A stretch of 64,000 nt of DNA from the NCBI GenBank assembly GCA_037833965.1, contig AP031357.1:17132001-17196000 (forward strand), read 5' to 3'. Origin of the DNA: Marchantia polymorpha subsp. ruderalis. Its lineage: Eukaryota > Streptophyta > Marchantiopsida > Marchantiales > Marchantiaceae. Positions 1-64,000 of this stretch are shown here, in pieces. A program made the position numbers and the translations under genes. A model generated the notes under the pieces. It searched no databases and was not told the DNA's origin. It saw only the letters and a list, made by a program, of their open reading frames with translations. How positions within the stretch are numbered: the stretch's first letter is position 1; every line of letters starts with the position of its first letter.

Positions 1-65
1 TGCGATGTGCGCATCTCAATTACGTGAATTCAAAGCCACCAAAAGGTAAGACTCCTGTAGAGTAC

Positions 66-383
66 CTGTCTGCCTGTGATATCTCCAGACAATCTAAAAA
101 TATGGTCCATAGCTCTCCCTTCCGAGAAATTGTCCGATGTCGCATTCTTGGATAACGGCACGACGAATCCCATGTGCATTGCCTTAATAGCCACGAGCGA
201 CAAGGACCCATAAATTAAAATCAACAACAACAGCGCAGGGACGGCGAGATCGGTTTCCGGAGCTGCAGGATACAACGACTTGACTTTGGGAGCCTTCTTT
301 TTGTCCTCCTCGGCATTCGATTCATCGTTGTGCACGCCACCGACAGATTCAGGGACAGCCTCCTCGGGTACACGGCGCCTCAT
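66..383 (-). CDS. First exon of an M28 family (ERMP1-like) membrane metallopeptidase, partial
   Basis: Reading leftwards from an ATG at 383, the exon codes 106 residues and ends at a CAG|GTACTC donor (GT at 65-64); the rest of the gene lies outside the window. A charged, lysine/glutamate-rich cytosolic start is followed by one membrane segment at about residues 48-66 (AVPALLLLILIYGSLSLVAI). Then comes FSEGRAMDHI (about 86-95), which resembles the F-S-E-x-R-A-x-x-H-I stretch that precedes the peptidase domain in plant ERMP1-type proteins. These are zinc exopeptidases anchored in the ER or endomembranes with the catalytic domain in the lumen. The catalytic zinc ligands would be in later exons, so activity cannot be judged. 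The start is supported by being the first ATG downstream of a GC-rich leader and by the usual short N-terminal tail. Family assignment rests on a short motif plus topology. Confidence 0.6.
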
Positions 384-960
384 GTTCGCTCCCGGGACTT
401 GGAGCTATCGGAGCGCTCTTCGAGTTCACAGACTTGTCATGAATCTGCAGAAATCCCGTCGCTCTTCGAACTCGAATTGTGTCGATCCGCGTCAAGACCA
501 GCGCCGACGATATTTCCTGCGTCCCAAGGAGGCTCCTCACGCCACCCTCCCTCCCCTTCCTTTGCTTTCCTTTGCTTTCCTTGGCTCCCCTTTCCTTCCC
601 TTTCCCTTCGCTGCCCGTCCCTCCGTCTCTCGTCGTCGTCCTGGGCCCGAACTAAGAGCCGAGAGCGCAGCGCTTACGAAATGTGAAACATCAGCAAGCA
701 TTGTTAGACGAGGCATCGAATCACGGACGCCTCTGCGCCGCCAGCTTTGCGCGGCCCTCGAGTCCACGTGGCGGCCGCCTAATGTCCGCGAGCCTCCTAC
801 GGTGACTCGACGTTCCGTCCGCGACCCCGCGACCCCGCACCCGTCAGACGATCTTCACCTGCACCTGGGCGCTGATTTTCAGTTGCTGCGCCTCGGATTC
901 TCATCGACGGTTATGGCTTGCGGGCAGATTCGGTCAAGGAGGTTCTTTCCCCGATTGCCT
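384..960 (-). promoter_or_regulatory. CpG-rich leader/promoter region of the M28 peptidase gene
   Basis: GC- and CpG-rich DNA directly upstream of the minus-strand start at 383, in sharp contrast with the AT-rich DNA that follows from about 1180. It contains pyrimidine-rich tracts on the + strand (about 545-605, CCTTTGCTTTCC-like repeats). Long open frames here look like by-products of high GC rather than genes. No TATA box or start site could be fixed. Confidence 0.45.
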
Positions 961-1179
961 CCAGAGCTCTTGGATCTTCGCATCAAGGGTGAGAGTGAGA
1001 GCTGGATTCCTGTCTAGGCAAGAAGTGAACGTCGGTCTCCGTTGGAGTTATGAATGCCTACTCTTTCCTTAATTGGGGAGATTTCAATACGGACGGAGTA
1101 GTATAGCCAGGGGTATGGGAAGACCTTGGAAGACCAGAAAGTCAACTTGTCGAATCTCTACACATGATTGGGTTAACTA

Positions 1180-2385
1180 TTGTGGCATTCAGAGCCATAT
1201 TTTGAAAATTCATATACAGAACATTACTCACATTTTGATTTACTCGTTTAATATTGTCCAATTACAGAAGGTTTCATATAGAACTTTATACAACTTCTAT
1301 GATATGTTACTTAGATATTCTTGATCTTATTTTATATTGATTATTATACTTAAGTATATATGAATGCTCACGAAAATCACTATCTAGTTAAAATTAAATA
1401 ATAGAAAAAAAAATTCACCTAATTTGCTTCTTTAATTTTTTAATTAACTATCATTCTATAATTGTAAGACTAAAAAAGTTTCATTAGATAAACATTTGTG
1501 AAAAATGTACATAGTTTTGTCACTTAAATATATTATATGAATGCCATAATGGTAAATCTTACCTGAGCTCTTGTAAAATTAGGTTTATCAAAAACAGCAT
1601 TGAGCTTTTGTGATAAATCCAAAATCATTATTGAGATTCTCTTTCAAAATATTTTTATCTAAAAATATAATTTGAAATATCATCTAGACTATTTATTGTT
1701 GAAAACTACTTGTGTTTAACATATAATGATATATTTTCACTTGTGGTGTAAAAAATATATGACATAAGTCAATATGACACAACTTCATCAAACACATGTG
1801 ATAATGTACCCAATAATTATAAATCCCATAGAGGTTATATATTTCTGCAAGAAGAAATTATCCGATAAAATTCTTCTTTTAATATCATTTTGAGTAGATT
1901 TTAAATTTCTTTCCGTCTCATTGTACATAACGTTGAATTTAGAATGCAGAATCATCATCATCAATAAAATCATATTTCAACTCATTTCTTGTTAACATTT
2001 GACATAATATTTATTTTTTTGAAAATATTTTAGATAATTTGTACAAAGATTTGCAATAAAAAAATCACTTTCTTTGTTCAATAATGAAACCTTTTATAAT
2101 ATAAATTTATGTGTAACATCATTTATTCAAAAAATATCAATAAAATTATTGAAATAAACTTATAAATATTTTTTTAAAATATTTAAAATAATAATAATAA
2201 CTAATTTATTGATAATTATATTCAATTAAATGTAATAAAATTAAAAAAAAACTAATATTATGCATGATGCATATTCAATCAATAAAGAATCAGCATTTAT
2301 AATTTTAATCTCTACAAAGATATCTTTTTACATTGTAATAGTATTATATACATGAATTTGATATCATTTTCGTTCACATGTCATA
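1180..2385. other. AT-rich spacer without a recognisable gene
   Basis: Very AT-rich sequence with short open frames only. Neither strand gave a recognisable protein, tRNA-like box pair or strong repeat. It ends where the copia LTR begins. Confidence 0.6.
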
Positions 2386-2637
2386 TGTTAACGTAAAACC
2401 AAGAATCATTCAAGCCAAGTACGAAGACACAAGACACTCATATAACGTGGTTCACCCTCGAGTACTACGTCCACGGTTGGAACACTGAGTAGGTTTATTG
2501 ACAAGTGAATACACGATACTTCAGCTCCTCTAAGAAGCCTTGGCTTTGGGGGTATATTTATACCCAAAGCCAGTGACACATATAGCTATAAATAGCTAGA
2601 GCATGAAGTTACTCCTTAATCGGAGTTAACCTCAACA
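2386..2637 (-). repeat. 3' LTR of the copia element
   Basis: About 252 bp. On the minus strand it starts TGTTGAGGTTAACTCC next to the polypurine tract and ends ...TTAACA, giving TGTT/AACA inverted tips. It carries a TATA-like stretch (TATAAATATACCC, around 2548-2560) followed by transcript-like sequence, as expected for U3-R. A related start recurs on the + strand at 31691. Confidence 0.75.
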
Positions 2638-2827
2638 CTCTCCCCCTTAACTCGTGTTAAGGAAACAGTATCTTCTGAAACCTATATTATTACTCAGCGG
2701 GAAGTTCTAGACAGAAGCCTATCACAAGACCCCTCTTTATATGAGAGTTAACTAGAACTAGACCGTAGCCATAACAAGATAGAGTAATAACATAAAGAGG
2801 TAAATAGAGTTACTATGCTAGCAAAGT

Positions 2828-4513
2828 TTACATGTGCTCCCCATGCACAACTTGCATGGTAGCACAGTGTCGTCTGAAACTCTCCAATGGAATAACTTTG
2901 GTCAAAGCATCAGCTAGATTGAGTTTACCGTCGATCTTGACTAGCTCAATCGTTTTATCAGACACTGTTTGTCTGAAAAAATGATACCTGATGTCAATGT
3001 GCTTCACTCTGCTATCCATGACCTGGTTTGCGGCCAAATGTAAAGCGCTCTGGCTATCACAATGAATATTAACCACGCCTTGCTTCAATCCCATTTCCAT
3101 GATAAGCCTATCCAGCCCAATAGCTTCCTTTGCCGCTTCTGTTGCTGCCACATATTCAGCTTCTGTTGTTGACTGAGCTACACATTTCTGCAAGGTAGAC
3201 CTCCAACTAATGCTTCCACCGCCAAGTGTAAATATATACCCAGTCCTTTTATCTAAATCTTGTCCGTAGTCAGCATCAACGTAACCAAACAAGGATTTGG
3301 CATTGTCTAATAGACCATCAAACAATAAGCCATAATCCAGAGTACTTTTCAAATATCTCAAAATCCATTTCACTGCTTCCCAATGAACTTTCCCTGGATT
3401 TGACATGTACCTGCTCACCTTGCCCATCGCAAAAGCAATGTCCGGCCTAGTGCACACCATCAAATACATGAGGTTGCTTACTGCTTGTTCATAGGGAACA
3501 CATGACATATTTCCTTTCTCCACCGCATCCGTAGAACATTGAGCTCTAGAGAGTTTGAAATCTGCTGCTAAAGAAGTCCATACTCCTTTGGAATCCATCA
3601 TGTTGGACCTGTCAAGTATACGACAAACATACTTGCCTTGACTCAACCATAATTTCTTCTGCTCATGATCTCTGTGTATCTCCATGCCTAATATTGTACT
3701 CCCCCATATACTTCATCTTAAATGCAGACTTCAACTTACTCTTGCATTCATCAACATCGGATTGGTTTTTTGCCAATATGAGCATATCGTCAACGTATAG
3801 TACTAAAATGATGAGATTGAACGTCTCATCATTTACCTTCTTCATGTAAACACAAGGATCATACAGGCTCCGCAAAAATCCTTGTGCCTTCATGAACTGA
3901 TCAAATTGCGTGTTCCACTGCCTAGGAGCTTGTTTCAATCCATTCAATGATTTCAATAATTTACAAACCAACCTCTTTTTGCCTTTGACATCAAAACCAA
4001 CCTCTCTTTGCCTTTGACCTCAAAACCAACAAGTTGTCTCATGTAGATCTCCTCCTCTAAATATCCATAGAAAAAAGCTGTAACTACATCCATCTGATCC
4101 ATAACAAAATCAAACATCGCAGCCAGTGCACAAACCAGACGAATTGTAGCATACTTAGCTACCGGTGAGAAAACTTCGTTGTAGTCCACGCACTTCTCTT
4201 CGGTGAAATCTCTAGCCATCAACCTAGCTTTGAAGATTTTTGCCTCGTCTCCTCCTAGATTGTCTTTCAGCTTGTACACCCACTTGGAATCAATCAGCAT
4301 TTGATTGGTAGGAATGTCAACCAGCTCCCAAGTCTTATTGTCAATCAAGGATTCCATCTCCCTCTCCATAGTAGCATTCCACTCAAGCTTATTGACCGAA
4401 GCTTGAGCTTCCCTGTATGAAGAAGGTTCATCTTCTTCCAAAATCAACGCTATACCATCACTATCTTCGATATCAAAGTCACAATCTTCTAGAATGGATG
4501 AATTTGCCTTTGT
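2828..4513 (-). pseudogene. Copia pol fragment: reverse transcriptase and RNase H, frameshifted
   Basis: Three overlapping open pieces in different frames make the 3' part of copia pol. First piece (4513 to about 3970): the N-terminal RT region with W-x-x-A-M-x-x-E, NKTWELVDIP, KWVYKLK, and DVVTAFFYGYLEEEIYMRQ (normally DVKTAFLNG). Second (3971-3663): GLKQAPRQWN and the YVDDMLI catalytic box. Third (3685-2828): YLMVCTRPDIAFA, then RNase H with YVDADYGQDLDKR, TEAEYVAATEAAKE and HIDIRYHFFR near the end. The first break coincides with a 31-bp tandem duplication at about 3964-4025; the second (about 3685) is a 1-nt slip at YNI|LGMEI. The element is inactive. Copia RT and RNase H normally copy element RNA into DNA in cytoplasmic particles. 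Confidence 0.88.
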
Positions 4514-4997
4514 AACGACTTGACTCAGTTAGGGTCTTGTTGGAAAAAGCTCAACCTGCTCGTTCCAACGAGACCAAGAACTCTTGAAACGGATGAGAGA
4601 TCACTGAGTTATGAGCGTCAAAAGCGGCTGACATGATTAGGCGAAAGGCCTTTGGCGATAACAGATAGAGAGGCGTTCGGCGATAACAGATAGAAGGTCC
4701 TTCTGCCCAAGAAGTTGCAAGTAGGCGAGTTGCAAGGAGTTGCAAGTAAGAAGCTTGCGCATGGGCGAGTTGCACGTAGTAAGCCTGTGTATAGGCAAGT
4801 TGCGCGTATGCGAGTTGCGCGTAGGAAGCCTGTGTATTGGCAAACGCCTTCGGCGGAAGAGTAAAACAGTGATAACTTTTTCAATTCTTAACGGTTTAAC
4901 TTAGTTAGGGGCTCGTTGGAAAGAGCTCAACACGCTTGTTCCAACAAGCCCAAGAACGTTTCAAACGATGCAGCGATCTGTGAGTTATGAGCGTCGG
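4513..4997. repeat. Repeat patch: ~107-bp direct repeat pair flanking a minisatellite
   Basis: A unit at 4513-4619 (containing AGTTAGGGTCTTGTTGGAAA and ending GAGTTATGAGCGTC) recurs at about 4888-4996 with some 80% identity by eye. Between the copies, 4705-4850 holds a short-period array built on GTTGCGCGTAGGAAGCCTGTGTA-like units, and 4635-4700 has two copies of GGCGATAACAGATAGA. The patch replaces the missing 5' half of the copia element. It has open frames on the minus strand, but these are repeat translations and not a recognised protein. Confidence 0.65.
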
Positions 4998-4999
4998 GG

Positions 5000-7900
5000 G
5001 TGTTTGTTATAGATAGGCAAAGGTGCGGAAGAGTGTCTTCGGCGGGGGATGCCTTCGGCGGTGCGCGGAAGAAGATTTCGGACTGCGGATGTTGGCGTGG
5101 TCATGAATGAAGAATGTACAAGTGTGGCAGTGGCGGCGGCGTGAAGTCAAGCGTGATAAATAGGACGGCGGGGCATAAAGTCTAGATGGGAACGTGGAAA
5201 CCTTGATTGTAGATGACAAATGCAAAAATTTGAAGAAAGAGGCAAAAGAGTGGATAGTTTTCTGTGGAAATTATAGGTGACGTAAACATTCAAACTTGAA
5301 TCCATATTTGGAATGCAATGAATGAATTATCTTGAAATTTTTGGATTATCTTTACAGTCGAATAGAAAAAAGGCTAAACTTGATCCTAGATAAACCGTTT
5401 TGAGTGGTCGAATGAAGCGTATGACATAACTCAGCGTCGTCAAAGATGAACAGATAGTTCGGAGTAAGGTGAGACATTCTTACTCGTGACGTATAGGTTT
5501 TTCAATATTTAATCTCTAATTAAATATCTAGGTATTATATTCTCGTTCCGATATGAAAATGTGTGTTCATTTTAGATTGTAGTCTCTTTATTACAATTAG
5601 ACATATGGCAGTTATGACATGGTTTAAGAGTAATGTGATTATTATTTTTACATGGTGAGATCTCAAAGATAGTTTTTAATAAATCAGAGAAAAATGATTG
5701 TGTAGAACCCATAAAGTTTTTTTTTCTATGTATGTAGATATGTCGGAGTAAGTTAAAAAATGGGGAGCAAAGGATGAAGTAAAAAGATGGATGCAAAAAA
5801 ACAAACATTCTCTTGAAGTGGGGAGATAATTAAACGGCATTTTGCCGCATGTGGTACATAATTGATCCTTGAATATATCTAAGAGTGCACAATGTGCAGT
5901 GACCACTAAAGAAAATTAGAGTCACTCGAGCTTGAATGAATATCAATCAAGATGTTGATGTACATGACATCAAGACTGTTTACATACATATCACTTACGC
6001 TTTCATCCGTATATTTAACTATACGCTTTAAACTCTTGAAATTTGTAGAGTGATCTTGTTAAATGCTTCAGGTATTGTTTAACCTCAATTTACAAAAAAA
6101 TTACCTATTTTTGATCATATTGTGCGGCATGTAGAACCTATTCATGGTCGACAACAAATTAAAATGATCTATTTATGCCAAGCTAGGAAAAATTGTTGAC
6201 TTATAAAAATTGGATCTATATGTCAACTAGCCATCTGGTTCAATCCTTGTGTCATTGAGGAGATTATGCTTGAGTTATCTCAACTTGTCGGTCAATCAAC
6301 TATGCGATTCCATTCTTGTTGCAAATTTGTTAAACTCACACTTTTTGAAACTTTTATGGTTTGGAAATCAAAATTGTATGGAGTTTTCATTAACAAGAAA
6401 TGCAAGTTTTCTTATTTCCGTTGCAATTGTAATTTTCATCTTCGTCTTGTCATTAAATGGAGAGATACGTGAGTTTTGTATTTTCATTATATGTTCATGA
6501 TGACTTTCGAAGTAATAGATTAAGTTTAGTTTATAACGATAGTCGGATTAATCATTATAATTTTAGCATTGAAAAAAAAATTTGTAATTCCTCAACATGG
6601 AACAATGGATTATGTTTAGTTTTATTACAGTCTCTTACATTGGCTTTCTTAAATGTACGTATCTCCGTATAATGAATTATGCATACGATATATAGTTGAC
6701 AAATGCAAATTACAAACTTATACAACAAAGAGTAGTGGGCACTTTTTCTAGATAGTTGAATTGAGATTGGATCTATGAAATAATGAATCATGCTCAATTT
6801 AACTACGGTCATTTTCACTAACCTTCTTAGATATATATATTGCATGATGAGACTTTTTTACACACGATATTCAGCTCACAAAAGTAAATTTTGAGTTTAT
6901 ATTACAAAGAATACTGAACATTTTTTCTAGATAATTTGAACGAGATTGATAAAGTTGCAATGAATCAGACATCGATCACACTCTTTTCAACTTTGTCACT
7001 CTCATCACAAAAATGAAACAAAACTTGTCAGCTAAAATTTATCTCGTTAATTGAATCAAAGTTTATCAACTCGGAAAGAAAAAAGGTGGTCATCCGTCAT
7101 TCTGAAGAGTCAAGCTACACAATGAAGTTGACACTTGCACCAAAATCAAGTGAATTTTGAATCAAGGAGAAAATAAGTGGCATATGACTATATTACTTTT
7201 GAAAAAAAAAATTATAATTAGAAAAAAAATATCATTGACTTTTAGAGAGAAGCCATCTGTGAGGTGGTTATTTTTTAGATAGCAAAAATAGTACTAGATT
7301 TAATTAGTTTTTTAAATTATATAGTTTTATCTTTACGTTCCAAGATATTACTCTAACGAGCATGTGCGTAGACTTTCATATTTAAATTATACAAGATTTT
7401 GGAATTTCTGTTTGAAGTTTGCATTGGTTTTGATGAACATAAAATAAAAAATAATTGTTTACTAATAGTTGTTTCTCGGACCATATGTATTTTTTGATAT
7501 CACTGATGGAAAGGAAGATGGAAGTAATAACTAAGCTTCCTGGTATATGAGCAACGAGGCCAAAGTGAGAGTTGACCTGGAGAATTATACACTTGGAATC
7601 GAGAAATAGTGTCTTAGAACTTTACTCATATGCATGTGAGAAATAATTCTCTTGTTTGTTCCTCGTTTTCCGGTGATGTAGTTTGTTCAAGAAGTCCAAC
7701 TTCCACTTAGTGTCTTGTTATTTTAAACTTTCTAACGATACATCTGTAAGAGTTAGACTATGAGATTGTGAGGTGTACTTGGTGTTTGACTTGTTTAATC
7801 TAGGTGGGAGGTAGTATATCTGAGTGACACCTTGGTGACATCAAGTTGTTATTTTGCCACAAATTATGTGGAGTGAAAGTAGACGTAGCAATGACAATCC

Positions 7901-10229
7901 TCAAGTAGATTTGACATCCGACAACTTAATAAATATCAAATGTAAGTTACGATATGACATGATTCAATTGTTTTCTTTCTCCTACAACTTCACTTTAATG
8001 GATCCGGCTATATGACAAGATACTTACTATCAAGTAAAGCATTATTGGTGTAAATACTTCAAGACAAGTTCTTGACACCATGGACATCTTTTTGTTTATC
8101 TTGACTTTTAGTGTGGAGTGTGTTGGTTTTGTTTTGTATAAATGACAAGAGACTCTAGTGATTAGAAAGCTAACACTTTGGAGAGTAAAAATGTCAAATG
8201 TTTAATAAAATTTTCAGTTTGAATTGTAAAGTAGTTAGATAAGATCTTTACTCAATTCAAATTAAAATACTTCATGTGGCAATATGCTAACACTCATTAT
8301 CCGTCTTACATTTTCTTAGATTTTACAGTTATGCAATTGTAAGACGTAGACTAGAACGTAATAAGATTGAATTGGTGTTTGAATGTATGTAGAGTCACTA
8401 GTAGGTAGAAGAGACATTCATATTACAAAAGAGTGCATCCACTAATGTTTAGATATGTGCACAACAACAATGATAATATAGACCGCGTTGAACAAAGTAA
8501 AATAACGCGCTAAATGAAATCAAAGCATGTCAAACATAGACAAAAAATGCATCAAATAACACACTTATAGAATGTTTGAGACTGGTGAAACCCTAAACAT
8601 ATGATAAAAATGTTATGCTATTTTTTGTAAATGACATTTTCCAAGAATGATGTGAAATCCTAGCACAAATATATGTCATAATTGGTAGGTTAAACTATGT
8701 TTATAAAAAAATTATTCAAAAGAAAAAAAGCATAACAATGATATAAATGATCAAAAATTTATTACTTCAAATCAAAATTTATTTAATTATTATATGCATA
8801 TACAACTTTTACATCATGATGTGAAAATATTATGTAAAAACTATATATATCAAGACATATGATTGATTAATAAACTTTGAACAAAGGAGTATAATATAAT
8901 GTATAGATGATACACAAAAAGAAGAATTATTTAAAACAACATGACAAATAATCTTCATAAGAAAAAGATATTGGAAGATTTAGATTGATTATCAATTTTT
9001 TTTATTTTTTTTTGCATCAACGTAAAGAATATTTATTTTGTGAATTTAATATGTGAAAGTTATTATAAAACTATGACATGTATTATTGGATTAATTTCAA
9101 ATGTCAGAATTTTTAATCAACATATTTATATAAACAATCAACACAAATGCAATTGTAATTAAATCAATATTATGAAAATAAGCCACATTAATTGAAAATA
9201 TTTTAACTTAATGTTTAGATCATTTGTTTAAGTAATGTTTATTATAATTGGTAAATGCAATTATAAAGCTTTAAAATCATTACGAATTATATAGCTACAA
9301 TCAATACATACAATTGATATGTTTAATTGATAACAAAATAAATTGCAACATAAATCAACATTACAAAAAATATAGTTGTTTTAGTTTCATATATATATTA
9401 TGTATGTACTTACATATATATAAGCTAAAATATACATATGATTTATTATTTTACATATATATATAAAGTAAACTTATGCAAATGTTATACATGTCTTAAC
9501 TTTTACTAACTTGTTCTCATTAAATTTTTCCTTAACATTTGGTTTTACATATAGGACATTGTTATCTTCTACCATGTTAATTTTTTTTGGGTTCTTTTAC
9601 AAAATAATTTCTTTTTACATATGCAATCTTATGATTAGAAGTAAGTATTTTAGGTTGGATTAGATGAACCTCTACGCTCTTCCCATAAATCTACGATACA
9701 ATTTCAGGTTCTTGGATGAGACAATAGTCTGTGTTATTGGATATTCATTACTTATGAGTTCAAATTATCAAATGATATTGTTGATATGCATGTCTTGCTG
9801 CGATTTCTTCCCTCCATCTCCACCACGATATTGTTCTTTTCCATCTCATCCATTTTTGGATTCAAAATCTTATCTAACCCAGTTTGATCCGTGTGGGACA
9901 TCCTCATGGGCCAATTCTCATCCCCATGCATCAACGTAAAAGTCACGGTTCAAGACATATTGATTTTCTTTGTCATTCATGCCACGAGAAAATATCACAA
10001 GGTTCAGTCCTAGCGTCACATGCATTGAAGTCAGGTAATATTTTCGGAAGAGGACCAAACTTCAGTAAATGCTACATACTGCAATAGAATAATATAATTA
10101 AATGCATAGATGTAAAATGATTCTAATATTTTCCCAAATGATGTAGTACTATTGGATGTGTAAATAAACAGAAATGTAAAATAATTGATGGAGGTGGATA
10201 TGACTGCATTATCTGGAAGGGAGATCATG
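5000..10229. other. Long AT-rich spacer
   Basis: About 5 kb without any convincing coding exon on either strand. The open frames at 6249-6672 and 9664-10087 are short and AT-driven, with no recognisable motif. The only structure I can point to is the diverged duplication at 6678-7010. I saw no tRNA, LTR or transposase. Confidence 0.55.
6678..7010. repeat. Diverged tandem duplication (~165-bp unit)
   Basis: 6678-6830 and 6848-7010 align in the same order: CGATAT, a block AAATGCAAATTACAAACTTAT versus AAGTAAATTTTGAGTTTAT, then ACTTTTTCTAGATAGTTGAA versus ATTTTTTCTAGATAATTTGA, GAGATTG, and an AATGAATCA block. Substitutions are frequent, so the duplication is old. Confidence 0.5.
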
Positions 10230-10235
10230 TTTCGG

Positions 10236-10266
10236 CCTCGACCCGTCTTCGAGCGACGGGTCGAGG
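10236..10266. repeat. Perfect 12-bp inverted repeat, 7-nt loop
   Basis: CCTCGACCCGTC (10236-10247) and GACGGGTCGAGG (10255-10266) are exact reverse complements around TTCGAGC. The repeat marks the switch from AT-rich spacer to the CpG-rich start of the Tic22-like gene. It could be a hairpin in the transcript or a palindromic protein-binding site. Confidence 0.6.
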
Positions 10267-10329
10267 AAGAAACCCTCGAGTGTGGCGGAACGAGCGAAAA
10301 TCGAAGATTCGATGTATCCGGTTCGATGG

Positions 10330-11009
10330 AATGTTAATTTCGGGCTCCGTTAAAGTGGGGTCAGCATTTCCATCTGCCGCATAAATCCCTCGGCTTCGTG
10401 GTCCGCATGAGAAAAGCTTCGCGAGCTTAATATTGGGCAGCTACCGCCCTGGCCTGGCAAAACCCTGCGCCGAGGGGAGGGCCTGGGACGGGCTGTCCGA
10501 GCGTCGCTCGGAAATCCAGACATGGAATTTGGGCCTGGAGCGAAGCCAATCTGCTCGAGGAGCTGTGCATCTATCCGCTCGCTCTGCCTCGCTGCACGCG
10601 AAAGACTGCCGAGCAATCCGACACTGCTGCGGTCGAATTGACGAGGGGCCGAATTTCCTTCGGCTCTGGGGGCGAAAGGAGGGGAGGGGAGGGCAGGGGA
10701 GGATTTGTCGCCTGCCTCGCTCGTGCTTATCCCTCGAGCTTCCCCGGAAGGGCGGGGGCGAGGCGCGAGAGCGAGCGAGCGAGCGAGACGAGGAGTGGGA
10801 CCCGCCGAGGGCAGGAGCGGAGTTCGCAGGCGAGCAGAGCAGGAGGCTGTCGACCACCAGCGCGGAGGCAGGCAGCGAGCGATTTGTGTGTGTGGCAGAA
10901 CAGTAAGAGAGGGAGGGAGATTCTGTTCTGCTTCCTGGACGAGGAAAGGCCGTTGGGGTTTGTCGATATGACATGAGGGCGAGCATCGCGCGCTCGCGGG
11001 AACAAGAGA
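10330..11009 (+). promoter_or_regulatory. CpG island and 5' leader of the Tic22-like gene
   Basis: Strongly GC- and CpG-rich sequence directly before the ATG at 11010, with purine runs (10676-10705) and a short GAGC microsatellite (about 10769-10787). Long overlapping open frames on both strands are explained by low stop-codon density. I take it as promoter plus 5' untranslated leader. No TATA box was found. Confidence 0.5.
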
Positions 11010-14000
11010 ATGGCGTCGACGAACGAGGACAAGGATCCTCCTCGGAATTGGCAGCTCTTCTCTGACCCTCCTCCCCCCGAAGCCGCTCACCAAAATCTTC
11101 CGCTGCTGACCAGTCTTCTCTCCGGCTTCAAACACCACATCTGTCGCAACGCCCTTTCTGCCTTCCACCTCGTTTGCCACAACCGTAAGGCCTCATCGCC
11201 TGGTCTGGATGTCAGTTTTTTGTTGAGGATTCATTTGTGGTCCTTTCGGTGTACATATTTGTACCCGTCGTAAGTTCTCGGAATAGAGCTGATAGACAGC
11301 TCACGTGCATGATATGCGAGGAACATACAACGCTTGGAAGGTGTTCTCATTGCTTGTTGCTATATAATCATGCCGAGGAATTTGCTGAGTTTGTCATTAT
11401 CTGTCACAATTGTTGCTGATGAGCGAAGGGTTCAATTTTGGACTCATTGAGTAAAGGATCACAGCTGGCTGTATTGTTATTATCTCTTCAAACGTTACGC
11501 AGTGGTTGAGGCTAATCTGTGAGAGTTGTACAAAGTCCTGGTCTAAGGGCCCCTGGTTCTTGCATTTGAGAATTTCGTGCATTGAATCCGCTAGCAACTG
11601 CTTGATTTTGTCTCATGTCTGTGTGTTTATTTCAGGTGATAACTCAACAAAGTTTCAAAACTCCTGTAACCGACAGCTTCTTATCACGTATTTGCCGTCA
11701 CAGAAGCTTTCCTTTTCGTCCAGATCGCCCTGGGGAACAATTCCTACTGCTTCCCTTCTTGGAGCACCTGGCAAGGTTTCTCCAGCTCAACCCTCAACGA
11801 CTGATGAATCTACTTCAACCGCCGTTGATGGCACTGTGCCTGCTTCAAGCACAGGACCCGCCTTTATTGGGCAGGTATTTACCATGTGCGACGCATCCAG
11901 GAGGGGACTCATAGCTGTGCGACCTGTCGATTCCCCAAAGACGAAGAAGATTCCTTATTTGCCCGCTTTCCTCTCTTCGTAAGCTCACTCCTGACCTACT
12001 GCAAGGCATCTACCACAACGTAGTTCTTCTGAGTTCCTCGAATTCTTCAACTTTCTATATCGTAGCTCATTATTAATCGTACAATTTGGACAATACGTAG
12101 GGCAGTTAACATGATGTGGCCCTTTGCGCATTCCTGCGTAACACGAATCTGCTGCACTTCTGTCGTGGTTTTTGAAGTCCAGGACTACTTTATTCTACGT
12201 TGTCTAAAACACTTCGGTGCTTAGAGTCGATCCATGCTTAGAAGTGCGGAGTGTGATCATAAGCAAGGGTCAGCTTGCGTCAAAGGTGGACCAGAATTTT
12301 GATGTTGTATATGACTGTGACGAGCAGGAAGCTGGGTGAGTGGGTGGACAAGGCGATCGGGCATGTCAACAAAGAAGACATGAAAGGTCCAATTTTCCGG
12401 TTCTACTTCGACAAAGAGGATGCCAGTAAGGAATCGTTTTCTTGCCTTGTTTTTCTTTATATTTGTACGTGAGATTATTGTCTGGTTCTGATTTGACCGC
12501 TGTTGTGTAGATACATATGTCAAACAGCTAGGCCTAGCTGGCAGCATGGTTGGTTCGTGTCCCTTAGATGCTGCGTACAAGTATTTTAAGGTACGTCAAG
12601 CAGAACAAATTACCTCTCCCGGCCGGAGCACCCAAATTTGTTTCTTTAATTGCTCACGTTTATCTGGTGATCTCAATGTTACCCTTGAGATGTCTTCACT
12701 TATTACGTCCTAAGTTTCATGGATGCGATTGGTAATCAATGCCGGAGTTTTGTATCTGTCTAGACCAAGGGAAGCTGTGTTTTGTTAGCTTACTAACAGT
12801 TCATCGAAGACTGGGTGGGTGCACGTTGTATCCGAAATGGTGTAACCTCAGTTAAATGTTTGAAATGTATAGACCACTCCGTTTAAAAAAGTGGGTTTTG
12901 TCAGGCTTATCACAAGTAGGGATTCAGTGAGTAATGGTTGAGGGAAGACCAGACTCTACTGTATTAATGTTTAAAGTTGTGAATACACGTTTTATAATGG
13001 CTTAAGGCTCCTTGGATGAGATAATGAAAATTATTTGCACTACACGACTAACTATGGATCATACTGCAGACCCGAGAAGTTAAACGAGTGAGAAGAAATA
13101 GCCCTAACTTTGACGTTTGTAAAGAACCAACAGACCTGAACTACTTGGAATAAGTATTATTTTAAATTTATTTTTTCCTTCTCAAAAGAATTTTTCCTTC
13201 TCAAAAGCCAAGAGAATAAACTCTCTACCTATGAGACGTACTTTTTGACATTTATTGTCTTCCCAGTCAATAAATATATGATTGCTGATTATTTTGGGAG
13301 AACACTTCGAACATACTAGCTGAAATCAACAGATATTATGGAAATGATATAATATACTGGTTTGAACGGATTACAACTTTCTTTGGAAATTGGTTTCTTT
13401 CCAATTAAAGATCCTCGATGGGCTAGCTTGGTTCCGAATGTATGTCATCCTGTAGTTTACTGTCTGTTCCGTTCTGCAGTATATCTTGGCTCCTGGAAGT
13501 TCATGTAAAAATCCTCATCGAATTATACGGTGATCCCGCTGTCCAAGGATTGCTCGACTTTAGTTTTGGGACAAGAAGATATTCTTGGGTTGGGCCAGTT
13601 GCAGGGCAGTACGAGGTCAACTTAGCTGTTATGTGGAGTAAATTCGTGGAGAAAGAAGCAGTGTCCTTTGCAACTTGAGTTATAGATGCAACCAATTGTT
13701 TCTCAGAGGAACTTTACTGGGAGGAAGTGAAGGACAAATCAAACCTCTCCCTAGCTACGCTGTACCTCGAATATACATAATACTTGATGGTATTGGATAT
13801 GTTCTTTGTTCCTGAAGGATGCTTGTAGGATGAAATAATATCCTCAATCTCTAATTTCTTCCTCGAGGGCGATCCGTGCATGAAGTCGGCTCAGTTTAAA
13901 CTCCGTATGCTGTTACCCATCCTAATTATAAGAAGAGCAATTTAGGGAACCATTCCACGACTTACACACTGTAGCAGTGAGGACGTAACTCCTGTTCCTA

Positions 14001-17000
14001 GTGGATGGAATGCAGCTCTCTTTTGGCACAGAGAGCGAAAGTGCTTCATAGCCTGCTCTGCTGCTGGAGTCGGAGCTGCTTACGGTAAATACTAGTCTAT
14101 ATGCATATCTCAAACGAGCAGCCTTTCTTTCTTCCTTTCGACTACCGATGAGTTGATGAACTTCTTGTGGTTGTCACTTGGATAGTCCGAAGTAATCTTA
14201 ATGACAAGAGTTATGTCCGTATAGGAGAGACCCTCTTATATCTCAAGGAGGCTTCCCTCCTTTCCTTCCACGTCTTCGTCCCCTGCCATGTGCTATTCTT
14301 TCGCCACTTTAGCTCTTCGTATAAGCAGCGGTTAGACTGGGCACGGGTCAACGAGATATGACTTGCACATGCACTAAGTACGATAACAAAGTTCCTATCT
14401 CATTCACGTAGCACAAGACTCACCACATACACAGACTTTTACATTCAACTTTGGCACTTCGGATCACGATTGACACTGTTTCCTTTGTAACATCAGGAAG
14501 GAAGAAAAAGGTCAGGCTCTTAACTAGACTTAATTCGGAGCCTGACCACCCTCTCGAATTCTGGACTAGCAGTTCGAGATTATGAAGATAACTTACTCAC
14601 TGTTGATGCTTTCACGTAAGCCAGAAATATGCATATATATTGTCTTGATTCACTGAAAGATTTACGGGGAAACTCCGATGTAAAGCGCATTTTTTACGTC
14701 TGTCTTTTGCAGGGAAAGCCTCCAATGTTCAGATTTATGCCTGATAAGAAGCAGGTACTTTTTAAGAATCTTCTTGTTTTACAGAGGATATGCCGCTGTT
14801 GCTGTTTTCTGCTGATGCTTTGTTGATCACTCTTGTTTTTTGGGGTCAATTTAGACTCAATACTGTTCATGCAAAACTTGTCTCCACTTTTTTTTCTTGC
14901 TGAGGTTGTTAATATCCATGTTGGTGCTTTGCAGGTCAAGGTAGCCAAGAAGTTGCTTCGTGACGATCAAGGTAGAACTGCTGCTCGAATGTTCAGAGGT
15001 GTACCTGTGTTCACAGCACGAAACTTGACTATTGCCATGTCAACTCCTTCTGGTGTCCGATGGTATGTGTGCTCTGACAAGTGACTGCACAATCTTCGAG
15101 CATTTTGTCTCATGTTTTTCTACCCTGAGAAATGAAGAAAACAATTAGGGTTGTTAATCCCGCCTTGCTATTTTGATTGTATCTGTTCGTATCTTTAATT
15201 TGAGCTTGCTCGATTTCGCCTACCTTTGATCTGAATGACAGTAGTTCTCTTGTTCCCGTTCTTTCTGTTCTGTTCGAATTCTGGAGTCAATGTGTATGTA
15301 ATATGCCAGAATTGCTCTCGCACATGGTGATCAAGGTTAATTAATATTAATGCCCTGACCTTTAAGACTGGTGAAGACACTGTTCTATGTGAATACGCCA
15401 TCAACAGGTCACTGTATCACCTACAGATGACAGAATGTTTTGAACTGTATCCCAGCCCCTTGTATCCGTGTTCACTGGCATGAAACAAGAAACTCAGCAA
15501 TGTCAAATCTTTGCGCAGGTTTACGCCCTATTTTTTCGACAAGCAACACCTTGACAAATTGATTGGGCACTCCGTCGATCATTATTATCATATGCTTATC
15601 CATGCTCGAAGAATGCAGCGACATAGTCAGATTGCTGATGACATGTCAGGAGATCAGCCAGAAGATGATCCGGATGGTTTGATGGATCCTCCAGAGGTGT
15701 TCTACACTTCAATCTCGCTGATTTTTTTAACGTAGTAATTGTCGATTGTTACTGTTCAAACCGCCTCTAGCTGGGATGGAACGTTCCAGTCTTATCAGAG
15801 TAGGATGGGAGACACCATTTCTCTAGCAGATTGAGTTTTTGTCTTGAGTAATGTGTGGATGTTGAAAAAATTCTAACCCACTCGAGTTGGAGCAGGTTCA
15901 AGAGTTTATGGAGGAAATGGGCCAAGGTGGAAATCCCATATTCGATTCGGTGCTGCTGAAAGCAGCGGAAGTACAATTTCATGACATGGTAGACAATGTG
16001 ATTTTGGGCAATAGACTTAGTCGTCAATTGGCCGGTCTTCAGCCTAGTTTTCCGGTCCTGGTTGACTCGTTCGAGAGAAGGTAAACATGGTGTTTCACTC
16101 TAACGGTTTTTCTTATCACTGCTGATGATTATGGAGAGAATCATCGGTTGAAGTCGGTTGTCATGTGTTCTGGGGGATCGTTTCAGACATACCTTCCTAA
16201 TCTGTTTTGAATGTATGCTGCAAAGGCTAGTATTTTGTACCTTCTATGGACCTGCTTTTTTCTTACTGGGGGAATTGAGATTTTAGTGGATTCGGAAGAA
16301 GATCATCCCGGATCTCCCCACGTTAATCATACGACTTGAATGGTATAAGTGGCAAGAAGTCCTATAATGGTCGGGTCACATCGTCCTTTGTTTTTCTCCT
16401 GTGTGTTGTGGATACGATCTGACCTGGAGTGGATCGTATTCCAAACTAGGGCTGCGGCTGCCGAAGCCGACCTGAGCGACGGACCCAGAAGCAGTATAGC
16501 TAATACGCAGCTTCGATCGAAGGTTGAAGACGCCACGCGTTCTAGAGATTCTGGACATAGCGACGATGGTAGTAGCTCTACTTCTGGGAGAGATTCAGCT
16601 GACATTGGATTTTCCGACGGAAGAGTTCAAAAAAACGAACGGGCTGCCAAGACTCCTTTTCAACTTTTTGGCAGAAATTGGGGTTTCCACCTTCAAGGTG
16701 GGCGGAAACGACAAGTACCTGAAGAAGACCCTGCTGACGAGAAGCTACAGGCGGAAGGGACAGCGGACAATCTAGGTTCAAGGTAACTTTTTGTAAACTG
16801 TCCTTTCTACGCGAAATGCTTTCCATACATGTAAAGGCCTTATGTTTGGGTCTATTATTGTTGTTAACTTCTACTAGCACCTTGCAGACAGTGCGTCTTC
16901 AAGTCATTACAGGCAAAAGCTAATATGTACAGGGAAGGTGTATCTTGTTTGAAAACTTTGTTGTTTCCTTCCTTAGGTGCACAGAGACAGCAGTAAGGAA

Positions 17001-17262
17001 GGAGGAGCCTATCGAGAGAATGCAGCCCAAGTTGACTATGATGGGCATAGCGATGACCGAACCAGATAACGACATGACTGATGCAGTTCTACAGAAAGCT
17101 ATGGCCGCAGCAGCTAAAGATATTGAAAACAGAGTGCGTAAAGGAGAGGGCTCAGGAATAGAACATGGTCCTCTTTTCATTGCCGATTTAGGTGGCCCTC
17201 CAGAAATATGGGGACGAGATGCTTCGTCTTTTCAAGGGTGGGATAGTGATGACAATGAATGA
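11010..17262 (+). CDS. Tic22-like family protein (chloroplast import-related), ten exons, complete
   Basis: Exons: 11010-11184, 11636-11978, 12328-12425, 12511-12590, 14713-14754, 14935-15062, 15519-15696, 15896-16080, 16450-16782, 16977-17262. All junctions are GT-AG and phases join to one 615-residue frame. Recognisable blocks in order: AFIGQVFTMCD (about 134-144), GPIFRFYFDKEDA, GSCPLDAAYKYF, PPMFRFMPDKKQ, GVPVFTARNLTIA, TPYFFDKQHLD, DPPEVQEFMEEMG and FPVLVDSFERR (ending near 410). This is the pattern of the larger plant Tic22-like proteins (Arabidopsis At5g62650 type), not of short Tic22. A serine/acid-rich linker (exon 9) and a conserved end with PKLTMMGIAM and GPLFIADLG follow. Tic22 relatives act in the chloroplast intermembrane space during protein import; the role of this longer class is less certain. 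Intron 4 (12591-14712, 2.1 kb) holds no recognised gene. The next gene is convergent. Confidence 0.88.
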
Positions 17263-18537
17263 TCATTTCCACATGAAAGTCAGGCGTTGATCACTCTTAA
17301 CCTATCTGCTCATCCTTCAGGAAGTCAAGCCCACGTTGTATCAGTATTTTGTGAACTCCATAGGTTTTGTAGTCTGGCATATCGGCTCCAAAACCGCTTC
17401 TCAGAAAGTGCTTACTCAGTGCAAAAGTACCAAGTTTTTGCTCTATAGGAATGATCTTGTGACGTATTACTTGCAACTTTAGAGGTATTGTGTATATTGG
17501 TTTGGTTAGGTCATTTCTAAGGTCATTTGCCTGCTGAGGTGTTTATAGGTAATTTGACGGTAAGTTAAAATTTAGAAAATATCAACTCTTGTCAACCCAG
17601 TCAACAAGGTTTTTTCTGACCAAGCTACTATCACCGAGTGGCATGAACTGGAAGAGGTTGATTTTGGCGATGTTTCTCAAATGTCAAAGGTTCGTCTTTG
17701 CTGCCAAGCTTTTCAGCATCTTAAGGCCTCCTCCAAGTGCTGGGAGTTTATGACTTTACGCTTTGAAAAAAGCTATGCAGTGAGGAATATTTCCAAGGCC
17801 AGGAGGTACCAAATTGTAATTGTATAATTGTTCTTAGTATCCAGATCTCGGAGGAATATATATTTGTGCCAGTCACTCGCCTTAGTCATTTGGTGAGTTC
17901 GGGCTTGCCTTGATCCGCTCGTTTGAATCTTATCAGTAGTAAACGCATTTTATTAAGTCACTCTAAGTTTCCAGTTAACAATGCTTCGCTCGATGATCTC
18001 ATACAACTCTGCCTATGCTCTTCAATCTCATAGAATTCTGCTTATGCTCTTCCATGATGTTTTCAACTGAGCAGTGATGCCTAAAGTGGATGGAAAAAAA
18101 CAGGTACTTGGATTAGCTATTTGTTTGCAAATGTAAATTTTATTTGATGAGAATGTTGAGTTTGGTATATTCAGTCCTAATCATGAGCTCTAGTTAGAAA
18201 CAAAGGGTAGTCATATTACTTCTCTACTCTACTTTTTTTCTGTAGGTTCTCATCGCCTTTAGTAGAAGCTCACTGGAAGACGATCTGCAACAGAAATCTT
18301 CATGGCTGTATTGATGACAGTCATTGTACTGACAATCTTTCCGTGACATTCAAATCTCGTACTTCAAATTGTAACCAATAATCATGCTTCAAGTCGCAAT
18401 CATGTGTATGTATACTTTCACAACAAGCAGATTGTCAGCGACGAAGATTTTCTGATAACGTAACCTTGGCTTGAAAACACTTCTATATCGACTTCTCCGT
18501 CGAATTACCTTAGCATTGTCTGTGTAGTATGGTAACA
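17263..18537. other. Intergenic region between two convergent genes
   Basis: About 1.3 kb between the stop of the Tic22-like gene and the stop of the XS-RING gene, so it must hold both 3' untranslated regions. No repeat or further exon was recognised. Confidence 0.6.
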
Positions 18538-21500
18538 CTACATGTAAAGTTTTGGGATGGCTTTCGGTTTCGTTGACAGTCTAACCCTACAAATAGGACA
18601 CAATCTGGTCTTTTGATAAATATCAACGGCACATTTTAAGCAGATCTTCGCATGGCCACAAGGTTGCATGAGGGCTCTCGTAGCTTCCTCCCCGAAGTCT
18701 AAGAAACACACTGAACATTCCTGCTAAAATGACATTGAAACGTATGGATCGAACTTCTTGTTAGTAAATCACCCGGAATGTCGTGTAGAACTCATCCCAT
18801 ATATCCCCATCTAAGTTTGCATCAAGTTGTCTCCGACGTAGACTGAAAACTGTTTAATTAAACGATTGATATGAGAGTGCAATGACACACTCCAATGTAG
18901 ACTGAAAACTGTTTAATTACACGATTGATGTGAGGGTGCAATGACACATACTGCGTGTGCGCTTTGTGAATGTAGTCAAGTCTTACAAATAATGTTTTGG
19001 ATACTCGTGTTCAACCATGCACATACTTTTGCAAAAGGTGGGTCAAGAAGTAACATACCGATAATGTTTCCGTTGATGTAGAAAGAATCTTTGCCTCGCT
19101 CTCAAGTTTCTCCTTCTCTTGTTTCGCACTCTCGGCTGATGCCTTCAAGGCGGTTTGTTTTCTAAGCCATTCCATAAGGATTTCTTGACGCATTTTATTG
19201 AAATCTTCCACGAGCTGTATATAACATATACAAGTTTCATGTAGGTCAGAAACCATTGGATAGAGAATAAAGACCAATCTAATTGAGGTTCTCCTCAGCT
19301 TACCATGTTTAAAACGCTCCAATAATAGTAAGTGAGAAGATTGTATTATTCACTAAGTATTACAATACTTATCTCCTACTAAGATGATAATTACAAAGGA
19401 AGAGTTTTATAATTACGAAGTATAAACTTATATCCATCTCATACTTTGTTTAAGATGGTCCAAAAGTGTAAAGGAGAAGATTGTGTTCGTTCAGCACTAG
19501 TTGGTACAATGATTTTAGACTATAAATAAAATAGAATGTAAAAGCCAACAGTAGTTGGTACAATGAATTTAGACTATAAATAACATAGAATGTAAAAGCC
19601 AACACGATTAGAACAAATATATTGACATAGATTGGTGGTAAAAGCTTCTCTATCATCAACATCCTCGACCAGTGTAGATGGACTAGTTGGAACAATGATT
19701 TCACATTATAAATGATATAGAATGGAAAAGCCAACACGATTAGAATAAATATATTGACATAGATTGGTGGTAAAAGCTTCTCTATCACCAACATCCTCGC
19801 CCTGTGAGATGACTCGACTAAACATTTTTTAATGTGTTATAATGAGATGATTACATGCATGATGGATATGGCTGACTCAGATAAACAAACCTTCATCTTT
19901 TGAGCTTCATGCTTCTCCAACATATTACGCTCCATATTATGTGCTACTTCATTAAACTGTTCTTCCCTTTGCTTGATGACGGCATATGCTTCTTCCCGTC
20001 TTCTTGCAATTTCCCGTTCTTTCCCAAGTGCTTTCTGAGCTCTGTTTCCAAATCAATGACAAAGATCATCAATTCTGAAAAGCAAAACATTTATCAACTG
20101 CATTAGAAAGACTGGTTGGACTACACACATTAGAAAAACTTCTCACATTGGTGATACTTACATTTTCTGGGTACTCTTTCCATATCTACTTACATATATA
20201 TTACTATATTTCTATTTTACTTACATGTGTTTTTCTAACTCTTGTGTAATATTTGCAACCTGAGACCTCATGGTTTCCACCTCTTTGTTCCTCTCGATCC
20301 TCTCTTTCAACAGTTGTCTTTCATTACTCTCGAATAGTGCCCGAATCTTTCCTTCTCGAGCTAATCGTTCCTCTTCCATCCGCCATATATCACTCTTGAA
20401 TTGTGCGTCCATCAATTTCAGCTGACATTTGCAACCACAATATCAACTACTGAAATGTAGATCACATCGTAGCTGCTGATTAATATTAGACAAAAGAACC
20501 GCATGCTGAAAGCTAAATAAAAAAGAAGGTTTTGTGTGTCAATATTAGACAAATGAATCACATGATAAAACCTAAATAAGAAAGAAGGCTATGTGTGGCA
20601 AGGGATCTTTTTGACCTACGTATAGTTTATCAATATGAATGAGATAACGGATGGATGAGTGGGTAACCGCACCTGCTCTGCATGTCTGTATGAGATATAT
20701 TCTTCACGTTGTTTTTGTTCTTGCAAACCCATCTCAGCTTCTTTTAGCTGCAGAGATAGTAATGCCTTACTTGATTTGAATCTCTGATGGCTCTCAGCTA
20801 TCTGATCAACCTCCACCAATTTAGCTTTTAGTTTGGCTTTTTCCCTTTCATGTTCCTGCGAATAAAACATTCCAGATTAAAGAAAACCATTGCAGAAGTG
20901 TCTTCTAGTGGGAATAGTCTAGAGCATCAAAATGTTGCGTACTCAGTATTGGTAGGAGATATTATAAGTGAAGCAAAACTCAACAGTCTGACAGTCTATC
21001 TATCGCAACGTAGAAGTTGATAGTGAGTTTAGTGTATTTAGCTCAATCTTAGATGAAGCTTTGAACATACTGTTCACGAATGGATGACAATTGCAGAAAA
21101 AAATCCATAATAAGTCCAGTATACAGAATGATGATTGTGTAAGGAGTTCGACCTCCTTAGATTTCTTGGACACAATCTTCAGTATCTCCCTTCTATTTTC
21201 TGCAGACCAGTTGATAAGTTTCTTGTGGGGATCAATGTTGATCATGTCCGATGGCTCAGCTAGATGACCAACCGGAACTCCAGGATCCATGGGCCATGAG
21301 TACAGATGTGGGTGCTGTACACTAAAAGGTCCCACTCCTCCCATGGCTGCTCTCGTGTTGTACCTAGGAGCGGATATATGAACGTTGGTAGGCATTTGAG
21401 AGGACAGCAGCTTAGCCAAACTCTCGACAAGCAGCTTTGCATTCAACAGTCCTAATTCTGAAGCAGGGAACATGACCAACATCCTGCCAGGTTTACCATC

Positions 21501-22931
21501 TGTGTTTTCACGGAGGGTCTTCTCTACATCCATAGTTTTAAACAAAGGAACATGGATATCGAGGCTTTCCTTATCCTTCATATTTGTAATAATGACTAGA
21601 GGAGGCCATACAATTAACTCCTCTGCCAATTTCCCACTATCGATCAGAACTGCCTTTTCTTCGGAGCGTTGATCATCAATAAGTCTAGGTCCCCTCTTCA
21701 GATGATCTGAAAGTGCTCTGTAATAAGCTCGATGCTGGACTAGTCTCCTCTTTTTAAACTTATCTGCATGTTGAAGGAGAGCTGTCCAACCCTTCAGTCT
21801 TTGGGGAAATGGACAGATCATGCACGCTTTCTCCTCCTTGTCCAACTGCCAGTTTTCATCCACGCCCATCTGGTTCATGAATTTCCTAACCTTCGGGAAT
21901 AATTCTTGATATGTTCTGTCCACTCTGACCATGAAGTCTTCATCCGTTTCATCTTCCAATTCGCTGTCATCTTCATCATTGTCTGCTTCTTCATCGTCAT
22001 CCCTTCTCCTCCGGGGATTCGAAGGCTGCTGGTGACGTAGAGATTTGGAGTTCGCAAAAGGATCTTTCACTGGAGGTGGTTTGTAAGAGTAGTCGATACT
22101 CCCAGGAATAAATAAATAAGTTGATGGCTTAATATCTTGCTCATCGTCTGAGTCGTCCAAGATACTACAAGAGAATGTTGGGGGAATAATACTGGTGGAT
22201 ACAGTTTTCGTAGCCACCTTGGTCTCTTCTGGTTCAATCCGATCGATTTTGGGAATCTCGGTGAAACACCTATGGGGTGACTTTCTCAAGGGAGAACTCT
22301 GCGACTCTGGTTTTGAAAGAAATTGCTCTTTAAGGGATGCAGGAGAAATGTCCAATCCAGGGGGTTGGGGCTCAGATGCAGACAGCTTTAGAGGTTGATG
22401 AGATGGGGCTACAAATGGGGTGTAATGCATCGGAGCCGAACGACTGGGTTGTGAAGAGGAGTGTGGGTAAGGAGTCAAGGGCAGCGGAGGATGGACAGGA
22501 AGGTTGAGCAATTGATGCTGTATTGGAAGCAGATTCAATGCCATCGGTGGATTTGGTAAAAGGCAAAGTTGAAACACTGATGGATGGGACAGAGTGGGGA
22601 CAGGTACAGGTACTGGGAGATGCTGGATAGGTGGTTGAGGTGTAGTAGGGTGAGGAACAGCAGTATTGGTCGGATGAGCAAGAGCATGAATCACAGGTGG
22701 TGGTGGTGGTGGAGTCTGCATCTGGTACTCTACTTGACGGTACAGAATAGGATGTGACATCTGAACTGACAGTGGCGGAGGACCAGGAGGCAAGGGTGGA
22801 GGGAGTGGCCTTGATGGAGGCCTAGGTGTTCTCAGAAGACCACCCCAGTCGGGCATAGGATGAGTTCCAAGCTGGTGCATAACTGGTACCCTCTCATGGG
22901 GCCCTCGGAATCTTGAGTCCAAGGCGCTCAT
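18538..22931 (-). CDS. XS-domain, coiled-coil, RING-finger protein (SGS3/IDN2-related), six exons
   Basis: Exons in transcript order: 22931-21153, 20855-20673, 20421-20225, 20041-19891, 19214-19059, 18720-18538. Phases join to one 882-residue frame; the first donor (GAG|GTCGAA) is weak, the others good. Residues 1-200 are proline-rich and 309-332 very acidic. An XS-type zinc finger follows, with C370-x2-C373, H388 in LLQHA and H400. The XS domain starts at ELIVWPPLVIITN (about 438-450) and runs to about 515. Residues 594-822 form a long charged coiled coil. The end is a RING finger with C824, C827, C843, H845, C849, C852, C863 and C866 (PCGH, CPICR). XS proteins of the SGS3/IDN2 type bind RNA duplexes with 5' overhangs in plant RNA silencing; RING fingers recruit E2 enzymes. 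SGS3/IDN2 proteins usually end in a coiled coil or XH domain, so the RING is the odd part. TAG directly before the ATG may be the acceptor of a 5'UTR intron. Confidence 0.82.
18838..18955. repeat. 59-bp tandem duplication in the last intron of the XS-RING gene
   Basis: Copies at 18838-18896 and 18897-18955 share GTAGACTGAAAACTGTTTAA, ACGATTGAT and GAGTGCAATGACACA with only a few differences. They lie in the intron between exons 5 and 6 (18721-19058). Confidence 0.75.
19500..19796. repeat. Tandem repeat block in intron 4 of the XS-RING gene
   Basis: Units begin with GTTGGTACAATGA at 19500 and 19554 and GTTGGAACAATGA at 19686. The last two carry the same long tail (AAAGCCAACACGATTAGAA, CATAGATTGGTGGTAAAAGC, TTCTCTATCA, CAACATCCTCG) with few differences, giving a ~132-bp period plus a shortened first unit. 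Open frames across it are repeat translations. Confidence 0.75.
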
Positions 22932-25310
22932 CTACAACACAAAGCTAGATTTAGTGTAAAGCTCGACGGATGTCCACTTGTATATAACTGACAAAATGTA
23001 AACAACAGTTTCAATCCAGTTCAATGAAGATTCAAATGGGTAAATGAACCACATTCCAGAGTCCTAATGTTCTGGAATGAAAAGGGTATTGGTATCTAGC
23101 AGACTGAATTGAATGAAAGCAGATTTGGCTTCATAAGTGCCAACTTGACGGGACCCAGAGCACCCTGATAACTAGTAACCTTCTCTTCTTTCAATTGCAA
23201 GATCATCTTCTTTATGGTGAGAGAGAGGACTCAAAGGCTGAGTAGCAAACCCTGTTCCGATCAGAAATTCCTTTAAAAAAATTCAGTTTCTAGTTAACAG
23301 TCATAGGAATGTGCGATACCTGAAACATTCGTAGCCTCACTCCCTGTACAGCAGAATTCTAACTTGACCCGATCAAAGATTTTAAATCTAGGTAGCTTGC
23401 TGGATGCAAGGCGCTAAAACGGCTTTAAGCAGAATTTACCTTGGTTGAGGTCTTTCCATGTCAGTAGTGTGCGAATTTCCCGTTAAAGATAGAAGAATTC
23501 AGAAGGTGATCAGGTTTACTATCGGACAATGACGGACATAGATGTTCGTGTAGATGTTGATGCTTACCTCTTTCTAGTTTACGAGTAGAATTCTCTAAGC
23601 TGTCCAGACATGCGCCGAATTATGAGGGTCGAAATTTAGTCTCCTGCTCCTACAGATTCTTTCTTGGTCCCAGGCTTCAGTATCCGGAATCCTGAACGCA
23701 ACATGCACGGAATTTTAGCACTGAGTGCAACACAGGAGCTGATCCAATTTCATGATTCAAAGTTACTAGGAAGACGTGACACTAAAATAAGTCCAGCTTA
23801 GATTCTGATATGATTCGACGAGAAGACGGACATGAGTCCAAGAATTCTTTGCGGACATGTCAGAGAATAAAGTTTTGGTCCAACTCGAAAGCATCAAAGG
23901 TAAACACGTTCATTTCTTTTCTCCCAGAGCTCAATCTGCGAAGCAAGAGTTTCAGATATCCAATCTGCCGACAGTAGATGGCTATTACCGGTCAACAAAC
24001 CGCATATTCTTGCTGTCGTCATCGCTGACGATATATACCTCTCAAACGAGACCATCACTTAAAGCCTATCAACTTGGAGGACAGCAAATTCAAATGTCTC
24101 TTACAACATACAGAGTCTAGCATTGGAGCGACCCAAGAAACTGTCTTCGATCGAGAAGGTATATCTCAAAAGTGGTTATCTGAGTGAGTAATTTAGCAAC
24201 TTCTAATGGTTCTCTGCGCCACACGACATTTTTATCCTTTGTAATCGGAGCTGAACGCTCGCCATTGTAGTTTGCCATTTCTTCGCAGTTTCCGATTCGT
24301 CGAAAAGAACATTTTTCGCCTCTCGTTTTCTTGTTATACTAACTTCTTTGCTCATTCCGCGTGTATACTTCATATTCTTTCTGCAATCGAAAGTTCTAAG
24401 TGCATGTTGACCCTAGACGATTCTTGCTACCTACACAATTCACCTTGATCAGGGTGGTGGAAACGATGCACGAATATAGCATGCATGTATACAACATGCA
24501 AGGAGTTCATGATCGACACAGGTGCTTTGCGAAAAACTTTTAGGAAAGAATGCGAGGGGCGTGGATCGGAGAGATGTGATGCGTGGAGGTTAAGTGGACA
24601 ACCAAGTTCTCACTCAACATAATGTCTTTAAAATTGTGTGTTCAGTCCAACACCAAGCTTGGAAATCGCGTGGAGGTAAATAAGACTGAAAGAAACAACC
24701 AAAAGAAGGAGAAGGGAGCCGAAGATCAAAAATAAAAGTATGTGTCGTGACGCCAGCTCCGACGGTTGAATATGACCTTTGAAAGCAGCACATTCACGCC
24801 CTTACCGTACCTGCAGTCTCAGATACATATCAAGAGCCAAAACCGCGAGTACTCGTTCAATTTTCTAAGTCGAACAGCTTCACAACGAAAGTCGAGTGTG
24901 CAGTCAGATCCAGAGGTCCAAAGTGCCAAGTCCAAGCGTGTTCGACGCGTGTTCGGAATGAGCTGCAGACTAGCGCAACTCCACGGGACGCGACGCCGGA
25001 GGCGAGTGGCAGCTTTCGCATCTTCGGAACAGACGAGCACTTTTTGCAGCAAGCTCACTTTCAATCCAGGTGTCAAATTGTGGACTCACTCGTGGGAAGA
25101 TCCGCCACCCACCTCGACGTCTGTCAGCTCGCCGCGTCGTGCTCGCTCGCCCGCTCTCTCGCGCTCAGCGTTCGAGGCCTTCGGACGCCTTCCGCCGTGC
25201 TCCACGTCCGCGTCCTCGCTCAGGATGGCGCGCCCCGAACGGCTACGCAACGCGCTGCTGACGGACCGCGCCGCGCCGCGCCATCTCTGAGCTCCCTCCC
25301 TCCCTCCCTC
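22932..25310 (-). promoter_or_regulatory. Upstream region of the XS-RING gene with a CpG island at 24950-25310
   Basis: The sequence just upstream of the ATG on the minus strand reads ...GTGTTGTAG|ATGAGC, a plausible splice acceptor, so the leader may be split. A CpG-rich island lies at 24950-25310, with a GAG|GTGGGT candidate donor on the minus strand near 25115. By analogy with the other CpG-island starts here, transcription may begin in the island and a ~2.2-kb 5'UTR intron be removed. This is inference. The open frame 24766-25290 on the + strand has no recognised domain. Confidence 0.35.
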
Positions 25311-28300
25311 ACTTCAAGATCCAAAGCCATCGGTCCATCTGTCTGGAGATAGAACGGTCGAGAGAACTTGCTTGCGTTTCTTGCATTCGCAAGATTGTTA
25401 AAGCGTCATACAAGATCGATAATTTTCTCTTCTGTTAATTTGTGAGACCCGAGGTGATGCTGCACAATTCTTCCAGTTGTCAGTTTACTCTTGCTACTCA
25501 CCCCAATAATCCACGGCGCAATGTGAGAATTGCTTCGCCACTTAACTGATGTCATTATCATGGACCGCAGTTTTCAAAACCGGGAAGAACCAATCTGAGA
25601 TCGACTGATTTCTAATATTTACGGCGGAGTTTCTTAATAATTTATTGGGATTATTTGTTAAATCTCAGATAAAAGAAGCCAATGATTATATAATTATTCA
25701 AATATATTTTTGCATGAACCCTAGAAAATGTAAGTGCTTACGTAAGAAATTGATATTCAAGCAATGACTGCGCGAAAGATCTGAAATTATCTGAATGTCA
25801 AATCGACGAATCACATCATGGCAGCCATGCCACGTGTGCTCATACAAGTCCATGCAGACTGAAATCATGGCCCAAACGTCAAGGCCGGCATGTTCATGTC
25901 ATACTCACCAGGTCGCCGTGTGATTTTCTTTAACACCTACCTACGTGGCGTTGTCGACGAGGCGAAACTGTGTAGGCCTGGAATTGACACGTCAACGGAA
26001 GTCGTTAAAATCAGGAGGCAGGTCGGGAGCCTTTCGGAAGTGCGGCCTCGACTTTGCAGGTAGAGCTTCTACCCAGCGCATTCGTTTGGGTCTGAACTCC
26101 GTCTTCTGAACACCACCCATCGTCCAATCGTCGAGAGGTGCTACTGTGGCCACCCCATGGTTCGTCCGAGGTTAGTTACAAGTCGATGAGGACTGTGGTA
26201 GCTTTACTCACCGCCCAACATACGACTGACTGGGTCTTGGGGAGATATCTGCATGGTCGATCGTCACGACGTACTGTGACACTGGAGTACGGAGTGAGAA
26301 TCGATGTTGGGGATAAAAGTAAACCCACAGTTCACGAAGGTCCTGGGGAAACCAGATCACGCTCGGCGTCTCATTTGTTTGTCGGGAAGCAGGCGAGGAT
26401 GTCGATATGGTACAAGGGTACAGTATGTGTATAGTACACCCCTCGTAGTCCATAACCTGCTGAGTCATCATGGCAAACATTCCGATTCAGAATCCCAGGA
26501 CAGCCAGATCGGCTTCTGTGTGAGAGATGTTCTGTTAAGTTCGTTGGTTTTGGTTGGAGAGGCTCTCAGGCTCTGGACCCTCCATCATTACCGAAAGTTG
26601 GGACCTTCGCGAGTTTCCAGTATTATTATTCGCCCTCGGCTCTTGGCCCAGATGTGTCCTGGTCCGGATGGTAAATGCATTACATGAAGAACAGGTGGCA
26701 GAAACTGATTAATATGAAGCTCTGCGAGTGGAGTCTCAGGTTATGGTTCTCGTGACTTCGGACACTGATTCTTAGCAAATGTGCAGGTGAGTTCTGCTTG
26801 TCGCTGATTCGAAGGCGTTTGGAGAAGTACATTGGAAGGTTGGAAAGAGCTTCGACTTGGACTTCCCTTAACTGAACGTGAGGCCGGATTTGTGAAGCAG
26901 GCCTGGGATGCGATTGCTGCATCGATCCCCTTAAACTCGGAATAAACTATCCACTTTAGGTCCGTACAAAGCAGAGTAGGTCCATTGGGTTCAACGCATG
27001 ACGTTTTCCACATGCACTCTATTCTAGAAAAGCTGATACAATATTAGGAGTTGGTAGCATGTCTTCGTCTTCGTTGTCTTGTAGAAAAACAAGTTTCACC
27101 TCAATCCTTAGAGTTAGGATATACTATGGCTGCACACGATGTACAAATATACACTACAAATCAAGTTCGAGATGTAAATGAGACCATAACTGAAACCAGC
27201 CCCCGACCAAAATTATGATATTCTTAGGCTACTATAACCATCTCTTCAAAAAATATTTTGAATAATAAATCTTGAATTTGTTCGATATATAATTTGAGAA
27301 TTTTTAGAAAAGAAAAATCCATTTACAACTTGATAGAGTTACCTTGAGAAATAAGAAAAATCGAAGACATCAATGATACTGTCCAAATATATAATCAAAT
27401 TTAACCAACTTTTTTAATTCTTTTCCCTCTTCTAATATTTTATTTCATTGAATATGAGTATAGTGATTTATCTATCATAGAACTTGATTCATAAGATTTC
27501 CAACTTGGAATAAAACTCGAAGCGGTTTTTACTTACTTGAAACTAGCGCCTTCGTATGAAATTGTGTGTTAACCTACTTTTTCTCTCATGTTTAGAGAGT
27601 AGACTGCTGATACTCAATCTTGAAACTGAATGATTACCTAAGAGCGGACTTCTTCATAGTGTACTACAGTGAGTCCAAATTTTAGTCAAACTGTTATCAA
27701 AAGCAACAAGTAGAAACAAAAGGCGTCTATCATCATTGATCATCACAACAAGTTTTTCAGCATGACACACAACTTGCCCAAATAATTCGTTGTCGGGGGT
27801 TGTTTCCGGTGAGTCAAGGATCTCTGGAAGCCTGCTAGGTTGTTATTCCCAACTCCGGGCTTGACAGTACAGCCCTCTTGTTCTGTACTTGTGATGATGT
27901 CGTCTGCAGTTGCCATGATTGGTGGTCAAACAGGCATTTCTTTGCCGAACTATGCATTTGAAATCTTCTTTTTCTTTTTAAAAGAACAGATACCCTATCG
28001 AATAATAAGCCTGCACATAATGAGAAAGTTCACCGTCTCTTGTGCTTGAAGTAAATGAAAAAGTCATCGAAAAAAGTCATCGAAATTATTGCAATTTTTC
28101 TAATCAGGTCTATCACTTCTGAATTATATTAAAGTTCGAGATGTGAGGACAAGACTTTGTTACTCTGAAATACTGCTCAATATCTAATTTCCAAATATAA
28201 ACAAGAAAAATGACGTCTATTTTTGTGAAAAGCAGCTGAGACTAAAATTTTGAGAAAAATATAGTTTTAACTCGATTTTCTTCAATTAAACTTTACTTAT

Positions 28301-31300
28301 AGTTTACAGCTATGGTATTCAAGTATTCCCAGAGAGACTGAATGCTCACTTGGACACCTGGGGATCATCCTCCTCGATGAACTTATTTCAAAGTGTGTAT
28401 TTTATCTTTTCAATATGGAGTGGACTCGTTGTTGAAAGCGGACAACAAGCAAACGTCGGAGACACCCACCACCACCGCAATCAAACGACTTTCTTTTGGG
28501 AATAAGTGCTTCTGGTCTTTGTACAGGGTCATGCCGGAACGAGATGAGAAAATCCGAAGAAGTCTAGACTAGAGAACACCAATGATAACAAAATCATTTT
28601 GGCCAAAAACAGAAGCCATAATGTCCGATAGCGTTGAGTCCATAAATCGGCAAGCTTTTACAAAAGACGGAGGCGACTATAGCTAATTTATTTCTGAAGT
28701 TTTATAAGTTACATGGAATTAGTTTTATTAGATTCAATACTATTGTCAAAACTGACTTTGCATACGGTTGGCTAAAGGATGCTCTGGATGTGAATGATGG
28801 ACTGGCTATCCGACACATAAGAAAAGAAATTTATCAAGTTCAAGAATGGTTTGAAATTCGGTTCTTGATGCATGTTTAATTTAATACTGTTTTTAATATT
28901 ATACATTTAAAACTGAATATACTTTACATCCTAAATAAACAGTCAGACGATGAAATCTATTCATGTTCATGTTAGTGTTTTAAAAAAATATTCATGAAAA
29001 ATAAAATTATTCATCTCATTAGAAAATGATATTGCAATTATGATATATATTTTCAATGATTGAAACCATTCAATGTTTAATGAAGTTCTTAAATTAAATT
29101 CTTAAAGTTCGAAATAATAAGTTTTTTACAAATCGAATTTTTTATTATGAGTATTTAGGTTATTTTCATAGTCCAAAAATAGTTAATCTGATGTAAAATT
29201 TTTCTATGTTTAATTTTTGAACCTGGAATAACTATTCACACAATATCTTTAAAATGATAATATGTAATTTTGAAATATAATTTTTGAATAATTTCTATGA
29301 GCATGCTAAAACAATTTTGACTATCAGATTGAAAATTTTTAATTAAAAAAGAAAGAGCCATTTATATCATAAATTCTATTTCCAAATATATTTATTGAAA
29401 CTTATTAAATAATTTTGGTCGATAATTTTTTTGTTAAAGTATACAAACTATTTCATCATATTCATCTCTTGATCTAAAAATTTTTAAAACAATTTGAATT
29501 TTTTTTCATACACTCTCTTTTTATATCATATAATTTCATATTTAACTTAAGTTTAAATCTTAGTTAAAAATTTCGTTCATTACAGTTTAATTTGATTGAT
29601 TGTATAATATTTCAATTATAATTAGAATTGCACATTGCTTGTTTTAAAAATTCTATGGAGTTCTTCCAATTTTAACATATTCAATGTTAAACTAAATTTC
29701 TTCTGAATCAAACTGTAAATTTTTATTTTTTGCTATATTATTTACAATAAATAACATTAATTTTCATACATATAAGCAATATATTATATTTTGTAAAATG
29801 CTCTTGTATCTTAAATTTCAAAAATTTGATACTTTCAAATGTGTATTTAGAAAATTGATAATTAAATTATCATAAATCTGTGAAAAATATAATCTTATTA
29901 GAAATATTTATTTTTATCTAATTTAAATTAAATTCACATGATGATTATTCATGAAATATTACAACATTACAACATAGGTTTTTTGATATAATGAGTGATT
30001 ATAAATAGAATAAATTATAAATCTAATCATAATTTAAAATCTACTTCAAGTTATAACAATGAAAATACAATTTGCTGAAAATGAAACAAAAAATATCAAG
30101 CTGAATTTTTTTTGTAATTTTTTGTTATGACGCCAACAATCCATCTATTGTATAAATATATTTTCAAGTGTATTTATTAAAATGATAAAATATGACTATA
30201 TTTGTATTTTAAATAAAGATTAAGTATGTTAGTCAATGTGTTATTTGAGTACAATTATTCAAAATAATGTATGCTTATTGCCATATTATATATTCATGAG
30301 ATTTAGGTGGGATAGAAGTGATGAGATTTCTTTTTTGGAAATATTTTGAAAAAGTTGTAAGAAAATTATAATTTATTGTGAATATCATTCATCTTCAACG
30401 ATAAATATCATCTCTCAAATGATACTACTTTTGCCTCTACAATGATATCATGATATAAGAATTTCCTTGTTTGTTTTTTGAATGTAGATGACTATCTTTC
30501 ATGGATAGAAATAAAATGGTAATGAACTTAGTTCTCCAGAATTGTTTGAAAACTATGATCACTAATCTATATGTAGAGTAAAGAAAAAGCAAAAAATATG
30601 ATTTGTAATGGGCAATGACAAAAATAGGACAATAGAATATAACATTTTTTATTCCATAATCCGTAGATCTGAATGTCACACAGATTTCCTAAATGGTGTG
30701 GACTTTCATCTCTTTCAGTTTGATTTTTTTTTTAAAATTTTGTGATGTATTGCAGAGCAATATTTACAACTCTAATACTGAAATTAAAATTTCACTGCTT
30801 TTTTATTTTAAAAAAATTCATGAATCTTTACTATTCAATTTTGAAACTCAATATTACGGAATTTGAATTGTATATTATTCAATTTAGTTTGATTCAACAC
30901 GTAGAGGTAAGTATAATCTACTGAAAAATTGTATAAAGATTTTATTGTGAAAATTTATGAATAAGATTCTGGTGTAGTTATTCTAAAATCAGCTCTACAT
31001 TATGTGTTTTGATAAGAATCAATTAATTATCATACAGTCATTATATCAATGTACGTGGATGAAAAACATACGAGCATTATTTAATATGAATATATTTTAA
31101 ATGCAATCATGAAAAAATTAATATGATAAAATTAATACAATGGTTATTATGAAAAGTAATGAGTTAGAGAAAATATTTTTTTGAAAAATAAATTTTGAAA
31201 TCTTAATGGTTAGTGATGATGTTCAATCAAGAGTTAATTTCTTGAAAACTGTACAACTGAATTTTAAACAAGTTGTACATATTTTTTGCTAAAATAGGAA

Positions 31301-31690
31301 TATGCAATTATCTAAAATAAATAAATAAGATGGAATCATCAAAGTTTAAGTCTAATTTTACTGATCTTTAATGTGTAATGATTACTAAAAACATTCAAAA
31401 TATTGAAATAATAAAGTTCAAATTCACGTCAAAATTTTTCTTCTTCAAATTTGATAAGTTAATTTTAAGCTATAAAAGATATTCAAATAAAAAAATTAAG
31501 GTCGTAAATATTAAAATATGAAATATTTGATTCAATCTGAATGATGTATGTCATATGAATCAAGTTGAAAATCAGTTAAAAAATCTAATCAGTGTATCTT
31601 TTATGGTTTATAATTTTAACCGTATATTTGTAATTAGAATTATGAGTTTAAAAGAAGGTGGATTTGTTGCAATCTTTGGTTAGTTAGAAT
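25311..31690. other. Gene-empty stretch, AT-rich from 27 kb
   Basis: 25311-27000 is of mixed composition with open frames (26138-26434, 26304-26687, 26741-27013 on the minus strand) that show no known motif and no consistent splice pattern. 27040-31690 is AT-rich, especially after 28700, with nothing recognisable as coding or RNA gene. Confidence 0.5.
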
Positions 31691-32002
31691 TGTTGAGGTT
31701 AACTCCAGTTAAGGAGTAAACTCAGGTCCTAACTATATCTAGCTAGAATGGTCTCATGGACAAGGGTTAAACACATAACTTTTGTCTATACATGATGTAT
31801 GTCTTGTGTGAGAAACATGAAATAAAGTGCAGGGTGTTTCCGGTGGACATTGCCACGGCACATAGCCTATGACTTGGACTGGCTTGAGTGTGTCGTAGTG
31901 TTTCCTAGACGCACAAGAATCAAAATAAAGATTATTCAAGATGAAGACATGTGATATCAGGTTGATTTTTTGTGATTGGTTTATGATAGTCACGTCATTA
32001 CA
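31691..32002 (+). repeat. Solo LTR-like fragment related to the copia LTR
   Basis: Begins TGTTGAGGTTAACTCCAGTT and continues AAGGAGTAA, almost identical to the start of the copia LTR (which has CCGATT in place of CCAGTT). Similarity by eye fades after some 60 bp. A possible end is TTACA at 31998-32002, giving ~312 bp. No pol or polypurine tract adjoins it, so it is either a solo LTR left by recombination or an LTR of a sister family. Confidence 0.55.
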
Positions 32003-32900
32003 GATATTTATTATATTTGAAAGTTGATATGTTTTTTCTTATCATAATATTAGATAAAATTATCTTAGAAAATACACGTTATATAGTATTTAAATTATGA
32101 TTTTTCATCTTCTTTAGAAAAATATGACCATTTCAACCAACATCTCCTCATATAAAAATCATCCATTTATGATATTTCAGTCTTAAATAAAAATAAAATA
32201 TATGTCTTACATAGTTGTTCAAAATTTGAGACTATCTTAACACTCAATATGATATTATTTCACTTTCTTATTTTGTAACATTGTAAATTAGTTTCCTAAC
32301 TTAAACTTAGAAAATGATAGGCTGGTGTTTTTTTAATCACTTTAGATAATGGTTGATTTTTATCTATATTCTTTTGAAGTAAATCTATCCATATATGTAA
32401 AATGTATTTGACTACTTTTGAACTCTCTTATTTTTTCCATTTTTAATTTTCTGAATTTTTTTTAGTTTATATCTTTCCTATATTTTGTGCTTTTTGTTTA
32501 CTCCAAATGATACAGTTTATGTATATGAACAAAGATTTCAAATGCAGTATTTTCAGCTCATGATGAAGATTTGTTTAACGCTGGTTCCATATAGATGTAA
32601 AAATTGTATTAATTGAGAAACCAGTCCTAAATGCAATTGAGGCTAATGCCAAGAATACTCGTGCGTGATTCAAAGCGATGTCAAACAAAGGAGGACAAAA
32701 TTATATGTAAATCTAATCCTTGTATGTTTAAAACAAATTCTTTGTTTGAAAGGAGCTTCAAACTTGTAAAAAATGTGAAGATATTACGAACCATGGATTT
32801 TCAACACACTTCTGCAAGAGTGTCTGGAAAATGTAATCACAATCTTTGCAATAGCAATACGTTCATATTGAAACCAAGAGTAGAAAAATGCATGTGATGT

Positions 32901-33493
32901 GATATGTCCACAATTACAAATGAGATATCCCTGTTGATATCATGGAATATTAACATATAATGGCGAGACTGTGAGTGACGATAAATTGACCGTGGTGCAG
33001 TTCAAATAATAATGATTTTTGTAATAAAATGATTTTTTCAATTTTTGGGGGCCATATTAAAATATGGTTTCAGCTATGTAATGCTCGACAGGGAGGAAAT
33101 AACTTTATGGGATTACTGTACTCGGAAACTCAAACCTCTTGATGAGACCCAACGGGTTTTATTTTAACGATGGAACCCCACTCGATGACCATACAACCCA
33201 CCTTTGGTCTTATTCCAACCAGCAACTGGATCATGATTAGTAGCAATCTTCATCTATTCGCCTGTCACTTACAGCACCAGTGTAGCCATCGAACATTCAC
33301 ACCCTACTGCAAGAATGTACGTTTAGACACAAGACTAGATGCAAAAGATATGTCCACATTTACAAATGAGATATCCATGTTGATATCATGGATATCTTAA
33401 CATATAATGGCGAGACTATGACCGTGGTGCATTTCAAATAATAATGATTTCTTCAATGTTATATTTTTGGGGGCCATTTAAAAATATGGTTCA
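32901..33493. repeat. Pair of ~150-170-bp direct repeats, 446 bp apart
   Basis: 32901-33072 and 33347-33493 share GATATGTCCACA, ACAAATGAGATATCC, TGTTGATATCATGGA, TTAACATATAATGGCGAGAC, GACCGTGGTGCA, TTCAAATAATAATGATTT and TTTTTGGGGGCCAT in the same order with small indels. The DNA between them includes a repeat tip at 33139-33174 (GATGAGACCCAACG). They could be short terminal direct repeats of a non-coding element or a local duplication. Confidence 0.65.
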
Positions 33494-34283
33494 TATCAAT
33501 ATGCGTCCTTACTCGAGAGTTTCGGAAAGATGGCTTTCTAAGCATGCATTCCGTTTCCAAAATCCTATTGAATTAGAAAGAAGAATCACCGGCTCGATCA
33601 ATTAGCTCGAAAGCCACGGGCACCATGAGTTCTTAGTTCGAAGCCATGTCGAATAGAGACTTTCACCATCATGAGTCTGAAGTACTCGTGATGTGATTTT
33701 GCGGGGATTTCATGTTACTACCTGAAATAACCTTGTATCTTATTGGAACATCACTTAAGCGGGCTATGAAACCTGTTGGGTAACATCACATGTTTTGAGT
33801 TTCCCCGGGATGTCACGCTATACAGGGCGAGCCATCCTTTTCGCTATATAATGTTTACGGTTTATTCCATGTCTTAAATGAAACTGGTAAATAATCTAAA
33901 CGGAATTGAAATCGATGGAACAAAGAGGTAGTCATTAGATACATTTAGATAAAATAGCAACGCGAACTAAAATCTGTTCGTACTAATCGCAAACATCGCT
34001 CATCGGACGGTACAAACCGGGGCTCATCTCTATCGTGCAGCATCTTCGAATCGCTCGCGGATGTGCGGAGACTGTTTTAGTTGAAGAGATTGCCTCGACT
34101 TGTCGTTTATGCTTTAGCTTCATCTTCCCATGAAATTGCGCCGCTTGCACGTATCCAATGAAATACTGTACTAATTATCCGGGCACCTGGAGTCATTCGA
34201 CGAATCTAGGAAGAGAGTAACAAGCGTAGTTACATTGGAGCGAGAGTGAGTAAATAGCTGAAGCAAACGAGGATGTCGAACCC

Positions 34284-34352
34284 GACGGAATACGTTACGA
34301 CGGGTTACGACGTATCCCGACGTAATACGTATCGGCGGAATACGTTACGACG
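34284..34352. repeat. Cluster of TACG/ACGT-core repeats before the hAT gene
   Basis: GGAATACGTTACGACG occurs at about 34288 and again at about 34335, and between them GTTACGACGTATCC and CGACGTAATACGTATCGG reuse the same core. The cluster sits about 850 bp upstream of the hAT-derived start and just before the GC-rich leader. It may be an array of ACGT-core (bZIP-type) sites or a CpG-rich microrepeat. Confidence 0.45.
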
Positions 34353-34399
34353 TTGACAACACAGTCTTCGGGACGGTCTCGACACTCACCACAGTCGGC

Positions 34400-35185
34400 G
34401 CGTACTGCGGATTCGGGACGGTTCTGGTCCGGTCCGGCGGCAGTCCGAACAAAGAGCGAAGCCACTTGACACGATTCAGGAGGAGACGAAAATCCAGGCG
34501 ATAAGGAGCTCGCGACTCTGTTTTGACGACGACGCAAGCGGAGGAGGGCGTCAGTGTCCCGATCCGACGAGCGACGAGATAATCTAACGGATCGAGAGAG
34601 TCAACGGCCCTGGGAAACACCTGGGACCGCATCCTCGCGGGCGAAGAAAACGGAGGGGAGGACGAGAGGAGCGAAGGGAGGGCGGGACGAGAGAGAGAGA
34701 GAGGCGGGCGCGCCCGTCAAACGTCCAGACGAGGGGAGGGGGCGGGGTGCGGGGGCCGATGAAGCTTTCAACGCAGAAAGGCGGGGTGGGGAGGGAACTG
34801 TCAGCTACGGAGGGACGGAGGCGCGCGGGGCCGCGGGCGGGAGGAGACGAGCAAGAAGAGGCAGGCGGGCGCGCGGGGGGGCGGCCGCGGGTGGGCAGGC
34901 GGGCGGGGGGCTATGGAGACGATGAAGCTCGTTGCTGAAGTGCGGAACGGAGACAGCCGAAGGGCCGAAGGGGGACAGCTGAATGTTTGCAAGGGGAGGC
35001 AGAAGTGGAAGGGGAGCGAGCAGCAGCAGGAAGAGGAGGAAGAGGAAGCGGAGCAGCAGCAGAGGGAGGGAGGGAGGGAGGGGAGGGGAGGGCAGGGAAG
35101 GGAAGGGGAGGGAGGAGCAGGACCACGACGAAGAGAGCGACGGGCGGCGGAGGCTCAATAAGGCACGGGGTGCGGAAGGAAGGCT
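34400..35185 (+). promoter_or_regulatory. GC/GA-rich leader of the hAT-derived gene
   Basis: Extremely GC-rich, strongly purine-skewed DNA on the + strand (GAGGGAGGGAGG, GAGGAAGAGGAAG and GCAGCAGCAG runs at 34640-35140) leading to the ATG at 35186. Open frames in all phases follow from composition. The CpG richness matches the other gene starts in this window. Confidence 0.45.
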
Positions 35186-37756
35186 ATGTCTTCCACTCAA
35201 ACAGCGCTGGAGGTCGGAAGAGTGCGCGCTTCGGTGGGCGGGGCTGGAGCAGGAGCGGCGGCGGCAGGGGCAGCAGCAGGCGGAGGCGGAGGCCCTCTTC
35301 TGCAGCAGCCGAGGCGCCTCGCGGGCGGGCAGGGCCCTGCGCAGGGCGGGGCGGGATTGGGCGCAGGCGCGGCCTCGAAGGCCGCCGATGCAGCGGCCGC
35401 GCGCCAGTCGAGCATCGCCAACCTGTTCGGGGGCTCGGGGTTCGACGGCTCGCGCGATCACTTGGGCGATGTCGGGTTCAATTCCGGCAGCGCGCGGAAC
35501 GATGCGCACGACGATGGCGGTGCGGGCGATTGTGACGAGGACGAGGACGAGTACGAGGAGCTTACGAATGAAGCGGGCAAGAGAATCCGCAAGAAGAAGA
35601 AGCAGTTCAAGCGCTGCTTCCGGGCCATGTGGCGGGTGAAGCACCCGTGGGTCATCGAGATCAGAGCGCCCAACGATCTCACTGTTATGAAATGTCAGTA
35701 CTGCAAGGAGTTCGGGCTCAATAATCCCTGGGGCAAAGGGGAGGGCTGCAAGACCCTGCAATTGTCCGCGCTTAAGACTCACGAGGTCTCCCACGGCCAT
35801 AAGAAAGCCGCCGCGGCATGGGCCAGCCAAAATCAACAGAATGAGCACGGAGGAGGCGGAGGCGGAGGCGGAGGAGGAGTCAGTGTGCACTCCATCCAAT
35901 CGAACAACACGAATTTAAACCCTGGAATGAACCTTCTCCAGCCGAACTCCTCGCTGTCGATTCCGGGATTGCACCACCAATCGCAGCAGGCGCTCTATCC
36001 CTCCGAGAGCCCATCGGTCGAGCTGCAAGAAGGACCGATAATTAGTGTCATTCAGTTGATGTATTTTACCGCCTCGCACGATCATGCCATCCAAGATTAC
36101 GAGGCTCTGTGTAAGTTGCACAGGTTTATGGGAACTCCCGGCATGCCCGTTCATGATGAGTACTCTGCCTACACCAGCGTTAGGGCGGGCAAGGAGTTTC
36201 TCTGGGCCTCGAGCGAGTTTTTGATCAAAGGGCAGCAAGCCAGCATCACGGGGAGCCCTTTCTTCTCTCTATTTATTGAAGAAGGTATAGATAGGGCTTT
36301 TGAACAGCACGTGATAGTTTACATAACATATCTCTCGGAAAAGGGTTCTGGCCTTCCCGTTGTGGAATTTGTCGAGCTTCTGGAGATCGCGGACAATTCG
36401 CCTCAAGCAATTTACAATGCCCTCGGCGATTTGCTCTCCCGAAAAAGGTTGCAGCTGTCGAAGCTAGTCGCCATCTGTACTGATGGGGGTTTCATCATGA
36501 CTAGTGCTAGGGAGGGCCTGGTATCAAAGTTGAAACGAGACGTTCCCCATTTGCTGGAGATTCACTCCATAGGGCATAGGGAAGCTCTCGCTGCCGGCGA
36601 TGCCGCGAAGTTGCTGTCAGAGCTAGACTTCGTCGATACTTTCGCCAGCAAAGTTTACGAGTGGGCTGGACGCTCGGCGAAACGGCATTCAGAACTGTCG
36701 GAGCTGCTGGAAGCTTTTACTCAAGGAGTGGTGGAAGTCGTCCAAATCCACAGGATTAGGTGGTTGTCCCGGGCCCAGGTGGTCGAGAAGTTGGTACAAG
36801 TGATGCCAATAATTTTGGAAAGGTGGCAGGTCGAGGAAGTGGAGTGGTATGCCATCGCCACTTCGTTCCAGCTGCAGTTCTGTCTCAATCTACTTGCTGA
36901 TGTTCTGTGTGATCTCAACAAACTCAACAAGAAGTTCCAAGAGGAGAAGGTTGAGCTTACAGCCATAGGAGCACAGTTGGACGTCACGATTTCTGCCTTG
37001 AAGAGAAGATTTCTGCGAGGATTTGAGGAATTTGCCCAAGGAACCAAGTACTTGAAGGAGTTCTTGAAACAAGCGGATGGGGGAGAGTTACAGTATGTAG
37101 ATGGAGAGGGCACTTTGCACCAGCATCGTCTGAGGTTTGAGGCTATGCCTGGATGCAACAGAGGAGGATCGATTGGCGACTGCAAGATTCTCGGACAAGA
37201 GTACATAAGGAAAGTGATAGAGTCCCTGAATGAGAGGTTTCCTGATAACCATACTTACAATGCTGCGAAGATATTTAGTCCGAAATATTATCCAGGTGAC
37301 GAAATTGAAAGGGAAAGGGTAACGTCCCAGTGGTTGGAGAGACTGCTGGAAAAGTTCGGCTCTCATGATTTGGAAGAGCCATTAGTGAATTCCGAGAGGT
37401 GTAGGCAAGAGCTCCCAGAGTTCGTCTCAATGCTGGCTAGTTGTTGCGAGAGAAAAGGTATGGTCGAAGCCTGGACTTTCTGCGGAGAAGTAAAAGATTG
37501 GTACGCTAGTTGGCCTAACTTGATGCATCTATGGCAGATCGTTATGGTCATTCCCTCTAATACCATTGCCTGCGAACGGGGCTTTTCGAGACAACACTTA
37601 GTTAGAGACACAACCAGAACACACCTAAACCTTAAAACTCTAGATGCGTCCATGAGAGTGTCAGTCAATGGCCCAGACATGAGTAAAGTAGATTGGCGGG
37701 CTATCTTCGAGATATGGAAGAACGCTAAAGACCGTCGGCCTCTCAGGTTAGAATAA
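35186..37756 (+). CDS. hAT-transposase-derived protein with BED-like zinc finger and hATC domain
   Basis: Uninterrupted 856-residue single-exon frame. Residues 1-100 are low-complexity Gly/Ala. An acidic tract (115-125) and a basic tract (132-142, KRIRKKKKQ, possible nuclear signal) precede a BED-like finger with C170-x2-C173 and H199/H203/H205, then a poly-Gly run (222-231). The RNase-H-like transposase core shows FFSLFIEEGID (359-369), CTDGGFIMTSAREG (431-444), HSIGHREALAAGDA (460-473) and RIRWLSR (523-529), the pattern of DUF4371-type hAT proteins (ZNF862/C17orf113-like). The hATC dimerisation domain at the end has PSNTIACERGFS (790-801). In active relatives the first block usually reads D-E-S-T-D; here its first Asp is Glu365. 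An intact frame, GC-rich promoter and altered residue suggest domestication as a nuclear DNA-binding factor, but no terminal repeats were searched exhaustively. Confidence 0.85.
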   Translation: MSSTQTALEVGRVRASVGGAGAGAAAAGAAAGGGGGPLLQQPRRLAGGQGPAQGGAGLGAGAASKAADAAAARQSSIANLFGGSGFDGSRDHLGDVGFNSGSARNDAHDDGGAGDCDEDEDEYEELTNEAGKRIRKKKKQFKRCFRAMWRVKHPWVIEIRAPNDLTVMKCQYCKEFGLNNPWGKGEGCKTLQLSALKTHEVSHGHKKAAAAWASQNQQNEHGGGGGGGGGGVSVHSIQSNNTNLNPGMNLLQPNSSLSIPGLHHQSQQALYPSESPSVELQEGPIISVIQLMYFTASHDHAIQDYEALCKLHRFMGTPGMPVHDEYSAYTSVRAGKEFLWASSEFLIKGQQASITGSPFFSLFIEEGIDRAFEQHVIVYITYLSEKGSGLPVVEFVELLEIADNSPQAIYNALGDLLSRKRLQLSKLVAICTDGGFIMTSAREGLVSKLKRDVPHLLEIHSIGHREALAAGDAAKLLSELDFVDTFASKVYEWAGRSAKRHSELSELLEAFTQGVVEVVQIHRIRWLSRAQVVEKLVQVMPIILERWQVEEVEWYAIATSFQLQFCLNLLADVLCDLNKLNKKFQEEKVELTAIGAQLDVTISALKRRFLRGFEEFAQGTKYLKEFLKQADGGELQYVDGEGTLHQHRLRFEAMPGCNRGGSIGDCKILGQEYIRKVIESLNERFPDNHTYNAAKIFSPKYYPGDEIERERVTSQWLERLLEKFGSHDLEEPLVNSERCRQELPEFVSMLASCCERKGMVEAWTFCGEVKDWYASWPNLMHLWQIVMVIPSNTIACERGFSRQHLVRDTTRTHLNLKTLDASMRVSVNGPDMSKVDWRAIFEIWKNAKDRRPLRLE

Positions 37757-40020
37757 TCATGATAGTGAAGTTTCCCGGAGGTAGCCTTAGCGTCTGTACA
37801 TTGTAAAAACCTGTCCCGGTTCCGAACTTGTATATTTACTCGAAGGTGTACCGTCAACTAGTCCTAGACATAATCAGATCGCAGCAGGATGAAAGTACAT
37901 TTTTTACATAGTGGCAACTACTACCGGGGTCACTCAATTTTGAGTTTTACTCGCTGTGTAAAGTACACATGCATCATATCAGAGTGCATGGCTTCCAATC
38001 TGACACTTTGTAACAACTTCGTATGTATCCTCGCTGTGACTGTGGCTTGATTTTCTCAGGGAATGACCTGAATCTGACTGGGTCTTGTTGAGAACTGATT
38101 GAGTTGGATAGCTCCAGGTCATTTGCGAAGAATCTTTGTGGATCACTTGAAAATTTTGGAGACGAGCGTGTCTCCCAAGTTGCTTTAGTTTTGAGGTACT
38201 GGTCATTGACCTGAATCTGAAACCTCCGTCCAATTACCAAAATCAATACCCGTCCGAGGATCGCTTTCTAAACTTCCGGATTCAGGCGTCAATAGACACC
38301 TGTCGTCCGAAATATTGTTTCACCAAGGAAGTCTGGTGAGGCCTTTACAGAAATTGAATACGCAAAGACCGAGGACCTTACAAAATCAGGCAGATGGAAG
38401 TTTTTGAGAAGCGCCTAGAATGGAATTGTGGGATGGGAATTCAGATGAAGACTTCTTACCCAACACCGTTAAACTTGAAGTATAGCTTCGAAAAAGCGGA
38501 CATTGTAATTCAGTAACGGTTCTAGAAAGCTGCACCAAAAGAGGAACCACCTGGTACTTGTTTATGGTGGGCGACAAGAAAATTACTTACACATTGTCTT
38601 GCTTGAAGCCCAATGTAGGTTGTCAATGTACGCACGGTTGATCCTCTCGGTTACAATTATAAGTCTCGTCTTCTTTATGAGGTAGTAAGAATTATCTGCC
38701 GACGTAAGGAAATATTCGATCAGGGACTGATCATTCCTGACGATAATGTTTCTGAAGAAGAGATGAACATTAAATGAAATAATTTCTATTTTCTTCATGT
38801 TTCAGAAGGTTCAGAATTTTATCTCTTTTATGCACTTTTTACCGTCATTCTTAGATAACTTGGACCCTATTCGCCATACCAACTGAATCTTTCCTTCATG
38901 GAGCAGGCAAAGAAAGTGGGACCAATTGGCAGAGGTGCGAATGCCTTTTATTCCTTGACCTCAGACTGTCCCAGACAACTAGGAGAGCTTGGTTCATTAG
39001 AAGCTACTGGTTTTTATCGTCTTACCAGGTTCACTTTGATCACAGTTTGTTATCCCAATATGATATTTTCATCCTTACTTTCCAAGGTTTCTCTCTTCTT
39101 GGTCATCTTTTGTTATAAATGTGAAGTCCTTACGTTGGGCTTATTTGTGTCCAAAATGCCCAGTCTGCAGGCACATCCATACCCAGGTTTGGGTAGAATA
39201 AAACCTCATAATATAGATCACTATTTGTCAACGTCTCATTTAGAACATTCACTGAGTTTCTTGTAGCTAAGACGAACGCCATTCTCGAGGTAAATCTGAG
39301 CAGGTAATCGAGACCTTCAAGTTGTCGATAAGCGAAGAGCCTGTTGTGCGTGCCATGTAGGATTGGAGGCGCAACAAAAAATTTTGAGTCATGCCCATCG
39401 TGCCTAATACGGGCATGTCAAAAGACATGCCCTTATTATAGTACGTACATGTGACATGTATCATACAATATACTTCTATGGAAATAAAACACTCTTAGAA
39501 GTAGAACTGTCGAAAAGATGCACTTCTCAGGCTTTTGTCAGTTCACTAAAGTTCAAATGCAAGAGTAATCATGAGATTATGCCTCGACAGACAGGGAAAA
39601 TAACTCCCTCGACGGTTCTTTTGGTTTCTCTCCATTTGCTTCAATGTATGATACAACTTCACGAAGGCGTTTACCACGGCGTAGAGCAGTTTCCTCCTGA
39701 ACTTGCATGGTTTACCGTATGCGATGTTCTCAAAACAAATTGTTCTATCACGGTGAGCATACAACAAGTACATACTGCTCGTGCAAGTTTTAAGATAATG
39801 TAATCTTCAGACCCAATAAACTAGTAATTAATTTTCTAATAAACAAAAATATAAGTACTGGGAGGGGCCACCGAGCGACGTCCAGTTTTAAGTATTTATA
39901 TTTTGTGACTTATCCCAGCGTCTATAGCTTTGGGAGATATGTATAAATTCGTTGGTCAATAGGTGCATGCCATATATGGAAGAATGCGAATGGGGTATGC
40001 ATTGAGGTTGTGACTCGAAT

Positions 40021-40274
40021 CCTAGTGCCATGTCATGTTGTGAGTTAATCATTAGCTGTAGGTTGACTATATTACTCAATTCTTTGAATACACTAATTTA
40101 AATATGTAGGTTTATAGGTAAATGTGTCAACAACACGGTTAGTAAATCCTAGTGTCATGTCATGTTGTGAGTTAATCATTAGCTGTAGGTTGACTATATT
40201 ACTCAACCCTTTGAATACACTAATTTAATTATGTAAGTTTATAGGTAAATGTGTCAACAACACGGTTAGTAATA
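40021..40274. repeat. 127-bp tandem duplication
   Basis: Copies at 40021-40147 and 40148-40274. Both read CCTAGTG(C/T)CATGTCATG, then GTTGTGAGTTAATCATTAGC, TGTAGGTTGACTATATTACT and GTGTCAACAACACGGTTAGT. Only a handful of substitutions separate them, so the duplication is recent. Confidence 0.85.
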
Positions 40275-40549
40275 CCTCAGTTTAAATTTATTATCTCTCA
40301 CACAACTATATTCTACGGAGTAGAGTTTTGGACTAAGGGCTGTAAACCTGTTTGTTATATATCTATGAGAGTTCGCCTTTCTTTTATAATTTTGCAAATG
40401 GATTTTATGCCTCTATCGCTTTTCATCTCATCTTACATGTAATTGGAGGAACCGACGGTCGAGACAAATCGATTCGATGCTAGGTACAAAAAGTTTGTCA
40501 TGCAATCTTGACATCCATGATCCAATTTCTCGAGCAAAAGCTGCAAGTT

Positions 40550-40610
40550 TATGTCTGACGGTGAATTGAGCATCGATGATCGATCGATGCGCAATTCACC
40601 GTCCGACATA
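40550..40610. repeat. 28-bp foldback hairpin with a 5-nt loop
   Basis: Arm 40550-40577 (contains GACGGTGAATTG) pairs with 40583-40610 (CAATTCACCGTC) with two mismatches around the loop GATCG. The stem is too long and exact for chance. The tiny loop argues against a standard plant miRNA precursor. Confidence 0.7.
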
Positions 40611-43127
40611 TACTTTGAGCAATCGCAAAGTTGTACTGAATATATGATCTCGGCGGGAAGATGATGTGTGCAACACCAACGAGGTCGTGGGTGCCAATGG
40701 GAGGTGGGTAGTAATTCCTCGACGTTGTTGACGAGCGCAGAGGATGAGAATTCCCAAGGTTCACATTTGGGAAAAAAGAAGAATTGACCCACAGCTCCCA
40801 ATAAATCTCAGGCAACGGCATCAGTCTCGGAGGTCCCCTTGTATCTAAGCATTAGTTCTCCTTTATTTACTATATTCACTATGACCAATGACAGAGGTTT
40901 CTTCTTTAGAGTGAGAGATTATTAGTCTGAATTGAGAAATAACTAAACACTCCCTACTTTAATCATCTATCATTTCATCTATGATAATCTCAAGGGGATG
41001 TATGATATCTACAAACATTCTAAACATCATGGAATGCAAGTATGGTTTGAGTATCTTACATTCATAATGATATGACATTAACTTGTTCTTTTATTTATTG
41101 GACTACATGTTTTTAGTTTCTCTTGATGAAATATGAATTTGAGCATACTTCATATTAATGAGTCACTATATTTGGAAGAATAAAGTTACTTTTACAAGAA
41201 TTGTGTCACATATGCTACACTCAACAACAATCTATCATTCAATGTCATAACCTATACTTAAGATGCGTTAATCAATCACAACTTTAAAAGGTTGAATATC
41301 TATGGTCATGGATGAATGGAAGTTGAGTGCGTGATAACTTTTAGAGCTTCAAGTATGTACATATGTATAGATTTTATCATTATTTTACTTCATCTTTTGA
41401 GTTATACAGAGTTATGAACAAAAAATTCTACAAGTTTGTTGAAGAATTTAAGAAAATCCACTAAATTTAGTAATCTAAAAATGTGTTAGTATTGTCATAG
41501 AAGTACAAAAATCTTAAGTTACTCTAAGACAACCAAAATGATACAGGTATAGAGCACAACATAAAACTTGCAAAAGTATCATACTCTGATCCAATTTTCT
41601 TTCAAAATCCTACATCTTGATTGTTAAAAAAATTCACATGATTAGTTTTATGCAACATATGATCAATTTTGAAGTATATATCAACATTTTTTTATCCTCT
41701 ATTACACAATTGAAATTTTCAGGTGTATAAATACATTAGGATTTGGCATCAGAATTTATAATTCGTCAAGTATGGCATATTTTATCATACATGTCTTATT
41801 ATTCATTTGGTATTTTAAATGTCTCATTTTTTTTTCATAGTATAATTTATATTCAGCTCATTTAAGTTTTTAATTTTTTTAATATAACTCATGATGCTTA
41901 AATGATAACCAAAAACTATGATTGGATATATTTAAAATATTAAGTAAGAATAATTTTCACTTGATACCATAAATTTTGAAATGAAATTTTTTATATCATG
42001 TTCAAAAAACTTGGATAAATGTGAATATCTTCTTGAATTTTTAAAGTTTGGTGTGAATTTTAATAACTTTGATGACATGCTTTCAAAAACATAAAATTTG
42101 AGATATGAATGAATTAAAAAAATTGAAGCTAATAGATGAATCAATACTTATAAACAATTATTCAAGTTGATAAGTGAAATTTCAAATCTTACTTTTGAAT
42201 TATATGATTATTTGTAATAAAAGACTTAATTATAAATATTTCTTTCAGAAATTAATAATTTAATATCCATAATTGATTTTTAATGCAAGGTGGTAGCTTC
42301 AAATTTATGCAAATAGCTAAGAAAACACTGTTGCAATAATTATCACTAATTTCATAGAGTAATTAAATACCATTTTCAGTTTCTTTAGTCTAATAAAGAG
42401 ATACTTAAATACAGTTATCATATGAAACACAAATTCTTTAGATTTGAAAGATTGTAGAGGAATGATTTGATCAATACAATGACTGTTATTTACTGAATTA
42501 CACATAATTTTTTTCAGGAAATTTCATGATTTGAAACAAATCTACATAGTTGACACTTTCCAATTAATTACATGAAGCAAAAATTGAGATCAAAATCAAA
42601 ATCAAAATCAAGAAAAAAATTCTATGTAAATTTTGGCTGGTTGTTAAAATGCTTTGCTGTTGGGAAAAATTAATTTTCAATAACTAGATCGGAAGTAAAG
42701 GAGCAATGAGAGAAAGAATTGATATAGCCAAACACCAAAAATTATTCACTCTTAAATGAAACATTTAGAGACTTCAAGTCTTCATTATTTAAACATGTGA
42801 CTAATAACGGGTGAGAGCAATAACAAATTTATATGAACATCCATGATATCATACAAAATGTGCTAATTGTTTTCTAGCATGAAAAAAATTGTCACATGAA
42901 CATTATTTTGATGTGTTAAACGGATTTTATATTTTTACAAACATAAATATGTACTTTCTTCAAAAAGAAATATGTACTTTTGTAAAGAAGTTGATTATGC
43001 TTCTTAGATTAAGTCTTCTTTTTGATAAATGGAGAGGGATCACATTATTTATGATATTATGTATATCATGTTCTTGTGAATGAAATATTATGCTTAACCA
43101 CTCATAATACAAAATTTTACAATTGTA

Positions 43128-45126
43128 CAGTATGACACATATTAACTGATAACTTCTGAATTAATAACCTATCTTGATTAGTACATTTTTTGAATCCCAA
43201 CTTGTAACCAAGCCAAATATTAGCAATACCTCTCTTCTAATATTTAATAAAATCAAGCCCGTCCCAAGCATTTTGTGTTTTATTATCGTCTACATAAATT
43301 ATTGCTGAAGGGGCCTAAAGTAGTTGTTGACGGACTGCTCAACGAGAATACTTTGCTGTATGATGACAACCTTATACTTCATATTTTGGTGAACTTATGA
43401 AAAGTCAAGATTGCGCTCATACAGTTGGAACCAGTAGGCCTGCAGCTTGTCAACCATTACAGTTGACTTCTTGTGGTATGTTCGTGGGAGTTCGTTGTTG
43501 TTATCATCCTAGTCAATAGTGTGAGGAGACCGGAAGTCATCCAAGATGATTTCATATGTGATTGGAGCGTTGATATTGTCGTCTTACTCTGGATAGTTTA
43601 GAAGGTTGTGAATGTCCATTGGATTGCGAAACCGGAGCTGCTTGACTTGAGCCTCCAGCTTGTTCAAGAGAGTCACCGGGGGCAGGATTGTTGTGCGGCG
43701 TCAAGTCAGAATTAGTACAAATCTGACAGTGGTGGAAACGGTTGTGAAGTGTGATTGATTGAACATCTAGTTTCCAAGTTGCAAATGCCTACTGGATGCC
43801 CTCCAAGATGCTGATTTTCTCTGAATTGTCGACATTGTACTCAATTTGTTGCAAGATCAAGCGATTAAAGCACCGGCGGTGATAGACCTTGAAGTTGCGA
43901 ATTATTCCGGCATCACATGGCTGGATCTTTGAGGTTGTGTTGGGTGGCATATAGAGCAACTTTGTGTGCTAGACCTCCACATCGTGCGTTGCTATAGATC
44001 ATCAAGCTTAATATGCGCGCTGCAGTTGTCCACGATCAACAAGACGTTGCGCCCCTCCATGTGACGATCAAAGGCTTTCAATCAAAATTTGAAGACGTTT
44101 AACGTCATCCAAGCGTTTGAAATTGCATGATAGACACATCCAAGATTGTCACGCTTGACGTTTTTGAAGTAGTGCGAGTTGAAGTAGTTTGTTGGAGCCG
44201 TCATCATTGGCGCAAATGGTGATTATTATTTTATCCTTATTTTGCTTCACTTTCTCCAATTGTTGGGTTGCCAACGAGTTGTCGGCTTGCATCCGGTAAA
44301 ATAGTCTAGTCTCATCCATGTTATAGATGTCAGACAAGACATACTGATCAAGAATGTGTCAAATCTCTGACAGCTCGCTGTTGATCGCATGCATGTCAAC
44401 CGATCCGCTCTCTCCAAAGCATTTGTGTGATTAGATGTTGTGTCGATTCTTAAAACGGCCAAGCAAGCCGTTTGATAAGTTGAACTTGCCAGCATCAGGT
44501 AGAGTTCGACGAGAAACTTGATGGCCTTTTCTCGTATGAGATCGCCATTGATGTTCACGGGTCTTTTTGTTTGCATGCACCCACGCCAGCATCGTCGCAT
44601 CGAGCCGAGGGTAGATGATGTTGCGATGCGATTTGACATTTTTGTTAACGGTGTGGTCGGAATCAAACAACTCCTTTGATTTCTACAGCATGTTGGAGAT
44701 CTTGGCTTGAGTGAGGGTGATGTTGTGCATTTTGGCGAGCCATTTAACAAAATCTTTCTGGATGAGATTGAGATTCTACTTTTTATGCTGATAGATGATC
44801 TTACGGAAACCATTTGTCAAAGTGGAGCAGTGTGCGCCTTTGGAAATGCCTCGTTTAGGGGCCATGATGAAGATGAATCGCGAACAAGTTGACACTTTGC
44901 AACATCACTACTTATATAAACTTATATGTGTGTGATGCTTGGACTCTAGCAGCTTGGAAAGCCATGGAATGTGACTGAAGCTTAATGAACTCGTTAGAAA
45001 CAAAAAGAAAATCATGAGACTACCGGAATGATCTAGAAATGATCTAGTTACTCTTTGAATTAATAACCCCTCTCAATTAATAGGCTTTTTTTGGCCCAAG
45101 GCTATTAATTAAGAGGGATTCTACTA
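43128..45126 (-). mobile_element. Dead pogo/Tigger-like DNA transposon with TA target duplication
   Basis: The left end starts CAGTATGACACATATTAA after TA (43126-43127); the right end, read inwards on the minus strand, starts TAGTAGAATCCCTCTTAA after TA (45127-45128). The two ends agree at roughly 20 of 32 positions. A TA duplication and a ~2-kb length with a CENP-B-plus-DDE transposase inside are as expected for pogo-class elements. Motifs AATTAATAACC occur near both ends. Confidence 0.65.
43330..44865 (-). pseudogene. Pogo/Tigger-like transposase (CENP-B HTH plus DDE), disrupted
   Basis: The reading starts at an ATG at 44865 (MAPKRGISKG), but in-frame TAG codons follow at about 44791 and 44685 and several frameshifts come later. 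The N-terminal half keeps CENP-B-type helix-turn-helix sequence, with LTQAKISNML, and the second HTH ends FNLSNGLLGRFKNRHNI (about 44450). The catalytic core keeps all three acidic landmarks in separate frames: DIYNMDETRLFYRM (about 44330), NVLLIVDNCSAHI (about 44030) and PPNTTSKIQPCDAGII (about 43930). Pogo-type transposases cut and paste the element at TA. This copy cannot make a protein, although the catalytic positions can still be read. Confidence 0.85.
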
Positions 45127-45128
45127 TA

Positions 45129-46679
45129 CCATAATGATGAAGATATGTCTAGATTTGATAAATTCATTCACAATTTCATTTTTTCCTTGTGAATATGATA
45201 ATATTTTAAGTGAATATAAATTTCTATAAGTCTATATATGTTTGAAAATGGATAAAACTCACATAAAACTGGGATGTAATATGTGTAAAATAGACCAAAA
45301 TAAAAAAACATGTGCGCAGTTAGAAGCATCAAATTACTGTTATATACATAGTCCTTAACGACAATTCACGTGACTCGGGATAGAGTTTTGGAGTGGATAA
45401 GTAACCAGGTTTATCCCGAGTAGTTTGTCAACGAATATAAGAGTATAAATATAAAGGTCTTGGGATCAGAAGAGATTACATCTTTTCTGCTCTAAATCTT
45501 TGGTTTACAGAAGGCTATGAATGCACACATCTTTCTTAGCTGGAGGCGTAACATTGTACCGAGAATAGTATTTATATGATGAGGCCTTTGATGTTGTTGT
45601 TGATTGTGATCTCCCTACCTTTCTCCCGAACTTCTTTTAACCTGAGATACATCATCACCCGGGCGCCTAAATTACCCATATTAGCTTAATTTAGTCTCAT
45701 CAAGAGACCTTTGTGTAAATATGAGCCTTATTAAGCATTAAGAGTGCATAAAATGGAGCCATGTGCAGTTCATGTGCAACATACCTTTTGTTCGATCCGT
45801 ACCAGGTTTTTATTCAGGTTGTCAATCACCCTCTATTAAAATCCTTATCTGGATTTCCCCTCCTGTTCAATATTACAATGCTGTTCTCCATAACTGACAG
45901 TAGCCAAATTGATCTGTGTGACTATCAACAATCCACCAGTACGAAGTAACTCTGATTTGCCATCCGAAGAAACCTTGTCTATGACTGAACCCTTCAGGTT
46001 ATCTCTATAAAATCTAGCACCCTTATTTGCCTAAATCCGCCAGCTAAGGGTGCACCTATGACATGCCATTGAATCTTCGCAATAATCCTCGAGGAACAGT
46101 TGTAGTTCTCTGTAGGTTCTTTATGTGTAAACTTAGTTACAACCAAGGATGCACCTGCTTTTATTCAAAATAATTTCATTAGCATGCTTCATACTCAAAA
46201 ATCATTCGCACGCTTAGAAGCCATATAAGACCTCCCACTCCTCTCAGTAACCAATCGCGCAACTCACCACATCCCCTGTTACACTACAATGGAGTTCAAT
46301 GTCCACTCGATTCATAAACGCTAGTGGTAGTAGGCAGTTTAGAGAAACGTTTTGGTGGCATCTGATATGCCTGGTCTAATATGGGCCCAGGATTCTCTAA
46401 AGGTTTTGATAAAAACTGAACGTGGATGATTTTGTGTCTAGCATATCCTCTGTCTCTGTCTCGTTACTGTTATTAGATTGTAGAGTAAATATGTCTGCGT
46501 AAGTGAAGGTAGGATAAGCAGGCGAGCAGTCTAGTTCAGGCGTCTCGGCATACGATCGCATATTTTAACAAGGCCTGGTCATCACTCATTTATACTAGAC
46601 ACTAGGTTGGTACTTCAGCATACTTGTAGCATACATCCGAACTTTATTCCCGTTTTGAAATTGCAACGAAGTCCTTACA
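45129..46679. other. Spacer without recognised genes
   Basis: No convincing exon or RNA gene on either strand. The open frame 45761-45949 is short and shows no motif. The LRR pseudogene homology begins abruptly at about 46680. Confidence 0.5.
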
Positions 46680-47412
46680 AAGATCTGCTGCGTCTCCAGT
46701 CGCTGCATTTGTCGGCCAACTATCTCACGGGGAAGATTCCTGCGGTGCTCAGCAGGCCCAGCTTGAGGTATCTGAAACTCTCCTACAACTTCCTCGAGGG
46801 CGAGATCCCCACGGCGAATGCTTTCTCCACGAGGTACGACATTTCGTCCTTCAAGCCCGGGAACGATCAGCTCTGCGGGCCCCTGCTCGAGACCACTTGT
46901 GCGGCGCAAGACAGCAACGCAAGCGGAAGCTCGGCCACACTCAGGCCTCCGTCGTTCGAGCTCCTGGATGTTACATTCTGGCGGGCCTTTGAGATCGGAA
47001 TTCCGAACGGGGTCGTGATCGGAACGCTGAGAACAATGCCCTGCGCACGACACTGGCTACTGCATACTCAAGATTTTGCTCGCCATTCCAATGACGGTAG
47101 ATACGGAGTGTTCAACGAACCGACATAGACCGAATCATTCAGCAGCTGATTGCTGCGTACGCGACTGCTGTCTTTGCACCCGGCTGGACCCCGGGGTCCA
47201 GCCGGGGCTTACGAGATTCGACATGAATGGGGACTCGTTGTCCGCCATACACATGTGCTTCTGCTGCTGGGCCTGTAGATAGCACAACGTTGTCTGCACT
47301 GATTGGTCCAATTGGACTGTGTAAAGTAGAGCCAGATTCCACAACAATTCATGATTGCAGGAGTACTCCCCTTGGAAGCTTTTGTCTCCAGATTGGAAAA
47401 GATTCATTGTAA
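46680..47412 (+). pseudogene. Truncated copy of the 3' end of the LRR receptor-like gene
   Basis: 46680-47128 codes the last ~150 residues of the receptor-like protein at 53568-58410 and ends at the same stop: LRR pieces LSANYLTGKIPAVLS and YNFLEGEIPTANAFS, the cap NDQLCGPLLETTC, and the tail DGRYGVFNEPT. 47129-47412 continues into the same 3' untranslated sequence. The membrane segment is damaged: an Arg, a Glu and an Asn interrupt FWLAFGIGTAIGVV (here FWRAFEIGIPNGVV). There is no signal peptide or LRR array upstream; homology starts suddenly at about 46680. It is a dead duplicate and probably not expressed as a working protein. Confidence 0.85.
47179..47206. repeat. Perfect 28-bp GC palindrome in the duplicated 3' UTR
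   Basis: Centre at 47192/47193 (GGACCCCGGGGTCC). Every base pairs out to C47179-G47206. It lies about 50 bp after the stop of the truncated LRR copy. The full gene has the same element at 58450-58469. Confidence 0.8.
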
Positions 47413-47445
47413 TTACTTGATGGGACCGTGGGAGACTCAAATCCC

Positions 47446-47480
47446 TTGATGAGACCCACCACGTTTCATTTTATGTGATA
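47446..47480. repeat. Single end of a GATGGGACCCATC repeat family
   Basis: TTGATGAGACCCACC followed by GTTTCATTTTAT and GATAGGACC matches, with changes, the inverted ends of the element at 58978-59547. A related end lies at 33139-33174 (TTGATGAGACCCAACG, GTTTTATTTTAACGATGG). Both are preceded by GG(G)A(G/A)ACTCAAA, so more than the tip is shared. Confidence 0.45.
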
Positions 47481-47499
47481 GGACCACATTTGACGGAAA

Positions 47500-50400
47500 T
47501 GCATGTCGCTCCTCCCTGAAGAACTCAGGAATCCTTTCCTCTCGACGGGGTCCACTTCCAGCGACGAGACTTCCACACTTTCGCTTTATCAGACTGGCAA
47601 ATGATTCTTGGATCTACTCGCTGAACGTAACCTGGCCGCTTTCCAGATGCGCTTAGACTTCCAGAAAGTGTCGGCTTCCATGAGACTGCAGCGGGAATCG
47701 AGAAAGACAGTCCATAGCAAGCTGATCAGATGCATGTTCAACCAAGCATGATCGACTTTGACGTCCTGATCGGGAGACTCCTCCGCCAATGTCACAGACA
47801 ATTTAGTACAGCCCGTTCTAATGCTTCGAATGGAGATCCGCCACTTGTTAAAACTAACTCCAATGATTGAGCCCCTTCACTAGGAGACGTACCTTGTTAC
47901 AACGTTGATGCATATCAGTTCACAAGTTTGAGGATTGAAACCACTACGGGCCAAGATATGGCAGCGCATCCTTTATAGTTTGTTTCGATTAAGACCATTC
48001 AAATGTAACAAGAATGATAAGCTGTTGTAGAACCTTCTCGCAGAACTTGGAGCTTATATTTGATGTATTTATGAACTATTAAAATGTTTTTGCTCTTGTT
48101 GAAGCTCACTTGCTAAATTGACTCTATTGTGATATATATATATATATATATATCTGTGTGTGTGTGTCATGTGGTATCGGTTCTGGTAAAAAATGGGAGT
48201 AAAGACTAAGGAACAAGTTGTGTCAAAGAATGGCATACATACTTGAATAAGATGGTCTTGATAAACCCATTTCCAAGATGCCACCAAGTAATCATCGCAT
48301 TGCATAAATGTTGGTCATGCAAAAGATATTAATGAGAATGAATCCTTTGAGTTGAAATTTGAAGAGAAATATCGGCTAATCATGAATATTGAGTTCAAAA
48401 TGGCTTCAGGATCATCAAAAAGTGGGCATTAAAACTCGTGAGTTTCACTCGAACGTGGAGAGTCGGCAAGGTGGACAGCTCATAATAACTCATGAGCACT
48501 ACTTTGGATCTCACAGGAGGGAAAACAGGCTTGCTAGAACCTCAAGCTTCATAAAAAGCTAATGGGCTTTGGAGCGTGAGGGTGATAGAACCGAACCGTA
48601 GGATGGAGTCGGACAGAGCTGGAAAGATAGACACTTAGAATGATCGTCAGATGAAGATGGGTAGTAACAAAAAACAGCGAGCAGGCTCTACAAAGGATCT
48701 CTCAGCAAACCGTCCTAATTATAAAGTACCCAGATCTGGAACAAACATGAACAAACATTAAATCATGGCACCTTTGATTAAAGATGTGAGCATACTAATT
48801 CTCTAATGGGTGGGTGAGTTCAGCGTGCTTCCCTCTGATGATTACGGACAACTGGCACATAGATTAAGGAGGACATGTCACGATTACCTAAGGTTCTCGT
48901 GAGAGTACTGCTAAAGTCTTGAGTGACAAAAGTCAACTACAAGCACATTCTAGCGTGGTCCACAAGTCTTGGCCACTGAAGATGATACAAGAGCTTTGAC
49001 TTGGACATGGAAGAAAATCGTTCTCTTTTGAAGTGCCATCCATGCAAATGCAGAATCTGATTAAAGCATGACCTTTGCACGCTTAAGGATTATCGTCATC
49101 ATCGTCCTGGCCCTGGATTGCAGACGTTGTCATTCACGATCAGTGAACTCTGGTATACTTAAGATATCTACACCTGTTTTTCAACCCAGAGAACAACACT
49201 TTCTTCATTAGCTTCAACGTTTACATCCTTTGCCACTTACCTGTGTCGTTCAAAATTTTACAACTCCAGATATAATGTATCAACTCCGTAGAAGTAAACC
49301 TTGAGCTTTTCGAGTTATTATGGGGTTCTTAGAATAATGCACTCAACTCGCTTACAATGCTCTATAACTCACATACAGCTAAAACAACTATGCCTTCAGC
49401 TTCTGTAGACGGCTCAATCGTAACCATACAGCTGCAAAATCCTTGTCTCTCTCTAATCAGAAGAAGTACGAAGTGATATAGCAAAATTTCTAGGAAGAAC
49501 TCATCAAGTTGTAGATAGATGAAACCAAAAGTGTAACATGGGGTAGACCCCAAATATGAGCCTTTCTCTTTTCCAGGATTGCACATGAACTTACAAATTT
49601 GGCACGGCATTATAATCTCACTTTGTAGGACTAAATTAACGGCATCTCATTATGCACACAAATCGAAGACATAGATTAAGGGCTCCTAGAGGTGATATCA
49701 CTGTGTGCTCCTTTGGAACATCGGAACTTCCAAGTTCATTTTCCAAGAAGCGAAATTTATTTCCGCACATTGCGGGGATAAATGTTGGAATCAATAACGG
49801 GGACACCAAACAGTTGGTCAGTCAGGTTTGAGACCTTTTGTCTTCAACAGTAGCTTGCTTTCCAAAATGGAGAACGAAAGTTTGCATTCTGCCCTTCAGC
49901 TCACACCGCAACCAGAGTCGACATCTCAGCAACAGAGTACGATTCCCTCCTCTGAGCACAGTACAGCAATTGCATAGATTTTGCAATTCGAGCTTGCTGA
50001 CCTTCATATCTCTTCAACATTACTTTGTAGTTCTACAACTTGGCAATCTGTTCTCATATCTTGATGCTCAATTCAAGCTCAATGTACTTGCAGATGTAAT
50101 CAAATTCCCATCCAGAATCATGTAACCCTGCAGGTTAATGAACTTTGCTTCCAAGAGAAGAGGAAGGAAAGAAGTCTCATTGGCGTAGATTAGCCTTTCA
50201 GAGGAGACAATGTTAGGAAGAAAAGGAAGCCCCGCCAAAAAATCTTTGCACACGTCAAGCCGATGAATCCAAGCGGGGAGTTGATAAGGAAAATATCCAT
50301 GACCGTAGACCACCTACTTCGTTCATGCGTGCCCAGGGAGGCGTAAAGAAAGCATTCGATCCTCAAAGTGAAGTGAAGGCTCAGCCACTTCAACTTTCAC

Positions 50401-51211
50401 TGCCCATTCTCGGAACCCAGCAGGGCATTTGGAAGATCCAATGTTGTGGTCTGAACGATATTATCTGAGCTGATGCTAATCAGAGGCCAATAGCTGGTTT
50501 AAGGTTGGGGAGCCAATACGTGATTTCATCCATTGTCTGGCGTCGATCCAAACATTGCGAAGTTGCAACTCTCTAGGTGAATTTCCTGTTGAGCCCTGAC
50601 CTACCGACAGAAATGGCAACCGTTCACTGAATTCACGCTGGAGTCCGCTGATGTTATCAGATGCGGACACAACCCCGTGCACTTGGAGCATCTCAACAGA
50701 GACCGCAAACCAAGCTATGCCACGTTCTGTAGCTGTAACTATTCCTATGAACCATTAAGTTTAAGCTTTCCTTGCCACTGAAGTCAACGAAGTCGATAAA
50801 CAAGAAGCACAAGACATCTGCGTACGGAACATAGAAGTTGCACCAGAAAAGAGATCTGCGCTCACTGCTGCCGTCATCAGGACCACCACCATCCTCTTTA
50901 GAGACCCTTCAATCCATCCATTCATAAGACGCAGGACCATTCTCTCTCTCTCTCTCCAGGATATAGAACTCAAACGCACTCTGGTACGAGTCTTCTCTTC
51001 GGTCGACACCGCGTCCGGAGAGCAAGCCAGGAGATGTGCATCGGCAGGTCTTTTCCCGAATTGGAGGAGCTCGAAGTCAGAGGAGACGGCGGGCTGGTCA
51101 TTTAGCGATCTAGTCGTCCGAGTTTAGATGATGAGGATCAGTGTGGACCGGCTGAACTTTTGGGAGTCACGTAGTTCTCAGCGTCGTTCACTTCTGGGCT
51201 AGCTAGCTATC
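47500..51211. other. Spacer with a dinucleotide microsatellite
   Basis: No recognisable intact gene. An (AT)n run at 48132-48153 passes into (TG)n at 48154-48167. Minus-strand frames at 50068-50313 and 50476-50691 contain leucine-rich stretches such as QLPAWIHRLDV and ELQLRNVWIDA, which could be remains of an LRR gene, but I could not build a consistent reading. Confidence 0.4.
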
Positions 51212-51284
51212 TCGCAATTCCACGATGCATGGAGATTGAGGAGTACATGGATTTTTAGATTTCTCTGGAGGTGGACACCATGCA
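51212..51284 (+). pseudogene. Orphan copy of the LRR gene 5' leader
   Basis: TCGCAATTCCACGATGCATG, GAGATTGAG and GTACATGGA, then CTGGAGGTGGACACCATGCA match the leader and start codon of the receptor-like gene at 53493-53573. After the ATG at 51280 the reading hits TAG within eleven codons, and no signal peptide follows. Confidence 0.7.
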
Positions 51285-53492
51285 TTCTCGGTGCGAGGCA
51301 GTAGACGCGTAGATCAGGTGGGGAGTATGGCGGTGTGAGTTTGTGTGGAGGCGTTCGGAGGTCAGGGCAAATTGTCGTAAGGAATTTTCTGACAAATTTT
51401 GCCGAGAAGAAGCAGAAGACGACGACCGTATGCAGCTTGGTTTTTGTGTAGGACGAGAGCTGAGGGAGGGAGCGCTCGGTGAGACGGAGGGAAGTGGCTG
51501 CGAGTAGGAAGCATAGGAATGCTTGCGCTCGGAAAGTTCTGGAGGAGGAGCTTCAGCATGTTGGGACCGAGGCAGTGGTGTAGAACTGGCATGATTTGAA
51601 GGCAGGGAAATGCAGGTTACGCGAGTTTCGCTTGCAGGTTGCACTGTCTGGCGTACAGGAAACCACATGTTTACTCCCCAAGTCGCTGTACTTAATCGTG
51701 GAGTATTTTGGTTTGATTACTTAGAAAGATGACCCCTGAGCTTAACAAGGAGGAAGGCGTCTTGGCTATACATAAAAGCTACCGGTGAGTAGCGTCTGAA
51801 GACCCCCTCTGCTTGTTCAGTCTGATCTCGGAGCGAAATTCTTCTGTCACTTGTCAAGAACGACCGACTGCCATCCGCATTACTCGGAAAATATCCAGAA
51901 CTTCCAGGCAATTGGTAGCGCACATTCTCTGTGGGCTTAGGGTGGTCGCTCACTGAGGGTCAGATGACGGACTGTGACAGCATTGGGTCCTTTGGGGCAT
52001 TGGTAGCTTCAGGTACAGAGGTATGAAAGAAGTTGAACAGTAGTGGACATATCATGGACGGACAGGACGATGAGATTTGAGGATCAGGAGGTTGCTAGCA
52101 GGTAGGAATATAAGGAGACAGGAGCGCAAAGGAGATGTCAGCGACAGTGACTCCAGCCCCTTATGAGCGTCCGCGGGGGCATGGATCAAATCTGGTGCGC
52201 TTGTCGATCCTGTTTCGCTCATGTTATGTCAGTTTGCGTACTCAAGCCGTTTTCGAGCTTCTGAGGACAATTTTCATGGTCGAGTGTGACGAGAACACTA
52301 ACTATGGCCGAGAAGGAAACAGTCACTGTCTCCGATGTTAGATTGGCGAGAGAAGATCGGCCGTTCTTTAGTTAGTCAGTTAAACTTTTAGCGATCTTTA
52401 AATACAAGATCGATATTGAAGGGTGAGTGATTACATCACTTCTCACCCAAGTTTTGAATGGAGTTGTAGAGGACTACTACCAAAATCCGCCCGTCTACTT
52501 GGCTCTCATCCCGTCCATTGATCCATCGCGTCTGGTTATAATTTAATCTCGTCGTTAGGCCATGGTCAATGGTTTAGGCCCGATGGACATCTTTACTGCA
52601 ACTTCTGGTTGTTCTATGTTTGAAGAGCTCCAGATCTCCTTCATTGATTGCCAAGTACCGTCAACCTCCATCGCAGTATTTTCTAAGTTTGTGGCATTTG
52701 AATGTGAATTGGACTTTGCAGGTTTTCAAAAGCGGCCCACTTTTTATATCGTCCAAAGGTACACTCTTGTGTTTTTGAGTAATTATTGATTCAGCCAGTT
52801 GTTTGCAGTCCATGGAATTTGAAATATGCAAGTTCCGCTTGCGGATATATAGAGTCAAATTGGGAACGTTTGGGAGTAAATTTCCCCTCTGTGATGTCAC
52901 CGACCGAGAAGGCCAGGGCCACGGATGTGATACGCTGTTGGCAAATAAACTGAGGCTTTGCAAAATTTAACTCCGTTTTTTCAAATTTCAGTGGCAATGC
53001 CATTGTTATGATGCCTCGAATCACACGATGCGAAAGAGATACCTATAATTTGGCAGTAGATGAGACACATGGTGTATGGATCTATCTTGGCGAAGGCCTC
53101 TACATGTCTTGGAATAGTACATTGTCTCAGAAAGCGCACCGTTGTGTCCTAGCCCCTGACTTTCTATAGTGGAACCGAATCAAGTATTCCAGATCTTCCT
53201 TGTGTGGGGTGGATGTAGTTGCTCATTTGTGGGTGACTGATGTTTATTGTATCGTTGCTGATCTGGCCCTTCTCCAGACGCCTTCATTTGATGTCATAAA
53301 GTCCTATGTGACTCCAGATCACTGAGTTGAAGGAAATCAACTTTCCTTAAGATACCTTTTCTTTCGGCTTTTCAGCTCGGTGGTTTTCTATGATTACATC
53401 AATGAGGTTCTTCGCGAAACTGGCCAGGACATTCATTATGCTTTCAGGATCACTCATAAAGAAAAACAGAAGATAGTTGCTTGATTAATAAT
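51285..53492. other. Spacer between the orphan leader and the receptor gene
   Basis: The open frames 51255-51668 and 51717-51953 (minus) and 52135-52341 and 52562-52789 (plus) show no known motif. Promoter elements of the receptor gene are expected near 53400, but none could be named. Confidence 0.4.
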
Positions 53493-53567
53493 TCGCAATT
53501 CCACGATGCATGGAGATTGAGAAGTACATGGAGAATTGAGTTTTATATTTATCTGGAGGTGGACACC

Positions 53568-56500
53568 ATGCACTTACTCAGAAGATCTACAGGTCGGGCA
53601 TCGGTCGTTTCCTCTCCTGATCTGCCCGCTCTCCGCGAACGCTTCAGTATGCTGGTGATTCTGGTGCTATATTGCCTCCAGCTCGGTGCTTGCGCCGTTG
53701 GTCAGGAGGATACCACCTTCGGCGAAATAAGCAGAATCGAGACTCTTGATGAGACTCTCCAGGATCCAGATTTCGATGTATGTGCAGAATCGGCCGGGAA
53801 AAAGCATGGCAGCATCAACATCAAGAGTGGACTTCCTCTGGCTTCCTCCGTCGAAGCGCATATGGGCCAGAAACAAGCACACGGCGGTCCCAGGAGCCAG
53901 CGAGAGCTGCAGCAGTTTAGACTTCAGGACCAAACCGTCGACACTTCATTAACGACTTGTCATGAGCCTCACCATCGTTCTCTGGAGGAATCTACACACT
54001 CCCGAAGAACATCTCGCACTTTGCTCCAAGACAGCTTCGGGTCAGTGACATTTAGCAGCAAGCTATCATCTCATAGAGACGTGCGCAATTTTGCACCTGT
54101 AGCTTGCGTCCTTCGTCTGTGCATGTGCACAGCAATGCACAAGCATGAGTAAAATTAATCTCTAACGCCAAAAGAGTCCACTGTGTTGACACTGTCCCAG
54201 GGAGGCCGATGCGCTCCTGCAATTCAAGGCCGAAATCAAAATGAACACGAACAACGCTTTGGATGGATGGACAACGGGCAATCGCTCCACCTACTGCTCG
54301 TGGACGAGGGTCATCTGCGACGATGAGCTGCACGTGATCTCCCTCAACTTCTCCGGGCTGAAATTGAACGGCACTTTGGGTCCTTCGTTGGGCAAGCTCG
54401 AATACCTCGAGCACCTCGATCTGAGCCACAATTTCCTGTTGAGCGAACTTCCCGTGGAATGGGGCCAGCTGCAGAGGCTGCAGACCTTGGACGTCCACGA
54501 CAACTTTCTCTTCGGTGGAGTTCCTGCAGAGTACGGCAACATGTCAAGGTTACGAGTTCTCAACATCAGAGTGCAGGGCTTGTTCTTCAATGGATCCATT
54601 CCGGATGAGCTGGGTCTGCTCTCTGAGCTCGAGGTTCTGGACCTGGGGTCGAACAAGATGAGAGGCCCCATTCCCAAGTCCATCGCCAACTGCACGAAAC
54701 TGCGACACTTGGATTTCAGCCGCAACAACAATCTGACGGGTCCCATTCCGAGAGAGTACGGCCAGCTCGTCAATCTGGAGTATCTGGATTTCCAGCGGAA
54801 TTTATTCACAGGCTCCATCCCATCCGAGCTGGGCAACCTTACCAAGATATTGTTCCTGGACTTGGGAAACAACGCCCTGGAGGGAGAGTTCCCCATGGAG
54901 CTGGCGTCGCTGTCGGAGCTCGATTGGCTGAACGTGGGGACCAACTTCCTGAATGGGAGTTTTCTAACAGTGGAATCCACTTCATGGAGTCGGCTCGAAA
55001 AGCTCTTCATCGACGGGAACAAATTTCGTGGCGGCTTCCCCAGAGCTGTGTTAGCCATGACGGCGCTGAAGAGGTTCTACATGTTCAACAACGAGTTCAA
55101 CGGCAGCCTGCCCGAGACCTTGGGGCAGCTGGTCAACCTCCAAGAGTTCAGCTTCCGCAGCAATCAACTGGACGGGAAATTGCCCGACAGCCTCAACAAC
55201 TGCACGCAGCTCACTATGCTGGACGCGTCGAGCAACAGGCTCACGGGCATGCTGGAATGGGGCCGGCTGCAGAGGCTGCAGACCTTGAACCTCCACAATA
55301 ACTTTCTCGATGGGTTCATTCCGGAGGAGCTGGGTCTGCTCTCTGAGCTCGAGGTTCTGGACTTGGGGTTGAACAAGATGATGGGTTCCATTCCCAAGTC
55401 CATCGCCAACTGCACGAAACTGCGACACTTGGATTTCAGCCGCAACAGCTTTCTGACAGGTTCCATTCCGAGAGAGTACGGCCAGCTCGTCAATCTGGAG
55501 TATCTGGATTTCCAGGGGAATTTATTCACAGGCTCCATCCCATCCGAGCTGGGCAACCTTACCAAGATACTGTTCCTGGACTTGGGAGGCAATGCCCTGG
55601 AGGGAGAGTTCCCCGTGGAGCTGGCGTCGCTGTCGGAGCTCAATTGGCTGAACGTGGGGACCAACTTCCTGAATGGTAGTTTTCTGACAGTGGAATCCAC
55701 TTCATGGAGTCGGCTCGAAAAGCTCTTCATCGACGGAAACAAATTCCGTGGCGGCTTCCCCAGAGCTGTGTTAGCCGTGACGACGCTGAAGAGTTTCTAC
55801 ATGTTCAACAACGAGTTCAACGGTAGCCTGCCTGAGAACTTGGGGCAACTGGTCAACCTCCAAGAGTTCAGCTTCCGCAGCAATCAACTGGACGGGAAAT
55901 TGCCCGACAGCCTCAACAACTGCACCCAGCTCACTATGCTGGACGCGTCGAGCAACAGGCTCACGGGCATGCTGGAATGGGGCCGGCTGCAGAGGCTGCA
56001 GACCTTGAACCTCCACAACAACTTTCTCCATGGGTCCATTCCGAAGAAGCTGGGTCTGCTCTCTGAGCTCGAGGTTCTGGACCTGGGGTCGAACAAGATG
56101 ATAGGCTCCATTCCCAAGTCCATCGCCAATTGCACGAAGCTGCGGTACTTGGATTTCAGCCGCAACAACTTTCTGACGGGTTCCATTCCGAGAGAGTACG
56201 GCCAGCTCGTCAATCTAGAGTATCTGAACTTCCTTACCAATTATTTAACAGGCTCCATCCCATCGGAGCTCGGTAACCTGACGAAGATCAAGTCCTTGGA
56301 CTTGGGAATGAATGCCTTGGAGGGAGAGTTTCCCGTGGAGCTGGCGTCGCTGTCGGAGCTAAATTGCCTGAACTTGGGGACCAACTTCCTGAATGGTAGT
56401 TTTCTGACAGTGGAATCCACTTCATGGAGTCAGCTCGAAAGACTCTTCATTGACGGGAACAACTTTCGTGGCGGCTTTCCCAGAGCTGTGACGGCCATGA

Positions 56501-58410
56501 CGGCGCTGAAGAGGTTCTACATGTTCAACAACGAGTTCACCGGCAGCCTGCCTGAGAACCTGGGGCAGATGGCCAACCTCCGAGAGTTCAGCTTCCGCAG
56601 CAACCAGCTGGACGGAGAATTGCCCGACAGCCTCAACAACTGCACGCAGCTCACTATGCTGGACGCAGGGAGCAACAAGCTCACGGGCACGCTCGACCCG
56701 CTCAGAAACCTGTCGCTGCTCTTGCACATAAACCTCGGCAGTAGCTACAGGTCGAAGACCATCACGTATGAGAACCTCCGAGGCCACATATCGGATCTCT
56801 TCTTCAATTCCTTCACGGGCACCCTCACTGACGACCTCATCCTCCAGTGGCCGATGCTGCAGCGCCTGTATCTCGACACCAATGCCTTCACCGGCCCTAT
56901 CCCCAAAGCGCTAGGCAATCTGTCCCACCTCAAGGACTTGCTCCTGAACGACAACGACTTTCGAGGCTCCATTCCCGCCGAGCTCGGCAAGCTGTCGAAC
57001 TTGACGATCCTCTTCCTGCAGAACAACAAGCTGTCTGGGCCCATACCCACGAGCTTGGCCGACCTGAAGAGCATCCAACAGATCAATCTGAGCAACAATT
57101 CTCTGACAGGAGGGATTCCCCCGGAGTTCGGAGGTCTGGTGAATTTGATGTACTTGCGCCTGCATGTCAACGCGCTGACGGGCCGAATTCCTCCAGAGCT
57201 GGGGCAACTGCAGAATATGGTGTATCTCATCCTCAACAGCAACAACCTCACGGGAACCATTCCCGCGTCTCTGGCGAACTGCAGCTCCCTGAGAAACATC
57301 AGGCTGAGCAACAACAAGCTCACGGGCACGGTGACTCAGATTCACTTCTTGCAGCTGCGATCCCTCGAGAGCTTCTCTGTCAACGGGAACCAGCTGGGCG
57401 GAGGGTTTCCCGTCAGCGTGTACAACTGCACGGATCTGAAGCTCTTGGACTTGAGCAACAATGGATTCTCAGGGGAGCTCCCCGACAACTACGAGTACTC
57501 TCAGCCAGTGTTGCGAGATTTGCGAGTTTTGGGTCTATCATCCAACAAATTCGGCGGCAGCGTGCCCGGCTGGATCTGGAAGCTTCCGGAGCTGCAAGTG
57601 CTCGACTTGTCGCACAACTCGTTCACGGGAGTGTGGCCGACCAATCTCTCGGGCTTGGAAGGCTTTAGTCGCCTCGAAGCGACACCAGACGACGCCGGGG
57701 TAAGCAGCAGTGTCAACAACAACGATAACCCCACGCAGGTCGAGGGGGAGGGGAGAAAATTGTTCGAGCAAATCTCCATTCAGGCCAAAGGTCTGCGACT
57801 CGTGTACGAGTACGTCCTCGAGACTTTGATCTCCATTGACCTATCATACAACCAGCTCTCAGGGAGGCTCCCGTACGCGCTTGAAGCGCTGCGCGGGTTG
57901 ACGTACTTGAATCTGGCGCACAATAATTTCTCGGGCGAAATCCCTCAGGTGTTCGGAAATCTGTTGCTTTTGCAGTCGCTGGATTTGTCGGCCAACAATC
58001 TCACGGGGAAGATTCCTGCGGTGCTGACGAGGCCCAGCTTTGGCTATCTGAACCTCTCCTACAACTTCCTCGAGGGCGAGATCCCCACGGGGAATGCTTT
58101 CTCCACGAGGTACGACATTTCGTCCTTCAAGCCCGGGAACGATCAGCTCTGCGGGGCTCCGCTCGAGACCACTTGTGTGGCGCAAGACAGCAACGCAAGC
58201 GGAAGCTCGGCCACACTCGGGGCTCCGTCGTCCGAGCTCCTGGATGGAACATTCTGGCTGGCCTTCGGGATCGGAACGGCGATCGGGGTCGTGATTGTGT
58301 TGGGAACGCTGAGCACAATCCCCTTCACACGACACTGGCTGCTGCATCCGCAGGATTCCGCTCGCCGTTTCCAAGACGGTAGATACGGAGTGTTCAACGA
58401 ACCGACATAG
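53568..58410 (+). CDS. LRR receptor-like protein without kinase, two exons, about 1560 aa
   Basis: Exon 1 is 53568-54040 (donor TTCGG|GTCAGT), exon 2 54201-58410 (acceptor GTCCCAG|G); the join restores the LRR N-cap reading GEADALLQFKAEIK. A hydrophobic signal segment lies at 28-45 (MLVILVLYCLQLGACAVG), so 53649 is an alternative start. About 110 residues of unassigned, Ser/Arg/His-containing sequence precede the cap, with C190-S-W-x4-C197. The ectodomain is a long plant-type LRR array (L-x-x-N-x-L-x-G-x-I-P), including three near-identical 240-residue blocks. An island-like gap (about 1310-1360, ending AKGLRLVYEYV) is followed by four LRRs, the cap NDQLCGAPLETTC, one membrane helix (about 1508-1530) and a ~25-residue tail with no kinase. 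Such proteins sit in the plasma membrane, sense extracellular ligands in defence or development, and signal through partner kinases. Ligand and partner are unknown. Confidence 0.88.
54463..56700 (+). repeat. Three tandem ~240-residue LRR cassettes (720-bp period)
   Basis: The sequence GGCCGGCTGCAGAGGCTGCA begins at 55261 and again at 55981, exactly 720 bp apart; a related start (GGCCAGCTGCAGAGG) is at 54463. Unit 1 is longer by 78 bp near its start (LRR around SRLRVLNIRVQGLF). Each unit runs through GLLSELEVLDLG, PKSIANCTKLR, REYGQLVNLEYL, ASLSEL, FLTVESTSWS, RSNQLDG and LNNCTQLTMLDA. Units 1 and 2 are almost identical at the DNA level; unit 3 differs more and ends where CTCGACCCGCTC begins (about 56691). 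Confidence 0.92.
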
Positions 58411-58449
58411 ACCGAATCATTCAGCAGCTGACTGCTCGCTTTGCATCCA

Positions 58450-58469
58450 GCTGGACCCCGGGGTCCAGC
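58450..58469. repeat. 20-bp palindrome in the 3' UTR of the receptor gene
   Basis: GCTGGACCCCGGGGTCCAGC is a perfect palindrome about 40 bp after the stop. One mismatch (A58449/C58470) separates it from two further pairs. In the truncated copy the same element is perfect over 28 bp. It could fold as a strong hairpin in the transcript. Confidence 0.75.
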
Positions 58470-58490
58470 CGGGGCTTACGAGACTTCATG

Positions 58491-58593
58491 CTAGAAAACC
58501 CCGACCGTATGCCCATCTGACCGTGAAGAACTCACCCGCCGATCGCGCACACTCTAGAAGCCGTCGGATGGTATACGGTCGGGGTTGTTCTAG
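58491..58593. mobile_element. 103-bp MITE-like foldback insertion in the receptor 3' UTR
   Basis: CTAGAAAACCCCGACCGTAT (58491-58510) is the inverted match of 58573-58593 apart from one base of length and one change. The duplicated 3' UTR at about 47220-47245 lacks this block and has other short sequence there, so it was gained in this copy or lost in the other. CTAG at both ends may be a target duplication. Confidence 0.6.
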
Positions 58594-58977
58594 TCCGCCA
58601 TACACATGTGCTACTGCTGCTGGGCCTCTAGGTAGCACAGCGTTGTCTGCACGGAGTTATTCCAATTGGACTGTGTAAAGTAGAGCCCTCGGAAGGCCAG
58701 ATTCCACGCCGATTCATGATTCTAGGATTTCATACTCCCCTCGGAAGATTTTGTCTCCACGTTGGAGAAGAGTCAATGTAATATACAAACTCGGAGCTTT
58801 GACTAGATGCCACGTTCCGTTTGTTTGAGATATCCCCTGTAAATACATTTAGTATATAGGTTCTATAGAGTATTCATACTTAAACATTGTATAGATTATT
58901 GTTTGTTTATATGTTCATAAACTTTATTTTTTTAGTAAATTATAAATATCATGGTTTCTTTTAAAAGATATGTGTTT

Positions 58978-59547
58978 GATGGGACCCATCAAATTTCGTT
59001 TTATCCGATGGTATGTTATGCCATCGATTAATTCTAGTAAATATTCTAATATGAATATGTTTTTGAGACTAAATTCAACCACGAGGAAACAGCAGAGTGA
59101 AAATTTTGACGGGGTATCGGAACACAAAATGGCACGACCCCAATGCCAATCTCTCTCACTTCCCCATGATCGAACCAAACTATACCAATCCAATCGAGGC
59201 TGCCCCCTTCACTAGTTAGATGCGCCAATCTTTGCACGTGCTTCAAGAACGCGACTGAGGGATTCTCTTTTCGAACTCATGACACCACTCTCTGCTCCGA
59301 GCTTAGAAGTACCCAAGCCGCGCTGGACGTAAATTCATCAATGTCAGATTCGCGCCGTGGAAATAGGTGCAATGAACCTATCTCAGAATGCCTCCGCCCG
59401 ATTTCCACGCTGATAGAAAGAGAAGACAACAAACCCTTGGGGACCCCATAACAAATACAAGGCAGCACCGTCTATTCACATTAGAACAATCTGACGTGTG
59501 ACGTCGTTGGGTCCCATCGGGTAAAACAAAATTTGATGGGTCCCATC
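58978..59547. mobile_element. 570-bp non-autonomous element with 34-bp inverted ends
   Basis: The left end 58978-59011 (starts GATGGGACCCATCAAATTT) and right end 59514-59547 are inverted copies with two differences in 34. The tip itself is near-palindromic. The inside codes no recognised transposase. A further tip-like palindrome, CTTGATGGGATCCTATCAAG, follows at about 59555, and single ends of the family occur near 33139 and 47446. No clear target duplication was seen. Confidence 0.65.
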
Positions 59548-59599
59548 AGTCAAATATGTTCTTGATGGGATCCTATCAAGCAAATATCTCTTTCTTCTA

Positions 59600-60369
59600 A
59601 AGAACTATTTATATAATGTTCATAAAATTTTCTGGTTTTTTTGAAATCATGATATGTTCTAAAATACTGTATATATAATGTTTATAAAATTAACAAGAAA
59701 AAAAATGCAGAGAAATAAAAATAAGCAAAGTGTACGAAGAGTAGTACAAGAGAGTCACGGCCAATGGGCCGAAACTCTAAACTAACTAGTCTTAGTATAT
59801 GAATACACCTTGTGCACTTTGTCACATTACTCCTAGCAAATGTTGGTGATCAACAATTTCCTTAGTGTATAATTACTTAGCAACAAATCGGAGAATGAAA
59901 ATTCATAAATGATTAATTTTAGACTAGAAATAAGGAAATCAAATTTGTAGTCAAATATGATAGAGTAAAGAATATATAGAAATAACAAGAGTAACATAAA
60001 AAATAGCATAAATATTATTTCTATTGTTCATGTTTAATATAATAAAATAATATTTAATTAAAATTATGAAAAAATAATTTTTGTTAATGCATTAATTGGA
60101 TTAATTTTATCGTCAATTTTTATTAGTTTATTAGTTTTATCAGAAATTTTCTATTTAATAAAATGATATTTGATAAATATATGTTTTGTTATACATCATT
60201 AGATTTGGAGCAATGTATAAAGCATGCTTTCTATCATCATGAAGATTCATAATCTCATGTTTTAATATTATGTGAATGATAAATTTATCCAACCAAATAG
60301 TTTTTTTTGTGTTTCTACTATTGTTATATATTCAATTTGCGTTATAAACTAAGTTATACAGTTTTAGTA
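59600..60369. other. AT-rich spacer
   Basis: No recognisable gene or strong repeat before the copia relic. Only short AT-driven open frames are present. Confidence 0.5.
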
Positions 60370-61720
60370 AAATAGATGTCAAACTAATGCATCCATCCCC
60401 AAATGTAAACACATTATAAATTTATTTTGATTCAAATATTATCCATAATAAACATCAATGTAGTCTAATAATGATTTGATATTTTCTAATAAATCATCAA
60501 ACTATAAATTATAATCATAAGTAAATTTTTAATATCTAAGTATTCAATTTAACTCTATCCAATATAACTTGCTTAGATTCGACATGAATAACTATTCGAC
60601 AAAGTGAATAACTATTCACTTTGTTCATTCGTAGAAAAATATCAGGTTTTGTCTTCACCATCAAATATATGAGGATGGTCAAAGCTTTGTTGTAATGAAC
60701 ACATGACATCTTTGTTTTATCAATGGCATCGATTTGACATTGCAATGTGTTGCCAAAGGAGTCCATATTACTTTTGAGTTAATCCTGTCAGATACACAGA
60801 ACATGTTAAACACATTGAACAAACTTGTCTTGATTCAACTACTGACTATTCTTCATCAAATAACTATATATGTACATCATTCATATCATCTTGGACTTAT
60901 CTAAATCTTTCATCTTGAATAGAAACTTGACATAGATCTAGGTATATATGAACGTGGAATCATTTTTTTGTCAAAATGAGCATATCATTCATATCGAGTA
61001 CTAAAAAAATAAAATTGAAGATATCATTATTCACATTCTTTATACAAGTATCATAAACACTTTGTGTTTTCATGAAATTATCAAAATTTGCATTATATAT
61101 TCCAATGCCTTGCTTTAAACTATGTTATGATTTCAACAATTTATAATCCAACTTCTATTTACTTTTTTTCTCATATAGATTTAATATTATATAATTTCAT
61201 AGGAAAATGTTATAATTATATGCACATGATACATAACAATACCAAATATTACAACAGGCAAACATATCAAACAAATTGTAGCATATTTTGTCAACAGTGA
61301 AAAAAATCTGTTCTAAATAAAACTTTTATCTTTTTTGAAACCTCTAGCCATCTATTTGACTTTGAAGATATTATACTTGTCATATATTAGAATGTTTTTC
61401 AATTTGTACATCTACTTGCAATCAATCAAAGCTTAACTAGTAAGATCAATTAAGTCACATGTTTTGTTATCAATCAGCGATGCATCTTTCACATCATAGC
61501 AATATTTTATTCAAATTTATTAACAAATGCTTAAGCTTTTATGTAAGAAGAAGTTTATCATTTTTCCAAAATCAATCCAATGCCTTCACAATCATTTGCA
61601 TCAATGTCACGATCTTCAAGAATGTATGAATTAGTCCATACCTGAATGGAGTCTTTTTAATCAGGTTTGATGATCTTCAATAAAATTATGATTGATCTCC
61701 GTTGTTTGATGCGAATATTT
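60370..61720 (-). pseudogene. Decayed Ty1/copia pol relic
   Basis: Read on the minus strand, the segment follows the copia fragment at 2828-4513 in the same order, heavily mutated. The clearest piece is 60766-60536: MDSFGN, then KTKMSCVHYNKALTILIYLM and VKTKPDIFLRMNKVN, matching MDSKGV, NMSCVPYEQAVSNLMYLM and CTRPDIAFAMGKVSR of the other copy. The RNase H side is visible as DNA near 60380-60420 and the polyprotein side near 61555-61640 (CTTCAAGAATGTATGAATT versus CTTCTAGAATGGATGAATT). Many differences are G/C to A/T, and stops and frameshifts are everywhere. It is non-functional. Confidence 0.7.
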
Positions 61721-62298
61721 GATACTCACCAACAAGAACTTGCTTCTCTAATTTTTTTTCTTTAGTAATTTACTCCTTTAGTATAAGAGATTCTTCTTGT
61801 TTCACGTTATTAATCATATAATCATCCATCTTTCCATTTATAATATATGTGATAATATAACTCATAGGTTTTTTTGTCAACACTAAACATGTTTTGCTTT
61901 TTCAAATAAAGTTTGAAAATGAAGAATCACAATACTCTCAACTTGTTCATGGAGTTCATTTCAATAGGTGTCGTTATACAATTTCAGCCTCAACATTTTG
62001 GCAAGATCCATGATTTCAACTTGACTTTAATCTATCTTTCTCAGAGTATATTGTCATCACGTCCACAGTATTTGACTATGTTGTGTCTTGAGTATTTGAC
62101 TATGTTGTGTCTTGCTTTCTCACGGATTTAGTGGCCGTGATTTCATTATAACGCATGTTTGAGATTGTAACTGGTATTGTTTTAGTCAAAGATTATTTCT
62201 ATAAATGACAAAAATTATAGAAATAATCTTTCAGAGAAGAAGTCTGCAACATACTCCGCATAAATTTTGAATTTCAATCGAAGAATATTCTATTGAGG

Positions 62299-62348
62299 TG
62301 GAATATTTTGTTTGGAAAAATATTTTGTTTGCGAAACAAAATATTCCA
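62299..62348. repeat. Nested inverted repeats sharing one right arm
   Basis: TGGAATATTTTGTTT (62299-62313) pairs with AAACAAAATATTCCA (62334-62348). AATATTTTGTTT (62319-62330) pairs with the same right arm (62334-62345) around GCG. Two mutually exclusive hairpins are therefore possible; a 20-bp direct duplication of the left arm is the likely origin. Confidence 0.6.
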
Positions 62349-62359
62349 ACAGTCAACCA

Positions 62360-64000
62360 TCAAACGAACCCGTGTCCAATGGACTCCGTACTCAAATGCT
62401 TCGAAATAGCTTTGATGTCCGAATTCTTTGGTACAATTTAGTCAAGTCTTCCTTACGGCCACTCCCTTAATCCAATTCGGTATACAATGCAAGGCATTCT
62501 TGCAAACATTCTCTTTGTAGAGCGAAAATAGTTTTCAGCAATGATATCTCCGTCCAGAAGGTAAACTTCAAAGATCATGCAGGTTTCCAACATAAAATAG
62601 ATTCTAAGTTAACGCGGGTCAATAAAAAAACAGAGCAAACTGCAGGAACTTCCGAGACTGATGACATATGGTTAAAGAAATGATATAAAAAGAACATGGA
62701 TTTCTGGTTTACAGCTCTTTATGAGTCCTTCCAACCGAGAAAAGTTTGACTTGCAAGTGAAAGTTTAACTCCAAACCTAAAAATAAGGGTCTCAATTAAA
62801 AGCATAATCGACCGCTCTACGAAATATCATGGAGAGAGAATTCCAGCAATCACTTGGAATTCGGAGAGAACTGATGGAAGTACTGTGGAACCCCAACACG
62901 AGACTAAGAGGCCCATCAGGTTTGAATGAAAGGCAATGGAGCCTTCCATTAACAGACAACTCGTCAAATCGAAAAATCAGTCGGTCAAAGTTGTCAAAAA
63001 TGGAATAAGTAAACCATAGTCATTGGGAGCAAGTAATCAGCACTAATAAGTGAGTTGGCAGATGAGATCAAATTTCAGCATGTCCATCCGTGCGGTGGCC
63101 GACTCACATAGAACTGGAAAACAGGTTCCATGCTGGAAATTAGGTTCATCGGCGTCACATCCAAAATGACCACTGCTCCGCCAGGAAGCAGTGTTTTCCA
63201 GCCAAACCGCTAACGAACTTCTTCATCGTGTCACTTCCCAAACAGCTCCTCCAGACAACCACCGACTACAGGCTCCTTTTCCGTATGTCGAGAATCAACT
63301 TTCGGCCAATTTCCTAACCTACGAGCATAATAACACTGAAGCGAACCTAACTTGGTGTGCAGCAAAGCTGCACACATGAAAGAGCGGAGTACATTCACAA
63401 TATCTAAAGTAAGCAATTGAATTTTCTTCTCAACAACTGATATTATCTAACAACTTATATTATCATACACATACATTTGCCAATTCTGATAGTAAAGATT
63501 CAGAAATATTATTTCGCACATTTGGAGTCAATATGTGGAGAACAACAGATTATTACTAGATGACAATCAAATTTGATATCCAAACTTGCCATCTTATAGG
63601 CAAGGAAATAGGCAGTCATCCTGAATGCACTAACATGGATTGCATTCAGCAGCAGATTATGAAACGCAATAAACGGCAAGACAAATCCAAAACAGGAATG
63701 CGGAAGAAAGCAGGAGGCGCTTGCAATCCACCCAAACGAACTTTACATCTCGACCTTCTTGGAAGTTTCTTATAATAACCGCGGAGCAAGATGAACATAA
63801 ACACTCACGTTGCATGTTTCTGAACATATATACTCTATTCCGTGATGTGTTCTGCGGTTTCCGACGTCAGTTTTGCATACTCGTGAGCTTGATTGACTAT
63901 TTGAATAGTCAAAGAATCGATCTTATAAGTTCTTAATCATTCCTTGGTACCGAAAATATGAATTCCATTACATCTCTCCGCTCCACTGCTAAGGGATCGT
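62360..64000. other. Right end of the window, no recognised gene
   Basis: Composition is less AT-rich than before, and open frames (63191-63379, 63560-63775, 63721-63936) show no known motif. Exons of a gene lying mostly outside the window, or a non-coding transcript, cannot be excluded. Confidence 0.4.

Follow-up and report, generated by a model that had tools for sequence, protein, structure and literature searches.

The gene described here, on the minus strand (22931-18538) of a 64,000-nucleotide stretch of the Marchantia polymorpha genome (the window, C8:17132001-17196000), encodes a predicted protein in which an SGS3-like zinc finger and a divergent XS domain are followed by a long charged helix and a C-terminal RING finger. 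A predicted sister gene of similar layout, C8b, shows that this combination of XS and RING is real. In plant RNA silencing, SGS3 and related proteins hold a central place, and an SGS3 relative with its own RING would join RNA recognition and protein destruction in one molecule. We lean slightly towards reading the product as an oligomeric E3 ligase of a small XS-RING family, whose SGS3-like head and N terminus would choose the target.

Gene model and sister gene

The six exons of the window gene give 882 codons and a stop, all in frame, and all five introns are of the GT-AG type, confirming the model of the initial annotation, whose coordinates and ligand numbers also proved correct on re-reading. 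Exon 1 (21153..22931; residues 1-593), an open frame ending at a GT donor, carries a proline-rich N terminus with 53 prolines in residues 1-200, an acidic stretch, a zf-XS-like finger of two cysteines and two histidines (21708..21836, about residues 366-408; C370, C373, H388, H400) and the divergent XS domain (21177..21623, residues 437-585). The charged helix begins in exon 2 (20673..20855; 183 nt, residues 594-654), continues through exon 3 (20225..20421, ending in phase 2) and exon 4 (19891..20041), and ends in exon 5 (19059..19214, residues 771-822). Exon 6 (18538..18720), for which there are Pfam RING matches and a RING in the sister gene, encodes the C3HC4 RING (C824-C866), the tail ending in Pro-Lys-Leu-Tyr-Met and the stop codon. 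Introns 5, 4 and 2 each hold a two-copy tandem duplication (18831-18948, 19498-19811 and 20482-20601; 59, 54/132 and 59 bp, with matches of 83-96%).

C8b (C8:17944120-17936918, minus strand) likewise has six exons, encodes 899 residues and lies on the same chromosome, with 786 kb between the two RING exons; both models were derived from genomic sequence alone. Its RING (C8:17937112-17936921) is the best other match to the window RING in the genome (42% identity over 60 residues, E 5.6e-8), and its XS exon, at C8:17942390, scores 69.6 bits for XS in Pfam and stands 5.3 kb upstream of that RING on the same strand. Between them runs a proline-free charged helix similar in length to that of the window protein. 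The five intron phases are identical in the two genes, exon 2 has the same 183 nt in both, and P-K-[LI]-Y-M forms the C-terminal end of each protein, with the RING ligands and tail conserved at 43% identity. The head of C8b lacks a finger, with no Pfam match to zf-XS at E up to 10 and no cysteine anywhere in the 446 residues up to the start of its XS.

The divergent XS domain and its finger

Pfam XS (PF03468) scores 18.3 bits in the whole window protein and 20.9 in the excised region, short of the curated cut-off of 25, and the match covers only about positions 1-78 of 113; zf-XS (PF03470) has no Pfam match in the protein at E up to 10. In the genome (241,466,482 bases in 9 contigs; the best candidates were scored exon by exon and counts are lower bounds), Pfam searches placed XS in at least six places and zf-XS in at least four, with the window gene absent among the matches listed for either. 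Taken alone, the XS and finger would be leads only. The W-x-G-L-G segment present in the XS of C8b and of a copy on C4 is absent from the window XS, which also failed to match either of the two FDM-type XS domains of the same genome. Against solved sequences it returned two chance-level matches only (E 0.54 and 1.3), and none matched a profile built from three XS domains at E up to 1; an FDM-type XS from the same genome finds the solved 4e8u at E 4.1e-21. AlphaFold run without an alignment gave the XS region a pLDDT of 33.1.

Relatives in the same genome nevertheless connect the window XS by homology to proteins above the Pfam XS cut-off, and the finger is SGS3-like in spacing and alignment. 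The XS of the window protein is divergent, yet its homology is well supported by C8b, which repeats the gene plan. The XS and zinc finger of the initial annotation stand by this route, through relatives for the one and through SGS3-like spacing and alignment for the other, although the XS misses its Pfam cut-off and zf-XS goes unmatched. A domain search rejecting XS or RING had been set beforehand as a test of that annotation; the XS fell short of the Pfam cut-off, which goes half-way towards such a rejection, and the RING was accepted.

Other relatives in the genome

With a finger-XS query from the window gene, the matches beyond the gene itself were the C4 XS exon at E 3.8e-5, a C3 finger at E 6.6e-4 (36 residues, 50% identical) and, as a weak one, an SGS3-type locus on C2 (E 0.09). 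The RING query gave at least three weaker matches beyond C8b, with E up to 0.01. At the C3 locus (about C3:1661164-1664500, plus strand), a finger split by an intron is accompanied by a degenerate XS-like region, one helix exon and a RING start that a stop codon cuts off after 28 residues. All four zinc-finger ligands are kept in both this relative and the window protein. The finger-XS part of the C3 locus matched no Pfam family, and tblastn with the window and C8b proteins aligned to this part only; the C3 copy is a broken relative of the window gene. The C4 copy (C4:17749906-17750430) is an XS exon 55% identical to that of C8b over 167 residues, with no helix or RING detected in the surrounding 17.9 kb by tblastn with both proteins at E up to 0.1, and is possibly a truncated copy. 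At C9:5568188-5568646 lies a zf-XS/XS fragment whose XS match is interrupted by a stop, perhaps an IDN2/FDM pseudogene.

RING finger, helix and tail

The RING passes two Pfam cut-offs, zf-RING_2 with 31 bits (cut-off 27.3) and zf-C3HC4_3 with 29.1 bits (cut-off 27), and its set of eight zinc ligands is complete and in C3HC4 spacing, which upholds the complete RING from C824 to C866 that had been proposed initially. NCBIfam gave one match to it, below the cut-off, and AlphaFold without an alignment gave the RING exon a pLDDT of 54.0. The hydrophobic V826 stands between cysteines one and two, P864 lies between the last two and R867 follows the last, positions that in active RINGs keep the E2 and its ubiquitin in place. 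Among solved sequences the closest to this RING are MEX3C, RNF4 and other RING ligases. The charged stretch between XS and RING comprises 237 residues without a proline, and its heptad-repeat score was reached by 159 of 500 shuffles. In dimeric RINGs, use is made of a short aromatic tail that follows the final pair of cysteines; the tail of the window protein is 16 residues long.

Other features of the window

A leucine-rich-repeat frame of 1406 uninterrupted residues (54190-58410, plus strand) has an LRRNT_2 match, large internal repeats by eye and no kinase match in Pfam, and a leucine-rich-repeat fragment lies at 46535-47128. An uninterrupted frame of 864 residues (35162-37756, plus strand) carries a zf-C17orf113 finger (Pfam, 61.9 bits) and an end that resembles a hAT transposase by eye, and is perhaps a domesticated or live transposase. 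A retrotransposon fragment (2828-4528, minus strand) has at 3953-4528 an RVT_2 reverse transcriptase, the type found in Copia elements; Pfam matched nothing in the adjoining frame at 2828-3712. A search of the window with Rfam at gathering scores found no match.

Proposed function and alternative readings

With every zinc ligand in place, V826, P864 and R867 where they are, a tail of this kind and RING ligases as the closest solved sequences, the RING is best read as that of an E3 ubiquitin ligase, and we hold this predicted activity to be probable with good confidence. In the mechanism that we propose, the C-terminal RING would bind a ubiquitin-loaded E2 and the long helix would probably oligomerise the protein, an oligomeric state that we consider rather likely. 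As other dimeric RINGs do, the protein may use its short aromatic tail to help activate E2-ubiquitin across the dimer, while the SGS3-like head, with its zinc finger and degenerate XS, would select the target together with the proline-rich N terminus. RNA-bound proteins or SGS3/IDN2 relatives would be the most likely targets. Direction of the ligase to RNA or silencing complexes is a tentative prediction that we rate well short of even, its RNA part being weakened because the window XS is without the W-x-G-L-G segment of its relatives.

The RING could also be active beneath a head that no longer binds RNA, making this an ordinary protein-targeting ligase with the decayed XS as a protein dock or spacer. 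A subthreshold XS match confined to about two-thirds of the family model, the lost W-x-G-L-G segment and the silence of the FDM-type comparison all favour such a decay; the SGS3-like finger, however, keeps its four ligands here and in the C3 relative, and the head is still recognisable as a whole, so that we judge this reading unlikely. Decay of the entire gene, as a duplicate going the way of the C3 copy, would fit the degraded XS, the stop that cuts the C3 relative's RING and the tandem duplications in three introns, but an 882-codon frame open from end to end, a full set of splice sites and a RING whose ligands and tail are kept at such identity to C8b make it improbable.

Harder still to credit is a RING exon that is a separate neighbouring gene, joined by a modelling artefact, a case that the initial annotation had itself allowed for exon 18538-18720. 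The join of exons 5 and 6 is indeed known from genomic sequence alone, but C8b has a homologous last exon that follows the same helix exons at the same position, agrees in phase and strand and ends in the same tail, and the open frame of the RING extends just three bases upstream of exon 6 and offers no start codon ahead of the RING. Since C8b shares the plan, the phases, the length of exon 2 and the C-terminal end, exon 6 would belong to the window gene, and its origin from another gene is rejected.

The oligomeric XS-RING ligase with a target-choosing head accordingly keeps our slight preference. A wider version, an unstudied land-plant family with a full SGS3-type head on a dimeric RING, the head serving to mark silencing or RNA-granule proteins for turnover, we think rather unlikely. 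If true, XS-based RNA recognition would be coupled to ubiquitin directly and physically, and other lineages would have lost this link or replaced it by separate proteins. With two apparently intact copies, one with the finger and one without, the part that chooses the target becomes testable.

Comparison with known XS proteins

SGS3, a partner of RDR6, has zf-XS, XS and a coiled coil and no RING; it shares with the window protein the order of finger, XS and helical part and the spacing of the finger's histidines. The same genome has a separate SGS3-type locus (C2, about 15.93 Mb; zf-XS and XS by Pfam, named by eye), with its XS split over two open frames and no place among the matches listed for the window RING query. 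An identification of the window protein as SGS3 was rejected on its RING and on the existence of that locus. Likeness to the RING ligases MEX3C and RNF4 is in the RING sequence; MEX3C is named an RNA-binding E3, and its RNA-binding part is not known to be XS. For SGS3, the XS is described as binding RNA and the coiled coil as mediating protein contacts (PMC8167712). IDN2/FDM proteins have zf-XS, XS and a coiled coil, to which the finger, the XS and the putative coiled coil of the window protein correspond, and are described with XH at the C-terminal end (PMC6631971). No XH match was found in the window protein by Pfam at E up to 10, and with RING in its place an IDN2/FDM identity was rejected; IDN2/FDM-type loci lie at C2:22.83 Mb and C7:9.62 Mb (zf-XS and XS by Pfam, names by eye).

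In the searched literature, which lies outside preprints and most subscription journals, we found no study of an XS-RING protein and no paper joining XS domain, RING finger and E3 ubiquitin. The terms 'XS domain' and 'SGS3' are absent from the text of a survey of plant RING ligases (PMC6118397), and the RING passages of PMC12765794 and PMC2664332 are unrelated to an XS-RING fusion. XS with RING is, however, already in print for Selaginella moellendorffii, in one sentence that gives no function: a passage of Morozov et al. 2018 (PMC5907777) describes XP_002979112 as an XS protein without zf-XS that has a C-terminal RING instead. Compared by that description, it shares XS and C-terminal RING with the window protein and lacks the zf-XS, whereas an SGS3-like finger is present in the window protein and missing from C8b. 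What appears to be new in Marchantia is the finger, XS, helix and RING together, and a pair of apparently intact XS-RING genes of which one has the finger.
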